Assembly: GCA_913055695.1 (NCBI GenBank)
Contig: CAJXKF010000005.1
Coordinates: forward strand, 1-64,000
DNA: 64,000 bases
Direction of reading: 5' to 3'
Origin: an uncultured Methylophaga sp.
GTDB lineage: Bacteria > Pseudomonadota > Gammaproteobacteria > Nitrosococcales > Methylophagaceae
Made by a program: the position numbers and the translations under genes. Position 1 is the stretch's first letter. Each line of letters starts with the position of its first letter. Shown here piece by piece: positions 1 through 64,000 of this stretch. Below the pieces are notes generated by a model. That model had not been told where the DNA came from and ran no database searches. It worked only from the letters and a program-made list of their open reading frames with translations.

Positions 1-158
1 ATTTGTGTCAGTTCTGAATAACGCTGGTTAGCATAGTTACCAGCAGGCATCACCCAGTTGGCTTCATTTTGTTGCATCTGCAGCAATTCGTCAGCTGCAG
101 TGGCCATACCGGGTACAGCCAGAGACATCATTGCCAATGATAATGTTTTCAGCTTCAT
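1..158 (-). CDS. xoxF: PQQ-dependent methanol dehydrogenase, XoxF-like, N-terminal fragment
   Basis: Only the first 52 codons lie in the window; the gene runs off the left edge. The start codon at 158 follows a good ribosome site (AGAGGT, about 165-170). Residues 1-21 are a Sec signal peptide (MKLKTLSLAMMSLAVPG, then ATA before ADE), so the product is periplasmic. The mature start contains NWVMPAGNYANQRYSEL, the conserved opening of the eight-bladed PQQ methanol dehydrogenases; NQRYSEL resembles the lanthanide-type XoxF more than calcium-type MxaF. The family oxidises methanol to formaldehyde and passes electrons to a c-type cytochrome. The metal-deciding residues are outside the window, so XoxF rather than MxaF is an inference. 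Neighbouring pqqA and two response regulators fit this role. Confidence 0.8.
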   Translation of the reverse strand, partial: MKLKTLSLAMMSLAVPGMATAADELLQMQQNEANWVMPAGNYANQRYSELTQ

Positions 159-322
159 TAGATTTACCTCTTCTACATTAGAGTTGGTTGGTGACTATGA
201 AGTGGATAGTCACTGAGCACTACTCTATGCCGGATATTCCCATTTTTCATTAGGAAGCTATCACTGTGGAGGTAGGAATTTTTCCCTATGAATATAGGAA
301 AATATCTTAGGAGAGAATCAGA
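159..322 (-). promoter_or_regulatory. Upstream region of the methanol dehydrogenase: leader hairpin and phased TAGGAA repeats
   Basis: Seen directly: a perfect inverted repeat GTGACTAT / ATAGTCAC (191-198 and 206-213, 7-nt loop) sits 33-55 bases before the start codon and may form a leader hairpin. Further upstream, TAGGAA occurs at 251, 273 and 295, exactly 22 bases apart, about two helical turns. The last copy is also part of an inverted repeat CCTAT-GAAT-ATAGG (285-298). Inferred: phased activator sites, plausibly for one of the LuxR-type regulators encoded next door. No convincing -35/-10 pair was assigned. Confidence 0.45.
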
Positions 323-958
323 CTACTGTAGTCTGATGATTTGATGTTTGATGGCCAGTCTCACCAGCTCGACCGGAGTATGAATATTAAGCTTGTGTTT
401 GAGCTGGGTCTGATAATTAGCCACCGTTTTTTGACCGATTTTAAGGGTCTCAGCGATTGTGTCAATGTCTGCTCCTTCTGCCAGCAGACGGAAAATTTCA
501 AACTCTCTCGGTGTCAGCGAACGGGTTGGATCGTCATCAGCAGAAATATTTTGCAGTGCTATCGCCTGCGCGACTTCCGAACTGAGATAGCTTTTCCCGC
601 TGGCAACCTGACGAACCGCCTGAATCACTTCCTCGGCCGTGCTGGATTTCAACACATAACCTTTAGCCCCGGCACCGATGGCCTGAACCGCAAACACCAC
701 TTCTGTATGTGACGTAAACATGATGAGCTTGGCTTCGGGGTAGCGGGCTTTGATCTGGCTCAGAGTGGCCAGGCCACTTGAGCCCGACATGTTCATATCC
801 ATCAACATCACGTCGGGCTGATGCTGATGGTAGAGCTTGTAAGCATCGTCACCGGTATCGGCTTCTGCAATGACCTGCAGGTCCGCCTGCTCTTCCAGCA
901 GTCGTTTGACGCCGGAGCGCACTACAACGTGATCGTCAACCAGTATTACTTTAATCAT
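323..958 (-). CDS. NarL/LuxR-family response regulator (first of two)
   Basis: A 211-residue two-component regulator. The receiver domain (residues 1-120) begins MIKVILVDDH and has the phospho-acceptor Asp in DVMLMDMNM and the conserved Lys in GYVLKSS. A LuxR-type HTH occupies about 145-205 (LTPREFEIFRLLAEG, then IGQKTVANYQTQLKHKLN). I start at 958, where MIKV begins after an AGGGA site, rather than at the longer in-frame start at 1018, which adds 20 residues with no family counterpart. It lies between pqqA and the methanol dehydrogenase, all on one strand. LuxR-type regulators control methanol dehydrogenase genes in other methylotrophs (MxaB type), and that role is inferred here. No kinase is adjacent; the nearest is at 2058-3770. 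Confidence 0.85.
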   Translation of the reverse strand: MIKVILVDDHVVVRSGVKRLLEEQADLQVIAEADTGDDAYKLYHQHQPDVMLMDMNMSGSSGLATLSQIKARYPEAKLIMFTSHTEVVFAVQAIGAGAKGYVLKSSTAEEVIQAVRQVASGKSYLSSEVAQAIALQNISADDDPTRSLTPREFEIFRLLAEGADIDTIAETLKIGQKTVANYQTQLKHKLNIHTPVELVRLAIKHQIIRLQ

Positions 959-1170
959 TATGTTGTCCCTTTCAAAACTTCCATTACTGCGAAGCCCATT
1001 TGAGTTGGACTGCCTCACAAAAATGACCGTAATTCACAAGTCATAATCAGCTCTGTAACGCTTTTGTAGACCGCTGGTCGCGGTTTTAGTTCTTCAAAGC
1101 AAATGTAACAGCCTTAGCTGAATTCATTATTAATAACCATACACCGTTGCCTCCGGTTTCGGACATAAAA

Positions 1171-1193
1171 AAACCCGGCAGAGCCGGGTTTTT
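1171..1193 (-). terminator. Rho-independent terminator after pqqA
   Basis: Stem AACCCGGC / GCCGGGTT with a 3-nt AGA loop (1172-1190). Read on the minus strand it ends in a run of T, so it fits termination just after pqqA, insulating it from the regulator downstream. Confidence 0.8.
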
Positions 1194-1216
1194 CTGAGTT
1201 TGGTTTCTCTATGCTA

Positions 1217-1288
1217 TTAGCGGTTGCAAATATACATAGTGACTTCGAAACCGAAACGCATGTCTGAATATTCTGGTTTAGTCCACAT
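1217..1288 (-). CDS. pqqA: PqqA, precursor peptide of pyrroloquinoline quinone
   Basis: A 23-codon gene reading MWTKPEYSDM, then RFGFEVTMYICNR. It carries the hallmark E-V-T-M-Y core: the glutamate and tyrosine that PqqE and the later enzymes cross-link into the PQQ cofactor. The length (23 residues) is typical. The start follows GAGGTGATTACT, with GAGGTG as the ribosome site. A strong terminator lies directly after it and no pqqB, C, D or E gene is in the window, so it is a free-standing copy expressed on its own. PQQ is the cofactor of the dehydrogenase beginning at 158. Stand-alone or multiple pqqA copies are known in methylotrophs; whether others exist in this genome cannot be seen. Confidence 0.93.
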   Translation of the reverse strand: MWTKPEYSDMRFGFEVTMYICNR

Positions 1289-1394
1289 AGTAATCACCTC
1301 TTTTTATTTCTTGAAACACCGGATGACCGGATTCGTTAAGTTGTAGATTACAGAGCGCCCCAAAAAAGCCAGAGAGGAATTTGCTCGCTGTGAC

Positions 1395-1409
1395 TCAGGA
1401 TTTTCCTGA
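1395..1409. promoter_or_regulatory. Perfect short palindrome upstream of pqqA
   Basis: TCAGGA-TTT-TCCTGA lies between the end of the second response regulator gene and pqqA, about 107-121 bases before the pqqA start. There is no clear T-run, so a terminator is less likely than a protein-binding site. On the minus strand it reads CAGGAAAAT, close to the TAGGAAAAT found upstream of the dehydrogenase. The role is inferred only. Confidence 0.3.
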
Positions 1410-1416
1410 ATCGATT

Positions 1417-2061
1417 TCAGGCATCCACCAGACCACTGCGAATAGCCAGACGAGCCAGTTCAGCCGAGTTGGAAACATTCAGTTTTTGCTTGATGTTGGT
1501 GTGGTGTGTGCCAACTGTTTTGGGGCTGAGGCTGAGGATGTCGGCGATCTCATTGACGGTTTTGCCCTCGGCCAGCAGCCTGAATACTTCAAACTCCCGC
1601 TGACTTAACACATCCAGCGGATTCTCGGAGCCGGTTAATTTCTGCATCGCCAGTTGCTGCGCGATTTCCGGTGCAATACAGGTTTTGCCCTGTGCCACCA
1701 GCTCAACGGCTTTCAGCATTTCTTCCGGCGCACTGCGTTTGGGAATAAACCCCAGAGCCCCGGCCTGCATGGCCCGGGTAGTAAATACGCTGTCCTCATG
1801 CACGCTCAGTACCAGAATTCTGGCATTCGGCTCGCGCGCGACAATGCGCTCAATAGCACCGACACCGCCAATGCCGGGCATGGATATATCCATTACCACG
1901 ACATCCGGATGATGTTTGTTGAAATCCTGAACCGCCTGTTCGCCACTGCCTGATTCAGCTACGACGGTAAACTTGTCACCATCTTCCAGTAAACGGCGAA
2001 AGCCTGCCCGTACCAGTTCGTGATCATCCACCAGCAAGACTTTTGTTTTGTTTAGGCTCAT
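1417..2061 (-). CDS. NarL/LuxR-family response regulator, partner of the adjacent kinase
   Basis: A 214-residue regulator: receiver (KVLLVDDHELVRAG at the start, phospho-Asp in DVVVMDISMPG, Lys in GFIPKRS) and LuxR-type HTH (LSQREFEVFRLLAEG, LSPKTVGTHHTNIKQKLN). Its start overlaps the end of the histidine-kinase gene by 4 bases (ATGA type), implying translational coupling and a cognate pair. It closes the compact run bepA-soxY-soxZ-kinase-regulator, with pqqA 128 bases further on. Together with the similar protein at 323-958 it makes two LuxR-type regulators beside one kinase. Likely targets are the pqqA and dehydrogenase promoters; this is inferred from position. Confidence 0.88.
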   Translation of the reverse strand: MSLNKTKVLLVDDHELVRAGFRRLLEDGDKFTVVAESGSGEQAVQDFNKHHPDVVVMDISMPGIGGVGAIERIVAREPNARILVLSVHEDSVFTTRAMQAGALGFIPKRSAPEEMLKAVELVAQGKTCIAPEIAQQLAMQKLTGSENPLDVLSQREFEVFRLLAEGKTVNEIADILSLSPKTVGTHHTNIKQKLNVSNSAELARLAIRSGLVDA

Positions 2062-3770
2062 ATCAGTCTGTCCGCTCCGAGAGGAATCTTAATTTTTATC
2101 GCCACCCCGTCACCGGGTTCACTCAGCAGCTTGAACTCGCCGCCCATACTCTGCACTCTTTCACGCATGCCCAACAGGCCGAAATCGACATCTGAGTGAA
2201 AATCTTTGACCACCATGCCTTTGCCGTTGTCACTGATTTCAATCGTCAACGCATCCTTATCAGTACCCTGCTCGGCATGAATCTGAACTTTGATCTGGCT
2301 GGCCTGGGCATGACGCACCGCGTTGGTGATGGCTTCCTGCACTACTCTGAAGACCGTCATATTCATGGCTTCGTTCAGATTGTCGAGTTTACCGCTGATC
2401 TGCAACACAAAATTGATATCCGCTTCGCGTTCACGCCAACTGGCTATACTCTGCTCCAGTGTCGGCACCAGTCCCAGATCATCGAGCGGACTGGGTCGCA
2501 GACGGGTGATCATATTATGCACCACATCATAGATATGACTGGCGGTGTCAATAATCGCCTGGGCACTACCATGAATGCGGGGCTCATTGTCCTGCGTGCG
2601 GTTACGGATTAGTACCGCATCCGTCTTGATGGCGGTCAGACATTGTCCCAGTTCATCATGCAGCTCACGTGCGAGGTGACGACGCTCTGCTTCCTGGACC
2701 TCGTCCATGTGCTTGGTTAACAGCCGGGTTTCACGTAACTGGTTACGCGCCATTTCCGCCTGTTTAAGCTCAGTAATATCTCTCAGCGTACAGACCAGAC
2801 CGATGATTTGCTGATTGTTGTCATATAGCGGCACGCTGGACATTAACAAGGTCAGTTGTTCTCCGTCAGGCCGTGTCAGCGTGGTTTCCATATTCTCAAT
2901 GGTTTCGCAGTTTTCCAGTACCCGGGCTATCGTCTTACGCTGATGGTCAAAACCGAGATTGGCCAGAGCTTCGCCTTTGAGCACTGGCGTTTGCTTGGCA
3001 AACAAGCGTTCAGCGGTGGAATTGCAGAAAGTGATGTTACCGGCATGGTCGAGTGCCAGGATGGCGTCACCGGATTGCCGGACCAGCATGGCCAGCCTCT
3101 GGTTTTCGGCTGAACTCAGCTCCAGCGCCTGGCCCATACGGTTGAACGTCTGGCTGATCTGATTCATTTCGGGCAGCGTGAAGCTGGGCAGCCTTGAATG
3201 CAAATCACCCCGTTCGAAAGCCGCCAATGCCTGAAGCAAACGTTGCAGTGGTCGCAAAAACCAGTCAACGCCCCAATATAAAAAGATACTGACAAACACA
3301 AACACCACCATTCCCAGTCCGATGATGCTGCGAATATCCTGCCAGCGGTCGCTGATTTCCTGCATTGGCGCGGCATAAATCACCATATGACCGTTGCCGA
3401 AGCGTTTGCTTAAAGGCGTAATTTCAGGGAACAGAATTTTAACGAACCAGTCCGGTGGCTCGACTTCCAGGGTCGGCTCCGGCTCGCCTTCATAAAGCAG
3501 CCCCTGGGCATCAAACAGCAGGATATGCAGGCTGCGAATTTCACTCAGTGCCTTGATCATTTCATGCATCTGTTCGTTGATACCCAGCTCCCGGTTGAGC
3601 GGACGGTCAGCGAGCGTGAGTGTGATCAGTCTTGCGGCGGCATCCATGGTGTCCTGGACTTCTTTTTCTACCGACTGCCGGGCGTTGGAGATCAAGACAC
3701 CGGTTCCAGCCATCAGAGAGGCCAGTAAAAGAATGGTGAAGAAAAGGTTAACCTTGAGTTTCAGACTCAT
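2058..3770 (-). CDS. Membrane sensor histidine kinase, NarX-like (HAMP-PAS-HisKA_3-HATPase)
   Basis: A 570-residue inner-membrane sensor kinase. A transmembrane helix at about 8-28 is followed by a periplasmic sensor domain (about 30-145), a second helix (about 148-168, IIGLGMVVFVFVSIF), HAMP, a PAS domain (about 220-340) and a HisKA_3 dimerisation domain whose phospho-His is in RRHLARELHDELGQC. A HATPase with DNGKGM and GLLGMRERV closes it. This is the NarX/DegS class that pairs with LuxR-type regulators. It overlaps soxZ by 4 bases upstream and its regulator by 4 bases downstream. Its position in a SoxYZ/pqqA/methanol-dehydrogenase neighbourhood suggests control of methanol oxidation; the signal is unknown. 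Confidence 0.88.
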   Translation of the reverse strand: MSLKLKVNLFFTILLLASLMAGTGVLISNARQSVEKEVQDTMDAAARLITLTLADRPLNRELGINEQMHEMIKALSEIRSLHILLFDAQGLLYEGEPEPTLEVEPPDWFVKILFPEITPLSKRFGNGHMVIYAAPMQEISDRWQDIRSIIGLGMVVFVFVSIFLYWGVDWFLRPLQRLLQALAAFERGDLHSRLPSFTLPEMNQISQTFNRMGQALELSSAENQRLAMLVRQSGDAILALDHAGNITFCNSTAERLFAKQTPVLKGEALANLGFDHQRKTIARVLENCETIENMETTLTRPDGEQLTLLMSSVPLYDNNQQIIGLVCTLRDITELKQAEMARNQLRETRLLTKHMDEVQEAERRHLARELHDELGQCLTAIKTDAVLIRNRTQDNEPRIHGSAQAIIDTASHIYDVVHNMITRLRPSPLDDLGLVPTLEQSIASWREREADINFVLQISGKLDNLNEAMNMTVFRVVQEAITNAVRHAQASQIKVQIHAEQGTDKDALTIEISDNGKGMVVKDFHSDVDFGLLGMRERVQSMGGEFKLLSEPGDGVAIKIKIPLGADRLI

Positions 3771-4084
3771 GACAGGGTGGTCTCGGCAATCCCTTTGGCG
3801 CCGAGGTTATCCACCCAACGAACCATGATTTTGTCGCCGGAAGCACCACCTGCCAGTTGAAAAGAAAAATAGGGGTTACGTGCTGTCGCTGTGCCGCACT
3901 TGATAGTCAGAACTTCCCTGCCATTACGCCAGCAGCGGATATCCTGGATAAACTCGGCCGGGATCAGCTCGCCCTGCTCGTTTTTACCTCTGCCGGTGTG
4001 CATCGGGTGAGCGAGCAATACCCGCACGATGGTCTGCTCATCGATGAGCTTGGCACGTATTCTGTCTCTGGCTTTGATCGCCAT
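3767..4084 (-). CDS. soxZ: SoxZ-like sulfur-carrier partner protein
   Basis: A 105-residue protein with the SoxZ immunoglobulin-like fold signatures: HPMHTGRG, IPAEFI, NPYFSFQLAGG, GDKIMVRWVDN. In the Sox pathway SoxZ binds SoxY and the complex carries sulfur intermediates in the periplasm. It has no signal peptide, as expected, since SoxZ is exported with Tat-dependent SoxY. The start overlaps the soxY stop by 1 base and the end overlaps the kinase start by 4. No soxA, B, C, D or X is in the window. SoxYZ-like carriers are known next to quinoprotein dehydrogenases in methylotrophs, so a role tied to methanol dehydrogenase is as likely as thiosulfate oxidation. Confidence 0.82.
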   Translation of the reverse strand: MAIKARDRIRAKLIDEQTIVRVLLAHPMHTGRGKNEQGELIPAEFIQDIRCWRNGREVLTIKCGTATARNPYFSFQLAGGASGDKIMVRWVDNLGAKGIAETTLS

Positions 4085-4572
4085 CAGGCACAGCCTCCAA
4101 TATCTACCGCAATGTCGCGTGAGGTTCTGTAGAGCTTACCATCCGCTCGTACCACGGCAATCACTTCAGAGTCTTCCGCGACTTTGATCATGCTTTTGAA
4201 AGGCAAGACCACATCAGGCGTCAGCTCAACGCTCATCGCCAGCGGGTTGGGATTTTTCTCAACCAGAATTGCAATACGTTCGATATTCTTCAAGTCACTG
4301 CGGACCTCGACCGGCACCGAGGCACCGTTAACAGCATAGCTGGGCGGCGCGCCAAGTTTAAAAGCGATTTGTTTGGCATCTGCGACTTCTGCTTCACCCA
4401 GCAAAGCCAGCAGCGCATCCTCAACGCTTTCTGCAGTAAAAGCATCGCTGGGCCAGTGGGCGAGCAGGCGACGCGGAAGCAATAATCCGCTGCTGGCAAC
4501 CAGGGCCAAGGTGGAAGCGGAGATAGCGCCTTTAAGAAATGAGCGCCGTTTGGAATCGGCTTGGTGTGTCAT
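4084..4572 (-). CDS. soxY: SoxY-like sulfur-carrier protein, Tat-exported
   Basis: A 162-residue protein. The N-terminus has a twin-arginine signal (KRRSFLKGAISAST, then a hydrophobic stretch), so it is exported folded, presumably with SoxZ. The body fits SoxY (PNPLAMSVELTPDV, LPFKSMIKVAEDSEV). The carrier cysteine is at the extreme C-terminus: the protein ends DIGGCA, whereas classical SoxY ends GGCGG, so the swinging arm is shorter by one residue and has Ala in place of Gly. It starts 4 bases after the bepA stop. The cysteine supports a sulfur-carrying role; the partners and substrate here are not known. Confidence 0.82.
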   Translation of the reverse strand: MTHQADSKRRSFLKGAISASTLALVASSGLLLPRRLLAHWPSDAFTAESVEDALLALLGEAEVADAKQIAFKLGAPPSYAVNGASVPVEVRSDLKNIERIAILVEKNPNPLAMSVELTPDVVLPFKSMIKVAEDSEVIAVVRADGKLYRTSRDIAVDIGGCA

Positions 4573-4576
4573 GCTG

Positions 4577-6031
4577 TTACTGTTCCATTTGCGCCATAGC
4601 TTCTTCTATTTCACGCAGTCTTGAAGCGATTTTGGCGCGTTGATATTCATCATTGCCGGCGGCTTTTGCTGCCAGTTGCAATTGGTCTGCGGCGGCTTTG
4701 AGCAGGCCTGACTGGTAGTAATATTCTGCCAGCCAGCTATGGGACTGACTCATCTGCCCCATCTCCCCTTTGGCCTGCGCCAGCAGTTTATACACATTGC
4801 GGGAAGTTTCACCGAGCTCAATCTGTGTTTGCAACAGTTTATCGGCTTCAAAGGCGCGGCCGGTTCTCAGCAATGCCTTGACCTGTTCCATCGTCAATGC
4901 CTGATCATCAGGATAGAGGCGCTGGTTATCTTCATATATTTCCAGTGCTGCCTCAACCCGGCCAACCGCCATTTCGATATCGGCCAGTGCCAGTTGGTAA
5001 GCCAGCCGGTCTTTTTCTTTTTCCAGTAGCGGCTGCAGGGCTTCTCTTGCCAGTGTATGTTGACCACTCTTAAGCAAAGCCAGCGCGTAGCCATAACGAA
5101 CGGCTTCCCTATTGGTGTCATCCTCACGTGACATTGCTGATTTGTAATGCTGCAGCAAATCACTGGCATCTTCCGTCATCATCACCCTGAGCTTCTCTTT
5201 GATGAGATAAAACTGCTTGGGATCCGACAGTTGCGGCTTCATCTGATAATTGGCAGCGCGTCCACGGGCATCAGCGATACGGGAAGTAGTCACCGGGTGA
5301 GTTCGCAGAAATTCAGGGATATTATCGCCGCCATAATAGCGGCTGGCCTGCTGTAATTTTTCAAAAAAACTGGGCATGGCATCGGGGTCAAAACCTGATT
5401 CCACCAGCGTTTCCATCCCCAGGTTGTCGGCCTCGGCCTCATGTGCGCGGCTGTAATCAAGCTGACTCTGAATATCGCCGGCCTGAACTGCCATCATTGC
5501 TGCTGAGCCGGCTCTCGGATCGGCCGCGCCCAGCAGCGCCGCAGCAATCATCGCCGCAGTACGCGGAATGGTCATGCGTTTATGACGTTCAAAGCTGCGC
5601 AGAATATGCCGCTGGGTAATGTGCGCGATCTCGTGCGCCATCACTGATGCCAGTTCCGACTCGTTCTCCGCGGTCAGCAACAAGCCACTGTTAACCCCGA
5701 TAAAACCGCCGGGTGCCGCAAAGGCGTTGACAGTCGGATCGGGCAGCATAAAGAAAGTGTAATCGAGCCCGGGTTCATCACTGTTGGCCGCCAGCCGATA
5801 GCCCAGTGACTGAATATAGCTGTTGATCTCCGGGTCCTCAATCAACGGGGTGGATTGCTGCAAGCGCCAGAAAAAGGCCTGGCCGATTTCATATTCCTCC
5901 CGGGGAGAAATCAGCGCACCGGCACTGTCTCCCATTTCCGGCAGGGCAATGTCGAGGGCATTGCTCTGTGTCAGCGGCAATGACAGGCAGGCCAGTAAAC
6001 TCAGGGTGATTAATCGTTTCATACAGTGCAT
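4577..6031 (-). CDS. bepA: BepA/YfgC-like M48 metalloprotease with TPR domain
   Basis: A 484-residue periplasmic protease and chaperone of outer-membrane assembly. A signal peptide spans about 1-25 (LSLLACLSLPLTQSNALD). The M48 zinc site is HEIAHITQRH, with the third ligand in the HEAEADNLG segment. TPR-like helices fill about 290-475. In E. coli BepA promotes LptD maturation and degrades stalled outer-membrane proteins. I prefer the start at 6031, which has GGGGGA seven bases upstream; an internal ATG at 6022 is possible. It heads the minus-strand run into soxY with a 4-base gap, an unexpected partner for soxYZ and a sensor kinase. The gene is divergent from tusA. Confidence 0.88.
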   Translation of the reverse strand: MHCMKRLITLSLLACLSLPLTQSNALDIALPEMGDSAGALISPREEYEIGQAFFWRLQQSTPLIEDPEINSYIQSLGYRLAANSDEPGLDYTFFMLPDPTVNAFAAPGGFIGVNSGLLLTAENESELASVMAHEIAHITQRHILRSFERHKRMTIPRTAAMIAAALLGAADPRAGSAAMMAVQAGDIQSQLDYSRAHEAEADNLGMETLVESGFDPDAMPSFFEKLQQASRYYGGDNIPEFLRTHPVTTSRIADARGRAANYQMKPQLSDPKQFYLIKEKLRVMMTEDASDLLQHYKSAMSREDDTNREAVRYGYALALLKSGQHTLAREALQPLLEKEKDRLAYQLALADIEMAVGRVEAALEIYEDNQRLYPDDQALTMEQVKALLRTGRAFEADKLLQTQIELGETSRNVYKLLAQAKGEMGQMSQSHSWLAEYYYQSGLLKAAADQLQLAAKAAGNDEYQRAKIASRLREIEEAMAQMEQ

Positions 6032-6125
6032 AGACTCATCCCCCGGGATAGGGGTTCCGGCAAGACAATGAATGTAATTCCGTTTATCATTTAGCCATCA
6101 TTTGAATTATTCCTGGATCGCAAGT

Positions 6126-6368
6126 ATGTCAGAATTTGATGTAGAAATTGACTCATCCGGTCTCAATTGTCCACTGCCCGTATTAAAAGCGCGTAAAGCA
6201 CTGGCCGATATGTCGGCAGGCCAGAAATTACACCTGATTGCTACCGACCTCGGTGCCAATAAAGACATTCCGGCATTCTGCAAAATGACCGGCAACCCCT
6301 TGATCGACAGCTCTGAATCAGAGGGCAAACTGCATTTCACTATCGAGAAGGGAGAAACCAATGGCTAA
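6126..6368 (+). CDS. tusA: TusA-family sulfur-transfer protein
   Basis: An 80-residue cytoplasmic sulfur carrier with the family motif CPLPVLKARKAL, whose first Cys receives persulfide sulfur. TusA-type proteins act in tRNA thiolation or, next to DsrE-type proteins, in sulfur trafficking and oxidation. I chose the ATG at 6126 (MSEFDVEIDSSG) because the longer in-frame start at 6102 adds an atypical extension. It overlaps the following dsrE-like gene by 8 bases, so the two are coupled. The head-to-head soxYZ operon adds a second sulfur-carrier system, although transcription is divergent. Confidence 0.9.
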   Translation: MSEFDVEIDSSGLNCPLPVLKARKALADMSAGQKLHLIATDLGANKDIPAFCKMTGNPLIDSSESEGKLHFTIEKGETNG

Positions 6369-6825
6369 GAAAATGGCCATCATCGCCAGCAAAGGCACAC
6401 TGGATGGGGCCTATCCTCCATTTTTGCTCGCATCGACTGCAGCAGCGTTGGGGTTTGAAGCCAAGATTTTCTTCACCTTCTACGGCCTGCAGCTGCTTAA
6501 CAAAGAACTGAACCTGAAAGTGTCACCATTGGGTAACCCGGCCATGCCGATGCCGGTGACCGTACCCAGTATCGTTCAGGTGCTGCCCGGCCTCGAGGGC
6601 TTTGCCACCTGGATGATGAAACGCAAACTGAAAAAGAAAGGCGTCGCCAGCGTAGAAGAGCTAAGAGAAATCTGCATAGAGTCCGGCGTTGAACTGATTG
6701 CCTGTCAGATGACTGTGGATCTGTTTGACTTCAAACACGAAGACTTTGTTGAGGGTATCAGCAGTGGCGGTGCCGCTACCTTCCTGGAATTTGCTTCCGA
6801 GGCCGATATCACACTCTATATCTAA
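6361..6825 (+). CDS. DsrE/DsrF-family (DsrE2-like) protein
   Basis: A 154-residue protein of the DsrE superfamily. Features include KMAIIASKGTLDGAYP at the start, FFTFYGLQLLNK, and the conserved cysteine in LIACQMTVDLF, where DsrE2 proteins carry the sulfur-binding Cys. The hydrophobic PPFLLASTAAALGFEA segment is typical of the membrane-associated DsrE2 group. Translation is coupled to tusA by overlap. TusA-DsrE2 pairs pass sulfane sulfur in sulfur oxidisers and in cells handling thiosulfate; the direction of flow here is unknown. The stop lies just 6 bases before the tRNA-Arg gene on the other strand. Confidence 0.82.
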   Translation: MAKKMAIIASKGTLDGAYPPFLLASTAAALGFEAKIFFTFYGLQLLNKELNLKVSPLGNPAMPMPVTVPSIVQVLPGLEGFATWMMKRKLKKKGVASVEELREICIESGVELIACQMTVDLFDFKHEDFVEGISSGGAATFLEFASEADITLYI

Positions 6826-6830
6826 GCTGG

Positions 6831-6904
6831 CGTCCCCGGCAGGAGTCGAACCTGCGACCTTCCCCTTAGGAGGGGGACGCTCTATCCTGCTGAGCTACGG
6901 GGAC
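6831..6904 (-). tRNA. tRNA-Arg (anticodon CCT)
   Basis: Folds as a full cloverleaf: acceptor GTCCCCG / CGGGGAC, D arm GCTC/GAGC, anticodon stem TCCCC/GGGGA with loop CTCCTAA, and T arm GCAGG/CCTGC with TTCGACT. The loop gives anticodon CCT, reading AGG. The 3' end continues GCC rather than an encoded CCA. Confidence 0.95.
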
Positions 6905-6987
6905 AATGGCTGGGCATTATAACAGGCGTCTGGCATCTCGACGAATGGGTGATAAATGCGGTTGTTGGCTGGCAGGTACAGATAAAG

Positions 6988-7015
6988 AAAAAGGGGAGCC
7001 AACGCTCCCCTTTTT
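6988..7015 (-). terminator. Terminator after groEL
   Basis: Stem AAAAGGGGAGC / GCTCCCCTTTT with CAAC loop, T-rich in the minus-strand direction, 15 bases after the groEL stop. Confidence 0.85.
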
Positions 7016-7030
7016 GATGGATGACGATGC

Positions 7031-8964
<1,934 letters not shown>

Positions 8965-9032
8965 CAAACTCCTCCTAAAATCACAATAAAATCACTGTAC
9001 AAGTTCAGGGCTAAACCACTGAACAAGCAAGC

Positions 9033-9060
9033 ATTTGGGGAATGAAATTTTGTTTTCAAG
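9033..9060 (-). promoter_or_regulatory. Sigma-32 heat-shock promoter of groES-groEL
   Basis: On the minus strand, CTTGAA (9055-9060) and CCCCAAAT (9033-9040) are separated by 14 bases. This matches the RpoH consensus CTTGAA / CCCCATNT and its spacing, and lies about 70 bases upstream of groES. No CIRCE repeat is present, as expected for a gammaproteobacterium. Confidence 0.8.
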
Positions 9061-9096
9061 AGTCTGATATAAAAATTTTTGATGAGGGGGATGAGC

Positions 9097-9693
9097 ATGC
9101 AGAAAAGCACAACACTGATCGCCAGCAACAATCTCAATGAGTGGTTCAAAGACAGACTTTCAGATGCATCACGCAATAGTTCACCGCCACTGTCGGAGAA
9201 TACCCTCGTCTATCTGGTTAAGCTGCTCGTTTTCTATTCAGACAGCCGGCATTTTTTTGAAGCCAATGAGCATGGTCTCAGCCTGCCCACGCTGGCCTTC
9301 ATCTACCGCGATGCTCAGGAAGCTAAAACGACCTCACAAAAACTCATTAATCTGCGTCGTCTGGGTGATCTATCGCTGTTTATTGGTTCGTTGTTTCCAG
9401 ACAAGCTCAAACGGGCAGGTATCAAAAAAGACTATTTCATCGGCATGGGAGGCGGAGCCTACAGTACGCTTGCAGAATACAGCTATGGCGACCCGCAGGT
9501 TTTTCATGAGTTGTCGGCGCGCTTCCCCCGCTTACTGCAGATTATATCGGCCGCCTGTCACCGGGAACTTCAGTTTAATGCAGAAGAAATCTTTGCCCTG
9601 CTCCAGCGCTGGCAAGCTTCCGGTGACGATCTGCTGAAAAGACAGTTGTTATCACTCGGGATCAGCACGTTGCAGCAACCCCGAATGCAGTGA
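9097..9693 (+). CDS. Conserved-looking hypothetical protein, function unknown
   Basis: A predicted soluble protein of about 198 residues that I do not recognise. It has no signal peptide or obvious membrane helix and is helix-rich throughout. A Gly-rich turn (FIGMGGGAYSTLAEY) lies near residue 115-130, and the end is Leu/Gln rich. GAGGGGG at 9084-9090 best serves the ATG at 9097; ATG 9091 and TTG 9079 are in frame but badly spaced. It is divergent from groES, so its promoter lies in or beside the heat-shock promoter region. It stands alone, with about 200 bases before the next gene. Confidence 0.75.
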   Translation: MQKSTTLIASNNLNEWFKDRLSDASRNSSPPLSENTLVYLVKLLVFYSDSRHFFEANEHGLSLPTLAFIYRDAQEAKTTSQKLINLRRLGDLSLFIGSLFPDKLKRAGIKKDYFIGMGGGAYSTLAEYSYGDPQVFHELSARFPRLLQIISAACHRELQFNAEEIFALLQRWQASGDDLLKRQLLSLGISTLQQPRMQ

Positions 9694-9896
9694 CCCACTG
9701 GCTGTGTTGAATAAATACGCCGTTAAAATATCCGTCCCGACAGATGCAGAGGCCGTGTGCTAAAGCAGATAACGCTGTTCAAGCGCTGACCATCTGATAA
9801 CCTGTTATTAGAGAATGCAAATGTGTTTGTGTTGCTCTGCACAAAGGCTACGCATATCAGTTGCAGCCTGTACTCCCTTGCGACAGGAAGGGCATC

Positions 9897-11711
9897 ATGA
9901 CCGTCGAAATCGCAATCGTGTTTTTGATCATCGCCTGCGGGCTTTACCTGTTCGCCTCCCAGAAACTGCCGGTTGATGTCACGGCTTTGATCATTCTTGT
10001 TACGGTCATGGCCATTCCCTTGCTGTTTCATTCAGACTGGTTGCTGGCGCGGGGCGTTAACCTGAAAGCCGCTTTTCCCACTATCCCCGAAAGTCTGTCC
10101 GGCTTTTCCAGCACGGCAACAATCACCGTTCTGTGCATGTTTATTCTGTCTGGCGGTATTCAGCGTTCAGGCATGGTGAATCTGCTGGCCAAAAAGCTGA
10201 TACCACTGGTAGGTCATTCTGAAATAAGGCAGCTCATTATTGTCGGCATGATGATTGGCCTGGTGTCCGGTTTTATCAATAATACCGCTGCGGTGGCTAT
10301 CGCGATTCCATTGATGCTGGATATGTCGAGAAGCAGTCATTTCGCTGCATCGCGGGTGCTGATTCCACTGAGTTTTTTCGGCATGATGGGCGGCACTCTG
10401 ACACTGGTCGGTACTTCTACCAATATCCTGACCTCTTCTATTCTGGCCGATGCACCGAGCTTCGGGCGTCCCTTGTCTATGTTCGAATTCAGTCATATCG
10501 GCATACTGATTCTGTTGAGCGGCCTGATCTATTTTCTGACCCTGGGTCGCTGGCTGTTACCGGCAAAAGATGCCAAACCCATGGCCAACGACAAGCAGGA
10601 AAAATTTGTCATTGAACTGACAGTGATTCATGGCAGCAGCCTTATCGGCAAAACCCTGGCAGACGCCAAGTTTGAAGCCCACAGCGGCGTCAATATCATG
10701 AAGCTGATCCGGGGTGGCAGAACATGGACCCACAAAGCCGCTGAAGTAAAAATAAAAGCCGAAGACATTCTGATTGTCTGCAGCACGGTACGTCAGATCA
10801 TGGAGCTGATTAAAGAGAACTGGGTCGATGTATTGTCAAACTTCACCAGCCTGAGAAAGGCGCGCGCCGATACCAAGGTGGTGCCGGTGCTGCTGCGCAA
10901 CCGTCGGCTGTTTGACGGTCGACGTGCCGGTGATATCAATTTCTGGCGCCGCTACAATGCCAGACTGATCGGCATCGATACCAAAAAAGTACGTTCCCGC
11001 CGTCTCGCTGATGAGGAGCTCAATGTCGGCGAAGTCGTCCTGCTTGATATTTCAAAAACCTCATTGACCCAGCTTCACCGCAGCCTGGATGTCGTGGTAC
11101 TGGATGAGTACGAGGATTATTTTGACAAGCAGCGTATGCTCCTCGCCGGCGGCATCATGGCAGCGGTGATAGTGGTTGCCGCGGTGACACCGCTGCCAAT
11201 TGTGCTGACAGCCATCGGTGGTGTCATCGCCATGGTAGTGACTCGCTGCGTGCCCTATCAGGAGATGTATCAGGATGTGTCCTGGAGTGTGATCCTGTTA
11301 CTGGCCGGCGTGATTCCGCTGGGCATCGCGATGAGCAAATCCGGTGCGGCGGACTGGGTAGGTTCTCTTATCGCACTGCATGCGCTGGATTGGCATCCTA
11401 TATTTATCCTGATGTTGCTTTATGCCATCACCACATTACTGACGGAAATGGTCAGCAACAATGCCTCTGCTGTGATCCTGGTACCGATTGCCTTATCACT
11501 ATCCGAGCATGTCCCCCTGGAACCGCTGGCTCTGGTGCTGGCCGTGATGTTTGCCGCTTCCACCAGCTTTCTGACTCCGATTGGATACCAGACCAACACG
11601 ATGATTTATGGCACCGGCGCACTCAAATTCAGCGACTTCGGCCGTGTCGGCGCACCGCTTAACCTGATCTTGATGGTGGTCAGCAGCTGCGCCATATACT
11701 GGACTATCTGA
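9897..11711 (+). CDS. SLC13-family (DASS) anion permease with RCK_C domains
   Basis: A 604-residue inner-membrane transporter. Two membrane blocks (about 1-215 and 425-604) with VSGFINNTAAVAIAIPL and EMVSNNASAVILVPIALSL, the paired Asn-rich motifs of the divalent-anion/Na symporter superfamily, flank a soluble middle with two TrkA-C-like domains (about 240-325 and 330-415). This arrangement occurs in bacterial sulfate or other anion permeases. The substrate cannot be read from sequence. The ATG at 9897 (MTVEIAIVFLII) has AGGAAGG five bases upstream; an earlier in-frame start adds 12 non-family residues. A stand-alone gene. Confidence 0.85.
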   Translation: MTVEIAIVFLIIACGLYLFASQKLPVDVTALIILVTVMAIPLLFHSDWLLARGVNLKAAFPTIPESLSGFSSTATITVLCMFILSGGIQRSGMVNLLAKKLIPLVGHSEIRQLIIVGMMIGLVSGFINNTAAVAIAIPLMLDMSRSSHFAASRVLIPLSFFGMMGGTLTLVGTSTNILTSSILADAPSFGRPLSMFEFSHIGILILLSGLIYFLTLGRWLLPAKDAKPMANDKQEKFVIELTVIHGSSLIGKTLADAKFEAHSGVNIMKLIRGGRTWTHKAAEVKIKAEDILIVCSTVRQIMELIKENWVDVLSNFTSLRKARADTKVVPVLLRNRRLFDGRRAGDINFWRRYNARLIGIDTKKVRSRRLADEELNVGEVVLLDISKTSLTQLHRSLDVVVLDEYEDYFDKQRMLLAGGIMAAVIVVAAVTPLPIVLTAIGGVIAMVVTRCVPYQEMYQDVSWSVILLLAGVIPLGIAMSKSGAADWVGSLIALHALDWHPIFILMLLYAITTLLTEMVSNNASAVILVPIALSLSEHVPLEPLALVLAVMFAASTSFLTPIGYQTNTMIYGTGALKFSDFGRVGAPLNLILMVVSSCAIYWTI

Positions 11712-11911
11712 TCCGCTATTAAAGCTTTCTGACCCGCTTTCGGCCTCTATTAATAGCCCTTATTCTCGCTTCAGAAATAAATTTCACATTTTTTATACCA
11801 GTTTTAATTGAACATCTGCAGCCTTGCACTCATCTTTTCGACCATTTAAGTAGCGCGCTACATTGTAGTCAGCAATAATAAATAAACTTTCACCGCAACA
11901 TGGAGACAGTG

Positions 11912-13228
11912 ATGTTCAAACAGCGTAAAGCACTCAAGCAGGAACTCTCCACAGTTCAGAATGAATTATCCCGACTCAAAGAACGTCACCAGGCAATGGA
12001 TCAGTCAGTTGCCATCATTGAGTTTTCCATCGATGGTCTTATTCTGAACGCCAATCAGAACTTCTGTGATGTCGTAGGTTACACAGAAAAGGAATTAGTC
12101 AATCAACATCACCGGATTCTATGCGATGAAAAATATGCTCAAAGCCCGGCTTATGGCGATTTCTGGCTTAGATTAGCTCGCGGCGAAGCATTCAGCGGCC
12201 AATTCAAGCGCAAACACAAAGACGGTTCACTGATCTGGCTTGAAGCCACCTATTTCCCGGTCAAATCCGCTGATGGCAGCTTGCAGAAGATCATCAAAAC
12301 TGCAAACGCCATCACTGAACGAGTTGAATCCGCCCAGAACGCCGCCAATCTGATTAGCGCACTTAACCGCTCGATGGCAGTCATTGAATTCCACATGGAT
12401 GGCACAATCAGGGAAGCCAATGATAATTTTCTGCAATTGATGGGTTACACCCGCGATGAAGTTATCGGTCAGCATCACAGCCTGTTCTGTGAGAGAGACT
12501 ATGCTGAAAGTGAAGACTATCAGGCATTCTGGCAACAGCTGAATCGCGGTCAGTTTTTTGACAATAGCTATCGGCGGATAACTAAAAGCGGACGTCTGGT
12601 CTGGCTTGGCGCCACCTATAACCCGATTCTTGATGAGCATGGCCAGCCATACAGGGTCATCAAATTCGCCACCGATATTACCGATCAGGTAACGCGTATC
12701 GAAGAGGAGAAAAAAGGAGCACTGACAGCTTACGAAGTTTCAAAGGAAACCGAAGAACTGTCGAGCCAGGGTGAGAAAATTATATTCGATACGGTGGAAA
12801 AAATGCAGGAGTTGTCTGAGCAGGTTCGCGAGTCTTCCCGCAAGCTTGAGAGTCTGGGGCAGGAAACAGACAAAATCAGCTACATCGTCAAAACCATCAG
12901 TGACATTGCTGAACAGACCAATTTACTCGCCCTCAATGCGGCCATTGAAGCCGCCAGGGCTGGTTCACAGGGCCGTGGTTTTGCTGTGGTCGCCGACGAA
13001 GTACGCTCACTGGCACACCGGACACATACCGCCACCAATGAAATCTCGGCGATGATCTCTGACGTGCAGTCAAACAGTCAGGACGTTATTAATAGTATGA
13101 CCGGCAGCCTGAATGGGGTTGATGACGGGGTGGCGCTGGTGAATGAGGCCGGAGCGGCTATCAGCAGCATTAAGTCCGGCGCCATGAGGGTCGTTAATGT
13201 TGTCGAGACCATGTCTAAATACAATTAA
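11912..13228 (+). CDS. Soluble PAS-PAS methyl-accepting chemotaxis protein
   Basis: A 438-residue chemoreceptor lacking transmembrane helices, so probably cytoplasmic or attached to an array by partners. A short coiled coil (1-40) is followed by two tandem, similar PAS domains (about 40-155 and 160-275). Both carry the same pattern (VGYTEKE... and MGYTRDE..., then QHH). Next is a signalling hairpin with [18 protein letters not shown] and [15 protein letters not shown], the canonical MCP tip that docks CheA/CheW. Paired PAS domains of this type often hold flavin or haem and sense redox or oxygen. GGAG six bases before 11912 decides the start. Matches the flagellar genes elsewhere in the window. 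Confidence 0.9.
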
Positions 13229-13513
13229 CTGTCGCGCCTTCACATCATTTTGCGTGCGCGCCATTCAAACTCCGGCTTAATCTGACCTGATGGTTTAAAT
13301 TTGATAATGAACAACAATATCAATGTCATGCTAACGCAAGTCCATGAGTTGCAATATTCACTTAAACGACTGCTGGTTATGGCGATGGAACTGGAGCAGA
13401 CTGCAACAATAAACGTTGACCGTTCAGCAGTTGAGATGCAGACGCGGCCCGATAGGATTGAAACCAGACAGCCGAACCACGCTGCTCTTTAAGAGTCACA
13501 ATACCGGGTTTTA

Positions 13514-13587
<74 letters not shown>

Positions 13588-13589
13588 CT

Positions 13590-15251
13590 TCAATGTTTGT
13601 CTGTCGCGCCGTGCGCGCCGATGCCGGTCTGTGAACGGATGAACTGGTGTTCAAACAAGGCCCGTTCTTTTCTTCCCCGTTCACTATTATCGGTCACCGA
13701 GAACAGCCAGATTAAGACAAATGCTGTCAGCACCGAGAACAAGGCAGGATACTTGTAGGGGAATACGGCCTCAGCATTGCCCAGAATATCGACCCAGACA
13801 ATCGGCCCCAGAATTACCAGCACAATGGCTGTGGTCAGACCGGCAAAGCCGCCCACCAGCGCCCCACGGGTGGTTAATCTGTGCCAGTACATCGACAAAA
13901 TCAGGATCGGGAAATTGGCACTGGCGGCAATGGCAAAGGCCAGCCCGACCATAAACGCCACGTTCTGTTTCTCGAACAAAATGCCCAGTACAATGGCGAC
14001 GATACCCAATATGATCGTGGCTATCCGTGACACCCTGATTTCCTTGTCATTGGCAGCCTGGCCTTTCTTGATGACACTGGCATAGAGATCATGCGAAATC
14101 GCTGAAGCGCCCGCCAGTGTCAGCCCTGAGACCACCGCCAGAATGGTGGCGAAAGCCACGGCAGAAATAAAGCCCAGGAAAATATCTCCGCCGACCGCCT
14201 GGGACAGATGAATCGCCGCCATATTATTGCCGCCGATAAGACGACCATCGGCATTCAGAAAATCTGGGTTGGTCGAAATCAGCACTATCGCCCCGAAACC
14301 GATAATAAAGGTCAGCATATAGAAATAACCGATAAAACCGGTGGCAAAAAATACCGAGCGGCGTGCCTGCTTGGCATCAGCCACGGTAAAGAAACGCATC
14401 AGGATATGTGGCAAGCCGGCAGTGCCGAAGATCAGCGCGACTCCCAGAGAAATGGCCGAGACCGGATCGGAAACCAACCCACCCGGCCCCATAATGGCTT
14501 CACCCTTGTCATGAACAGCGATGGCCTGTCGGAACAACTGTTCCAGATCAAAATCAACATGATTGAGCACCATCAAGGCAATAAAAGTCGCCCCCGACAG
14601 CAATAATACCGCTTTGATGATCTGAACCCAGGTGGTCGCAATCATGCCGCCGAAAGTGACATAAAGCATCATCAGCACACCGACGATCACGACGGCAAAC
14701 TCATAAGGCAAGCCAAACAGAATTTGAATCAGTTTCCCGGCGCCAACCATCTGCGCAATCAGGTACAAAGCGACGACAGCCAGTGCGCCGAAGGCCGACA
14801 GAGTGCGAATCGGTAGCTGTGCCAACCGGTAGGAAGCGACATCGGCAAAGGTGTAGCGGCCGAGGTTACGCAGACGTTCTGCTATCAGAAACAGAATCAG
14901 CGGCCAGCCTATCAGAAAGCCAATCGAATAAATCAGGCCGTCATAACCGGACAGGAATACCAGTCCGGAAATCCCCAGAAAAGACGCCGCGGACATATAG
15001 TCACCGGCAATCGCAAGCCCGTTCTGCAGACCGGTAATACCGCCACCAGCCGCGTAATAATCTGACGTCGAACGGGTGCGTTTGGCGGCCCAGTAAGTGA
15101 TCATCAGCGTGGCGGCAACAAACAACAGAAACATCACGATAGCCGGCAGATTGAGCGGCTGCTTCTGCACTTCGCCGCTTACTGTATCAGCAGCTGCAAT
15201 AGATGAGAGCCCGAGTAAACTGATGAAGAAAAATAGCTGGCGGGCGATCAT
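13590..15251 (-). CDS. actP: Cation/acetate symporter ActP
   Basis: A 553-residue sodium:solute symporter (SSF family). A cleavable-looking N-terminal segment ([17 protein letters not shown]) is followed by about 13 membrane helices, with family signatures [45 protein letters not shown] and [12 protein letters not shown]. ActP imports acetate and related short carboxylates with a cation. The start overlaps the upstream DUF485 gene by 4 bases, the usual yjcH-actP arrangement. For a methylotroph it suggests scavenging of acetate or glycolate. The length matches E. coli ActP (549). Confidence 0.92.
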
Positions 15252-15559
15252 TGTTCAGTCTCACTGATGATCTGCTGATTTATCCGGTCAAAGTCAGTAT
15301 TGGCTTTATGCACATAGATGCCGGTCAGCACAAAGGCCACAATAATCAACAGCAGTCCCAGCGGGATACCGATGGTAATCACGCTACCGGACATAATCGG
15401 TTCTGCGAGCCACTGCGGGGTAAAGGCAATCAGCAGAATAAAGATGAAATACATCAGCAGAATCACGGCAGCCAGCCCCCATGCCCAACGGGCACGTCTG
15501 GCAACCAGTTGATGAAATTTGGGGTTTTGCTTCACCTTTTCATACAGGTCTGCACTCAT
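15248..15559 (-). CDS. yjcH: DUF485 membrane protein, YjcH-like partner of ActP
   Basis: A 103-residue inner-membrane protein with two helices (about 27-47 and 60-82) and the DUF485 pattern [16 protein letters not shown] near the N-terminus. DUF485 proteins are nearly always encoded directly before acetate-type SSF symporters and are thought to assist them. I start at 15559 (MSADLYEKV), which has AGAGAGAAC just upstream; the longer in-frame extension to 15664 is not like the family. Confidence 0.88.
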
Positions 15560-15714
15560 GGTTCTCTCTCTTTGTATGCCGTCAGCGGCGTTATTATTCT
15601 GTTTTGTTTTCTGGCCGATTATGCTGACTTTGTTCGGCACTGACAAACATTGGCCTTTCTGCACTTTATATAGCCAGCTCTGTTGTGACTGAAATAGCCA
15701 CAGCAGAGGTGAAG

Positions 15715-15894
15715 ATGAGAGCTCAACCAGCCCCTAATCAAGTTCAAGTTGAGCTCAATCTGCAAAAGATTCAAAATATTGTGCTTAACTGTACAAACAT
15801 TAGCGGCCGGGACACTCATGTTCATTGGCTGAATGAAACTGATTTTTCTCCGCTTTCAGCTGAAATTCGCTACCAATATTGGATAAGAAAATGA
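15715..15894 (+). CDS. Possible small protein translationally coupled to the downstream fusion gene
   Basis: A 59-codon frame starting MRAQPAPNQVQVELNL just after GAGGTG and ending in an ATGA overlap with the start of the next gene. The overlap and ribosome site argue for a real coupled leader gene. Against this, the sequence has no recognisable family, no membrane segment, and the spacing to the ribosome site is short. It may be a genuine small protein or a leader that feeds ribosomes into the next gene. Confidence 0.35.
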   Translation: MRAQPAPNQVQVELNLQKIQNIVLNCTNISGRDTHVHWLNETDFSPLSAEIRYQYWIRK

Positions 15895-18152
15895 CCGGGC
15901 AGCCCCCAGCCAAATCAAACAAGAAATCGATACCTGCCGTGATGGACAGCAAGCTGTTGTTCAATGCGCTGAGTCATGTATTCAGAGGTGGGCTTCGCTT
16001 TAGAAAAGGGCATATTCCTCCGCATTCACACAAAGTGGCTGCGGACTTTTCCGGTGTCGGCGTTGCAGCTTCGAGCGATCCTGCAGTCGATGATTATCTG
16101 CTGGAAAAACTGAAAGAGCTCGGGGTCAGGAATGTCCGCATCGATTTCAGTTATGGCGATGAAAATAGTGACACCGCCCGGCTACTGGAAAAACTGCTGG
16201 CCACGGATTTGAAAGTCCTGTTGCACCTGGTTCAACCTTTTGATGCGGCACGCAGCATGCGGGACAAGGCTGCTCAGGATAAATGGCGGGAATTTGTCGA
16301 GAATATCTGTGATCTATACGGTCACAGGGTGCACACCATCGAAATCGGCTCCACGATCAATCGCCGTCGCTGGGCGGGGTATGACACCAAGGGCTTTTTC
16401 ATCACCTGGCAGATTGCCTATGAGGAAATCAAAGGCCGCAATATCAAGATGGCCGGCCCCAATATCTCCGACTTTGAGCCGTTTTATACCTTCTCCGTGC
16501 TGGAAAGATTACGCAAGTCTGGCATGTTGCCTGATTTTCACACCAATAATCTGTTCTGCGAGCGGGTCACCGAACCGGAACGCTTCGATCACCGTATTCT
16601 CGGTTTTCAGTGGGCTACCCGCCTCAAGGTGAACCTGGTCAAAAAAGCCCGGTTACTGCATCGTATCGGTGCCCGTAAAGGGGTCGATAAAATGGTTTCG
16701 CCAGCTGCTTTCTGGACCCTGCCACGTATTCAGCGTCTGCTGGAAAACAGCGAAGAGAAAATGGCCGATTACCTGAGCCGTTACATGGTCTTGCTGGCCA
16801 CCTCCGGCGCCATGCGGCGGACCTTCTGGGGCCCGATGGTGTGCTGGCGTGAAGGCCTGATTGACGATGGCAGTGGCCGTTACCCGGAACTGGAGCGCAT
16901 TACCCACTACCAGAGCATTCTGGGTGAGCTGGCGAATTTCCGTGTGCGTCCTGCTTTTCATGCGATGAAACAATTCAACGCGATGCTGCCCGGCACGGTT
17001 TATGAAGGCCCGCTGAAAACCGCTCAAAATCTCGAAGTGCATGTATTCCGTGCCGATGACAAACGCATTCATGTGGCCTGGACTATTAACGGTAAAGCCT
17101 GTGAGCTGGAATCGCTTTACCGAGCTTCAGATATTGCCAAAGCAGAAATCCAAAGCCGCGACGGTGAGGCTTTTGAGGAAACGCCCCGGTTTATCACTGA
17201 GTCGCCGCTGTATCTGAGCTGGCCGCTGACAGACACTATTAACATCAAACCGCTGCGTACCCCTTACCCGCTTGAATCGATCTACGCGCATCGTTCCAGC
17301 GGTCGTTATTACCCCTATCATCAGAACGGCTGGCGCGGCATGCTGATCGCGGATAATCAAGCAGAAGCCGTGAAACTCGCTGACCTGCTTCACCCGGACA
17401 AGCTACCCGAAGCAACAGCTGAGACCACTTTGCGTAAAGCGCGCAATATTATCTGGACCGTTCCCGGACCGGCTGGCCACTCCGTAGTCGCCAAAAAACC
17501 GCTCAAAATGCATCCGCATAAACGACTGCTGGATCGATTCAAACCCAGCAAAGCCCACCGCAGCTGGATTGCCGCAGCAGAACTGTCACGTCGTGGTATT
17601 CCGACAGCCCAGCCTCTGGCTTACTTTGAAAAAGAAAATGACAAATCGATGCTGCAGAATCTGTTTGTCTGCGAAAAGGTCGATCATGATTTTTCCGCCC
17701 GTGAAATGCTGATTGCCTTTCGGGACGGCGCGGACAGCTTTGAAGGCATTGAAGCGCTTGAAGCTTATCGTCAGCTGGCAACCTTTCTGCTGCGTATGCA
17801 TGAGCATGGCGTGTTCTTCCGGGATCTGGCCGGCGGCAATATTCTGATTAAGAAACAGCCGGATCAGAGCCTGGCCTTTACCCTGATTGATATTAACCGA
17901 GCCCGTTTTTATAACCGCAGCACACCACTGAAACAGCGTATTTCTGATCTGACGCGGATTTGCCATAAACTGCATTGGACAGGGCGCGACTATCTGGTCG
18001 AGCACTATTTAAACAGCATGCTCAAATCACAGCATTTCAGCTGGCGTTATCGCCTGCCGTTTTATCTGTATGACTTCAAGGTCAACTTCAAGCGTCGTTA
18101 TGGCCGCAAAGCCATCAAACGCCTGTGGCAGAAACTGAGCAGGAATCACTAA
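15891..18152 (+). CDS. Glycoside-hydrolase-like / LPS-kinase (InaA-WaaP) fusion protein
   Basis: A protein of about 753 residues with two parts. The N-terminal half (about 45-400) looks like a TIM-barrel glycosidase of the GH39/beta-xylosidase kind (VRIDFSYGDENSD, HTIEIGSTINRRRW, KMAGPNISDFEP, DFHTNNLFCERV). The C-terminal third (about 510-720) is a Kdo/WaaP-InaA-type sugar kinase: conserved Lys in KPLKMHPHKRLLDRFKPS, catalytic loop FFRDLAGGNILI, and metal-binding FTLIDINRARF, where Asp-Ile-Asn stands for the DFG-like motif. WaaP/InaA kinases phosphorylate LPS core sugars. No signal peptide. The joining of the two modules suggests envelope polysaccharide handling; substrate and reaction are not established. 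The start at 15891 lacks a strong ribosome site and overlaps a possible upstream small gene. Confidence 0.8.
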   Translation: MTGQPPAKSNKKSIPAVMDSKLLFNALSHVFRGGLRFRKGHIPPHSHKVAADFSGVGVAASSDPAVDDYLLEKLKELGVRNVRIDFSYGDENSDTARLLEKLLATDLKVLLHLVQPFDAARSMRDKAAQDKWREFVENICDLYGHRVHTIEIGSTINRRRWAGYDTKGFFITWQIAYEEIKGRNIKMAGPNISDFEPFYTFSVLERLRKSGMLPDFHTNNLFCERVTEPERFDHRILGFQWATRLKVNLVKKARLLHRIGARKGVDKMVSPAAFWTLPRIQRLLENSEEKMADYLSRYMVLLATSGAMRRTFWGPMVCWREGLIDDGSGRYPELERITHYQSILGELANFRVRPAFHAMKQFNAMLPGTVYEGPLKTAQNLEVHVFRADDKRIHVAWTINGKACELESLYRASDIAKAEIQSRDGEAFEETPRFITESPLYLSWPLTDTINIKPLRTPYPLESIYAHRSSGRYYPYHQNGWRGMLIADNQAEAVKLADLLHPDKLPEATAETTLRKARNIIWTVPGPAGHSVVAKKPLKMHPHKRLLDRFKPSKAHRSWIAAAELSRRGIPTAQPLAYFEKENDKSMLQNLFVCEKVDHDFSAREMLIAFRDGADSFEGIEALEAYRQLATFLLRMHEHGVFFRDLAGGNILIKKQPDQSLAFTLIDINRARFYNRSTPLKQRISDLTRICHKLHWTGRDYLVEHYLNSMLKSQHFSWRYRLPFYLYDFKVNFKRRYGRKAIKRLWQKLSRNH

Positions 18153-18256
18153 ACCTGAACAGCCGGATCGGCTTGCAGTAATTATGCACAGCGATCTGTC
18201 TGATCATTGAAGCTTTGTTGCATAATAAAATCATGCGTTTTTCCGGAGTCATTGTC

Positions 18257-18748
18257 ATGCGTCAATACCCTCTCAGGCTTATCTTTCTTATCGCGGTCTT
18301 TCTGCCACTGGTCTATGCCTGCGCTTCCCGCTCACAGAGCAGCTACTATGCAACAGAGGTCGGCGAAGCTATGGCCACCGAGGATGTCCGCGTTATCTCT
18401 TCACGGCTGGTCAAAATTGAAGGCCTGGATGAATCCGGTCGTCCCGGCTGGGGTACTGCCGTAGGTGCCACCGTTGCCGGTGCCACCGCATATGGCATCA
18501 CTGAGAGTGATAACCCGGCTGGCATCGCCATCACTATCATCGCATTGGTCGGTGGTGCCATCGCCGGTCAGTTCATTGAAGAAAAAGCCAAATCTTCTCT
18601 CGGTGTGGAATATATTCTGCGCAAGGAAAACGGTGACAAAATTGCCGTGGTTCAGGCTGTAAAAGACGAAAATGAACGTTTACCTTCCGGTAGTTATGCT
18701 TCGCTGATTCGTGGCAGCCGCGGCTACGTCAGAGTCATACCGCAATAA
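18257..18748 (+). CDS. Glycine-zipper outer-membrane lipoprotein, SlyB/Pcp-like
   Basis: A 163-residue lipoprotein. The signal sequence ends in LVYAC, a plausible lipobox with lipidated Cys at about residue 22. The core has a glycine-zipper pattern (GWGTAVGATVAGATAYGI and IALVGGAIAGQFIEEKA), as in the SlyB/Pcp family, followed by a C-terminal domain ending RGSRGYVRVIPQ. Such lipoproteins sit in the outer membrane and support envelope integrity. GGAG eight bases upstream supports the ATG at 18257 over ATG 18233. Single gene between the fusion protein and the flavin oxidoreductase. Confidence 0.85.
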   Translation: MRQYPLRLIFLIAVFLPLVYACASRSQSSYYATEVGEAMATEDVRVISSRLVKIEGLDESGRPGWGTAVGATVAGATAYGITESDNPAGIAITIIALVGGAIAGQFIEEKAKSSLGVEYILRKENGDKIAVVQAVKDENERLPSGSYASLIRGSRGYVRVIPQ

Positions 18749-18806
18749 ATCCGGCACTTTTCTGATTGGCACCGGTCGGAGCGTAGGTGCCTGAGGAAAA
18801 CGTTGC

Positions 18807-19781
18807 ATGAAATCAATTGCGATCATTGGTGCGGGTATCAGTGCCTTATCACTGGCCCGCCAGATTCAACCCTATTATCACTACCAGCTTTTTGAAAAGT
18901 CCGCTACAGCGGGCGGCCGGGTTGCCAGCCGCACACTAGCCGAGCAGACTTTGGATCATGGCGCCCAGTTTTTCACGGCCCGTTCCCCCCAGTTCAGGCA
19001 GTTTATGCAAGAAATGACGGCTGCGGGCCATGCTGCAGACTGGCAGGCCCGTTTCGTAGAAATGGAAGGCGCTGTTATCACAAGCCGCCGGCAATGGGAT
19101 GAAGAATACCCCCACTATGTCGGCATGCCCGACATGGCAGCAATCGGACGGGCAATGGCGCAGTCGCAGCCGATCCTGTTCAACTCAGAAATCATCGAAC
19201 TTAATCGCCAGGCTAAAAGCTGGCATTTGAAAGATAGTGAGGGACACCGTTATGGTCCTTTTGATTGGGTCGCGCTCACTTTGCCCGCGCCTCAGACGCT
19301 CGCACTGTTACCGACAGATTTTTCTGCGTACAAGGCCATTGCAGACATTCCCATGAAGCCCTGTTATGCCTTGATGCTGACTCTCAAAGCCGATCCTGCA
19401 TTCGCTTTTCAGGCTGCCCTGGTTAAAAATGCCGATATCAGCTGGGTCTCGGTGAACAGCAGCAAGCCCGGCCGCGAGGGTCACAGCCTGCTGGTGCATG
19501 CCACCAACAAATGGGCAAGGGCACATCTGGATGACGATATCGAGTCGGTTAAACAACATATGATAAAAAGTGTTACTGCTGTCACCGGCCTTGATCCCCA
19601 GTTGATTGAGGCCGCCGAGGTCAAGCGCTGGCGTTATGCCAACCTGCCCAAGCAGGAGCAACCGGCTTTTTACATTGACCATGAACTGCAACTGGCCGCC
19701 TGTGGCGACTGGTGCATCAAAGGCCGGGTAGAAGCGGCCTTTACCAGTGGTTTGAAACTGGGCCAGAAGCTCAAGCTATGA
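18807..19781 (+). CDS. FAD/NAD(P)-dependent amine-oxidase-like oxidoreductase (renalase type)
   Basis: A 324-residue flavoprotein. The Rossmann FAD-binding start is AIIGAGISALSLARQI, followed by FEKSATAGGRVASRT with the GGR(M/V) motif of the flavin amine oxidase/renalase group. A C-terminal FAD-contact segment is LQLAACGDWCIKGRVEAAF. No signal peptide; likely cytoplasmic. The substrate is unknown: bacterial renalase-like proteins include dihydro-NAD(P) isomer oxidases and many undefined enzymes. Its stop overlaps the alkB start (TATGA), indicating co-translation with a DNA-repair gene. Confidence 0.83.
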   Translation: MKSIAIIGAGISALSLARQIQPYYHYQLFEKSATAGGRVASRTLAEQTLDHGAQFFTARSPQFRQFMQEMTAAGHAADWQARFVEMEGAVITSRRQWDEEYPHYVGMPDMAAIGRAMAQSQPILFNSEIIELNRQAKSWHLKDSEGHRYGPFDWVALTLPAPQTLALLPTDFSAYKAIADIPMKPCYALMLTLKADPAFAFQAALVKNADISWVSVNSSKPGREGHSLLVHATNKWARAHLDDDIESVKQHMIKSVTAVTGLDPQLIEAAEVKRWRYANLPKQEQPAFYIDHELQLAACGDWCIKGRVEAAFTSGLKLGQKLKL

Positions 19782-20404
19782 TGCCTGAACCCCGCATTGA
19801 CAAAATCAGTACGCACAGCTTTATTCTGCCCGGTTTTGCCCGCGCCGAGGATGAAGCCCTGATGACGGCTATAAAGCAAATTACTGCTGAGGCCCCTCTC
19901 CGGCAGATGTCAACGCCACGGGGCTTTAAAATGGCGGCGCAGCTCAGTAATTGCGGCGATTATGGCTGGGTTACCGACCGCCAGGGTTATCGTTATCAGC
20001 AGACTGATCCGGACAGTGGTGAACCCTGGCCCGAGATGCCGGCCTTGTTCCAAGCACTCGCTGTCAGGGCGGCAGCAAGCTGTGGCTTTGATGACTTTGC
20101 TCCCGATGTCTGCCTGATTAACTGTTACCAGCCCAGGGCCGGCATGGGTCTGCATCAGGACAAGGATGAACGGGATTTCTCTGCCCCCATCGTTTCTGTC
20201 TCTCTGGGCGTGCCGGCTATTTTTCTGTTTGGCGGTCTGCAACGACGCGACAAACCAGAACATTACCTGCTGCAGCATGGCGATGTCGTTGTCTGGGGCG
20301 GTGACGATCGGCTGCGCTTTCACGGCATCCAAGCTATCAAACTCTCGCATCATCCACTGACCGGTCAATATCGTTATAACCTGACATTTCGACGGGCTTT
20401 TTGA
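19778..20404 (+). CDS. alkB: AlkB-type 2-oxoglutarate/Fe(II) dioxygenase
   Basis: A 208-residue enzyme that reverses alkylation damage in DNA or RNA by oxidative demethylation. The iron-binding H-x-D is in GLHQDKDERDF, the distal His in RFHGIQAIKLSHHPL, and the 2-oxoglutarate-binding Arg motif in YRYNLTFRRAF. Substrate-lid residues around QLSNCGDYGWVTDRQGYRY match AlkB. It is coupled to the preceding flavin oxidoreductase by a 4-base overlap. In a cell making formaldehyde from methanol, alkylation repair is a sensible housekeeping function. About 175 bases with no gene separate it from rpfG. Confidence 0.92.
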   Translation: MMPEPRIDKISTHSFILPGFARAEDEALMTAIKQITAEAPLRQMSTPRGFKMAAQLSNCGDYGWVTDRQGYRYQQTDPDSGEPWPEMPALFQALAVRAAASCGFDDFAPDVCLINCYQPRAGMGLHQDKDERDFSAPIVSVSLGVPAIFLFGGLQRRDKPEHYLLQHGDVVVWGGDDRLRFHGIQAIKLSHHPLTGQYRYNLTFRRAF

Positions 20405-20578
20405 GGCTGGACGAAATGATTCTCACTGGCGATAATGGAGCGGATAAGCCTGTTAGAGAATGACAGTAATATTGTAAAAACACCGGCTGCAGAGGGTCAC
20501 GGAAAAGCCGGAACACAGTTGTGGCTAACATTGCGGGATGCACAGTCAGAAACGCCACGATAATGAGGTAACATTATC

Positions 20579-21697
20579 TTGACTGGCAACGACACAGAAC
20601 AGCTCAGTGATCAGCCGTATATGAGTGCCAGGAGGCATAATATTCTGAAGAAGAAAAAGAAGGTCCTGATCATTGACGATCAGACCACCGGACGTACGAT
20701 TCTGCAGAAAATTATTCAGCAAATCGATGACAATCTCGATGTTACCGCCTTCGGTAGCCCCCTGGAAGCACTGGACTGGGTCGAAGATCACGAGCCTGAT
20801 CTCATCATCACCGACTACCGCATGCCGGAGCTGAACGGCGTCGAATTCATCCGGGCCATCCGCCAAAAGCCTCACTGTGAAAATGTACCGATCATGATGA
20901 TTACGGTAGTCAGTGAAAAAGAAGTCCGTTACGAAGCACTGGAAGCCGGTGCCACTGCCTTTTTAACCCGCCCGATTGACCAGATTGAATGCCGCACCAG
21001 TTGCCGTAATCTGCTCAAAATGCATGAACAGCACCTGATCATCCAGGACCGTGCTGACTGGCTGGCCAGGCAGGTCGAGGTCGCTACCGAGCAGATCATT
21101 CAGCGCGAAAAAGAAACTATCCTGCGACTTGCCCGCGCCGGCGAATATCGCGATGAAGGCACCGGCAATCATGTTTTGCGTATGGCCAAGTATTCACGCC
21201 AAATCGCCGAGGCCATGGGCACTTTCAGCAAAGAAGAATGCGATGATCTGGAATATGCGGCGCCGATGCACGATATCGGCAAAATCGGCATCCCTGACGG
21301 TATTCTGCTCAAGCCGGGCAAACTGAATGAATACGAGTGGGACATCATGATGACCCACACCAGCATCGGCCATGCCATTCTGTCAGACAGCCAGTCGCGT
21401 TATATGCAAATCGGCGCCATCATTGCCCTCAACCATCATGAGCGTTTCGACGGCAAAGGCTATCCCAACGGTCTCAAGGGCGATGAAATCCCGCTTATCG
21501 CCCGCGTGGTCGCCGTGGCTGATGTGTTTGATGCGCTGGTCTCAGCCAGGCCCTACAAACATGCCTGGGATACTGAAGAAGCGATTGCCTATATCAAACA
21601 GCAGTCCGGCACGCATCTAGACCCGGCTTGTGTTGATGCATTTGTGTCTCGGCTTGATGAAGTTCGTCGTATCCAGTCTGAATACAAAGATGAGTAA
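20579..21697 (+). CDS. rpfG: RpfG-like response regulator with HD-GYP c-di-GMP phosphodiesterase domain
   Basis: A 372-residue protein. The receiver (about 27-145) has KVLIIDDQTTGRTIL and phospho-Asp in LIITDYRMPELNG. A linker helix is followed by an HD-GYP domain (about 190-360) with HDIGKIGIP, HHERFDGKGYPNGL and VAVADVFDALVS, so the catalytic HD and GYP residues are intact. In the DSF system RpfC phosphorylates RpfG, which then degrades cyclic di-GMP. The next gene, 10 bases downstream, is an RpfC-type kinase. TTG at 20579 has GAGGT nine bases upstream; ATG 20621 is the alternative and would only trim 14 residues before the receiver. Confidence 0.85.
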   Translation: MTGNDTEQLSDQPYMSARRHNILKKKKKVLIIDDQTTGRTILQKIIQQIDDNLDVTAFGSPLEALDWVEDHEPDLIITDYRMPELNGVEFIRAIRQKPHCENVPIMMITVVSEKEVRYEALEAGATAFLTRPIDQIECRTSCRNLLKMHEQHLIIQDRADWLARQVEVATEQIIQREKETILRLARAGEYRDEGTGNHVLRMAKYSRQIAEAMGTFSKEECDDLEYAAPMHDIGKIGIPDGILLKPGKLNEYEWDIMMTHTSIGHAILSDSQSRYMQIGAIIALNHHERFDGKGYPNGLKGDEIPLIARVVAVADVFDALVSARPYKHAWDTEEAIAYIKQQSGTHLDPACVDAFVSRLDEVRRIQSEYKDE

Positions 21698-21706
21698 ACC
21701 ATAGAC

Positions 21707-24238
21707 ATGAATGCAATTTTCAGTCTGAAATCAAGTTTCAAGCGACTGTTGCAGAGGCTTGCTCAGTTTTCAGACCCTGAAAAAGAGCAGGCCATTAAAC
21801 TCAGACTGACTATTGGCATCGGCCTCATCGGCTATTTCTGTTTGCCATGGTCTGAAGGCGAAACCTTCGCTGAAGCAATTATCACCCTGCCTAGTGTAAT
21901 CACTTTGATGTATTACTCTACGGCGTTGATGATAGCGGTCGCAATTGTAATACGTCCGAGGCCTTCTCCGGTTCGAAGAATATTGGGTATTGCTCTGGAT
22001 TTAATTTCTTTGTCGGTGGTCATGTTTTTCGCCGGCTCAGAAAGTGTTTTTTTGTTTGTCCTTTATCTCTGGGTCATTCTGGGCAATGGCTTTCGTTATG
22101 GCACAGCCTATCTATATATCTCACAGGCTATAGGCACTGTGGGGTTTGCACTATCGATTACTTGGGGCGAATATTGGCAGGACATTCAACATCAGCCCAT
22201 CGGCTTAAGTTTGTTGATTTTAATTATTCTGATTCCTCTTTATACAGGATTTCTGATCAAAAAACTCCATAGCGCAATTGATTCAGCAAAACTGGCCAAT
22301 CAGGCAAAAAGTCGTTTTCTTGCCAATATGTCCCATGAATTGAGAACACCGCTTAATGGTGTTATTGGCATCGCTGACCTGATGGGCGAGACCGAACTTA
22401 ACATTGAGCAACGCGAATTCGTGAGAATCATGCGTAACTCGGCCAATACCCTGCTCGGACTGATCGAAAATGTACTCGATATTTCTAAAATCGAGGCGGG
22501 GAAAGTAGAGAGCACTATCAGTCAGTTCGACCTACATGAGCTTACAAACACGATCATCCGTATGCAGACGCCCATGGCAGAGGCAAAAGACATACAATTG
22601 TTCTGCAATTTAGACCCTCAGATTGCCTTTGACCTTAATGGCGATCCACAACACCTAAAGCAGGTTCTCATCAATCTGATTGGTAACGCTATTAAATTCA
22701 CACAACGCGGATTTGTGCGATTATCGCTAAAGGCTATAAACCATGAAGCCGATATACAAATTATCCGGTTTGAAGTGACCGATACCGGGATTGGTATTCC
22801 GGCAGAAGAACTAGACACCATTTTTGACGACTTCACCCAAGTCACTACAGCCAGCGGTAACATCGCAGGAACAGGGCTTGGGACTACCATCTCTAAAGAA
22901 CTTGTAGAGCTAATGGGGGGTAGAATTGGGGTTAACAGTCAGCTCAGTATCGGAACCACTTTCTGGTTTGAACTACCATTCAAAATTAACGAAAATAAAA
23001 TTATGTCGCTTGAAAATTACAACATCTTCATACTCGGTAATGAAAACCGACAGCGAGAGCTCAACACGTTTATGCAAAGCTGGGGAATCAGCGCTAATTG
23101 CACCAATAACTCTGCTAAAGCCCTGGCGACATTGATAAATAAAGCAGAATCAGGGGAGCCTTACTCAACTCTTATAGTCGACACCGAAGTGATGTTGGAT
23201 ATCGAACCGGCCAAGTTCGCAAGACTGATCAAGTCGGACCCATATCTCAGTGACCTCTCACTGATTTTGATCAATAGTAACGACCAAGTAATAACTGATG
23301 ACATCAGCAACCATTTCATTTCTGTAATCCAAGGAAAACCTGCAAAAACCGGCCTTTTCAATGCCCTACATGCTGCCCATTCATCAATTAGCCATGATGA
23401 AAACGTCATCAGGCTGGCTGACTTTTATGCAGCTCAGGGCATAGCGAGACCGCTTCGTGTTCTGGTCTGCGAGGATAACAAGGTTAATCAACATGTCCTG
23501 CGTGGTGTATTACACCACGCAGGACATAAAACCATGTTGGCGGAGACCGGTGATCAGGCCCTGGATAGTCTGACAGAGAAACATCATGATATCGATATGG
23601 TAATTCTTGATATGAATATGCCAGGACTATCAGGACTGGAAGTCCTAAAAGCGTTCCGTTTTATCGACACATCGGCCAATATTCCCGTCATTATGCTGAC
23701 AGCAGACGCTACTCCAGAAGCAAGACAAAGCTGTGAGCAAGCGGGTGCCAATGCTTTTCTGACTAAGCCCATTAACTCTCGTGCCTTACTGGAAAAAATC
23801 GCTCACCTATCCGCTGAATTAGCTATAGAGCAGCCTGCTGAAATGGGAAAAAATTCACACGAAGAGGCTGATGGCAACCTGATTGATGAGTCTACATTCA
23901 AGCAACTGATCGGGCTAGGTGATAGTCATTTCCTAAACACATTGGTAGATAGCTTCAAACAGGATGCAATGAAGCATATAAAACTCATTCAGCGGTATTG
24001 CTTTGATGATTACCTAGGCTTTAGAGAGAGTCTTCATGCACTTAAAGGCTCAGCTACAGAAATGAGTGCTACCCGTCTTGCTGAACTATGCGCCGCTGCA
24101 GAAAAGGTAAAACCCGATCAACTGGGCAAGACTGAAGTGCTGAACAGCGTCGCCGAGATTGAAAAAGTCTTCACCGACACTATCATGCAACTCGAAACAA
24201 GGTTTGATTCCAAGTTGCATGACAGCCGGCGTATTTGA
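21707..24238 (+). CDS. rpfC: RpfC-like hybrid sensor kinase (5TM-HisKA-HATPase-REC-Hpt)
   Basis: An 843-residue inner-membrane hybrid kinase. Five membrane helices (about 28-185) include FVLYLWVILGNGFRYG, a segment typical of RpfC sensors. HisKA has phospho-His in FLANMSHELRTPLNG; HATPase has NAIKFT, DTGIGI and GTGLGTT. Next is a degenerate receiver-like region (about 435-560), then a canonical receiver with MVILDMNMPGLSG and an Hpt domain with LHALKGSATEMSA. RpfC perceives DSF fatty acids and drives RpfG. It is longer than the Xanthomonas protein (about 726), mainly because of the extra receiver-like block. It lies 10 bases after rpfG, and its stop directly abuts the convergent rpfF stop. 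Composition is more AT-rich than flanking genes. Confidence 0.83.
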   Translation: MNAIFSLKSSFKRLLQRLAQFSDPEKEQAIKLRLTIGIGLIGYFCLPWSEGETFAEAIITLPSVITLMYYSTALMIAVAIVIRPRPSPVRRILGIALDLISLSVVMFFAGSESVFLFVLYLWVILGNGFRYGTAYLYISQAIGTVGFALSITWGEYWQDIQHQPIGLSLLILIILIPLYTGFLIKKLHSAIDSAKLANQAKSRFLANMSHELRTPLNGVIGIADLMGETELNIEQREFVRIMRNSANTLLGLIENVLDISKIEAGKVESTISQFDLHELTNTIIRMQTPMAEAKDIQLFCNLDPQIAFDLNGDPQHLKQVLINLIGNAIKFTQRGFVRLSLKAINHEADIQIIRFEVTDTGIGIPAEELDTIFDDFTQVTTASGNIAGTGLGTTISKELVELMGGRIGVNSQLSIGTTFWFELPFKINENKIMSLENYNIFILGNENRQRELNTFMQSWGISANCTNNSAKALATLINKAESGEPYSTLIVDTEVMLDIEPAKFARLIKSDPYLSDLSLILINSNDQVITDDISNHFISVIQGKPAKTGLFNALHAAHSSISHDENVIRLADFYAAQGIARPLRVLVCEDNKVNQHVLRGVLHHAGHKTMLAETGDQALDSLTEKHHDIDMVILDMNMPGLSGLEVLKAFRFIDTSANIPVIMLTADATPEARQSCEQAGANAFLTKPINSRALLEKIAHLSAELAIEQPAEMGKNSHEEADGNLIDESTFKQLIGLGDSHFLNTLVDSFKQDAMKHIKLIQRYCFDDYLGFRESLHALKGSATEMSATRLAELCAAAEKVKPDQLGKTEVLNSVAEIEKVFTDTIMQLETRFDSKLHDSRRI

Positions 24239-25126
24239 TTAAGCTTGTTTTTTAGCTTGTTTGGCTGATTGTCTACTGACTAACCTTGACATCATTTTAA
24301 TATCTTTGCTGGTCAGCTGCAGAGCGGCATCAGCCCAGACACCTGCTATAGCCGATAACTCTTCATAACTGACCGGATTACAGATATCTTTCACCCTAGA
24401 CATCGCTTTGTAAGTATTCGGAGACTTTTGCGCTTTACTAATGTAACGATAGAGCGCCAATTCACCCTCGCCTTTCTCGGCAAGAATATCCACTGCGCCC
24501 ATTTCGTACATTTCTTCTGCAGTATATAGTTTACCACTCAGTATCATTTCTTCAGCCTGGCGTGTGCCAACCTTGCGCGAGAGCAAAGAATAGGCTCCCA
24601 TTCCAGGGAATAAATTAAATAACACTTCTGGCAGTCCCATTTTCACTCCACGCTCAGCAATGATGATATTGCTGGAAAGTGAGGCTTCGAAACCTCCGCC
24701 CAAAGCATCGCCTTGAATTAAGGAAACCGTGGTCAAGTCAGAGCCGAAATGGAACATATTATCGTAAAGAATATCGACACAATGCATGGCGTATGAGAAA
24801 AGCGCCTGCCGGTTTCGCTGTTCAATTAACTGCATGAATAAATCGAGGTCTCCGCCAAGGTTAAATACTCCTTCTACCTTAGACCCTACAACCAAATAAT
24901 CATATTTCTGATTGTTAGTGCCCGCCATTTCCTTTTTTACAGATGACAGATAATCAGTAAGCTCATTTAATAGTGTCGGGGTAAAACACGGCCTTGGGAA
25001 GCCCTGCATATAGAACCAGCCGATTTTGTATTTTGCGTCATAAAATGTGCTGAGTTGCTCGTATTCGCGTGACTCAGAAACCTGTATATCAGTAACATTT
25101 TCTTTCAATTGGGCTATGGCATTCAT
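24239..25126 (-). CDS. rpfF: RpfF-like DSF (diffusible signal factor) synthase, crotonase fold
   Basis: A 295-residue crotonase-superfamily enzyme, close to the 289 of Xanthomonas RpfF. RpfF acts on acyl-ACP as both dehydratase and thioesterase to release cis-2-unsaturated fatty acids used as quorum signals. The two catalytic glutamates are recognisable: E147 in GDALGGGFEASL and E167 in MGLPEVLFNLFPG, 20 apart as in Xanthomonas (E141/E161). Other matches are FNLGGDLDLF and IIIAERGVKMG. AAGGAG six bases before 25126 decides the start. It is convergent with rpfG-rpfC with no gap between the stop codons, the same relative layout as the classic rpf locus. No rpfB (acyl-CoA ligase) gene is seen nearby. 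Confidence 0.85.
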   Translation of the reverse strand: MNAIAQLKENVTDIQVSESREYEQLSTFYDAKYKIGWFYMQGFPRPCFTPTLLNELTDYLSSVKKEMAGTNNQKYDYLVVGSKVEGVFNLGGDLDLFMQLIEQRNRQALFSYAMHCVDILYDNMFHFGSDLTTVSLIQGDALGGGFEASLSSNIIIAERGVKMGLPEVLFNLFPGMGAYSLLSRKVGTRQAEEMILSGKLYTAEEMYEMGAVDILAEKGEGELALYRYISKAQKSPNTYKAMSRVKDICNPVSYEELSAIAGVWADAALQLTSKDIKMMSRLVSRQSAKQAKKQA

Positions 25127-25301
25127 CTCGTTCTCCTTGAACTGCTGGTAATGACCTTGAAGCCAGCTGAACACTGCATTCTCGGTACTACAACACGTTC
25201 TTAGCAGAAACTATGCCCACTCCATTCCTATGGCCAGGCAAGTCATGTGGAAAAACAGAAATAGTTATTTAATATCAGCAACTTGAACAAATTGGTGAGA
25301 A

Positions 25302-25358
25302 TTTTCTGGTATCAGAAAAATACTGCCAAAACTGTGAACAAAGTCTGATGTCAGAAAA
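25302..25358. promoter_or_regulatory. Paired inverted repeats upstream of rpfF, candidate operator
   Basis: Two related sites: TTTTCTG-GTAT-CAGAAAA (25302-25319) and TCTGA-TG-TCAGA followed by AAA (25344-25358). Both contain TCTG(G/A)T(A/G)TCAGAAAA as a direct repeat 39 bases apart, near four helical turns. They sit about 175-235 bases upstream of the rpfF start and just past the end of the deacetylase-like gene. They are AT-rich with no T-run pattern, so a protein-binding site is more likely than a terminator; this is inference. Confidence 0.4.
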
Positions 25359-25369
25359 TTGACTATCTT

Positions 25370-26350
25370 TCAGACCTGGCTAAGCGCTTGCAGATGACTG
25401 AGCACCGCACGGCTATTGCCCTGGATGTTGTAGCCACCTTCCAGCAAGGAAACGATTCGGCCTTCACAGCAATCTCCGGCTACTTCCATAACCCAGCGGG
25501 TGAGTTGATAGAAACCGTCATCCGTGACCTCAAAACAACCCAGCAGATCATCCTGTCTGCTGTCAAAACCGGCTGATATGAGAATCAGCTCCGGTCTGAA
25601 ATTTTCCAGCGCAGGGCGCAGATGTTGCTCAAAGGCAGCAAGCAAGGTCTTGTCATTACAGCCGCAATCGAGATGCACATTAATGTTAAGCCCTTCCCCC
25701 GGCCCTTCGCCTTTGCGGGATGGACTGCCGGTACCGGGATAGGCAAACTGATCATGCGTAGAAAAAAACAGCACCGAAGGGTCACGATAAAATGCCCACT
25801 CAGTGCCATTGCCGTGGTGATAGTCCCAGTCGATAATCAGCACTTTTCCGACGCCATAATGCTGCTGGGCATAACGAGCCGCTATGGCAATATGATTGAA
25901 ATAGCAAAAGCCCTCTTCCTGCCCCGTGTTTGTGGCGTGATGTCCCGGCGGTCTGGAGGCGCAAAAAGCATTTCTGACCTTTGACTGCATCACCGCATCC
26001 ACGGCGGAAAGACAACCTGCCGTAGCCAGCAGAGCATTATCAAAAACAGGCTTATTCTGCCGGATTCCGGCAATATGCTGCTTGCTGTGAATAGCTGACA
26101 GCCAGCTTTCGGCGGAAGAGAGTGACTGCGGACTTAAGCTGGTCAGTGATGCAGTCCATGGTGTCTCTTCAAGCCTCTCCCTGATGGCACGGTAACGGGC
26201 AGGTGACTCCGGGTGAGCAACTGAGATCTGGTGCTGCAGATATCTCTCATCGAGTACGATGCCGGTTGTCGACAGCGTCTCGGCAGAGAGACGCTGCGTG
26301 AGAACGCTTAGCGAAGCCAGGCTCAGCAGGAAATCACGCCGTTTCATCAT
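25370..26350 (-). CDS. Histone-deacetylase-superfamily enzyme with Tat signal
   Basis: A 326-residue member of the HDAC / acetoin-utilisation / polyamine deacetylase superfamily. Metal and catalytic residues are intact: RPPGHHA (paired His), IDWDYHHGNGTEW (Asp and His ligands), SAGFDSRQDDLLG (Asp) and LEGGYN (catalytic Tyr). The N-terminus MMKRRDFLLSLASLSV has twin Arg plus a hydrophobic stretch, a probable Tat signal, so the enzyme would act in the periplasm. Most bacterial relatives are cytoplasmic. The substrate is unknown: acetylated polyamine, sugar or peptide are all possible. It follows the GGDEF-EAL gene on the same strand with a 19-base gap, so the two are probably co-transcribed. 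Confidence 0.82.
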   Translation of the reverse strand: MMKRRDFLLSLASLSVLTQRLSAETLSTTGIVLDERYLQHQISVAHPESPARYRAIRERLEETPWTASLTSLSPQSLSSAESWLSAIHSKQHIAGIRQNKPVFDNALLATAGCLSAVDAVMQSKVRNAFCASRPPGHHATNTGQEEGFCYFNHIAIAARYAQQHYGVGKVLIIDWDYHHGNGTEWAFYRDPSVLFFSTHDQFAYPGTGSPSRKGEGPGEGLNINVHLDCGCNDKTLLAAFEQHLRPALENFRPELILISAGFDSRQDDLLGCFEVTDDGFYQLTRWVMEVAGDCCEGRIVSLLEGGYNIQGNSRAVLSHLQALSQV

Positions 26351-26369
26351 TATTCATCCAACATTTCTC

Positions 26370-28766
26370 TCAGGCTGTAGGCGGCGTTTCCTCCGCCGTC
26401 TCCGGATTGAGAATGGCACTGATAGGCATCGGTCTGCCCAGATAGAAACCCTGACCATAATCGACACCGATTGATTTCAGCTTTTCCCAAATCTGTTCAT
26501 CCTCAACAAACTCGGCGATGGTCTCCAGTCCCATCACATGGCCGATATCATTAATGGATTTAACCATTTCGAAATCCAGTGGATCACTGTTCATATCTCT
26601 GACAAACATGCCGTCAATTTTAATGCTTTGCACCGGCAGATTTTTCAAATAACCAAATGAAGACAGCCCACTGCCAAAATCATCCAACGAGAACTCACAG
26701 CCCACTTCGGCCATAGTGTGAATGAAGTGAGTGGCTTCCCGAAGATTACTGATAGCAGCAGTTTCGGTTATCTCAAATTTGATTTTGGAGGCCGGAAAAG
26801 ACACCTTGTTGATCTTGCTTGAAATGAAATCCAGCATTTCGTCATTACCCAGCGATGCCCCTGAGAGGTTTATCGCTAATTGTTTCAAATTCGGCAATTC
26901 GACAATGTTTTTATCCAACCATGACAAGGCTTTATCTACGACCCATCGGTCAACTTTGTCTGACAAGTTATACCGCTCTGCAGATGGCAGGAATGCGCTC
27001 GGTGGCGACAGATCGCCCTGCTCACTTCTGAGCCTCAGCAAGACCTCATAGGTTTCCGCGACATCTTGCTGCAGAGAAACAATAGGTTGAGCAAATAATT
27101 CGAAGCGATCTTCCGAAAGTGCCTGTTTTATCTCGTTAACCCAGTGAAATTCACCTTGCTGTCTGACTAGATGACTATCTTCATCATGATAAAGATAGAC
27201 TCGGTTTCGGCCCGAATTCTTTGCTGCATAGCAGGCTGTGTCTGCTTGTTTCAGTACTTCAGTCATATCCACTGTTCGATAATGGATACTGGTGACGCCG
27301 ATACTGGCACCAATGGTAAACACTCGTGACTCCCAAACGAACTGAAATTGCTCAATCCTCTCCCTGACATCATTCGCAATTTTTTCAGCCTGTCTAGGAT
27401 CACAGAAAGCCATTAAGAGAGCGAATTCATCACCACCAAGACGCGCCAGAGTGTCACTCTTTCTGACAGTTCCCATCAACAAATGGCCGAGTTGTCTCAG
27501 CAATTCGTCACCGGCGACATGGCCACAGGTATCATTGATAACCTTGAACTGATCTAGATCCACAAAACACATTGCGTGAGCTGATTTATTTCTCTGTGCC
27601 TCGAGGACCAGTTCAGAGAGTCTGCGCTCAAACTCACTTCTGTTGATCAAGCCAGTGAGCTTGTCATGTGTAGCCTGATAAGACAGCTCATTTGCCAGCA
27701 TCCGCGCTTCAGTAATGTCCTCCTGAATGGCAACGAAATGGGTCACGTCACCGTTTTCACCCTGAATAGGCGCAACATACTCTTTAATCCAGTAAAGCTC
27801 CCCATTTTTACGCTTGTTTTGCAACTCCCCACTCCATTCTTTACCAGCACGTATTGAGGACCACATCTCATCATAAAAATGACTGCTGCTTTTATCAGAA
27901 CGGTATATTTGGGGTGTTTCGCCAATAACCTCTTCAGAGCTGTAACCGGTAATTTGTTCACATCTCGGATTAACGTACTGAATCGTACCATCGGCACCTG
28001 TAATCATAATACCGTTCGGACTAGCCTCAACGGCACTTGATAAAGTCAGCATGTGTGCCTGACTCTTTTTCAGTTGTTGGTTCACAATTGTGAGTTCTCT
28101 GGTTCGATCTGCGATCCGGCTCTCACGCTCTTCAACTTCTTTGTTCAACTCACTGACTAGAGCATCGTTTTTATATTTAAGCTTTAGCTCACTGACAATA
28201 TTTTTAAAAGAGCGCCGCGCTAGAGACAACAACATTGCGTAATAACTTGAAAGCGCGATTATCAGAAAATAGGAAAGCGCTTCTGTATCGGCCCCAGTGT
28301 ATCCCTTGTGTAAAGTGACAATCGATAAAGCAGCTACCTGCGGAAGTGTGTAGGCCAGGTACGCTGGAAACCAGGCAGAGAGAACCGGCACACCAGCCGT
28401 CGTAACACCACAGATCAAAACATAGAAGAGAGTATTGATTTGAATATCATCTATGAGGAAATAAAAAACACTAGTTCCACTCCATGTAACGCCCATCAGA
28501 AAAGTCAAAGCGACATGGCGTCTGATCCAGATTGCAGGCGGGGCTGATTGGGGATACTTTAGATGGAGGTACCACAGACCAATTCTTAAAAAAGCCACAG
28601 TACAAATTGTAAAAGACCAAACTTTCAGAATATGCGCGCTGACATGATCCAGGAATAGCCAATACAGCGCTATAGCAGTGAAAATGATAGCGATATTGGC
28701 ATATAAGGTTTGTTGATATAGGAGTTCAGCCTGATGGCCAATAATCTTGTACTGCTTGCCTTCCAT
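26370..28766 (-). CDS. Membrane PAS-GGDEF-EAL cyclic-di-GMP enzyme
   Basis: A 798-residue inner-membrane protein. About six N-terminal helices (20-195) lead into a coiled coil, a PAS domain with PAC (about 245-355), GGDEF (about 370-530) and EAL (about 545-790). The cyclase signature LARLGGDEFALL is intact. The phosphodiesterase domain has EVLLRLR in place of EALLR, an accepted variant, with FEITETA, LDDFGSGLSSFGYLK, IKIDGMFV and GQGFYLGRPMP, so both activities are possible. Upstream of and co-oriented with the deacetylase-like gene and rpfF. With the RpfG HD-GYP enzyme it makes a second c-di-GMP enzyme in the locus. It differs from RpfR receptors, which are soluble and lack the membrane block. 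Confidence 0.9.
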   Translation of the reverse strand: MEGKQYKIIGHQAELLYQQTLYANIAIIFTAIALYWLFLDHVSAHILKVWSFTICTVAFLRIGLWYLHLKYPQSAPPAIWIRRHVALTFLMGVTWSGTSVFYFLIDDIQINTLFYVLICGVTTAGVPVLSAWFPAYLAYTLPQVAALSIVTLHKGYTGADTEALSYFLIIALSSYYAMLLSLARRSFKNIVSELKLKYKNDALVSELNKEVEERESRIADRTRELTIVNQQLKKSQAHMLTLSSAVEASPNGIMITGADGTIQYVNPRCEQITGYSSEEVIGETPQIYRSDKSSSHFYDEMWSSIRAGKEWSGELQNKRKNGELYWIKEYVAPIQGENGDVTHFVAIQEDITEARMLANELSYQATHDKLTGLINRSEFERRLSELVLEAQRNKSAHAMCFVDLDQFKVINDTCGHVAGDELLRQLGHLLMGTVRKSDTLARLGGDEFALLMAFCDPRQAEKIANDVRERIEQFQFVWESRVFTIGASIGVTSIHYRTVDMTEVLKQADTACYAAKNSGRNRVYLYHDEDSHLVRQQGEFHWVNEIKQALSEDRFELFAQPIVSLQQDVAETYEVLLRLRSEQGDLSPPSAFLPSAERYNLSDKVDRWVVDKALSWLDKNIVELPNLKQLAINLSGASLGNDEMLDFISSKINKVSFPASKIKFEITETAAISNLREATHFIHTMAEVGCEFSLDDFGSGLSSFGYLKNLPVQSIKIDGMFVRDMNSDPLDFEMVKSINDIGHVMGLETIAEFVEDEQIWEKLKSIGVDYGQGFYLGRPMPISAILNPETAEETPPTA

Positions 28767-28870
28767 AGATATTCAATTCCTGACGCAAGCATGCAGGATA
28801 GCATTATTTTTAATGCTTATGACTTAGCCAGCGAGCAATAATTATTTGCTCTTAACTGCGCTCTAAGGCT

Positions 28871-29851
28871 TCAGATATCATTCCTCAGGCTGAGATCATC
28901 CGGATAAGGCTGCAGATAGGCCTGGCGGTTGATGTAGGGATCGGGATGATTATTGAAGTGATGTTTGAGCAGGGTCATTGGCACAATCAGCGGTACCTGG
29001 GCTGTGCGGTATTGCTCGATAATCCGCCCGAGTTCGGCTTTTTCACGGCTGCTGATCTTTTTCTTCAGATAGCCCTGCAAGTGCATCATGACATTGGTAT
29101 GGGTTTTTCTGGAAGCCAGCTTGCGTAATGTCTCCATCAACGCTGCAAAATAACGTTCACCCAGTTGTTCTGGATCATGATTACCGGCATCTGCCAGCAT
29201 GCGACCCAGTTCTGCATATTTTTCCGGCGAATGTGCCATCAGGCAGTATTTGTAGCGGACATGGAAGTCGATGATACGTTTGGCGCTCAACCCCTCTTTT
29301 TTCAGTGCCTGCCAGTTGGCGTAGGCAAACACGCGGGTGATGAAGTTTTCCCGTAAGGCCGGGTCAGACAGTCGGCCGGACTCCTCCACCGGTAGCAGCG
29401 GGTGTCTGTCGATGAAAGCCTGGGCATAGAGCCCCCGCCCCGGTGTCTGCGAGGGATAGCCATTGTTCTGATAGACCTTGACCCTGAAGACCCCGCAGCT
29501 GGGTGAGTTTTTCATGAAGATGTAGCCGGACAGATCATCATGTTGTTCTGCCTTGCTGTAACCGAAAGTCGTGAGTGCCTCGGTGTAGTCGAGGCTGTCG
29601 TCATGCACGGCAACCGCCCGCGGGCTGTCGACATCGCCTACCAGTCGGATGGGTTTACGGGGCACGCCCATGCCAATGCCCATTTCCGGACATTCAGGCA
29701 CAAACTCGAAATAACGGGACAGGCTGTCGGTGGCCAGTCGTAAATGCTTATGCGAGCCGTCATAGCGTACGGCTTCACCCAGCAGACAGCTGCTGATTCC
29801 GACTTTGATTTTCATGGATGTCGACGGTTCCGGCTGGTGTTGGTCATTCAT
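28871..29851 (-). CDS. DUF523-DUF1722 (YbgA-type) fusion protein
   Basis: About 326 residues. The N-terminal DUF523 domain (about 13-160) has KVGISSCLLGEAVRYDG and conserved cysteines in FVPECPEMGIGMGVPRKP and KNSPSCGVFRVKVY. The C-terminal DUF1722/YbgA domain (about 190-310) has HVRYKYCLMAHSPE and LGRII-type helices. The conserved cysteines suggest metal or Fe-S binding; the fused family has been linked to 2-thiouracil desulfidase-type chemistry, but the function here is not proven. ATG 29851 (MNDQHQ) and ATG 29815 (MKIKVG) are both possible; neither has a strong ribosome site. Divergent from the SDR gene, sharing an about 70-base promoter region. Confidence 0.82.
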   Translation of the reverse strand: MNDQHQPEPSTSMKIKVGISSCLLGEAVRYDGSHKHLRLATDSLSRYFEFVPECPEMGIGMGVPRKPIRLVGDVDSPRAVAVHDDSLDYTEALTTFGYSKAEQHDDLSGYIFMKNSPSCGVFRVKVYQNNGYPSQTPGRGLYAQAFIDRHPLLPVEESGRLSDPALRENFITRVFAYANWQALKKEGLSAKRIIDFHVRYKYCLMAHSPEKYAELGRMLADAGNHDPEQLGERYFAALMETLRKLASRKTHTNVMMHLQGYLKKKISSREKAELGRIIEQYRTAQVPLIVPMTLLKHHFNNHPDPYINRQAYLQPYPDDLSLRNDI

Positions 29852-29921
29852 AGTAACATCGGGCAAACTTTGACGTAGAACTGTGTTCTTATACCTCAGG
29901 CACACAACTGACGGTTAAATT

Positions 29922-30818
29922 ATGAACTATCTCATTACCGGTGGCACCGGACTGATTGGCAGCAAAATCTGTCAGAAGTTGCAGGCGGCAGGTCACACCA
30001 TCATTGTCCTCAGCCGCAGCAAGGATAAGGTCCAGCGCCGTTGCGGTCTGTCTGCGATTGCAGTGACCAGTCTGGACGAAATCGGCCATAACGAGCAAGT
30101 GGATGTCGTCATCAATCTGGCCGGCGCTCCGATTGCCGATGCTCGCTGGACCCAGAAACGTAAACAGGAACTCAAAGACAGCCGAATCAAACTGACTGAA
30201 GAACTGGTTGAATGGATAGGCAAACGTCAGCATAAACCGGCTGCTCTTATCAGTGGGTCAGCGATTGGCTGGTATGGTGATCAGGGTGACACAGCATTGA
30301 CCGAACAGAGCGGTTTCAAAGATGAATTCGCCCACGCGCTGTGTGATGAGTGGGAACAGGCTGCCCTGAAAGCGCAGCACTTCGGTGTCAGGGTCTGCCT
30401 GGTCCGGACCGGGCTGGTTGTGGCTCCACGGGCCGGTTTCCTGCAGCGTATGTTACTGCCTTTCAAGCTGGGACTGGGTGGCCCCATCAGTGATGGCCAG
30501 CAGTATATGTCGTGGGTGCACCTGGAAGATATCAGCAACCTGTTTATATTCCTCAGTAAACAGCAGGATCAGCAAGGCGTTTTCAATGGCACCGCGCCTC
30601 AGCCGGTGACTAATGCAGACTTCAGCCGCATGCTCGCACAAAATCTTCACAGGCCGGCGTTTATGGTCGTGCCTGGCTGTATGTTGAAGCTGGCTTTCGG
30701 GGAAATGTCGCAGTTACTGCTGGGCGGTCAGCGCGTGTTACCGGAAAAAGCCCGGGCAGCGGGCTTTGAGTTTCAATATACTGATCTGAATTCTGCACTG
30801 GGAGATGTGCTGCAATAA
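29922..30818 (+). CDS. yfcH: TIGR01777-family SDR epimerase-like protein (YfcH)
   Basis: A 298-residue extended short-chain dehydrogenase/epimerase. NAD(P)-binding start NYLITGGTGLIGSKIC; GSAIGWYGDQGDTALTEQS and WEQAALKAQHFGVRVCLVRTGLV are family landmarks, and the C-terminal DUF1731-like part ends LLLGGQRVLPEKARAAGF. The usual Tyr-x-x-x-Lys is replaced by a YG context, as in this subfamily. The reaction is unknown in any organism I can name with confidence. It precedes hemH by 15 bases on the same strand, so the two are likely one transcript. Confidence 0.87.
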   Translation: MNYLITGGTGLIGSKICQKLQAAGHTIIVLSRSKDKVQRRCGLSAIAVTSLDEIGHNEQVDVVINLAGAPIADARWTQKRKQELKDSRIKLTEELVEWIGKRQHKPAALISGSAIGWYGDQGDTALTEQSGFKDEFAHALCDEWEQAALKAQHFGVRVCLVRTGLVVAPRAGFLQRMLLPFKLGLGGPISDGQQYMSWVHLEDISNLFIFLSKQQDQQGVFNGTAPQPVTNADFSRMLAQNLHRPAFMVVPGCMLKLAFGEMSQLLLGGQRVLPEKARAAGFEFQYTDLNSALGDVLQ

Positions 30819-30833
30819 GCGAGACGGAGAAGC

Positions 30834-31844
30834 ATGACAAAACGCGCAGTATTACTGGCCAATCTCGGCTCACCCGATGCGCCGGAAACAGAGCCGGTAC
30901 GTCGATATCTGAATCAGTTCCTGATGGATCCTTATGTGATCCAGTTACCCTGGCCCTTGCGAAGGCTGATTGTCAGCCTGTTTGTGCTGCCCAGCCGCCC
31001 TAAGGATTCGGCCGCAGCCTATCGTAGTGTCTGGACTGAAGACGGGTCCCCGCTCATCGTATTATCTGAACGTCTCAAGGCGGCAGTCGAACAGCAGGTT
31101 GACCTGCCGATCGCAATGGCGATGCGTTACGGCAATCCCAGTATTGAGCAGCAACTGCTGAGCCTGTGTGAGGATAAATCCATCGAGGAAATCCTCTACA
31201 TCCCGCTTTACCCTCACTTTGCTGACAGCACGATTACCACATCGGTTGAGGAGGCACGCCGCGTCATCCTTCAACATAAGCTCAATGTCCGCTTGAACGT
31301 GATTGACCCGTTTTATGATCATCCCGACTATATCAACGCTTTGGTGGAAAGCGCTCAGCCCTTCCTGGAACAGGATTACGATCATCTGATTTTCAGTTAT
31401 CACGGCCTGCCCGAATCGCATATCACCAAGCTGGATAAGACAGGCAGTCACTGTCTCAAGCAGGAGAGTTGCTGTCAGATTCCGCATCCGGCGCATAAAA
31501 CCTGCTATCGCCACCAGGTTATGCGTACTACCGAGTGTTTCGCCGACCAGGCGGGACTGCCAGCACACAGCTACTCAGTCGCTTTTCAGTCACGTCTGGG
31601 TCGTGCCAAATGGCTGGGCCCCAATACCGAAGACAGCTTAGTAGAACTGGCACAGCAAGGCGCTAAAAAAGTCCTGGTGATCTGCCCGGCTTTTGTCACT
31701 GATTGCCTGGAGACGCTGGAAGAGATTGCGATTCGCGGTGAAGAGGTATTCAAGCAAGCAGGCGGGGAATCACTCACACTGATTCCGTGCATGAATGATC
31801 ATCCCGCCTGGGTCAAACTTCTGGCTGACTGGTGTCAGCGCTAG
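30834..31844 (+). CDS. hemH: Ferrochelatase
   Basis: A 336-residue enzyme inserting Fe(II) into protoporphyrin IX, the last step of haem b synthesis. Motifs: LANLGSPDAPETEPVRRYLNQF, YPHFADSTITT, FSYHGLPESH (metal-binding His), YSVAFQSRLGRAKWLGP and the final CPAFVTDCLETLEEI with Glu. Probably a membrane-associated cytoplasmic enzyme. GGAG lies just upstream of the ATG. Methanol oxidation depends on abundant c-type cytochromes, so haem supply matters. Its stop abuts the convergent flgN stop with no gap. Confidence 0.95.
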   Translation: MTKRAVLLANLGSPDAPETEPVRRYLNQFLMDPYVIQLPWPLRRLIVSLFVLPSRPKDSAAAYRSVWTEDGSPLIVLSERLKAAVEQQVDLPIAMAMRYGNPSIEQQLLSLCEDKSIEEILYIPLYPHFADSTITTSVEEARRVILQHKLNVRLNVIDPFYDHPDYINALVESAQPFLEQDYDHLIFSYHGLPESHITKLDKTGSHCLKQESCCQIPHPAHKTCYRHQVMRTTECFADQAGLPAHSYSVAFQSRLGRAKWLGPNTEDSLVELAQQGAKKVLVICPAFVTDCLETLEEIAIRGEEVFKQAGGESLTLIPCMNDHPAWVKLLADWCQR

Positions 31845-32333
31845 TTAAACTCTGCCGATAAGCGGCTGACGAACCACCTGGCTGGTATATTCACCACCGG
31901 GACCATAGGCGCCGGTTTCCGGATCACGGCCACGCAGGATGCTCAGGGCCCTGACCAGATGTTGACGGTTAACGTTAACGATGCCGCCATTGATTTGATT
32001 ACTATCGCGGCAGATTCTTGCCGCTTCGCGAAGTTGCTCCAGTAGTTGCAACACAGGCCTGGCTTCATTGTCCGGATGATTGGCAATAAATGCCTCCAGT
32101 CCGGACTTGCCGCCGGGAAAACCTGCCGCTTTGAGCAAATGCTCACGCTGCCGTCCCAGTTGTTCCAACTGGACGACATGTGGTTGTTTTTGTTGAGTAA
32201 GCACAGAGATTTGCGCCAGATCAGCCGCTTTGAGGGCTTCTCGTTCCTGCTTCAGCAGTTGCGCCAGTTGAACACTATGATTGAGTTCGGATTGCAGCAT
32301 TGAACTCAGTTGCTGCAGCGCATTCATCGACAT
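31845..32333 (-). CDS. flgN: FlgN flagellar export chaperone
   Basis: A 162-residue, helix-rich cytoplasmic protein of the FlgN family that escorts hook-filament junction proteins FlgK and FlgL to the export gate. It opens with a long coiled coil (LQQLSSMLQSELNHSVQLAQLLKQE is split over residues 5-30) and has the conserved C-terminal NQINGGIVNVNRQHLVRAL followed by YGPGGE. It follows flgM on the same strand by 15 bases, the standard flgMN order. Confidence 0.9.
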   Translation of the reverse strand: MSMNALQQLSSMLQSELNHSVQLAQLLKQEREALKAADLAQISVLTQQKQPHVVQLEQLGRQREHLLKAAGFPGGKSGLEAFIANHPDNEARPVLQLLEQLREAARICRDSNQINGGIVNVNRQHLVRALSILRGRDPETGAYGPGGEYTSQVVRQPLIGRV

Positions 32334-32348
32334 GAGGGTGTTCCTTGT

Positions 32349-32639
32349 TTATAGGTCTCCCTCAAAATCAATCATTTTCCGTGCCAGTTCCTGACTGTCG
32401 ATCTGATAGGAACCGTCTTCAATCGCCTGCTTAATCGTTTCAACCTTCGCGGCATCCACCACCGGCACCTCAGCCAGACTTTGCTCCAGTTGCGACAAGG
32501 TGTCGCTGAGGCTCACTTTATCCACCGGGTTTTGCGCAGGCGTTAACGAAGAACTGGTGAGGCTCTTGCGCTCGGCCACATTGCGAGTCGAATTGATATC
32601 CGGCTGCAGAGGCGGCTTTATGTTATTAATTTCAGCCAT
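32349..32639 (-). CDS. flgM: FlgM anti-sigma-28 factor
   Basis: A 96-residue protein that binds and blocks the flagellar sigma factor FliA until exported through the finished hook. It has the disordered N-terminal part and the C-terminal sigma-binding region (VDKVSLSDTLSQLEQSLA, VVDAAKVETIKQAIEDGSY, ELARKMIDFEGDL) seen throughout the family. The ATG at 32639 (MAEINNIKPP) has GGAG nine bases upstream; the outer TTG start is less likely. A sigma-28-type promoter lies directly upstream, so FliA drives its own inhibitor. Confidence 0.92.
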   Translation of the reverse strand: MAEINNIKPPLQPDINSTRNVAERKSLTSSSLTPAQNPVDKVSLSDTLSQLEQSLAEVPVVDAAKVETIKQAIEDGSYQIDSQELARKMIDFEGDL

Positions 32640-32670
32640 TGATGCTGTCTCCAAATACTTTCTGTTCCAG

Positions 32671-32697
32671 TTGTCGACCGCTTCAGAAAAAACTTGA
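32671..32697 (-). promoter_or_regulatory. flgM: Sigma-28 (FliA) promoter of flgM
   Basis: Minus strand: TCAAGTTT (-35) then GTCGACAA (-10), with 14 bases between TCAAG and the -10, close to the FliA consensus TAAAGTTT-N11-GCCGATAA. It lies about 30-60 bases before the flgM start. The -35 matches that of the cheV promoter. Confidence 0.65.
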
Positions 32698-32727
32698 GTA
32701 TTTTTCTCGGTTGTCTGAATTTTGACG

Positions 32728-33426
32728 CTACATTGTCACTTTGACAATCCCTGCAGCGTGAACAACACCCTCGACCACTCGTTCTGATGAGTTATTTCTG
32801 ACCCGGACTGTATCACCGATGCTGGCATCTTCCAGTGCGGTGCCATTCATTCTGACTTCCATCGTGCCGGCTGCTGCCACCAGCACAATCTGCTCGCCGC
32901 GTTTGACTACTTTTTCCTGTTTGAGGCCACGTGACGGAATGACTGAACCCACGGTCAGAGGATAACGCAGTTGCTGGCCTTCAATCTGTGCAGTCGATTC
33001 CAGAAAGCCCTGACGCAGGTCAGCAATATCCATTACCTGCATGCGTACATCCGCCTCAGTCAGCGTGGTGTGGGCTGATAAAGGTTTTGCAGCAACCACC
33101 ACCTCTTTCATCACTTTCACTTTGACAGGAACATACACGGTCCATTCGGTCGTGGCCGGACACTTCACACCAATTGTGCGGCTACCTACCGTGTTAGCGG
33201 CAGAGTTGGAGAAAGTCTGCAGTGATTTTTCACACTGCTGCAGTCGCAGCCGGTTATCCAGTGACTCCACCAGTACTTGCGGGCTGTTGTAACTGAGCTG
33301 GGCGTCATTCAGGGCATGCACATACGCCGCCTGCTCAATATCGGCAAGTGGCTGAAGGTTGTCGGCCTGGGCCCCCTGTGTCAAAAAACCGACGCATAGA
33401 CTGATTATAATGGTACGCATAGACAT
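32728..33426 (-). CDS. flgA: FlgA, flagellar P-ring assembly chaperone
   Basis: A 232-residue periplasmic chaperone needed to form the P ring around the flagellar rod. Signal peptide MRTIIISLCVGFLTQGAQAD; the SAF-type domain is recognisable in AKPLSAHTTLTEADVRMQVMD and the C-terminal GEQIVLVAAAGTMEVRMNG ... VRVRNNSSERVVEG. AGAGGA eight bases upstream of 33426 (MSMRT) favours this start over the longer ones at 33435 and 33453. Divergent from cheV; the shared 165-base region holds the cheV sigma-28 promoter. Confidence 0.92.
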   Translation of the reverse strand: MSMRTIIISLCVGFLTQGAQADNLQPLADIEQAAYVHALNDAQLSYNSPQVLVESLDNRLRLQQCEKSLQTFSNSAANTVGSRTIGVKCPATTEWTVYVPVKVKVMKEVVVAAKPLSAHTTLTEADVRMQVMDIADLRQGFLESTAQIEGQQLRYPLTVGSVIPSRGLKQEKVVKRGEQIVLVAAAGTMEVRMNGTALEDASIGDTVRVRNNSSERVVEGVVHAAGIVKVTM

Positions 33427-33495
33427 TGCGGGCATCCTCTGGCGCCTGAACAAAATGATGTTTTGTCATCTGCAAAGTCCATGCCCGGAAAATAA

Positions 33496-33522
33496 TCAAG
33501 TCCGCGTCGCTGCCGCCGATAA
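33496..33522 (+). promoter_or_regulatory. cheV: Sigma-28 (FliA) promoter of cheV
   Basis: TCAAG (33496-33500), 14 bases, then GCCGATAA (33515-33522), an exact match to the FliA -10 consensus with correct spacing. It lies 70 bases before the cheV start. Confidence 0.75.
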
Positions 33523-33591
33523 GCTTTATATTACGGCCATTCGCGCAATCAGAGCCAGCGTGAAAGACAGGCCGTCAGGAAAGGAGCAGGC

Positions 33592-34512
33592 ATGAGCAGC
33601 ATCATTGAGGGTGTAGACCAACGCACCAACCTCGCCGGTACCAACCGACTGGAATTACTGTTATTCAGACTGGGCGGCGTGCAGTTGTACGGTATCAACG
33701 TATTCAAGGTCCGTGAGGCCATTCCCTGCCCCGCTCTGACCAAGATGCCTAATGCCCATCCGGTGATAAAAGGCATGGCCTCAATTCGCGGTAAGACCGT
33801 GAGCATTGTAGACCTGTCCCAAAGCATCGGTCGCCGTGGGGTGGACGACACCAGAGACAAGTTTGTCATTCTCACTGAATATAACCGCACTGTTCAAGGC
33901 TTTCTGGTCAGCGCCGTCGACCGTATTGTCAATATCAGCTGGTCGGATGTGCTGCCGCCACCCGCTGCATCCGGGGCCAACAACTACATGACCGCGATTA
34001 CTAAAGTCGATGGCCAGTTAATACAGATTATTGATGTCGAGCAGGTATTAGCCGAGGTGATGGGCATCAACACAGAAGTGTCTTCTGATATCGCTGAAAA
34101 AGGTGATGAAAGCGGCGATGAACAGCGTAAACATATTCTGGTCGCTGATGATTCCAGTGTTGCCCGAAATCAGATTAAACGCACGCTGGATCAAATCGGG
34201 GTTGCGTCCACCATTGCCAAAAATGGGCGTGAGGCATTGCAGATCCTGCAAAGCTGGGCTCAGCAAGGCATCAATGTCAGTCAGCATGTTTCCCTGCTTA
34301 TCTCCGATATCGAGATGCCGGAGATGGATGGCTATACCCTGACTTCCGAAATCCGCAGAGACCCGGCCCTGAAGGATTTGCAGGTATTGCTGCACACCTC
34401 GATGAGTGGCACTTTTAATGAAGCTTTGGTCAAGAAAGTCGGCGCCGATCACTTTCTGCCCAAGTTCTCGGCCGATGAACTGGCCAGCGCCGTTAAATCA
34501 ATCATAGACTGA
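33592..34512 (+). CDS. cheV: CheV chemotaxis coupling protein (CheW-receiver)
   Basis: A 306-residue cytoplasmic adaptor. An N-terminal CheW-like domain (about 15-160: ELLLFRLGGVQLYGINVFKVREAI, split here as a long run over residues 16-40) couples receptors to CheA. A C-terminal receiver (about 178-303) has HILVADDSSVARNQI, phospho-Asp in LLISDIEMPEMDG and LHTSMSG. Phosphorylation of CheV is thought to adjust receptor arrays. GGAGCAGG precedes the ATG, and a sigma-28 promoter is seen upstream. This is the standard gammaproteobacterial flgA/cheV divergent arrangement, but cheR and flgB do not follow; an unrelated operon does. Confidence 0.94.
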   Translation: MSSIIEGVDQRTNLAGTNRLELLLFRLGGVQLYGINVFKVREAIPCPALTKMPNAHPVIKGMASIRGKTVSIVDLSQSIGRRGVDDTRDKFVILTEYNRTVQGFLVSAVDRIVNISWSDVLPPPAASGANNYMTAITKVDGQLIQIIDVEQVLAEVMGINTEVSSDIAEKGDESGDEQRKHILVADDSSVARNQIKRTLDQIGVASTIAKNGREALQILQSWAQQGINVSQHVSLLISDIEMPEMDGYTLTSEIRRDPALKDLQVLLHTSMSGTFNEALVKKVGADHFLPKFSADELASAVKSIID

Positions 34513-34516
34513 GATC

Positions 34517-34546
34517 AAAAAAGGGCACCCGCAGGCGCCCTTTTTA
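34517..34546. terminator. Bidirectional terminator between cheV and the DUF4340 gene
   Basis: AAAAAGGGCACC / GGCGCCCTTTTT with a CGCA loop and one mismatch. A and T runs on both sides allow use by the convergent genes. Confidence 0.75.
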
Positions 34547-34565
34547 TTGTTCCGTCAGTAATTGA

Positions 34566-35705
34566 CTACTGGCCGGGACCGGGACCGAAACCAGTCATAT
34601 CCGGCGGCATCGGTATCACATTGGAACGTTCAGTGACGATATCATCCTTAGCCCGCATCAGATTGGTACCGACAAAACCACTGACACGATAGACCCAGGG
34701 CGACAGACGCTGGTTCAGCTTTTCAACTTCTGCCCGGACTTCATCCGGTTTTTTGATGACATCCAACTCCTGAATCCCTTTCGGGGCTGGCTGGATCGCA
34801 CTGGGGTCAAACTCCGCGCTCAATGTGGTGAAATAGAAACCGTCAATGAACGAGGTTTTGGCTGTCACCACCAGACCGTCAAAGGTAGTGAATTCCGCCG
34901 TGACGACATCGGCATCACCACGTTCAAACTCTGCCACCGGTTTCACATCTTCCAGCCGCATCTGGTGCAGAGAACCGGCGATGTCATAACCCAGCTGCGG
35001 ATATTTAAAGATGGTTTTCTCACCGGACTGCGGTGTACCGAACTTGTCTTTTTCCCCCAGATTGACCAGCACAGCGGCATTGCCGTTGGGCTGGGTAATC
35101 TCAACCCGGGCAATGCGCTCACGGGCCAGGTTGATAATTTCACGGTCAATCCAGTTCAGCATGACCGGATTGATCTGCAGATAGCCCTCGGCCAGCCAGC
35201 TTTGCTGTTCACCAACACGACGCACATAAAACTGCTTGGGACCCGCTGCCATGGTGACTTGTCTCTGTTCGCCCAGGATCAGCCCTGCCACCGGTGCTTC
35301 ATCATCGAGCAGACTGACTCTCAACGACTCGCCACCCGGCACTTCAGGGTTGGGACCTTCTACGCCCAGTACGGCATAGTTTTCCGGATCACTGGTTTTG
35401 CGCTCCAGAATCTCGGCTTCAGACAAGTCGATGAGCATGCGTTTCACTTCATCGAAGTTGGCCGGGTAGTTGTAGTGACCGGGCAGATACCAGTTTTCAT
35501 CTTCACGCTGCAGTGTGAAATTACCCTCACCACTGGCAAAGCGAATCTGATTCACCGTACTCAGCTGTTCAAACAAATCCGGGAACAGCAATCCATATTC
35601 ATCTTTGTTGTCTTCCGCCCGGTAGATGGTGACCAGCATCAGCAGCACCATCAATACGGTGATGATGAACAGGACAGTCAGACTATTGCGATTTTTTATC
35701 ATCAT
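34566..35705 (-). CDS. DUF4340 membrane-anchored protein of a GldG-type ABC system
   Basis: A protein of about 379 residues with one N-terminal membrane helix (about 10-28, LTVLFIITVLMVLLMLV) and a large periplasmic part. It has DUF4340 features: INQIRFASGEGNFTLQ-like repeats and several beta-rich modules, with FERGDADVVTAEFTTFDG. A Pro/Gly-rich tail (PPDMTGFGPGPGQ) closes it. DUF4340 proteins are regularly encoded after GldG-type proteins and an ABC-2 exporter. Last gene of that operon here. The function is unknown; a role in envelope-associated transport is inferred. ATG 35705 is preferred over an outer TTG. Confidence 0.83.
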   Translation of the reverse strand: MMIKNRNSLTVLFIITVLMVLLMLVTIYRAEDNKDEYGLLFPDLFEQLSTVNQIRFASGEGNFTLQREDENWYLPGHYNYPANFDEVKRMLIDLSEAEILERKTSDPENYAVLGVEGPNPEVPGGESLRVSLLDDEAPVAGLILGEQRQVTMAAGPKQFYVRRVGEQQSWLAEGYLQINPVMLNWIDREIINLARERIARVEITQPNGNAAVLVNLGEKDKFGTPQSGEKTIFKYPQLGYDIAGSLHQMRLEDVKPVAEFERGDADVVTAEFTTFDGLVVTAKTSFIDGFYFTTLSAEFDPSAIQPAPKGIQELDVIKKPDEVRAEVEKLNQRLSPWVYRVSGFVGTNLMRAKDDIVTERSNVIPMPPDMTGFGPGPGQ

Positions 35706-35746
35706 TTTCAACCTAATTTCTGCTATCGACTTATAAGACTCATGCC

Positions 35747-37660
35747 TTACTGCTGGCTGCGGGCCTTGTTACGTTTGCGGATTCGCATCCACCCTGTAAA
35801 CACGGCGAGCAGGGCCACCAGAATGGGCACCAGGCCGATATTGAAAAACTTCAGCTGCGTATCCAGCTGGTCGATATCCTTACGCAGATTGGCCTGAACC
35901 TGGCGCAGTTGCTGTTCGGTCTTATTCGCCATCAGACGGAACTCGGCAATCTCTTTCTGCTGTTCCGGCGTCAGGATCTGCTCACCACTGCCACTGCGCT
36001 GTACCTGCATGCGGGCAATCCGCTGCTGGGTTTCTTTCAGCTTGTTCTGCAGCTCACGCTCCTTGGTACGGAAACGCTTCTCGGCTTCACGCTGCAGCGC
36101 AATGACCTTGTGGAAAGGCCGGGTAAAGCCCGCTCGTGAACGGACACTGATAAGGCCTTCGCTACCGGTCAGGTCCTCAATGCTGTTGATCAGGAAATCG
36201 ATATTATTGGAAGTGCTGAAAGCCAGCTGTTCCCCGTAAAAGTCCTGAGTCTGTACCCAGAAGCGGTCATCCAGAATATCGACATCCGCCACCGCGATAA
36301 CATCAATCTCGCCCTTGGCTTTATCCAGATGGCCGGGCATTTTCTTGATTTCACCGGTTTTATCCTTGGCACCGTCCGGGAAAGCAGTGGTTACTGCCCC
36401 CTGCACTCGAACCGCATAGGGATAGCTGAGCGTACCGGGCTCATATTTAGTGAGCAGCGCCACCGGATCGTTACGGAACTGAACCACGCGTTTGTCGACC
36501 AGCATCGCTTCATCACTGGAAGAGAACAGTGGCGTCACTTCGGTGGACTTGTCTTCAAGAATCTTGAAGTAACCGGGCGTGGCTACATTAATCCGGTTCA
36601 AGGCTGATGTAATACGCTCGTCAGCATTGAAATTGTCTTCATCCAGCGACTGCCACAATACGTAGTCAATCGGTTGGTGATCGGTTCTGGCACCGAAGTC
36701 GACCTTGGTCGCGGTTTTACGATCAGCCACTACATCAGCACTGGCACGTTCAATACCCCAGGCTTTGAACAGCTCATCCATATTGGAGCTGCGGGAGGCC
36801 AGCATCGCCGCCATCGGGTTATCCGGATTTTTTTCCGGTTCATCCAGTTCGGCGTAGGGGTCGACATAGCTCACCAGCTTGCCGCCTGCCAGTACATACT
36901 GATCAATGGCGTAGAGCGTGGTGTCTTCGAAGTCTTTCGGATGCACGACGATCAGGGCATCAATACTGGACGGGATACGGCGGATATCCTTGGGCAGCAT
37001 GGTGACATCGAACATTTCACGCAATTCGCTCATCATCGCCCAGGGCTTGGCACCATCCTTTGAAGCCACTTCGCCCTTCAGGGGATCGTATTGCTCACCA
37101 TCCACTTCCAGTGAACTGATCACACCGACCGTTTTGCGCTCCTGATTCGACAGCTTGTAAATCAGCTTGGTCAAATCGTATTCCAGCGTGTCTTCTTTTT
37201 CCGGCTGGAAGAACGGGATGGTCTCTACGCCATCCAGCAGATTGGTGCCAGCCAGACCGAAATAAAGCGGATCAGGCTCACCTTCAATCGGCACGGACTG
37301 CAACCCGTATTGCTGGGCACGCTGCTCCTGGTCAGAAAACGGCTGCGGATCCATCACGTAAAGACGAATCATGCCATTGGACGCACGCTGGTATTCCTGC
37401 AGCAGTTCCTGCACCCGCTGGGCATAAGCCTTGAGGCTGGGCAGCGCCTGCGCGGTCTTGTCGGTGTAATAGAACCGCAGCGTCACCGGTTCCTCCATCG
37501 ACTCCAGAATGTTGAGTGAACCTTCGGATAGGGTATAAAGATTATCTTCGGTCAAATCCACCCGGGCGGACTTGAAATTGCCGTTCACCACGATGTTGAA
37601 GGCAATAAACAGAATAATGGCCAGAATCAGACCGGTAGTTGATAACAGTTGTTTATTCAT
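35747..37660 (-). CDS. GldG-family ABC-type auxiliary membrane protein
   Basis: A 637-residue inner-membrane protein. N-terminal helix (about 5-25), the GldG/ABC_transp_aux domain (about 30-480; RVDLTEDNLYTLSEGSLNIL near residues 34-53, TLRFYYTDK, KLVSYVDPYAEL), a long coiled coil (about 530-600) and a C-terminal helix (about 607-625, GLVPILVALLAVFTGW) followed by basic residues. In Bacteroidetes GldG works with GldA and GldF in gliding; proteobacterial versions occur without gliding and have no settled role. It follows the ABC permease by 14 bases and is followed by the DUF4340 gene. Confidence 0.87.
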   Translation of the reverse strand: MNKQLLSTTGLILAIILFIAFNIVVNGNFKSARVDLTEDNLYTLSEGSLNILESMEEPVTLRFYYTDKTAQALPSLKAYAQRVQELLQEYQRASNGMIRLYVMDPQPFSDQEQRAQQYGLQSVPIEGEPDPLYFGLAGTNLLDGVETIPFFQPEKEDTLEYDLTKLIYKLSNQERKTVGVISSLEVDGEQYDPLKGEVASKDGAKPWAMMSELREMFDVTMLPKDIRRIPSSIDALIVVHPKDFEDTTLYAIDQYVLAGGKLVSYVDPYAELDEPEKNPDNPMAAMLASRSSNMDELFKAWGIERASADVVADRKTATKVDFGARTDHQPIDYVLWQSLDEDNFNADERITSALNRINVATPGYFKILEDKSTEVTPLFSSSDEAMLVDKRVVQFRNDPVALLTKYEPGTLSYPYAVRVQGAVTTAFPDGAKDKTGEIKKMPGHLDKAKGEIDVIAVADVDILDDRFWVQTQDFYGEQLAFSTSNNIDFLINSIEDLTGSEGLISVRSRAGFTRPFHKVIALQREAEKRFRTKERELQNKLKETQQRIARMQVQRSGSGEQILTPEQQKEIAEFRLMANKTEQQLRQVQANLRKDIDQLDTQLKFFNIGLVPILVALLAVFTGWMRIRKRNKARSQQ

Positions 37661-37674
37661 CTTCGCTTTCTCTC

Positions 37675-38415
37675 CTAGTCGGCCTTGCGCGCATTAACAA
37701 TCAGCGCATTGGCAAACAGCCAGATGGCAATCAAAGAGATGAAATAGAGCATGTCACGCAAGTCTATGACCCCTTTGCTGATGGCATCAAAATGCGTCAG
37801 AAAGCTGAATGAGCTGATGACATCCACCAGCGTCTGCGGTGCCCAGCCGGCAAAGAAGTCGATAACAATACCGAAACCGGCCAGCACGAATATCAGGCTG
37901 ACGACCAGACTGATGACAAAGGCAATAACCTGATTCTTGGTGATCGCAGAGATACAGGAGCCAATCGCCAGAAAACCACCGGCCATCAGCAGACTGCCAA
38001 GGAAGCTCGCCACAATCACGCCGTTATCGGGGTTACCCAGATAATTCACCGTGATCCACAGCGGGAAGTTGAGCAGCAGTGCCAGTCCGGTAAAGGCCCA
38101 GGCGGCCAGGAACTTACCCAGTACCGCTTCAAACACCGACACCGGCAGTGTCATCAGCAGTTCGATCGATCCGCTTTTGCGTTCCTCGGCCCACAGGCGC
38201 ATCGAGATCGCCGGGATCAGCAGGATATACAGCCAGGGATGCAGTGAGAAGAAAGGATACAAATCGGCTTCGCCGCGTTCGAAAAAGTTACCGACATAGA
38301 AAGTCGAGAAACCGGTCAGTAACAGAAAAATGATAATAAAGACGTAAGCCACCGGCGTCGCGAAGTAGCCGTTGAACTCACGCTTCATAATGAACCAGAT
38401 GTTTTGCATATTCAT
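37675..38415 (-). CDS. ABC-2 type permease (GldF-like)
   Basis: A 246-residue inner-membrane protein with six predicted helices. Typical ABC-2 features are IWFIMKREFNGYFATPVAYVF at the start, MRLWAEERKSGSIELLMTLP (the conserved cytoplasmic loop) and a C-terminal helix ending WLFANALIVNARK. It is encoded between the ATPase (1-base overlap at 38415) and the GldG-like gene, so it forms the membrane channel of this putative exporter. Substrate unknown. Confidence 0.88.
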   Translation of the reverse strand: MNMQNIWFIMKREFNGYFATPVAYVFIIIFLLLTGFSTFYVGNFFERGEADLYPFFSLHPWLYILLIPAISMRLWAEERKSGSIELLMTLPVSVFEAVLGKFLAAWAFTGLALLLNFPLWITVNYLGNPDNGVIVASFLGSLLMAGGFLAIGSCISAITKNQVIAFVISLVVSLIFVLAGFGIVIDFFAGWAPQTLVDVISSFSFLTHFDAISKGVIDLRDMLYFISLIAIWLFANALIVNARKAD

Positions 38416-39365
38416 TACTTGCTTGACTCCGCGTTAGGCAGGGTAATACTGCGGAAAACCTCATCCAGCCGGCCGTTCTCGGCATGCAGGGCATCGATGT
38501 CCCAGCCATTGCCGCGGATTTTTTCCGACAGCTCAGCGGTGATCTGACGACCGTCCTGCGGGAAGACGCGGAAGCCGGCTTCGCCACTGAGTTTTTCCAC
38601 ATTGGCAACAAATTCCAGCGAACTGAGGAAGTTTTCAAAGGCCTGTTGCTCGATATTCGCCACATTGACGCAGACCGCATTGAAGTAGCGCGATTTGGAC
38701 TCGAGCTGCTGCGGTGTACCGTCGAATTTGATCTTGCCGTTGGCAATCACCACGTTGCGGTTACACAGGGCGTGGACTTCTTCCAGGATGTGCGTGGAGA
38801 TGATAATGGCCTTGTCTTCCGCCATTTCGTTGATAAGCGTACGAACTTCATGTTTCTGATTCGGGTCCAGACCATCGGTCGGTTCGTCAAGAATCAGAAC
38901 CGGGGGATTATGCAGAATGGACTGGGCCAGACCGACACGGCGTTTATAGCCTTTGGATAAAGTCTCGATGGGCTGGAACATCACATTGGTGATACGGGCG
39001 CGTTCAGCAGCCAGTCCCACTGCCCGTTTCTTGTCAGCGCCTTTGAGACCACGGATTTCGGCAATGAAGTGCAGAAAACTGTCCGGCGTCATATCGGCAT
39101 AGGCTGGCGCCCCTTCCGGCAGGTAGCCCAAGTGGGCTTTGACCGAAATCGGGTCTTTCAACACATCGTAGCCACAAACTCTGACCGTACCCCTGGTCGG
39201 CGCCAGAAAGCCGGTAATCATTTTCATTGTGGTGGATTTCCCGGCCCCGTTTGGTCCAAGAAACCCCAGAACTTCGCCTTTGCTGACGGAAAATGACACG
39301 CCATCAACGGCCTTAATCGCGCCAAAGTGTTTGGCCAGATCATCGATCTCGATTCTCAATGTCAT
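38415..39365 (-). CDS. ABC transporter ATPase (GldA/NosF-like)
   Basis: A 316-residue ATP-binding subunit. Walker A is GPNGAGKSTTMKM, the signature is LSKGYKRRVGLAQS, Walker B is PVLILDEPTDGLDPNQ, and the H-loop is IISTHILEE. A C-terminal extension (about 225-316) is typical of exporters with ABC-2 permeases. First gene of the four-gene operon ATPase-permease-GldG-DUF4340, with tight or overlapping junctions. It is divergent from the DUF2333 gene 158 bases away. Confidence 0.92.
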   Translation of the reverse strand: MTLRIEIDDLAKHFGAIKAVDGVSFSVSKGEVLGFLGPNGAGKSTTMKMITGFLAPTRGTVRVCGYDVLKDPISVKAHLGYLPEGAPAYADMTPDSFLHFIAEIRGLKGADKKRAVGLAAERARITNVMFQPIETLSKGYKRRVGLAQSILHNPPVLILDEPTDGLDPNQKHEVRTLINEMAEDKAIIISTHILEEVHALCNRNVVIANGKIKFDGTPQQLESKSRYFNAVCVNVANIEQQAFENFLSSLEFVANVEKLSGEAGFRVFPQDGRQITAELSEKIRGNGWDIDALHAENGRLDEVFRSITLPNAESSK

Positions 39366-39523
39366 ACCTAAAGCGTCCCCCGCTTCTGAAACATTTTTGC
39401 AAACCCGACATATTCTGGTGTCTGCCAGCCTAAGTCAAGTTTGAATTCGGCCTGAACAAACCCCATTGTTTTAACCTGTGTTAACGCATAAGCTGATTCC
39501 GACCACATCAAAAAGAGTTTGCT

Positions 39524-40588
39524 ATGGCCCTGAAAAGCTTGACCCAAAAAATCCGTGATCTCGGCTGGACTGTCAGCGACAGCTTTGCCGATGCCACGAC
39601 CCGCAGACAGATCCTCAAAGCCGGCGCTGTCGTTATCGGCACCATCGCTATGATCATGCTGCTGTTGATGTTCTGGTGGAACATGTCGCCCGCCCCTTTC
39701 AACCCGGTTGAGCACGCCCGCCAGACAGCCAAGCTGCAGGGACAGGCCATGGTGACCGGTTACACCTCAACCGAGACCACCATCGAGCTGGCCCAGATCA
39801 TGCTGGATAAACCGGGGGGCTACCTCTCAAACGACGTCATGCCGCCATCCGTGTGGATGGACAATATTCCCAACTGGGAGTTCGGCGTGCTGGTACAAAT
39901 CCGGGATTTCACCCGCGCCCTGCGTAATGACATCAGCCGCAGCCAATCGCAATCCCGCGAAGATCCTGATCTGATTGAAGCTGAGCCGCAGTTCAACTTC
40001 AATTCCGAATCCTGGCTGTTTCCTCCCAGCGAGCGCGAATATCGCACGGCCATCAAAGCCCTCAAATCCTACCGGGCCAGACTGAGCAGTAGCGGTAATG
40101 AGGAGGCCCAGTTCTTTGCCCGGGCCGATAATCTGGCTGCCTGGCTTGCCATTGTCGAAAAGCGTCTGGGCAGTCTGTCTCAGCGTTTGAGCGCCAGTGT
40201 GGGCCAGATCAGAGTTAATACCGACCTTGCCGGTGAGCCCGACGCCATGCAGTCGACACCGACCGCCGAAGTGGTAGTCAGTAAAACGCCGTGGTATGAA
40301 ATCGATGATGTGTTTTACCAAGCCCGGGGCACGACTTATGCCCTGATTCACCTGCTGAAAGCGGTGGAGCATGACTTTGCTGATATTCTTCGAAAGAAAA
40401 ATGCGCTGGTCAGTCTGCGTCAAATCATCCGTGAACTGGAGGCCACGCAAGCCACTGTCTGGAGCCCGGTGATTCTCAATGGCAGTGGTTTCGGTCTGTT
40501 TGCCAATCACTCTCTGGTGATGGCCTCCTATATTTCCCGGGCCAATGCCGCCATCATCGACCTCAGAGCGTTGATGAGTCAGGGCTGA
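39524..40588 (+). CDS. DUF2333 family protein
   Basis: A 354-residue protein with one N-terminal membrane helix (about 36-56, AGAVVIGTIAMIMLLLMFWW) after a basic cytoplasmic stretch, and the rest likely periplasmic and helical. Matches DUF2333 in architecture: the GYTSTETTIELAQIMLDKPGG and MPPSVWMDNIPNWEFGVL regions, then paired long helices. Function unknown. Divergent from the ABC exporter operon, which may share its promoter region. Confidence 0.8.
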   Translation: MALKSLTQKIRDLGWTVSDSFADATTRRQILKAGAVVIGTIAMIMLLLMFWWNMSPAPFNPVEHARQTAKLQGQAMVTGYTSTETTIELAQIMLDKPGGYLSNDVMPPSVWMDNIPNWEFGVLVQIRDFTRALRNDISRSQSQSREDPDLIEAEPQFNFNSESWLFPPSEREYRTAIKALKSYRARLSSSGNEEAQFFARADNLAAWLAIVEKRLGSLSQRLSASVGQIRVNTDLAGEPDAMQSTPTAEVVVSKTPWYEIDDVFYQARGTTYALIHLLKAVEHDFADILRKKNALVSLRQIIRELEATQATVWSPVILNGSGFGLFANHSLVMASYISRANAAIIDLRALMSQG

Positions 40589-40617
40589 TGACATATTAGA
40601 ACTTGCTTAAATTGACT

Positions 40618-40643
40618 GATTTGCCCCAGTCTGTGGGCAAATC
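40618..40643 (+). terminator. Hairpin downstream of the DUF2333 gene
   Basis: Perfect 9-base stem GATTTGCCC / GGGCAAATC with an 8-base loop, 30 bases after the DUF2333 stop. It is followed by a T-poor stretch (ACCTATTTT), so it is a weak terminator or a processing hairpin. Confidence 0.5.
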
Positions 40644-40732
40644 ACCTATTTTAAACAGGGGTTTTCTTCCTAATATTGAATGATGACGGGCTGATTAATC
40701 AGTCACTTGATTCAGATTAGATGGAGGACACC

Positions 40733-41115
40733 ATGTCACGAGCTCATATCAAAGCCGTTGCCCTGTCAGCGATGCTGCTCCTGCCTTTCGCAGTGACAGC
40801 CGAAGACACACCCTACACAGTCACTCACGGCCATGAACTCGATGCACAAAGCTATCAAGGCTTTAACTGGTGTAGCCGCTGTCATGGCACCTATGCACAG
40901 GCATGGTCGGACCCAACCAGGCTGAGAGCCTGAATGTCATCAGTAAAGAAGAATTTTTCAGCGTAGTTGAAAATGGTAAGACCGCTACCATCGGCAGCAT
41001 GCCGGCATGGGCATCCAACCTGCAGGTAATGGCAGGCCTAGAGCAGCTTTATCGCTATCTGAAAGCTCGTGCCGATGGCGCCATTACTGAGGTTAAACCC
41101 AGAAAAGCCAAGTAA
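40733..41115 (+). pseudogene. c-type cytochrome, broken by a one-base frameshift
   Basis: The first frame (40733-40933) has a signal peptide (VALSAMLLLPFAVTAED) and the haem motif WCSRCHG, then reads off after AQ into a stop. A second frame (40903-41115) continues with MVGPNQAESLN, GSMPAW (axial Met) and a helical end LYRYLKARADGAI. Adding one base after position 40900 would restore AQGMVGPN, the expected continuation, giving an about 128-residue monohaem cytochrome. The spacing of haem Cys pair, Gly-Met-Val-Gly-Pro and late Met resembles the small cytochromes linked to methanol metabolism. It is either a true disruption or a base-calling error; no homopolymer lies at the site. Confidence 0.82.
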
Positions 41116-41121
41116 ATAAAA

Positions 41122-41150
41122 AAACGGGCTGCGACCACGGCAGCCCGTTT
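41122..41150 (-). terminator. Terminator of the tungstate-binding protein gene
   Basis: Perfect stem AAACGGGCTGC / GCAGCCCGTTT with a 7-base loop. On the minus strand it runs into a T tract, 10 bases after that gene's stop. It may also serve the cytochrome on the plus strand. Confidence 0.8.
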
Positions 41151-41159
41151 GATGATTAA

Positions 41160-41966
41160 TTACTCACTGATTGCATCGGGGTGGAACAGTTGCTGTTCAT
41201 GCATGCGGAAATCGCGAATAATTTTCTGACCTTCAGGCCCGGCGACAAAATCAATATATTTTTTGGCCAGATCATAATTCACATGATCATGTTTCGCCGG
41301 ATTTACCGCCATGATGTGATAAGGGTTGAACATGACCTCATCCCCTTCAAACAGGACTTTCAGATCCATCTTTTCGGCATAGGCAATCTGCGTTCCACGG
41401 TCTGTCAGTGCATAAGCCTGCTTTTCATCAGCGATTTTGAGCACCGCCCCCATGCCTTGCCCGGCGGCGATGTGCCAGCTGCCAGACGGTTCAATTCCGG
41501 CGTTTTCCCACAGCGCTTTTTCTTTTTTATGGGTGCCGGAATCATCACCGCGCGAGACGAACCCGGCTTTGGCATTGGCAATGCGGATAAAGGCGCCGGC
41601 GGCATTTTCAGCCTGAGCAATATTGGCCGGGTCCGATGCGGGGCCGACAATTACAAAGTCGTTATGCATCACTGCCGTGCGATCAGTAAAATCACCGGCC
41701 TGCATATACCTGAGTTCGGCCTCGGGGGCATGCACAAATACGATATCGACATCGCCGTTACTACCGATTTTCAGCGCTTTACCGGTGCCCACCGCAATTA
41801 CATCCACCTGGACGTTATATTTTTTTTCAAAAGCCGGATTCAATACGGCCAATAAGCCCGAGTTATCGGTACTGGTTGTCGTCGACATCTTTAAATGCTC
41901 GACAGCCAGTGCTGTACTGCTCAGCAATGCCAGCAGTGCGAATCCTAAGCATTGTCTTAATTTCAT
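41160..41966 (-). CDS. tupA: TupA-like tungstate/oxyanion periplasmic binding protein
   Basis: A 268-residue periplasmic binding protein. Signal peptide CLGFALLALLSSTALAVE; the mature start has STTTSTDNSGLL, the anion-binding signature of the TupA/WtpA-type tungstate binders. Others are DIVFVHAPEAE, HNDFVIVGP, FVSRGDDSGTHKKE and LTDRGT. GGAG lies close before the ATG. Tungstate (or molybdate) is inferred from the motif and from the neighbouring moa genes and ModE-like regulator. Unlike usual tup loci, no TupB permease or TupC ATPase adjoins it; an outer-membrane porin does, 75 bases upstream on the same strand. Confidence 0.85.
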   Translation of the reverse strand: MKLRQCLGFALLALLSSTALAVEHLKMSTTTSTDNSGLLAVLNPAFEKKYNVQVDVIAVGTGKALKIGSNGDVDIVFVHAPEAELRYMQAGDFTDRTAVMHNDFVIVGPASDPANIAQAENAAGAFIRIANAKAGFVSRGDDSGTHKKEKALWENAGIEPSGSWHIAAGQGMGAVLKIADEKQAYALTDRGTQIAYAEKMDLKVLFEGDEVMFNPYHIMAVNPAKHDHVNYDLAKKYIDFVAGPEGQKIIRDFRMHEQQLFHPDAISE

Positions 41967-42041
41967 ATCAGTCTCCTTTCTCCTTTCTCATTCCTCATCA
42001 GATAGCTACTGTTTTAACAACTAATCAAGATCTATCTGTGA

Positions 42042-43376
42042 CTAGAATGCCCACTGACTGCGCAACTGGAATACGCTCGGCTCGTCACTGTCATTAGCCC
42101 CGCCTTTGACATCGAGCACATCGACATAATTGGCAGTAAAGCGCAGTGTCGGTGTCGGGTACCAGTTCATACCGAGCGTGACTGAATCAGCCTCACCGCC
42201 GTCGATATCGGCATCACTCAGATCCAGGGTGCTGAAACGCAGCGCCAGTTCCCAGGCACCGATACCGCCTTCCCCGACATTGGCTTTGGGCGTAATACCG
42301 CCGAACTTGCCGTTTTTATAATTGCGCGATTCACCGGTCAGAAAATAACCTGCCTGGGCATACCAGCCGTCGAAATCAAGATTGCTACCGCTATCGCGTT
42401 TGACTGAGGTGCTAATGTATTCAGCCTGCGCTGAGAATGGTCCCTGTACGGTGGCGATTTCAGCACCGGCTTTGAGGACATCATTCACGCCCGCTATTGA
42501 GCCGGTATCAACAATATTCACGCCGGCAATATGGGTCTCCGGTTGCTGGCGGAAACGTGCCGAGTTTGCGCCACCGGTTTCGCGATAATTCAGACCCAGT
42601 CCCAAGTGGATGACCTGTGCCTGTTGATTGATTGGAGCCCAGGTCAGGCGGCTACCGGCGCCCCAGCCTTCATCATCTTCGCCGCCTTCACTGCTGACGG
42701 TATCACCGAACAGCCCCCCGGCCAGAGTCCAGTGCTGATGACTGGTAGTCGCCATGACACCGATATGGCGGCCGGCCGCAAAGGCCGATGGCAAAGCCCG
42801 CTCGGTAAAACTGATGAACTTGGAACTGGTCTGCTCCTGCAGGCTGAATGGGTCTTTGAAATTACCGGCCTGTATTTCAAGATTATCAAAGCCGTTGTAG
42901 CTCAGATACGCATCCTTAATGCCGCTGGCGCCGTCATCAACAAAGTCATATTGCAGCTTGTAGCCCCAGTCATAATACATCGTACCCTGCAGATACAGAC
43001 GGGCACGGCGGATTTCGGTGCCATCGCCCATTTCAGGGTCGCCGCCATAAGCTGCGGCATCAGCCTGAACCCGGCCACCCAGTCTGGTTTCAAACTTGCC
43101 GTCGCGGCTTTTAACTTTGAGCCCGCCATTGGTAGTCACCTCGACATCAGAGGGTTTAGTCGCCTCAGCCAGTTTTTCTTCCACTTCAGCTTTGTCTGCG
43201 GCTGCCTGCGTCTGGTTCTGTTTCAGCTCAGCCATCAGGCGCTGGTATTGCGCATCAGTAACGGTGCCATTCTCATGCAGCATGTTAATCAGGCTCTCGA
43301 TTTCAGAGCCGGCATAGCCAGGCATCGACGTGACCAGACCGATGCCAGCCAGCAATATGGTGGTTTTTAATTTCAT
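42042..43376 (-). CDS. Outer-membrane porin, OprP/OprO-type
   Basis: A 444-residue outer-membrane porin. Signal peptide ILLAGIGLVTSMPGYAG, then a coiled-coil segment (about 25-75) as in OprP-type trimer porins, then a 16-strand-type beta barrel with RVQADAAAYGG, RRARLYLQGTMYYDWGYK and a C-terminal Phe (RSQWAF), the outer-membrane sorting residue. OprP/OprO relatives conduct phosphate or polyphosphate; here the linked TupA-like protein and regulator suggest another oxyanion. Its GAGGAG ribosome site is strong. Divergent from the ModE-like regulator, sharing a 123-base region. Confidence 0.87.
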   Translation of the reverse strand: MKLKTTILLAGIGLVTSMPGYAGSEIESLINMLHENGTVTDAQYQRLMAELKQNQTQAAADKAEVEEKLAEATKPSDVEVTTNGGLKVKSRDGKFETRLGGRVQADAAAYGGDPEMGDGTEIRRARLYLQGTMYYDWGYKLQYDFVDDGASGIKDAYLSYNGFDNLEIQAGNFKDPFSLQEQTSSKFISFTERALPSAFAAGRHIGVMATTSHQHWTLAGGLFGDTVSSEGGEDDEGWGAGSRLTWAPINQQAQVIHLGLGLNYRETGGANSARFRQQPETHIAGVNIVDTGSIAGVNDVLKAGAEIATVQGPFSAQAEYISTSVKRDSGSNLDFDGWYAQAGYFLTGESRNYKNGKFGGITPKANVGEGGIGAWELALRFSTLDLSDADIDGGEADSVTLGMNWYPTPTLRFTANYVDVLDVKGGANDSDEPSVFQLRSQWAF

Positions 43377-43499
43377 TTTCTCCTCCGCGCGCTTTATAAG
43401 AAGTCTTTATCAATATGATTTTACAAGCATATATAATCACCAGAATACGAGTATAATCGCTGAATCACCCCACAAAAATATGAAGCAATAAACATAAAT

Positions 43500-44570
43500 A
43501 TGGATATCAAAATCAATTTCCACTGGCAGATGATTCAGCATGGTGAGAAACACGATATCGATACGATTCTTTTTCAGTTACTGGAAGCCGTGCAGACATC
43601 GGGCTCGCTGAAAAAAGCCACCGACCGTCTGGGTGTGTCTTATCGCTTTGCCTGGGGACTGGTTAATAAGTGGGAATCACTGCTGAGTCATCCACTGGTC
43701 ATACTTGAACGGGGCCGTGGTGCGAGACTGACGGCAGCGGGCGAGAAGCTGATGCATGCTAACCGGCAACTGGCCGCCTCGTTCTCACCGGAACTCGATA
43801 ACTTTTCCACCCAGTTCAAACGCGAGTTTGAGGCGATTCTTAACCACAACCATGCTGAAGGTTTCAATATTTTTGCCAGTCATGGTCTGGCGGTCGGTGC
43901 CTTACGCGATTTAATCAATCAGCAGTCAGATTTCCAGCTGGATCTGCATTTCCACGGCAGCCTGGAAAGCCTGCGTGCGCTGCGCAAGCGAGATTGTCAT
44001 ATCGCCGGCTTTCATATCCCTGAGGGTGAACTGGGTCATAAGATGAAGCAGGATTATCTGGAATTCCTGAATGAAGACGCGCATCAGCTGATTTACGTCG
44101 TCAAACGTAATCAGGGTCTGATGGTCGCCAGTGGCAACCCCAAGCAAATCAGAAATATACAGTCACTGGCAGATGGCAAGCTGGCCTTTATCAACCGTCA
44201 GGCCGATTCCGGCACCCGCCTGTTATTTGATCAGCTACTGCAGGTTAATGGCGTAGCTGCCAGCATGATTCAGGGCTATCGACAGGAAGAATTTACTCAT
44301 ATGGCAGTGGCTGCCATGGTGGCCAGTGGCGCCGCCGATGTGGGCTTCGGCATTGCGCCGATGGCGGACAAGTTTCATCTCGACTTCATCCCGTTGGTTT
44401 GGGAACACTACTGTCTGGCGGTGCCGCATCAATTGATTGAGGATGATCGGGTAACCGAAATTATCTCGCTACTCAAAAGCCAGGCCTTCCACGACAACCT
44501 TGCTGGTTACTCCGGCTATGACACCGGGCGCTCCGGAGAAACCGCCAGTTTTAAGGAGATTTTCGGCTAA
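43500..44570 (+). CDS. ModE-like HTH regulator with substrate-binding domain
   Basis: A 356-residue transcription regulator. N-terminal winged HTH (about 18-95) of the ModE/LysR-like type: [21 protein letters not shown], split over residues 24-44, and [17 protein letters not shown]. The C-terminal part (about 115-345) is a PBP-like anion-sensing domain ([45 protein letters not shown]). Such proteins are proposed to sense molybdate or tungstate and control uptake and cofactor genes. Divergent from the porin-tupA pair, convergent with moaC (stops overlap by 3 bases). No ribosome site is apparent; the leader is AT-rich. Confidence 0.85.
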
Positions 44571-45043
44571 TCGCGCTGCCAGTGACCGCTTTTGCCACCG
44601 GCTTTTTCCAGCAGGCGGATATTGCTCATAACCATGCCGCGGTCTACCGCCTTGCACATGTCATAAATCGTCAGCAGGCAGACCTGAACCGCGGTCAGGG
44701 CTTCCATTTCCACACCGGTCTGACCGCTGGTGCCGACCAGAGCCTGACAGTGAACGGCAGACTGCTCCGCATCCAGTTCGAATTCGATTGAAACCTTGCT
44801 CAGGGCGAGCGGATGGCATAAGGGCACCAGATCCGAGGTTTTCTTGGCCGCCATAATGCCGGCGATTCTGGCGATGCCCAGCACATCCCCTTTTTTGTGG
44901 CCGCCCTGTTCAATCAGTGTGAAGGTTTCGGGCAGCATCGAAATCGTACCCGCCGCCACTGCAATGCGGTCAGTGACCGCTTTGCTACCGACATCAACCA
45001 TATGGGCTTCGCCGGCCTGATTAAAATGGGTTAAATCAGCCAT
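44567..45043 (-). CDS. moaC: Cyclic pyranopterin monophosphate synthase MoaC
   Basis: A 158-residue enzyme of molybdopterin synthesis that converts the MoaA product to cyclic pyranopterin monophosphate. Family motifs: [22 protein letters not shown], here residues 11-32, [11 protein letters not shown]-like [24 protein letters not shown] and [19 protein letters not shown] start at 45043 (MADLTHFNQ), giving the usual length; the frame continues upstream with no family likeness. Divergent from moaD by 48 bases. Mo or W cofactor is needed for formate dehydrogenases, useful in methylotrophy. Confidence 0.95.
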
Positions 45044-45091
45044 CGCAAGTGTTATCCTACTATTTTGAAATGTGCTGAAACAATCAACCAG

Positions 45092-45319
45092 ATGAGTATC
45101 CAAGTCAAATTTTTTGCCAGCCTGCGCGACAGGATCGGCAAGTCCGAAGTGGAATTGAGCGCTGCCAGAACCACCGGTGAAGCCTGGGATCAGGCCACTG
45201 ACAATGCACCGCGTCCGAATAATGTGCTGGTCGCCATCAATCTTGAATATGCCCGCTTCGATGACCCGGTCGAAGACGGTGATGAAGTGGCTTTCTTTCC
45301 GCCGGTGACCGGGGGCTGA
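45092..45319 (+). CDS. moaD: Molybdopterin synthase sulfur carrier MoaD
   Basis: A 75-residue ubiquitin-fold protein ending in the conserved Gly-Gly (PPVTGG), the site of thiocarboxylation that supplies sulfur to molybdopterin. N-terminal [16 protein letters not shown] is typical. The longer in-frame start at 45065 is rejected because family members begin here. Two bases before moaE; the pair forms the synthase heterotetramer. Confidence 0.93.
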
Positions 45320-45320
45320 G

Positions 45321-45776
45321 ATGAGCAGCTGGGTCAGTGAAAATGACATCGACCCGTGGCAGCTTATTGCTAGGCATCAGACCGAACTGAACCAGGCCGG
45401 TCGTTTCGGCGCCGTAGGCAGCTTTGTCGGCACTATGCGTGACTTCAGTGACCGTGAAGGCCTCAGCAAAATGCAGCTGGAACACTATCCGGCGATGACC
45501 GAACAATACCTGCAGAAACTGGAACAACAGGCACGGGAACAATGGCCGCTGCTGGATTGCCTTATCGTCCATCGCGTCGGCGATATCTACCCCGGCGATG
45601 CGATTGTGGTCATCGCCTGCTGGTCAGCACATCGGCGTGCGGCGCTCGATAGCTGTAACTGGCTTATCGAAGAACTCAAGTACCGCGCACCGTTCTGGAA
45701 GCGGGAATTCAGCCCGGAAGGGGCGCACTGGGTAGAAGAGAATACTGACGGTCACAGCCAAGGGAAAAAAACATGA
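45321..45776 (+). CDS. moaE: Molybdopterin synthase catalytic subunit MoaE
   Basis: A 151-residue partner of MoaD that forms molybdopterin dithiolene. Motifs [55 protein letters not shown] and the catalytic-Lys region [10 protein letters not shown] are intact. Overlaps the MAPEG gene by 4 bases. moaA, moaB, moeA are not in this window. Confidence 0.95.
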
Positions 45777-46165
45777 TTACTGCCTTATATGCCAGTCTTT
45801 GTGCTTTGTGGATAGTGAGACTCTCACTGCAGGTTATCAAGCTGCGTCGCCAGCACCGTGTCTCTATCGGTGATGATGGTCACCCGGATCTGCAGACCGC
45901 CATCCGGGTTCAGGGTAACGCCACTGAATACATTCCCATCACCCTGATTCTGATGATTATCCTGGAATGGTCCGGCGCGCCCTGGTGGCTGATTCACATT
46001 GCCGGTATCGCCCTGCTCACCGGTCGCTTTATTCATGCCACTGCCCTGCAACGCAATGATGGCGAACGACGGGTACTGGGCATGAAAATCACTTTTTATC
46101 TGATTATGGCGCTGTCTGCGCTCAATATTTTCTATCTGATTGCCGGTTATTTCTTTGCCGACTAA
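45773..46165 (+). CDS. MAPEG-family membrane protein
   Basis: A 130-residue inner-membrane protein with four helices and the MAPEG signature IRVQGNATEYIPI, the glutathione-binding region of this superfamily of membrane glutathione transferases. The substrate is unknown; glutathione-linked formaldehyde handling or detoxification is conceivable but not shown. Coupled to moaE by a 4-base overlap, probably for expression rather than function. Convergent with marC with no spacing. Confidence 0.85.
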   Translation: MITALYASLCALWIVRLSLQVIKLRRQHRVSIGDDGHPDLQTAIRVQGNATEYIPITLILMIILEWSGAPWWLIHIAGIALLTGRFIHATALQRNDGERRVLGMKITFYLIMALSALNIFYLIAGYFFAD

Positions 46166-46744
46166 CTAGCTAAGAAAGTCCCGCACACCAATCAGCATCA
46201 TATTGACAGCGACCAGGTTCAGCAGCAGCCCCATCAGCTTTTCCACCGCCCGGATGCCGCGCTCGCCCAGCCAGTCACTGAGCCTGCGACCGAGCAGGAA
46301 GATGACAAATGCCGTTACCAGCACCAGCAGCAAAGCCAGCAATAATTCGACCAGACTTGCTTGTTGCTGCGATCGCAGAATCATCACCGTGGTAATCGCC
46401 GATGGTCCTGCCAGACAGGGCACGGCAATCGGGAACAGGAAAGAATCGTGACTGTAATCGCCGGCAAACACATCCTTGGCCGACTGGAAAATCATCTTCA
46501 ACGAGATCAGAAACAAAATCACGCCACCGGCGACCATCAGGGAGGCCCGCTCGATACTGAGATAACCCAGCAAAGCCTCGCCGACCAGCGCAAACACCAC
46601 CAGCACCAGTAAAGCCAGAAAGGTCTCGCGCAGAATGGTTTTACGGTAATAGGATTTTTCGGCACCGCCGAGCACGGCCAGCACAAACGGCAGATTGCCG
46701 AAGGGGTCGATGACCAGAAACAACAATAAAGCGCTTTCAATCAT
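46166..46744 (-). CDS. MarC-family integral membrane protein
   Basis: A 192-residue protein with six predicted membrane helices. MarC/UPF0056 motifs: LFLVIDPFGNLPFVLAVLGG near the N-terminus, GGVILFLISLKMIFQ, FPIAVPCLAGPSAITTVM and LLLNLVAVNMMLIG. Despite the name, MarC members have no proven role in drug resistance. I start at 46744 (MIESALLLF); the upstream frame extension covers a repeat element and is not coding. Confidence 0.9.
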   Translation of the reverse strand: MIESALLLFLVIDPFGNLPFVLAVLGGAEKSYYRKTILRETFLALLVLVVFALVGEALLGYLSIERASLMVAGGVILFLISLKMIFQSAKDVFAGDYSHDSFLFPIAVPCLAGPSAITTVMILRSQQQASLVELLLALLLVLVTAFVIFLLGRRLSDWLGERGIRAVEKLMGLLLNLVAVNMMLIGVRDFLS

Positions 46745-46756
46745 AAAGACTGCCTT

Positions 46757-46880
46757 TGATGTTTCCCCTCGCCCCGGACCTCTCCGCGATAGGGAAAGGG
46801 AATAAGACGGTGCCAACCTGGATTGAGCCCGCCTCTCCTTCCCCCTCGATGGGGGAAGGCCGGGATGGGGGTGCGCACCC
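46757..46880. repeat. GC-rich palindromic intergenic repeat
   Basis: Block of two pieces with self-complementary character. The clearest is CCTTCCCCC (46837-46845) facing GGGGGAAGG (46851-46859) across TCGAT. Flanking text (CCCCTCGCCCCGGACCTCTC, GGGATGGGGGTGCGCACCC) is the kind of dispersed repeat many proteobacteria carry between genes. Copy number cannot be judged from one window. Confidence 0.5.
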
Positions 46881-46921
46881 AACCCGATTATAGCGCCGGT
46901 CTTTAAAACTGAGCGACTGAC

Positions 46922-48385
46922 TTAAAGCCCCAACTCATCCCAAATCGCATCAATCTTCGCCACAACAGCCGAATCGCGTTCAATCGGCCGTCCCCACTCA
47001 CGATCGGTTTCTCCCGGCATTTTATTAGTCGCATCCATGCCCATTTTGGAGCCCAGGCCTGATACCGGCGAGGCAAAATCCAGATAATCAATCGGCGTGT
47101 TTTCTACTAGGGTGGTATCCCGTACCGGGTCCATGCGGGTGGTAATCGCCCAGATCACATCCTGCCAGTCACGCACATTCACATCATCATCAACGACGAT
47201 CACGAATTTTGTATACATAAACTGCCGCAAAAACGACCACACCCCCATCATCACCCGTTTGGCATGACCGGGATACTGCTTCTTCATGCTCACCACCGCC
47301 ATGCGGTAGGAACAGCCTTCAGGCGGCAGATAGAAATCGACAATCTCCGGAAACTGCTTCTGCAGAATCGGCACAAACACCTCGTTCAGCGCCACGCCCA
47401 GAATCGCCGGTTCATCCGGTGGCCGCCCGGTATAAGTACTGTGATAAATCGGGTTCTGGCGCTGGGTAATGCGCTCAATGGTGAATACCGGGAAGCTGTC
47501 GACTTCATTGTAATAACCGGTGTGGTCGCCGTAAGGTCCTTCCTCTGCCATATCATCCGGGTAAATAAAGCCTTCCAGCACAATCTCGGCATTGGCCGGC
47601 ACCTGCAGATCATTGCCTATGCATTTAACCAGCTCTGTCTTGCTGCCACGCAACAGGCCGGCAAAGGCATATTCAGACAAGGTATCCGGCACCGGCGTCA
47701 CAGCACCGAGAATGGTGGCGGGATCACAGCCCAACACCACACTGACCGGAAACGGTTCGCCCGGATAAGTCTGCTGCCATTCCTTGAAATCCAGCGCGCC
47801 ACCACGATGCGATAACCAGCGCATGATCACGCGATTCTTGCCAATCACCTGCTGCCGGTAAATCCCGAGATTCTGCCGTTCCTTATGCGGCCCTCTGGTC
47901 ACCACCAGCCCCCAGGTAATCAGCGGCGCCGCATCTTCCGGCCAGCAGAGCTGAATCGGGTAATCAGCCAGATCAATCTCATCGCCTTCCAGAACCTGCT
48001 CCTGACAGGCCGCCTTTTTGACGACCTTCGGCCCCATATTCATCACCTGTCGGAAGATCGGCAATTTGCTCCAGGCATCCTTCATGCCCTTGGGCGGCTC
48101 AGGTTCTTTCAGAAAAGCCAGCAGCTTGCCTACCTCACGCAAGGCTTCGACTGACTCCTCGCCCATCCCCATCGCCACCCGTTTCGGCGTGCCAAACAGG
48201 TTCAGCAAAGCCGGCACCTTTGAGCCTTTGGGGTTTTCAAACAGCAGTGCCGGACCACCTGCGCGTAACACCCGGTCGGCGATTTCGGTCATTTCCAGAG
48301 CGGGATCGACTTCGGTGGTGATACGTTTAAGTTCGCCTTGTTTTTCCAGGCCGGAGATGAAGTCTCGGAGATCGGTGTATTTCAT
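46922..48385 (-). CDS. ubiD: UbiD 4-hydroxy-3-polyprenylbenzoate decarboxylase
   Basis: A 487-residue prenylated-FMN-dependent decarboxylase of ubiquinone synthesis. Motifs: [51 protein letters not shown] (prFMN contacts), [12 protein letters not shown] with the catalytic Glu, and [16 protein letters not shown]. Full length. The plus-strand sequence opposite shows no competing gene. Its partner UbiX is not seen. Confidence 0.95.
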
Positions 48386-48448
48386 TATTTAGTCTAAACA
48401 AAGGAGAATATTGGCTTAGGATATCTATGCACAATTACTGTTGGACTA

Positions 48449-49042
48449 TTAGCCTGCATTAATTTTTAATTGGGTAGAAAATATTGAGTTAGATATTGAT
48501 TCAAGTGAATGATTAATCTCAGCAATTCTTGATGTGCTGTAATTGTATTGTCCTTTCACTACCTTTACATCAGCATCCTTGATTGGATCTGCTGGTGTCG
48601 AAGTCAACAAGTTATTAAGCCCCCTCAACTCTTTCTGTAAGTTTTCAAGCTCTTTGTTCAGTGCTGGTTCAGTACCCAATATCAACCTCAGTTTAGTCTC
48701 AATCCCTTTTGTAAAAGAGTTAACGTAATATAATGATGCTCGACCATCTGCGATTTCAGACTGAAGCTTATCAATTGATTCTATTAGAGTTTTAAGTCGT
48801 TCAATTTTGAGGGTCTTCTCTGATGAATTTTTACTTCTGCTAGGCTCAAAAAGTAGTGAAATGCCTATAGCAAAAGCAGCGGTGACGACGATTGAAAGAG
48901 CATGAGTAGGACTGATGACTGGCTCAATCTTAATATGTGGAATATCTGTCATTTTCAACACAATTGCTAGAGAGACTATCACCAGAGTTAGTAAAACAAG
49001 TCTAAATAATCTGTTCAAAGTAACCATCGCTAACTGAACCAC
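48449..49042 (-). CDS. Membrane/coiled-coil protein of the GHKL-DUF4325 cassette
   Basis: About 197 residues, unrecognised. Two membrane helices (about 8-28 and 46-64) are followed by about 130 residues of charged, heptad-like helix (IERLKTLIESIDKLQ, LENLQKELRGLNNLL, INHSLESISNSIF), probably cytoplasmic. It is third in an AT-rich three-gene run; its GTG start shares one base with the preceding stop (TAGTG), so translation is coupled. An ATG at 49027 is also possible. By context it could be a membrane effector or anchor responding to the upstream ATPase/STAS-like pair; this is inference. Confidence 0.7.
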   Translation of the reverse strand: MVQLAMVTLNRLFRLVLLTLVIVSLAIVLKMTDIPHIKIEPVISPTHALSIVVTAAFAIGISLLFEPSRSKNSSEKTLKIERLKTLIESIDKLQSEIADGRASLYYVNSFTKGIETKLRLILGTEPALNKELENLQKELRGLNNLLTSTPADPIKDADVKVVKGQYNYSTSRIAEINHSLESISNSIFSTQLKINAG

Positions 49043-49398
49043 TAATCCTCTGTGATTTCTGCATCAGCCAAATAATCATTAATATCATCAACTAAATAAG
49101 GCTGCTCTTCAGAAACGACACTAATATGAGACATAATTTCCGCATGTGTTAGATTGTTATGCCGAATTAGACCTCCAAAGGCCTCTTCCAAAAAAGAGGT
49201 ACCGTATCCCGCTGTTCCATCCAACACAATCACTAATTTTGAATCATTTTCAATGCATGCTCGTAACTTTGGGTACAGATATTCTTTTCGAAATACCTCA
49301 CCAGAAAATTTCCCTTCAATTTCCATTCTTGGTCCTGGAGTTTTTGAGAATTCTTTAGCGACTACTAATTCAGTATTCAAAGTTTTCATTTGTAGCAT
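49042..49398 (-). CDS. STAS-like domain protein (DUF4325)
   Basis: A 118-residue small protein with the DUF4325 pattern: VVAKEFSKTPGPRM, FSGEVFRKEYL, LVIVLDGTAGYGTSFLEEAFGGL (residues about 73-95), then LIRHNNL. The fold is predicted to resemble STAS anti-anti-sigma domains. Overlaps the upstream GHKL gene by 29 bases; GGGAG five bases before 49398 supports this start. GHKL ATPase plus DUF4325 pairs occur in scattered bacteria and recall anti-sigma/anti-anti-sigma partner switches. The specific role is unknown. Confidence 0.8.
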   Translation of the reverse strand: MLQMKTLNTELVVAKEFSKTPGPRMEIEGKFSGEVFRKEYLYPKLRACIENDSKLVIVLDGTAGYGTSFLEEAFGGLIRHNNLTHAEIMSHISVVSEEQPYLVDDINDYLADAEITED

Positions 49399-50437
49399 CT
49401 AACTCCCAATAAACAAACGTGCCATGAAATGGCATTTCAAGTAACTCAAAAAGCCCCTTATTTACATCAGCGCTTACATCATTAGTGATGAATCGTAGGT
49501 TCCTAATTTGTTTTCTTTCACAGGCTTGTGCCACACCTGGCAGCCCCTTCCCTCGGTACTTTTTACCTGTAACAGTCTTGTGCAACTGACCACTCAGAAT
49601 CATACTCAGAAGTTCTGCGTTGTCATTAAAATGAAATAACTCGCTCAATTTTTCAGTTAAGTTTTTAAGCATGTTTTTTTGAGTCGGATTCTTCAAGTTC
49701 TCGAAGATACCAACACCAAAATCAACGAACGCAAAAGATACTGAATGATTAACCTCATCAAAGCTTACTGATAGCCACCAGTGCTTCTCGCCCAGTTTTT
49801 CAGCATCTGCATGATTATTAGTATTTTGCATCAGTTCGATGAGCGTTCGCTGAACTCCAGGACATCGTTTCTCATTTCCCCATATAAATTTAGAAGCTTG
49901 CTGAATCAATCTATCACCTAGCTCGGAGTCGACCTTTTTTTGAGCGTGCGTACAAATATTTCCACCATTCTCAGGGGAAATTTCGTAATAATCATTTTCA
50001 TCGTGATGTTTGAATAAATTACTAAAGAAACCTGAGTTAATTAGCTTTTTCTTGGCTTGTTTGTTTTCAGGTAATGTGCCGTCGAAATCTAGCCCCTTTG
50101 ATTTGAATTTAATCATCACTGAGAGCAAAACAACTATCGAACCATAGTCAATTTCATCAACTTGGTTTAGTACAACTAGAGTCTTCTCGTTGTTGTCATA
50201 TGCGCTTTTTAACTCTGCAATAAAAAAATTTACCGACTCAGTATTATTCAAAAGTGACAGATTATGTGGAGCAATAACCTTGGTAAAGTTTTTATATCTT
50301 TGAGCACGAGCCTTTTTCACTGATGCTAACTTTCTAGCCTCCAACCTTTTGAAATGAGTCCGCTTTCGCTTGGCTGCTTTTATATTTCTGGATTTTATCC
50401 AGTTAATGTAGCCCCTTTCCTTGTACCTTTTTTTCAT
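49370..50437 (-). CDS. GHKL-type ATP-binding protein, partner of DUF4325
   Basis: A 355-residue protein. The first 50 residues are strongly basic (KKRYKERGYINWIKSRN, KRKRTHFKRLEARK), suggesting nucleic-acid binding or membrane contact. A STAS-like or linker region (about 60-190) is followed by a GHKL ATPase fold (about 195-345): N box in LIELMQNTNNHADAE, G1 DFGVGIF and G2 GKGLPG, all intact. No histidine-kinase dimerisation domain. First gene of an AT-rich operon with DUF4325 and a membrane coiled-coil protein. It could be a partner-switch kinase or part of a defence module; neither is demonstrated. Confidence 0.78.
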   Translation of the reverse strand: MKKRYKERGYINWIKSRNIKAAKRKRTHFKRLEARKLASVKKARAQRYKNFTKVIAPHNLSLLNNTESVNFFIAELKSAYDNNEKTLVVLNQVDEIDYGSIVVLLSVMIKFKSKGLDFDGTLPENKQAKKKLINSGFFSNLFKHHDENDYYEISPENGGNICTHAQKKVDSELGDRLIQQASKFIWGNEKRCPGVQRTLIELMQNTNNHADAEKLGEKHWWLSVSFDEVNHSVSFAFVDFGVGIFENLKNPTQKNMLKNLTEKLSELFHFNDNAELLSMILSGQLHKTVTGKKYRGKGLPGVAQACERKQIRNLRFITNDVSADVNKGLFELLEMPFHGTFVYWELDATNENFEY

Positions 50438-50756
50438 ATTCCGTTGTTACTCTCTAGTTATAAGCTTTCCTGACTAACGAACCACAAAATCGAGGCTTAA
50501 CGTTGAAATTTAATCTCAAGATTGTAGCTGATTAAATTACACCAGCGAACTTTGAGTATGCTAGTGGGACCTCGCAATGAGAGAAAAGTAGGTTGGGCTG
50601 AATGCAATGAAGCCCAACATCCCCTTAAACACAACCGTTGGGCTTCGTACCTCAGCCCAACCTACCCAGAAAAATAATCACCTTGAGAAGTTTGATCCCA
50701 ATCCCCATCTTTACAATATAATGAAACTATTATGAATCAGTCATTTGGAGGTTGTT
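50438..50756. other. Gene-free stretch of 319 bases holding a palindromic repeat
   Basis: Between the divergent GHKL and zinc-finger genes I see no gene. It starts with an AT-rich portion (50438-50580) that should hold the cassette promoter, then the palindrome at 50588-50665, then the leader of the zinc-finger gene with GGAGG at 50747-50751. Confidence 0.7.
50588..50665. repeat. Long REP-like palindrome
   Basis: Outer arms GTAGGTTGGGCTGA (50588-50601) and TCAGCCCAACCTAC (50652-50665) are perfect 14-base inverses. Inner arms GAAGCCCAAC (50609-50618) and GTTGGGCTTC (50637-50646) are perfect 10-base inverses. The whole can fold into one extended hairpin. The sequence style is that of dispersed REP/MITE-like elements in gammaproteobacteria; copy number is unknown here. 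Confidence 0.8.
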
Positions 50757-51023
50757 ATGGCTGGAGGATGGTCCCGAGACGGGGCAGTACAAGATCAAAT
50801 TGATGCCAGTGTGGAAGATGCTGTCAGCGCCGTGCGCGGTCGTCTTCCCAAAGGCGAGAGTCTGAAATTCTGCGAAGAGTGTGAAAAAGCCATTCCGGAA
50901 GCGCGCCGTGAGGCGATTCCCGGTGTGCGTCTGTGCGTTCAATGTCAGGAAGAAGTCGACAAGGAAAACAAAGCATCCGGCCTGTTTAACCGCCGGGGCA
51001 GTAAGGACAGTCAACTTCGCTAA
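50757..51023 (+). CDS. DksA/TraR-type C4 zinc-finger protein (YbiI-like)
   Basis: An 88-residue small protein with CEEC and CVQC spaced 21 residues apart, forming a four-cysteine zinc finger as in the TraR/DksA C-terminal domain. It opens MAGGWSRDGAVQDQIDASV, the pattern of the YbiI group, and lacks DksA's long coiled coil, so direct RNA-polymerase regulation like DksA is not assured. GGAGG five bases upstream fixes the start at 50757. A terminator follows. Confidence 0.88.
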   Translation: MAGGWSRDGAVQDQIDASVEDAVSAVRGRLPKGESLKFCEECEKAIPEARREAIPGVRLCVQCQEEVDKENKASGLFNRRGSKDSQLR

Positions 51024-51038
51024 AAAGAGTTATCTCTG

Positions 51039-51063
51039 AAAAAGGGCACTTGCTGCCCTTTTT
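51039..51063 (+). terminator. Terminator after the zinc-finger gene
   Basis: AAAAAGGGCA / TGCCCTTTTT with a 5-base loop and T run, 15 bases after the stop. Confidence 0.85.
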
Positions 51064-51223
51064 TATTAGCTGCTGTGTCTGCCAGACTGCCGGTTTGCAA
51101 AGCCACGCTGGCATGATTGCAGTTAAGCAGATACAGTTCACAGGAAATTGATTCCGAACATCTTATGTTTCAGTATTAATACCCCGATGAAGGTATCGGG
51201 GCCCCAACACGAAAGGATATGCA

Positions 51224-51640
51224 ATGAAAAAATTATTATTACTCCTGCCTTTTGTTTTTGCCGCTCAGCAAGCTCTGGCGATTGATGCCGAGGTGCAGGA
51301 GAACTACAAAAAGCACTACAGCGAACAGATGAAACCCCTGGTAGTGAAAAAACTCAGCAGCGACAGACCGGACATGACCGCCAAGGCCATCCGCGCCGAA
51401 GCTGATGCCTATGTTGCCAAAATGGCCGAGTGCCAGATCAAGGGACTGGGTAATCTGCCAAAAGAATACCGTGACCAGGCGATTATGCCGGTGGCTGAAG
51501 GTGGCGATGTGGCTAACACCACCCGTGCGCTGAACCAGAAACTGAAAGAAGATATTGATGCAGGTCTGGTGACCAAGGACGATGTGATGGTAATGATTCA
51601 GACAGCACAGGAAAGCGTGCAAATCTGCATGAACTCATAA
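51224..51640 (+). CDS. Small periplasmic protein, function unknown
   Basis: A 138-residue protein with a clear Sec signal (MKKLLLLLPFVFAAQQALA, then IDAEVQ). The mature part is helical and charged with two Cys residues (AECQIKG and the near-terminal VQICMNS), which might form a disulfide. GAAAGGA precedes the ATG. No family recognised. It sits alone between terminators, so it is an independent transcript. Confidence 0.82.
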   Translation: MKKLLLLLPFVFAAQQALAIDAEVQENYKKHYSEQMKPLVVKKLSSDRPDMTAKAIRAEADAYVAKMAECQIKGLGNLPKEYRDQAIMPVAEGGDVANTTRALNQKLKEDIDAGLVTKDDVMVMIQTAQESVQICMNS

Positions 51641-51663
51641 TCCTGCTTTCTGCCAGCACAATA

Positions 51664-51686
51664 AAAAAGGGCCTTTCGGCCCTTTT
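51664..51686. terminator. Bidirectional terminator between the periplasmic protein and prlC
   Basis: AAAAAGGGCC / GGCCCTTTTT around a TTTC loop with flanking A and T runs, serving both convergent genes. Confidence 0.88.
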
Positions 51687-51691
51687 TTTGT

Positions 51692-53731
51692 TTAAGCAGC
51701 AATGCCTGAATGCCGGAGCAAGGCATCAATTTCCGGCTCACGGCCGCGGAACTCGATAAACAGTTCCATCGGTTCCTTGGAACCACCCTGTTCCAGAATG
51801 GACGACAGAAATTCCAGACCGGTCTTGCGATCGAAAATACCGTTTTCTTCGAACTTGGAAAAGGCATCAGCCGACAGTACTTCCGCCCATTTATAGCTGT
51901 AATAACCCGCTGCATAGCCGCCGGCAAAAATATGCGCAAAGCTGTGAGCAAAGCGGTTGAATTTCGGCGGCTGCACAACGGCGACCTGATCCCGCACTTC
52001 AGCCAGAATCTTGTCGACCTGGTTAGGCTCGTTGGGGTCAAATTCCAGATGCAGACGGAAATCAAACAGCGAAAATTCCAGTTGTCTCAGCATCATCATG
52101 GCTGACTGGAAGTTACGCGCGGCAATCATTTTCTGATACAGCGCTTCCGGCAGCGGTTCGTTGGTCTCGTAATGGCCGGCAATCAGATCCAGCGCTTCGC
52201 GTTCCCAACACCAGTTTTCCATAAACTGGCTGGGCAGTTCGACCGCATCCCAAGCGACGCCGTTGATACCGGAAACGCCCGAGTAATCAATCTTGGTCAG
52301 CATATGATGCAGGCCATGACCGAACTCATGGAACAGGGTGGTCACTTCATCATGGGTGAACAGCGCCGGTTTACCGCCTACCGGTTCCGAGAAGTTACAG
52401 GTCAGGAAAGCGACCGGAGTCTGAATGCCGCCAGCAGTTTTACGGCGCACCAGGCATTCATCCATCCAGGCACCGCCGCGTTTGTGCTGTCGGGCGTAAA
52501 GATCAAGATAGAACTGACCGCGCAATTCGCCGCTGGCTTCACGGATTTCAAAAAAACGGACATCTTTATGCCAGGTGTCGACATCTTTGCGTTCGCTGAT
52601 TTCCAGACCGTAGAGTTTGTTCACCACGGCAAACAGGCCGTTCACGACTTTGTCTTCCGGGAAGTAGGGTTTCAATTCTTCCTGCGAGATGGCATAGCGT
52701 TGCTGACGCAGTTGCTCGGCAAAGTAAGTCACATCCCAGGCTTGCAGATCGTCCATGCCAGCAGTTTCTTTGGCATAGGCTTTAAGTTCTGCAAATTCTT
52801 TTTCAGCAATCGGCTTGCTGCGCGCAGCCAGGTCATTGAGAAAGTCCAGCACCTGCTCCGGGCTCTGTGCCATTTTGGTCGCCAGGGACCGTTCGGCGTG
52901 GTTATTGAAGCCCAGTAACTGTGCCAGTTCATGGCGCAGTTTCAGAATTTCGGCCATGACTTCGGTGTTGTCCCATTTACCGGCATTCGGACCCTGGTCA
53001 GAGGCTTTGGTAGCGAAGGCGGTATACATTTCCTCGCGCAGTTCACGGTTATCGGCGTAGGACATGACCGGCATATAGGACGGAAAATCGAGGGTGAATA
53101 CCCAGCCATCCAGCCCATCGCGTTTGGCGAATTGCTCCGCCATCGCCACGGTAGACGGCGGCAGCCCCGACAGCATGGCTTCGTCGGTAATATGCTTTTT
53201 CCAGGCGTGGGTCGCGTCGAGCAGGTTTTCTTCAAACCTGGCGCTGAGCTCGGTCAGCTTCTGCGTGATCTTTTTATATTGATCGCGTTGTGCCGGCGGC
53301 AATTCGACACCGGACAACCGGAAATCACGAATCGCGTTATCAATCACTTTTTTCTGCGCGGTATCAAGCTGTTTATAAGCGTCGCTTTCCGCCAGCGCCT
53401 TGTAGGCCCGATACAGATCTTCATTCTGACCCAGTTCGGTGCCAAACTCGCTCAGCAGCGGCAGGCAAGCGTTATAGGCTTTACGCAGCTCATCGGAATT
53501 GACCACCGAATTCATGTGACTCACCGGTGACCAGACATGATCAATGCTGGCTTCGATTTCTTCCATCGGTTCCACCAGCGTTTCCCAGGTCGGCTCGGAA
53601 ATCTGCGTCAGCAGGGTGTTGACTGCCTCTCTGGCTTTCTCGATAGCCTGTGTCACAGCCGGCTCAACGTGTTCCGGCTTGATTTTGGAAAACGGCGGTA
53701 AGGTGTAATCGTCTAATAATGGATTGCTCAT
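51692..53731 (-). CDS. prlC: Oligopeptidase A (M3 metallopeptidase)
   Basis: A 679-residue cytoplasmic zinc peptidase that clears signal peptides and other short peptides. Zinc site HEFGHGLHHML, with Glu further on in ESQ-like PSQFMENW. N-terminal LPPFSKIKPEHVEPAV and C-terminal ILEQGGSKEPMELFIEFRGREP fit the PrlC/OpdA family. Full length (E. coli 680). Single gene, own promoter toward 53740-53870. Confidence 0.95.
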   Translation of the reverse strand: MSNPLLDDYTLPPFSKIKPEHVEPAVTQAIEKAREAVNTLLTQISEPTWETLVEPMEEIEASIDHVWSPVSHMNSVVNSDELRKAYNACLPLLSEFGTELGQNEDLYRAYKALAESDAYKQLDTAQKKVIDNAIRDFRLSGVELPPAQRDQYKKITQKLTELSARFEENLLDATHAWKKHITDEAMLSGLPPSTVAMAEQFAKRDGLDGWVFTLDFPSYMPVMSYADNRELREEMYTAFATKASDQGPNAGKWDNTEVMAEILKLRHELAQLLGFNNHAERSLATKMAQSPEQVLDFLNDLAARSKPIAEKEFAELKAYAKETAGMDDLQAWDVTYFAEQLRQQRYAISQEELKPYFPEDKVVNGLFAVVNKLYGLEISERKDVDTWHKDVRFFEIREASGELRGQFYLDLYARQHKRGGAWMDECLVRRKTAGGIQTPVAFLTCNFSEPVGGKPALFTHDEVTTLFHEFGHGLHHMLTKIDYSGVSGINGVAWDAVELPSQFMENWCWEREALDLIAGHYETNEPLPEALYQKMIAARNFQSAMMMLRQLEFSLFDFRLHLEFDPNEPNQVDKILAEVRDQVAVVQPPKFNRFAHSFAHIFAGGYAAGYYSYKWAEVLSADAFSKFEENGIFDRKTGLEFLSSILEQGGSKEPMELFIEFRGREPEIDALLRHSGIAA

Positions 53732-53872
53732 AATTCTCTCTGATCCGGTGTAAGCCCTGAGTATACGACAGCCGCCATGACGGTCTTACGTCACGATACT
53801 GCAATAAAAGGTTAATCAGGCTGCAATATTAATTAGTTAGTGTGCGCTCAAGATAAAAGGTAGGGGCACAAT

Positions 53873-54667
53873 ATGCAAAAACAAGTCAGTCAGAAAGAAA
53901 AGATAAAAGTTCGCAGCGTCTGGATCTCGGATATTCACCTGGGATTCCGTGGCTGCAGTGCTGAATTCCTGCTCGATTTTCTGCATAAAGTGGAATGTGA
54001 TTATCTCTACCTCGTCGGTGATATTGTCGATGTCTGGGAGATGAAAAAGAAGATGTTCTGGCCCCAGGCTCACAACAACGTGGTTCGCACCCTGTTGGGT
54101 AAAGCCAAGCACAACACCAAGGTGATTTATGTGCCGGGCAATCACGACGAAGTGCTGCGCGATTACGACGGCGCCGTGTTCGGCAATGTCGAGATTCACA
54201 ACGAAGTGATTCATACCACCGCCGATAACCGCAAACTGTTGATCCTGCATGGCGACCAGTTCGACAGTGTGGTGAAAATTTCTCCCCTGCTCGCCAAGGT
54301 CGGCAGCCGTCTTTATGAATGGCTGCTGCGCGCCAATCGCTACGTGAATTTGGTGCGCCGCAAACTGGGATTTTCTTACTGGTCGCTGGCAGCCTTTCTC
54401 AAACACAAAGTCAAAAACGCGGTGCAATACATCAGTAATTTCGAAGAAGCTGTCGCCTATGAGGCCGCGCGCCAGGGGGTTGACGGCGTAGTATGTGGTC
54501 ACATTCACCGGGCTGAAATTGCCCGCCATCACAATGTCGATTACTACAATTGCGGCGACTGGGTGGAAAGCTGTACCGCACTGGTGGAACACCCCAACGG
54601 CGACATGGAAATTCTCTACTGGACCGACATGCTTGAACAGCCCAAAGCGCTGGTTCAGGCAGCATAG
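53873..54667 (+). CDS. LpxH-like metallophosphoesterase
   Basis: A 264-residue calcineurin-like phosphoesterase: ISDIHLG (metal), LVGDIVDVWE, VPGNHDEVLRD, LILHGDQFD and CGHIHRAE motifs intact. It resembles UDP-2,3-diacylglucosamine diphosphatase LpxH, which makes lipid X in lipid A synthesis, but belongs to the longer LpxH2/YbbF-like group, so the substrate is less certain. Followed after 14 bases by a glycosyltransferase, a pairing seen in many proteobacteria, suggesting a shared glycolipid pathway. Confidence 0.87.
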   Translation: MQKQVSQKEKIKVRSVWISDIHLGFRGCSAEFLLDFLHKVECDYLYLVGDIVDVWEMKKKMFWPQAHNNVVRTLLGKAKHNTKVIYVPGNHDEVLRDYDGAVFGNVEIHNEVIHTTADNRKLLILHGDQFDSVVKISPLLAKVGSRLYEWLLRANRYVNLVRRKLGFSYWSLAAFLKHKVKNAVQYISNFEEAVAYEAARQGVDGVVCGHIHRAEIARHHNVDYYNCGDWVESCTALVEHPNGDMEILYWTDMLEQPKALVQAA

Positions 54668-54681
54668 GACGACCAGACCGA

Positions 54682-55725
54682 ATGAAAATTGTCATAGTGA
54701 CCGACGCCTGGACGCCTCAGGTCAATGGGGTGGTGCGGACTTTAAAACAGACCCGCAAATGTCTGGAACAACTGGGCTACGAAGTGCATCTCATCACGCC
54801 CGAACTCTTCAAAACCATCCCCTGCCCCAGTTATCCCAGCATCCCGCTGGCATTATTTCCCGGCCGCAAAGTCGCTCAGTTGCTTGCCGATTACAATGCC
54901 AATTCAGTGCATATCGCCACCGAAGGGCCACTGGGGATGGCCGCCAGACGCTGGTGTCTGCGAAACAAGGTGCAGTTCACCACCTCTTATCACACCCAGT
55001 TCCCCGAATATGTGCGCCTGAGAGCACCGATTCCGCTGAGCTGGACTTATGCCTGGCTGCGTCGTTTTCATGCTAAGGCAGTACGCACACTGGTGCCCAC
55101 CGAATCACAGCGCCAGCGGCTGCTGCAACACGGTTTTGATCATGTCGAAGTATGGGGCCGCGGTGTCGATACGGACATCTTCACGCCGGACAAGCCGCAG
55201 CAATTCAATCTGCCGGGGCCGGTTCTGCTCAATATGGGACGGGTGGCGGTGGAAAAGAATATCAAGGCGTTTCTCGATCTGGCCGTTCCCGGCAGTAAGG
55301 TCGTGGTCGGTGACGGCCCCGATCTCGAACCATTGCAGCAGGCCTATCCCGATGTGCTGTTTACCGGCGCCAGATTTGGTAAAGAACTCGCTAGTTATGT
55401 GGCAGCGGCAGATGTTTTTGTTTTCCCCAGCCGGACCGATACCTTCGGACTGGTCTTACTTGAGGCGATGGCCTGTGGTGTACCGGTGGCGGCGTATCCG
55501 GTAACGGGCCCTGCCGATGTAGTGCAGGATGGTGTCACTGGCAGCCTGAATGACAATCTTGAACAGGCGGTCAGAAGCGCTTTAACACTGGATTCTCAGC
55601 CCTGTATTGACTACGCCAGAAAGAACAGCTGGCTTGCCTGTAGTGAGGTGTTTGCCAGCTATATGCATGACAATCTGGCACCAGTCGACTGGCAGGGACG
55701 CGAACAACCAGCCCGCGAGCATTGA
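54682..55725 (+). CDS. GT4-family glycosyltransferase
   Basis: A 347-residue cytoplasmic or membrane-associated glycosyltransferase. N-terminal Gly-rich fold MKIVIVTDAWTPQVNGVVRTL, residues 1-21; acceptor-side YHTQFPEYVRLRAP; donor-site motifs GRGVDTDIF, NMGRVAVEKNIKAF and ADVFVFPSRTDTFGLVLLEAMACG with the EX7E pair. Resembles diacylglycerol or lipid sugar transferases of the SqdX/MgtA kind. With the upstream phosphoesterase it may build a glycolipid. Acceptor unknown. Confidence 0.88.
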   Translation: MKIVIVTDAWTPQVNGVVRTLKQTRKCLEQLGYEVHLITPELFKTIPCPSYPSIPLALFPGRKVAQLLADYNANSVHIATEGPLGMAARRWCLRNKVQFTTSYHTQFPEYVRLRAPIPLSWTYAWLRRFHAKAVRTLVPTESQRQRLLQHGFDHVEVWGRGVDTDIFTPDKPQQFNLPGPVLLNMGRVAVEKNIKAFLDLAVPGSKVVVGDGPDLEPLQQAYPDVLFTGARFGKELASYVAAADVFVFPSRTDTFGLVLLEAMACGVPVAAYPVTGPADVVQDGVTGSLNDNLEQAVRSALTLDSQPCIDYARKNSWLACSEVFASYMHDNLAPVDWQGREQPAREH

Positions 55726-55857
55726 CAAAAATCTGTTGCATATACGCAACAAAATATTCCTTTTGTTTGCCGAAATTACAACACTATCTCTTGATCGGCC
55801 CTGACCAGCGTGAGATTATTTGCAGGTCAATAAGAATAAACAGGGATAAAGATTTCA

Positions 55858-56592
55858 ATGACACATCTCCGTACCGTTTTCAGATTGGCTCTAGTGGCCA
55901 TGGTTCTGTTCATGACCGGTTGCGCCACCACTGACCAAAGCGCAGGCGTCAGCGATCCATTGGAAGGATATAACCGCGCCATGTACAAATTTAACGACGC
56001 CGTTGATACTGCCGTGCTCAAACCGGTCGCCAAAGGCTATGACGCTGTTGTGCCTGATCCCATCAGCCAGGGTGTCAGCAACTTCTTCAGCAACCTGAAT
56101 GACATCACCGTCATCATTAACGATCTGTTTCAGGGCAAGTTCTATCAGGCTTACCGTGACACCCATCGTTTTGTGCTGAATACCACTGTCGGTGTCGCCG
56201 GTATTTTTGACGTTGCCAGCCTGAGTGGCTTTACCAAGAATAACGAAGATTTCGGTCAGACCCTGGGCGTCTGGGGTGCAGAGCCCGGTGCCTACGTGGT
56301 GCTGCCTTTCTTCGGCCCACGCAATGTGCGTGATACCTTCGGTCTGGTCGGCGATATGTTCACTGACCCTGTGATGTATGTCGAAGGCGATGATGCCCGC
56401 CTCGCTCTGGTCGGTACCCGCGTTGTCGATACCCGCGCCAATCTGCTGAAAGCGGAAAAAGTGCTGGATCAGGCTGCCACCGACGAATACAGCTATGTGC
56501 GTGATGCTTATATGTCACGCCGCGAATATCTGGTCTTCGACGGTAATCCGCCGATGAATGACGACTTCGATGTATTCGAAGAAGATGAGTGA
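55858..56592 (+). CDS. mlaA: MlaA (VacJ) outer-membrane lipoprotein
   Basis: A 244-residue lipoprotein that removes misplaced phospholipids from the outer leaflet as part of the Mla retrograde pathway. Lipobox FMTGCATT (lipidated Cys at about 22). MlaA signatures: DPLEGYNRAMYKFND, VSNFFSNLNDITVIINDLFQGKF (residues about 75-97), FGQTLGVWGAEPGAYVVLPFFGP and GDMFTDPVMY. An acidic tail (DDFDVFEEDE) is seen. Followed by a terminator. Confidence 0.95.
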   Translation: MTHLRTVFRLALVAMVLFMTGCATTDQSAGVSDPLEGYNRAMYKFNDAVDTAVLKPVAKGYDAVVPDPISQGVSNFFSNLNDITVIINDLFQGKFYQAYRDTHRFVLNTTVGVAGIFDVASLSGFTKNNEDFGQTLGVWGAEPGAYVVLPFFGPRNVRDTFGLVGDMFTDPVMYVEGDDARLALVGTRVVDTRANLLKAEKVLDQAATDEYSYVRDAYMSRREYLVFDGNPPMNDDFDVFEEDE

Positions 56593-56625
56593 CACGACAA
56601 TCACAGACTGAGACTTTATAATAAA

Positions 56626-56652
56626 GAGCCGGGTTTAGACCCGGCTTTTTTT
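56626..56652 (+). terminator. Terminator after mlaA
   Basis: GCCGGGT / ACCCGGC with TTAG loop and long T run, 33 bases after the stop. Confidence 0.85.
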
Positions 56653-56694
56653 ATGGTTTAAATAAAACCCGATTCAGACACGTCACGGAGACTT

Positions 56695-57681
56695 ATGACC
56701 AGTATTTTATTTATTCTCGCCATTGTGGCCGGATTTGCCATTCTGATTTGGGGCGCAGATCGCTTTGTTGATGGTGCCGCCAATATTGCCAGTAATCTCG
56801 GCGTGTCACCTTTGATTGTCGGTGTCACGATTGTCGGTTTTGGTACCTCGGCGCCGGAAATGCTGGTATCCGCACTCGCTGCTGTTGACGGCGTACCGGC
56901 GATGGGTATCGGTAATGCCGTGGGCTCCAATATCACCAATGTCGGCCTGGTGCTGGCGGTCACGACCTTAATTTCACCACTGGTCGTCAATTCCGCTACC
57001 CTGCGCCGCGAGTTTCCGGTGCTGGCTTTTGTGATGCTGGTGTCTTTAGCCATGCTGCTTGATGGCGTATTGAGCCGTGCTGACGGCAGCATTTTATTTG
57101 CTGGCTTCCTGTTGACTATTGCCGGCATGGGCTGGATGGCCTACAAAGGACTGGGAAAGAATGATCCACTGGAAGCCGAATTCGCTGAGGAGTATCCCGA
57201 CCACAAAATGTCGACCGGTAAAGCCAGCTGGTATTTTGTTATCGGCCTGGCATCTTTGCTGGTCGGCTCCAAGTCGCTGGTCTGGGGCGCGAGCGGTATC
57301 GCTACTTTACTGGGCGTCAGTGATCTGATTATTGGTCTGACTATTGTCGCCATCGGCACCAGCCTGCCGGAACTGGCCGCCTCTATTATCTCCGCACTCA
57401 AAAATGAGCATGATATCGCGGTCGGCAATGTACTTGGCTCCAATATTTTCAACCTGCTTGCCGTGCTGGCGATGCCGGGTCTGATTGCACCATCAGAAGT
57501 CGACCCGCTACTGCTGTATCGTGATTATCCCTTCATGATTGGTCTCGCAGTCGGTCTGTTCCTGTTCGCCCGCTATTGCAGTCAAGGCCGGATTGGCCGG
57601 GTAGCCGGGATCTTGATGTTACTCGTCTATATTGGCTATAACAGTCTTCTCGCCTACCAGAACATGCCTGGAATCCAATAA
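56695..57681 (+). CDS. yrbG: Calcium/sodium antiporter (YrbG family)
   Basis: A 328-residue inner-membrane exchanger with ten helices in two inverted halves, each with an alpha-repeat: GFGTSAPEMLVSALAAVDG and AIGTSLPELAASIISALK, each followed by GNAVGSNITN or GNVLGSNIFN. These Glu/Ser/Asn residues bind cations. A standard neighbour of kdsD in gammaproteobacteria; its stop overlaps the kdsD start (TAATG). First gene of the LPS export run. Transports Ca2+ or Na+; exact substrate uncertain. Confidence 0.93.
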   Translation: MTSILFILAIVAGFAILIWGADRFVDGAANIASNLGVSPLIVGVTIVGFGTSAPEMLVSALAAVDGVPAMGIGNAVGSNITNVGLVLAVTTLISPLVVNSATLRREFPVLAFVMLVSLAMLLDGVLSRADGSILFAGFLLTIAGMGWMAYKGLGKNDPLEAEFAEEYPDHKMSTGKASWYFVIGLASLLVGSKSLVWGASGIATLLGVSDLIIGLTIVAIGTSLPELAASIISALKNEHDIAVGNVLGSNIFNLLAVLAMPGLIAPSEVDPLLLYRDYPFMIGLAVGLFLFARYCSQGRIGRVAGILMLLVYIGYNSLLAYQNMPGIQ

Positions 57682-58658
57682 TGAAGGTCGATCACGATAA
57701 GCTCAGAGAACTCGCCGCCGCGGTTATTGATACCGAATTGGCCGCTGTATCGGCTTTACGCGATCGCATCAATGACGACTTCATCAAAGCCTGTGATTTT
57801 ATGCTCGCCTGCAGCGGCCGTATTGTGGTTATCGGCATGGGTAAATCCGGCCATATCGGCAGCAAGATCGCCGCAACCCTGGCCAGCACAGGCACGCCGG
57901 CTTTCTTTGTGCATCCCGGTGAAGCCAGTCATGGCGATCTGGGCATGATCACCGATAAAGATGTGGTACTGGCTTTATCCAATTCCGGTGAGACCGCCGA
58001 AATTCTGACCATTTTGCCTTTAATCAAACGTCTGCATGTGCCTCTGATTGCCATGACCGGCAGAGCGGAATCGACCCTGGCCCAGTGTGCCAGCGCGCAT
58101 CTGGATGTCAGTGTCGAGCGTGAAGCCTGTCCGCTGGGACTGGCCCCCACCTCCAGCACCACCGCAGCTCTGGTCATGGGCGATGCCCTTGCTATCGCCT
58201 TACTGGAAGCCCGCGGTTTTACCGCCGAAGATTTTGCGATGTCGCATCCGGGTGGTTTGCTGGGCCGGCGTCTGCTGTTGCATGTCAGTGACATCATGCA
58301 TACCGGCCCGGCGATACCGACTATCAGCGAGTCAGCCCTCATCAGTGAAGCGCTGATAGAAATGTCGGCCAAGGGTCTGGGAATGACCGCTGTGATCGAC
58401 GCCAGCCAGCAGGTCGTGGGCATATTCACTGACGGTGACCTGCGCCGGGTACTGGCCCAGGAAGTGAACATTCACAGCGAGCCGCTGTCTGCCTTCATGA
58501 CGCGAGGCTGTAAAACCGGCAAACCGGATATGCTGGCAGCAGAAGCGCTGGAACTGATGCAGCGATTTAAGATTAACGCTTTACTCATTCTCAACGAACA
58601 ACAAAAACTGACCGGTGCCATCAATATGCATGATTTGCTTCGTGCCGGGGTGGTGTAA
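57681..58658 (+). CDS. kdsD: D-arabinose 5-phosphate isomerase KdsD
   Basis: A 325-residue enzyme converting ribulose 5-phosphate to arabinose 5-phosphate, the first step to Kdo. SIS domain (about 40-180) with GMGKSGHIGSKIAATLASTG (residues about 52-71), HPGEASHGDLGMI and ALSNSGETAEIL, then two CBS domains (about 205-325). The full-length two-CBS form is the LPS-pathway type. Confidence 0.95.
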   Translation: MKVDHDKLRELAAAVIDTELAAVSALRDRINDDFIKACDFMLACSGRIVVIGMGKSGHIGSKIAATLASTGTPAFFVHPGEASHGDLGMITDKDVVLALSNSGETAEILTILPLIKRLHVPLIAMTGRAESTLAQCASAHLDVSVEREACPLGLAPTSSTTAALVMGDALAIALLEARGFTAEDFAMSHPGGLLGRRLLLHVSDIMHTGPAIPTISESALISEALIEMSAKGLGMTAVIDASQQVVGIFTDGDLRRVLAQEVNIHSEPLSAFMTRGCKTGKPDMLAAEALELMQRFKINALLILNEQQKLTGAINMHDLLRAGVV

Positions 58659-58669
58659 CAGGAAAAACC

Positions 58670-59191
58670 ATGCAGGACATTCTGGAAAAAGCTAAAAAAA
58701 TCAGACTCGTTATCTTCGATGTCGACGGTGTGCTCACCGATGGCCGAATTATCATCGGCGATGATGGTCAGGAGTATAAATCCTTCAATACCCGTGATGG
58801 TCACGGTATGAAACTGCTGCAGCTGACCGGGGTGGATATTGCGATTATCAGCGGCCGTACGACCAAAACTGTTGAGCACCGGATGAACAGCCTGGGCATT
58901 AATCACGTGTTTCAGGGGAAGCGCGTCAAACTCCCCGTGTTTGAGCAGTTAATCGCCGAACTCAATCTGCAACCGGAAGAATGTGCTTTTGTCGGTGATG
59001 ACTGGGTCGACCTGTCGATCATGAGCCGGGTCGGTCTCGCCATCGCAGTACAGGATGCTGACAATGTCGTCAAAAAACATGCACACTGGATTACACCATC
59101 TAATGGCGGTCACGGCGCCGCCCGCGAAGTCTGTGAACTGATTATGGAAGGACAGGGTAACCTGCAGGACCAAATTGAACGTCATTTTTAA
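58670..59191 (+). CDS. kdsC: Kdo 8-phosphate phosphatase KdsC
   Basis: A 173-residue HAD-superfamily phosphatase removing phosphate from Kdo8P. HAD motif I is LVIFDVDGVLTDG with both Asp; motif II IAIISGRTT, motif IV FVGDDWVDLSIM. Compact C0-type, tetrameric family size. Overlaps lptC by 17 bases. Confidence 0.95.
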   Translation: MQDILEKAKKIRLVIFDVDGVLTDGRIIIGDDGQEYKSFNTRDGHGMKLLQLTGVDIAIISGRTTKTVEHRMNSLGINHVFQGKRVKLPVFEQLIAELNLQPEECAFVGDDWVDLSIMSRVGLAIAVQDADNVVKKHAHWITPSNGGHGAAREVCELIMEGQGNLQDQIERHF

Positions 59192-59744
59192 TCTGCCGCT
59201 CTATGCCCGGCTCGGTCTGCTGCTGATCGCAGTTTTCAGCCTGTGGCTGATTCTGCATGACAACAGTCAGCCGCCACAGCAGGCGAGTGAAGTGCGTCGC
59301 ACCAGTGATTATGCAATGACCGACTTCACCATGACGATAATGGATATCAATGGTGAGCCGGCACGTGTGATTAAGGGCGAGGAAATGGCCCATTTCCCGC
59401 ATGATGATTCCACCGAAATCATCCAGCCGGTGACCGAATTTCTGGAACCCGGTCAGGATACCTGGGTGGTCAGCTCGCAGCATGGGCATACTCAGGGTGA
59501 TGGCGAAACAATACTGCTGACCGGAAATGTTATTATCAGCAACAAGGATGATCCGGCGTTTGAAATGCGTACCGAGAGACTGACGCTGAATACGCAAGAA
59601 AATACGGCTTATACGGAAGCGCCGGTGACCATTCATTCTCCCCAGGGTGTTACCGACGCTGTCGGCCTGCATGCTGCGCTGGATGATGAGACAATCAATC
59701 TGCATTCAAGGGTAAAAGGACAATATGATGCGCCTGCCAATTAA
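59175..59744 (+). CDS. lptC: LPS export protein LptC
   Basis: A 189-residue bitopic inner-membrane protein that takes LPS from LptB2FG and passes it to LptA. N-terminal helix (about 10-27, LGLLLIAVFSLWLIL); the periplasmic beta-jellyroll includes YAMTDFTMTIMDING and GDGETILLTGNVIIS. The TTG start at 59175 lies inside kdsC; no later start keeps the helix. Stop overlaps the lptA start by 20 bases. Confidence 0.9.
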   Translation: MNVIFNLPLYARLGLLLIAVFSLWLILHDNSQPPQQASEVRRTSDYAMTDFTMTIMDINGEPARVIKGEEMAHFPHDDSTEIIQPVTEFLEPGQDTWVVSSQHGHTQGDGETILLTGNVIISNKDDPAFEMRTERLTLNTQENTAYTEAPVTIHSPQGVTDAVGLHAALDDETINLHSRVKGQYDAPAN

Positions 59745-60552
59745 TCTGCTTGTCATTGCCATGCTTATGCCTGCTATGGCGCTGGCTCTGCCCAGTGACC
59801 GTGAAAAACCGATCAGCATCGAGGCCGACCACGCTCAACTGGATGACCGTGAAGGCGTGACGCAGTACAAGGGCGATGCCATTCTGACCCAGGGCACACT
59901 GCGTATTACCGGCGACATGATTACCTTTTTCTATGATGAGAATAAGCAGCTGACCAAGGCGGTGGCCGAGGGCAAACGTGCGACGTATCAGCAAGTGCAT
60001 AAGCCGGGCGAAAACCCGGTCAAGGCCAAAGCCCTGAAAATGGAATACTACGCCGACCGTCAGAAAATCTATCTGATTGGCGACGGCTATGTCTGGCAGG
60101 ACGGCGATGAATTCACCGGCAACTATATCGAATACGATATTGAACGTAATGTGGTCAGTGCCAATTCCAGACCGGTCACGGTCGACGGCGAAACCCAGAA
60201 AAAAGGCCGCGTCCATATTATTATTCAGCCGGAAAATACCCGTAAGCCGGCCAAATCGGAAAACAAACCCGCCCCGGCCCCGGAAGCAGTCACACCACCG
60301 GCAGAGTCCAAAGCAGGTGATGAGCAGCAACAAAATAGTCAGGCAGCAGAACCCAAGGCCTATCCGACTGCCATGACCACCAGCCGCCTCAATGTCCGCA
60401 CCGGTCCCGGCACCCAGTATCAGAAACTGGGCACCTTTGATCAGTCTATGGAAGTCATTGTGCTGACCCGGCAAACCAACTGGGCTCAGGTTCGTGGCAC
60501 CGTCAACGGTGAAGTCGTCATCGGCTGGGTCAACAGCCGCTACCTGCAATAA
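59725..60552 (+). CDS. lptA: LptA with an extra C-terminal SH3 domain
   Basis: A 275-residue periplasmic LPS bridge protein. Signal peptide NLLVIAMLMPAMALALPSD; LptA/OstA fold (about 25-170) with ISIEADHAQLDDREG, YKGDAILTQGTLRITGD and KIYLIGDGYVWQDGDEFTG. Ordinary LptA ends near 185 residues; here a Pro/Ala/Gln linker (about 175-210) leads to a bacterial SH3 domain (about 212-275: RLNVRTGPGTQYQKLG, WAQVRGTVNGEVVIGWVNSRYL). SH3b domains bind peptidoglycan or proteins, so this LptA may touch the cell wall. No frameshift; the reading frame is continuous. Confidence 0.92.
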   Translation: MMRLPINLLVIAMLMPAMALALPSDREKPISIEADHAQLDDREGVTQYKGDAILTQGTLRITGDMITFFYDENKQLTKAVAEGKRATYQQVHKPGENPVKAKALKMEYYADRQKIYLIGDGYVWQDGDEFTGNYIEYDIERNVVSANSRPVTVDGETQKKGRVHIIIQPENTRKPAKSENKPAPAPEAVTPPAESKAGDEQQQNSQAAEPKAYPTAMTTSRLNVRTGPGTQYQKLGTFDQSMEVIVLTRQTNWAQVRGTVNGEVVIGWVNSRYLQ

Positions 60553-60564
60553 GCCTGACTGCTA

Positions 60565-61290
60565 ATGAGTATTTTATCCGCGCAGCAACTGGCGAAGCGT
60601 TATGGTGATCGCCAGGTCGTCAAAGACATTTCTCTGGACGTCAAAAGTGGTGAGATTGTCGGTCTGCTGGGCCCCAACGGCGCCGGCAAGACCACCAGCT
60701 TCTACATGATTGTGGGTCTGGTACCGGTCGATCACGGTTTTATTTTCCTCGATCAGTATGATCTGACCGACTATCCGATTCATGACCGTGCCCGGCTGGG
60801 GATTGGCTATCTGCCGCAGGAAGCCTCGGTGTTTCGTAAACTCAGTGTCGAAGACAATCTGTACGCCATCCTGGAAACCCGTGACGAACTGACACCGGCA
60901 CAGAGAAAAGATCTGCTGGAAAGACTGCTGCAGGATTTTCATATCGACCATATCCGTAAATCCAAGGGCATGTCGCTGTCCGGTGGCGAACGCCGAAGAG
61001 TAGAAATCGCCCGCGCGCTGGCGATGGATCCGCAGTTTATCCTGCTTGATGAACCCTTTGCCGGCGTCGATCCGATTTCAGTGCTGGATATACAGGGGAT
61101 TATCAAGGAACTGGCCGAGCGCGGCATCGGCATTCTAATTACCGATCACAATGTGCGTGAGACACTCAATGTCTGTCAGCGCGCCTACATCTTCAATGAA
61201 GGTGAAGTGATCGCCCGCGGCACACCCGAGGAAATTCTTAAGGATAAGAAAGTCTTAAGCGTCTATCTCGGCCGCGACTTCAGAATGTAA
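60565..61290 (+). CDS. lptB: LPS export ABC ATPase LptB
   Basis: A 241-residue cytoplasmic ATPase powering LPS extraction. Walker [16 protein letters not shown], signature [17 protein letters not shown], Walker [17 protein letters not shown] and H-loop [11 protein letters not shown], exactly the LptB variants. Follows lptA by 12 bases. The usual next gene rpoN does not follow; a hybrid kinase does. Confidence 0.96.
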
Positions 61291-61353
61291 TAAAGCTGGC
61301 GTTGTGAACAGGGGTTCAGCTAAGATGCAATGTGACCTGATGCACCGCCATAT

Positions 61354-64000
61354 ATGAGTTTACGATACCTATTCAATCTCTTATTCCTGTTCATTTTCAG
61401 CATAGCGCAGAATGCGCTGGCCGATGAGCAGGCACAGCATGATGTCACCATTCAACTGCACTGGCAGCATCAGTTTCAGTTTGCCGGCATTTATGCTGCT
61501 AAAGAAAAAGGCTTTTTCCAACAGGCCGGTCTTAATGTCGATATTCAGACCGGTTTTACCCATCCTTACGATGAAGTAGAAAGCGGCGAAGTCGAATTCG
61601 GCCTGTCCGGCACCGGCATCGTGGTCGAATACCTTAAAGGCCGGCCCCTGGTGGCATTGGGCGCCACCTTTCAGAATAGTCCCTATGTCTGGCTGGTCAA
61701 AGCCGATTCCGGCATTTATTCGGCACAGGATTTTATCGGCAAAACAGTCACACGACAGTCTTATGCCGACGATCTGGCAGCGATTTTTCTGAAAGAAGAT
61801 ATCGATACCAGCCGGATCAATTTTGTGCCGCCCAAGGCCAGTGATATCGACGATCTGCTGGCTGGTAGGGTCGATGCCCTGACAGCCTATATTTCCAACG
61901 AGCCCTTCAAGCTGGTAGAAAAACAGGTGCCGTATCGCACCATTGCGCCAAAAGATTACGGCATCAGTTTTTACAGCGATATTCTGTTCACATCACAACA
62001 ATATCTCGACAACCACCCAGAAGCTGTTCGGGCTTTCCGTGAGGCGGTCTATCAGGGTTGGCGCTATGCCGCTGAACATCCACAGGAAATCATTGAGCTG
62101 ATTCTGGCCAAATATAATCCCCAGAATAAAAGCCGTACCCATCTTCAGTTTGAAGCTGACCAGTTACTCAAACTCAGCCTCTATCCCACCGTTGAGTTTG
62201 GTCATATGACTGAGAGTCGCTGGCAACAAATCGCGGAAATCTATCAGGCACTGGGACTCTATGACTCGGTCGGCAATCTCGATGGTTTTCTCTACAAAGA
62301 CGCCGGAAGCAGGGACTGGCCTTTTCTGCTCAGCCTCAGTTTTGTTGGCCTGGTATTGCTTGTCGTCATCAGTCTGCTGTTGAAAAAGCATCATGACAAA
62401 CGTCTGGATAGGACTATCCGCGAGCATACCCGGGAACTCAAACAGGAGCTCACAAAACGTGAGGAGCTGGAAGCCGCGGCGCGCCATGAAAGTCTGCGCT
62501 TACAGACTTTGCTCGATCACACCATCGACAGCGTGATTACCATCAATCATCACGGCATTATCGAGAATTACAACAAGGCTTCTGAAGGACTTTACGGTTA
62601 TCAGCCGGAAGAAGTGATTGGTCAGAATATCACCATGCTGATGCCGGCCAGTTACCGGGATTTACATAAGCTGGGCATGTCACGCTTTTTGTCCACCGAA
62701 GAGAGCCGTATTCTGGGCAAGCCGGTCGAAGTGGAAGCGCAGCATAAAAGCGGCAAGACCTTTCCCATTGAACTCACTATCAGTGATTTTCAGTGGGAAG
62801 GTGAATACATGTTCACAGGTATTGCCCGTGATATCAGCACACAGAAAGCCGAACAGCAGGCTTTAATCGAAGCCAAGCAGCAGGCGGAACGCGCCAATAA
62901 TGCCAAGTCTGAGTTTCTCTCCGCGATGAGTCATGAGCTGCGCACCCCGCTAAACGGCATACTCGGCTTTGCCCAGTTACTGCTCAGCGATAAAGAGCAA
63001 AGCTTAAGCAAACCGCAGATCAAAAGCGTGCGTCAGATCATTTACAGCGGAGAACACCTGCTGACTTTGATTAATGACGTACTGGAGCTGGCTAAAATTG
63101 AAGCCGGCAACATTAAAACTTCGCATGATCATGTTCATATTTCCAGCGTGTTTGAAGAGTGTCTGCCCATGCTGCAGACACAGGCCAAGCAATATGATGT
63201 GCATGTCGATCTGCTCAACAATAATGACTGCGTGGTCATTGCCGACTTTACCAAGCTCAAACAGGTGTTTATCAACCTTGTCACCAACGCCATCAAGTAC
63301 AACAAGGCGGGCGGTAAAGTCTTGATCAGCACCAGCGTGCGGACTCACAACAGCTCATTGAAACTGACAATCACCGATACCGGTCAGGGTATCGCGGCTG
63401 ACAGACAGTCCCAGGTGTTTACCGCATTTGAGCGGCTGGGTCAGGAATACGCCAATATTGAAGGCAGTGGTGTGGGGCTCAGTGTCAGCAAACGGCTGAT
63501 TGAAGCCATGGGCGGCAGTATTGATTTCGCCAGCACTGAAGGTCAGGGCAGCAGTTTCTGGATTGAATTGCCCTTATCCACGCAACAGCAAAGCATATTG
63601 CCTGCAACACCCCGGATATTGGGCTCTGCAGAGCAAACACTCCTGCTGGAACGACGTGGAGACAGTGAGCGCAGTCAACAGCGCTATCATGTGCTGTATA
63701 TTGAGGACAATCCCGCCAATATTCGCCTGATAGAGGTCTTTTTCTCACGATACCCGCATATCTGTCTGCATACTTGCGAGAGCGCTGAAGCCGGTCTGGA
63801 ACTGCTGAAAACAATGATTCCGGATGTGATTCTGCTGGATATCAACCTGCCGGGCATGAGTGGCATTGAACTGCGCCGCGTCATGCAGGAAAACCCGGAT
63901 TTTGCCGATATTCCGGTGGTGGCACTGACGGCTGCCGCGATGCAGGACAATATCGATGCGGCAGACGGCCTGTTCAAGGCCTATATCACCAAACCGGTCG
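61354..64000 (+). CDS. Hybrid sensor kinase with periplasmic NMT1-type binding domain, cut by right edge
   Basis: 882 codons are visible and the frame is open at the edge. Signal peptide (YLFNLLFLFIFSIAQNALAD), NMT1/THI5-like binding domain (about 27-300: LHWQHQFQFAGIYAAKEKGF, then EVEFGLSGTGIVVEYL), a membrane helix (about 328-348), PAS (about 385-495), HisKA with FLSAMSHELRTPLNG, HATPase (NAIKYN, DTGQGI, GSGVGLSVS) and a receiver with DVILLDINLPGMSG. The frame stops inside the receiver's conserved Lys region (ITKPV). The binding domain is related to thiamine-precursor and nitrate/sulfonate binders, so the signal is a small molecule yet unknown. An output domain may lie beyond 64000. Confidence 0.88.
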   Translation, partial: MSLRYLFNLLFLFIFSIAQNALADEQAQHDVTIQLHWQHQFQFAGIYAAKEKGFFQQAGLNVDIQTGFTHPYDEVESGEVEFGLSGTGIVVEYLKGRPLVALGATFQNSPYVWLVKADSGIYSAQDFIGKTVTRQSYADDLAAIFLKEDIDTSRINFVPPKASDIDDLLAGRVDALTAYISNEPFKLVEKQVPYRTIAPKDYGISFYSDILFTSQQYLDNHPEAVRAFREAVYQGWRYAAEHPQEIIELILAKYNPQNKSRTHLQFEADQLLKLSLYPTVEFGHMTESRWQQIAEIYQALGLYDSVGNLDGFLYKDAGSRDWPFLLSLSFVGLVLLVVISLLLKKHHDKRLDRTIREHTRELKQELTKREELEAAARHESLRLQTLLDHTIDSVITINHHGIIENYNKASEGLYGYQPEEVIGQNITMLMPASYRDLHKLGMSRFLSTEESRILGKPVEVEAQHKSGKTFPIELTISDFQWEGEYMFTGIARDISTQKAEQQALIEAKQQAERANNAKSEFLSAMSHELRTPLNGILGFAQLLLSDKEQSLSKPQIKSVRQIIYSGEHLLTLINDVLELAKIEAGNIKTSHDHVHISSVFEECLPMLQTQAKQYDVHVDLLNNNDCVVIADFTKLKQVFINLVTNAIKYNKAGGKVLISTSVRTHNSSLKLTITDTGQGIAADRQSQVFTAFERLGQEYANIEGSGVGLSVSKRLIEAMGGSIDFASTEGQGSSFWIELPLSTQQQSILPATPRILGSAEQTLLLERRGDSERSQQRYHVLYIEDNPANIRLIEVFFSRYPHICLHTCESAEAGLELLKTMIPDVILLDINLPGMSGIELRRVMQENPDFADIPVVALTAAAMQDNIDAADGLFKAYITKPV

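Follow-up and report, generated by a model that had tools for sequence, protein, structure and literature searches.

Several described systems share features with the locus analysed here. SoxYZ-like carriers recur with PQQ dehydrogenases, and the reason for this association is posed as a question in the cited passages of PMC12997753 and PMC11237559. Fused SoxYZ proteins (TIGR04557; SoxYZ-S2/S4 in PMC11237559) resemble our locus in being SoxYZ-type carriers that are genetically tied to PQQ dehydrogenases, and the same two papers, in the parts cited, propose that they protect methanol dehydrogenase (MDH) or act in disulfide formation or cofactor protection. The MxaY/MxaB and METBUDRAFT_1817 genes of the methylotroph Methylomicrobium buryatense were compared here by description. 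There, too, a response-regulator gene comes after a kinase gene, and an orphan regulator is encoded beside an MDH gene; MxaY controls mxaF and xoxF, deletion of the adjacent regulator left the switch unaltered, and the cited part of that report describes no SoxYZ link (PMC5018670). SoxT1B–SoxR of Hyphomicrobium denitrificans offers a methylotroph precedent for transcriptional control by an external sulfur signal, although it relies on a membrane transporter and a repressor rather than a histidine kinase (PMC11582611, passages cited). Among open-licence PMC papers, neither a SoxYZ–kinase–PQQ operon nor a palindrome upstream of pqqA was found.

The window, i.e. the whole 64,000-nucleotide stretch analysed, begins at the start of contig CAJXKF010000005.1 of an uncultured Methylophaga sp. 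and belongs by its named relatives to the Methylophagaceae, for which 57 genomes were compared. Five genes on the reverse strand are tightly coupled: a bepA-like gene (4577..6031), soxY (4084..4572), soxZ (3767..4084), a sensor histidine kinase gene (HK; 2058..3770), and a LuxR-type response regulator gene (RR1; 1417..2061). The bepA–soxY junction is a 4-base gap, soxY and soxZ overlap by 1 base, and the soxZ–HK and HK–RR1 junctions are overlaps of 4 bases each. The first product contains M48 peptidase (PF01435) and TPR domains, but its score of 399.8 bits is below the cut-off (570) of NF052400, the model for the beta-barrel assembly-enhancing protease. HK has an N-terminal sensor region between two helices, followed by HAMP, PAS, HisKA_3, and HATPase_c domains, and RR1 is 78–99% identical in 25 family loci. 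An order of this kind is far beyond chance and recurs across the family, so that the one-strand arrangement with 1–4 base junctions from bepA to the regulator, described in the sequence-only reading, is borne out, as is the synteny that it proposed to check among relatives.

Tight coupling is limited to these five genes. The gap between RR1 and pqqA (1217..1288, reverse strand; a 23-aa PQQ precursor peptide) is 128 bases and contains a conserved palindrome, that between pqqA and a second LuxR-type regulator gene (RR2; 323..958, reverse strand) is 258 bases and contains a terminator-like hairpin (1167..1195, reverse strand; −24.4 kcal/mol and z −3.67 for the fold of 1150–1215), and that between RR2 and xoxF is 164 bases. 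Given these gaps, each of pqqA, RR2, and xoxF is probably transcribed as a unit of its own. A promoter and terminator scan gave no more matches than shuffled sequences, and the hairpin seen by folding was absent from its output. Since the window begins at the contig start, the PQQ methanol dehydrogenase gene is cut off, leaving its first 52 codons (3..158, reverse strand; TIGR03075, E 3e-4 over 52 aa). It was assigned to the xoxF type from a full-length counterpart at the corresponding place in another locus (L063), which reads WDYD at the active site, a motif that we take to mark XoxF. The dehydrogenase-to-bepA cluster first reported is thus real as a gene order, but its dehydrogenase is truncated and its pqqA, RR2, and xoxF members are separately spaced.

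SoxY and SoxZ have sequence relatives among canonical Sox carriers (PDB 2nnc, 4uwq, and 2ox5) and share the GGC arm with canonical SoxYZ (2ox5). SoxZ scores above the canonical TIGR04490 cut-off (100.2 vs 76 bits), and SoxY (PF13501), which has a twin-arginine start as read from the sequence, scores below that of TIGR04488 (116.5 vs 125 bits); in the alignment, its arm ends in GGCA (GGCA, GGCG, or GGCS in relatives) instead of the canonical GGCGG. No match to SoxA or SoxB was found in the genome containing the window (99.98% complete), which rules out membership of this SoxYZ in the canonical thiosulfate-oxidizing Sox pathway, and SoxB had no match in 42 of the 44 HK-bearing family genomes. 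The locus also differs from the fused SoxYZ type, because SoxY and SoxZ are separate chains here (52.6 and 47.2 bits vs the TIGR04557 cut-off of 140) and share their operon with bepA, the kinase gene, and a regulator gene. The association with PQQ that characterizes TIGR04557 is nevertheless present, as pqqA/pqqBCDE or xoxF lies downstream in relatives and MDH is absent from eight family genomes whose SoxY lacks the arm cysteine.

The order bepA–soxY–soxZ–HK was found in 44 of the 57 family genomes. In all 44 of these HK-bearing operons, the bepA-linked SoxY ends in GGC plus one final residue, and, conversely, HK directly follows soxZ in each of the 44 genomes with GGC in this SoxY. The arm cysteine is present in none of the eight family operons without HK. 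In these eight genomes, soxZ is followed by msrA–pcm instead of HK (on the same contig as soxY in seven, on a second contig in G068), and the best PQQ-MDH match has an E value of only 3.8e-10, so that PQQ methanol dehydrogenase was counted as absent. All eight form one clade, and the loss of HK, MDH, and the cysteine therefore counts as one event. Cysteine-less SoxYZ has dN/dS values of 0.07–0.14 in most measurable pairs, indicating purifying selection, and thus SoxYZ also has a role for which the arm cysteine is not needed. In several HK-bearing relatives, a segment of HK, RR1, one to three pqqA copies, pqqBCDE, and ABC genes lies between soxZ and msrA/pcm. A second, canonical SoxYZ is ruled out as the sole cause of the cysteine loss, because two genomes (G066 and G078) possess SoxB, a canonical GGCGG SoxY, and MDH and yet retain HK and the GGC arm.

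Several genomes delimit this pattern. G005 (99% complete) contains MDH, pqqABCDE, and the palindrome, and no BepA, SoxY, or HK orthologue was found in it; the block is thus dispensable for having MDH, and the palindrome retained there in the absence of HK would be used by an orphan RR1 or another regulator. BepA, SoxY, and HK are likewise jointly missing in G015, and MDH matches without a match to bepA-linked SoxY were found in G015, G059, and G075, the genomes of which are 69–83% complete. Outside the family, G050 has BepA–SoxYZ with a GGC arm and no adjoining HK, so the correspondence between cysteine and kinase holds inside the family only.

The pqqA gene, initially regarded as a lone copy, is one of nine found in the genome. 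In several relatives, the bepA–soxYZ–HK–RR1 operon runs directly into pqqABCDE, which explains the isolated position of this copy; as it stands at what is the head of the pqq operon in relatives and eight further copies exist, the idea that it is a special regulatory device was rejected. It is preceded by the palindrome TCAGGAAAATCCTGA (TCAGGA-AAA-TCCTGA; 1395..1409, reverse strand), which we propose as an operator; its distal edge and the pqqA start are 121 bases apart. A degenerate form, TMANGAAAATCNTKA, had 37 matches in 1,028,409 bases of family stretches, which had been chosen around the bepA–soxYZ–HK locus, and 36 of the 37 lie 111–137 bases upstream of pqqA; 200 column-permuted motifs gave a mean of 0.22 and a maximum of 4 matches. 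These 36 strict sites compare with 67 pqqA matches, the remaining sites being diverged or absent. Outside the family, HK–RR1 and pqqABCDE are no more than 3 kb apart in five loci (L098, L106, L127, L130, and L136), and in four of them, from four distant lineages, TCATGAAAATCATGA-type sites precede pqqA. The RR1 proteins of these four loci share a GTH(H/L)xNIKQKL stretch with RR1 of the window, and SoxYZ is not located near HK–RR1/pqqA in these lineages. By the operator evidence, HK–RR1 would act on pqqA, i.e. cofactor supply, rather than on the dehydrogenase gene.

We favour, at about an even chance, the explanation that the locus is a conserved operon for the control of PQQ supply, in which HK–RR1 joined an older bepA–soxYZ operon and SoxYZ acts as a periplasmic thiol helper. 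The HK–RR1 pair would have become attached to the older operon in front of the PQQ biosynthesis genes. HK would sense some periplasmic state, and TCAGGAAAATCCTGA upstream of pqqA would be bound by RR1 or by another regulator that recognizes it, which would set the output of PQQ precursor, including that of the scattered extra pqqA copies. SoxYZ, probably exported via the Tat route, would no longer function in canonical thiosulfate oxidation, and its arm cysteine may act in the periplasm as a carrier of thiols or sulfur for the PQQ/MDH system. Its most likely task would be to capture sulfide, sulfite, thiosulfate, or thiols before they react with PQQ or with the disulfide of the dehydrogenase, or else to maintain that disulfide, which would accord with the roles proposed for the fused SoxYZ proteins. 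Co-transcription would let SoxYZ appear alongside the PQQ programme.

That SoxYZ is instead the input of the kinase, its sulfur-loaded or oxidized cysteine docking on the HK sensor domain and gating PQQ and methanol dehydrogenase, seems improbable to us. The 1- and 4-base overlaps from soxY to HK, the tracking of HK by the SoxY cysteine across 52 family operons, and the joint absence of BepA, SoxY, and HK from G005 and G015 are in keeping with it. However, no SoxY or SoxZ match was found in any of 71 kinase loci outside the family, some of which are short or stop close to the kinase gene, the alignment of the HK periplasmic domain contains no conserved cysteine, leaving a thiol relay through a sensor-domain cysteine unsupported, G050 carries the GGC arm with no kinase adjoining, and few evolutionary events underlie the family pattern. 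The predicted fold of the sensor region (mean pLDDT 75) had a single PDB match with E < 0.001, an integrative WalK model. A sulfur-gated cofactor switch is to be considered just as doubtful; in it, the kinase would read the cysteine state of SoxYZ, a repurposed periplasmic sensor-carrier for sulfur or thiols, so that PQQ production and thereby methanol oxidation would depend on reactive sulfur released when dimethylsulfide or methanethiol is broken down. Of the link between SoxYZ, kinase, and methanol oxidation suggested in the sequence-only reading, the tie of SoxYZ to both the kinase and PQQ-dependent methanol oxidation is supported by conserved order, the 44/44 vs 0/8 cysteine distribution, and the lack of SoxA and SoxB; the feeding of sulfur or redox state into the kinase via SoxYZ finds no direct support in the outside loci, the sensor domain, or G050; and kinase control of the methanol dehydrogenase gene itself is not supported by an operator at pqqA and a separate palindrome and regulator at xoxF.

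Somewhat less probable again is the explanation that SoxYZ, together with the divergently encoded TusA-like (6126..6368, forward strand; PF01206) and DsrE2 (6361..6825, forward strand; NF047629, 254.9 bits, cut-off 210) sulfur carriers, delivers to the cytoplasm the sulfur set free when dimethylsulfide or methanethiol is broken down, with the kinase as a mere neighbour. Among 28 family stretches, 27 have a divergent TusA match upstream and 20 have a DsrE2 match (two partial in each case), and M. thiooxydans has soxYZ without soxAB, with some Sox proteins more abundant on dimethylsulfide, although the part of the report cited does not tie them to a particular soxYZ (PMC6548844). Yet five of the eight HK-lacking genomes (G026, G033, G068, G070, and G071) keep tusA and dsrE2 matches beside cysteine-less bepA–soxYZ, the reverse of what import predicts, and several cysteine-bearing operons (L050–L054 and L065) have no DsrE2 next to them. 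Operon hitchhiking, by which the bepA–soxYZ promoter would drive HK–RR1 with no interaction between the products and the cysteine was lost following a change in lifestyle of one clade, is similarly unlikely: although the cysteine-loss signal is confined to one clade and BepA–SoxYZ occurs without a kinase (L078), the order is kept in 44/44 cysteine-bearing family operons despite variable gene content after RR1, and four residues (D, N, A, and V) replace the cysteine while the remaining SoxY stays constrained.

That a sulfur-carrier pair lacking its usual oxidation partners is encoded in one operon with a probable PQQ switch points to a possible connection between sulfur chemistry and the use of methanol. 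The family offers a natural comparison, in which retention of the arm cysteine goes with the kinase/PQQ block rather than with possession of a real Sox system, and a specific candidate pqqA operator and a candidate regulator are now in hand. Together they make the SoxYZ–PQQ question testable in culturable Methylophaga, and an answer would connect sulfur chemistry with the control of methanol oxidation.

The genome of the window also contains a fused SoxYZ gene (L079), whose neighbourhood includes the start of a second xoxF and a metallohydrolase gene. RR2 (Response_reg and GerE domains) has no adjoining kinase gene; its counterparts in the genus are 45–64% identical, with one at 81%, and are mostly preceded by a second kinase, the exceptions being that in L048 and the 81% copy in L049. 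The region upstream of xoxF carries a palindrome different from that of pqqA, seen in the alignment, and has its own neighbouring regulator gene.

The genes read from the sequence alone at 1-6031 were confirmed as a one-strand series: bepA (4577-6031), soxY (4084-4572), soxZ (3767-4084), a sensor histidine kinase gene (HK, 2058-3770), a LuxR-type response regulator gene (RR1, 1417-2061), pqqA (1217-1288), a second LuxR-type regulator gene (RR2, 323-958) and a PQQ methanol dehydrogenase (MDH) gene represented by its first 52 codons (3-158) are all on the minus strand, the last being incomplete because the window begins at the start of contig C5. The short junctions described from bepA through the regulator were also found, namely a 4-base gap between bepA and soxY followed by overlaps of 1, 4, and 4 bases at soxY-soxZ, soxZ-HK, and HK-RR1. 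Spacing is wider past RR1 (128 bases to pqqA, 258 from pqqA to RR2, and 164 from RR2 to the dehydrogenase gene), and a strong hairpin lies 3' of pqqA. The component parts of the cluster are of known kinds; searches of the open-licence literature found neither the gene combination and its evolutionary pattern nor the pqqA palindrome described below.

Synteny, which the sequence-only reading had named as a check, is conserved: of the first 28 family stretches that carry both bepA and soxY, 25 have HK and RR1 directly after soxZ. Divergent upstream matches to TusA and DsrE2 were found in 27 (two partial; none in stretch L072) and 20 (two partial) of the 28 stretches, respectively. In the full sample of 57 family genomes, the bepA-linked SoxY is accompanied by SoxZ and HK in 44 (on a single contig in 43 and divided between two contigs in G021), whereas five (G005, G015, G024, G059, and G075) contain no match to this SoxY. 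In the other eight (G026, G028, G033, G068, G070, G071, G076, and G077), msrA-pcm-rhodanese-tolC directly follows soxZ, an arrangement read on a second contig in G068. Genome-wide searches for an HK orthologue gave best E values of 3e-9 or weaker in G026, G028, and G033, no match in G024, and nothing beyond partial matches at about 40% identity in G005 and G015; HK absence in G068, G070, G071, G076, and G077 was read from the soxZ neighbourhood alone.

We favour the view that HK and RR1 would form a two-component system for PQQ supply and that SoxYZ, expressed together with them, would assist the quinoprotein system in the periplasm. In members of three family genera, the operon continues as HK-RR1-pqqA (1-3 copies)-pqqB and, where the stretch extends, through pqqC-pqqD-pqqE, an ABC ATPase gene, and a permease gene to msrA or pcm. 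Other relatives (L063, L050, and others) carry, past RR1 and before or after a pqqA, an MDH gene and a module of RR2 with a second kinase, HK2. In the window's own genome, pqqA-pqqBCDE-ABC-pcm is located on contig C7 (L206), with one pqqA still at the old place. Nine near-identical pqqA copies were identified in this genome (window 1217-1288, L206, two in L210, three in L211, L212, and L213), of which that of L213 reads RYGFEVT, and operator-like palindromes lie upstream of several.

Alignment of the 140 bases preceding the first pqqA in 30 sequences revealed a consensus palindrome, TnAGGAAAATCCTGAGT, just past the RR1 stop codon, with a -10-like GTAnAnT downstream; in some rows an arm differs at one or two positions. 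The motif TMANGAAAATCNTKA has 37 matches in 1,028,409 bases of family stretches, 36 of which precede a pqqA start by 111-137 bases, although these are not 36 independent events because the stretches are related and were chosen around this locus; 200 column-permuted motifs gave a mean of 0.22 and a maximum of 4 matches. The same stretches contain 67 pqqA matches versus 36 strict sites, many copies having diverged forms or none. Two operator-like sites with two mismatches each (L211:853 and L211:2398) precede a 247-aa ORF that looks secreted and one of 482 aa that is presumably catalase-like.

Outside the family, 71 kinase loci (1,193,632 bases) contain 6 pqqA genes in total, and pqqA lies near HK in five loci (L098, L106, L127, L130, and L136), each with pqqBCDE within 10 kb (a check covering 23 of the 71). 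Four of the seven strict matches there, reading TCATGAAAATCATGA or closely similar, precede pqqA, and RR1 of the five loci carries GTHLYNIKQKL in its DNA-binding domain, compared with GTHHTNIKQKL in the window. These operator-type sites and the common RR1 stretch tie the HK-RR1 family, at the level of sequence, to pqqA in lineages where SoxYZ is not close by. The case for RR1 as sole binder of the candidate operator is weakened by G005, which retains the operator, in strict form ahead of its pqq operon and in relaxed form ahead of a second pqqA, but lacks an HK orthologue and, in the 393,641 bases read, any RR1 better than 49% identity; its four other regulators seen differ from RR1 proteins in that DNA-binding stretch.

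In canonical SoxY, the load is attached to a C-terminal GGC arm. This arm ends in GGCA, GGCG, or GGCS in all 44 HK-linked family proteins, and its cysteine is absent from all eight SoxY proteins of the HK-lacking genomes (GGDA, GGNA, GGNP twice, GGVE, GGAV, and GGDI twice), where four different residues occupy the position. PQQ methanol dehydrogenase is likewise absent from these eight genomes (best E 3.8e-10, a level that E. coli and other control genomes also reach), whereas 42 of the 44 HK-bearing genomes have a match with E at or below 1e-27, the exceptions being G011 (68% complete) and G074 (73% complete). In the BepA tree, the eight form one clade (99/99) nested within the HK-bearing genomes; the HK block was thus lost once, and the correlation among HK, cysteine, and MDH counts as one event. 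SoxB was found in nine family genomes, namely six of the eight (not in G070, 67% complete, or G071, 81% complete), G059, and the HK-bearing G066 and G078, and SoxA exceeded the cut-off in G026, G028, and G033, with weak matches in G002 and G031 (first 35 family genomes). Since G066 and G078 retain both HK and the arm cysteine, having a canonical Sox system is not in itself enough for the cysteine to become dispensable. The cysteine-less SoxY and SoxZ are not decaying, as their dN/dS is low (0.07-0.14 in most measurable pairs, one 0.32; 0.02-0.16 in HK-bearing pairs), which suggests that SoxYZ also has a function, perhaps with BepA, that does not depend on the cysteine. In L071-L073, L194-L197, and L198 with L205, the cysteine-less SoxYZ under purifying selection still adjoins bepA. 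Family SoxZ has two cysteines (QDIRC and IKCG; window 3767-4084), both retained in most members with or without the kinase; G006 and G010 have a single one.

Two genomes provide counter-evidence. G005 (99% complete) has MDH and pqqABCDE, and no BepA, SoxY, or HK orthologue was found in it, so loss of the block is compatible with retention of MDH; the joint disappearance of SoxYZ and HK fits a functional pair and also simple block deletion. G050, which belongs to a different family of the class, has BepA-SoxY-SoxZ without an adjoining kinase (L078); its SoxY carries a GGC arm, and SoxA and SoxB gave no match. BepA-SoxYZ thus probably predates the link to the kinase, and not every GGC arm depends on the kinase. 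Protection or maturation of PQQ dehydrogenases by SoxYZ-like carriers and inhibition of Hyphomicrobium methanol use by thiosulfate have been proposed or reported (PMC11237559; PMC12997753). Sulfur-responsive repressors of Hyphomicrobium are reported to affect a second pqq gene set as well (PMC12423496), and M. thiooxydans reportedly has soxYZ without soxAB, some of its Sox proteins being present at higher levels during growth on dimethylsulfide (PMC6548844). The earlier suggestion that SoxYZ feeds the kinase signal is possible, and no result requires it.

A different palindrome, CGGGAAAAAATCCCG or variants, precedes xoxF in the window (159-322) and in L062-L065 and L068, with a GCATAAAGT-like box downstream, and may be an RR2 site. 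At the start of contig C3 (L079:1908-3816), a metallohydrolase gene, which we take to be SoxH-like, and a fused SoxYZ gene lie close to a second xoxF start. Two fused-SoxYZ-like matches are located side by side in G005 (L221).
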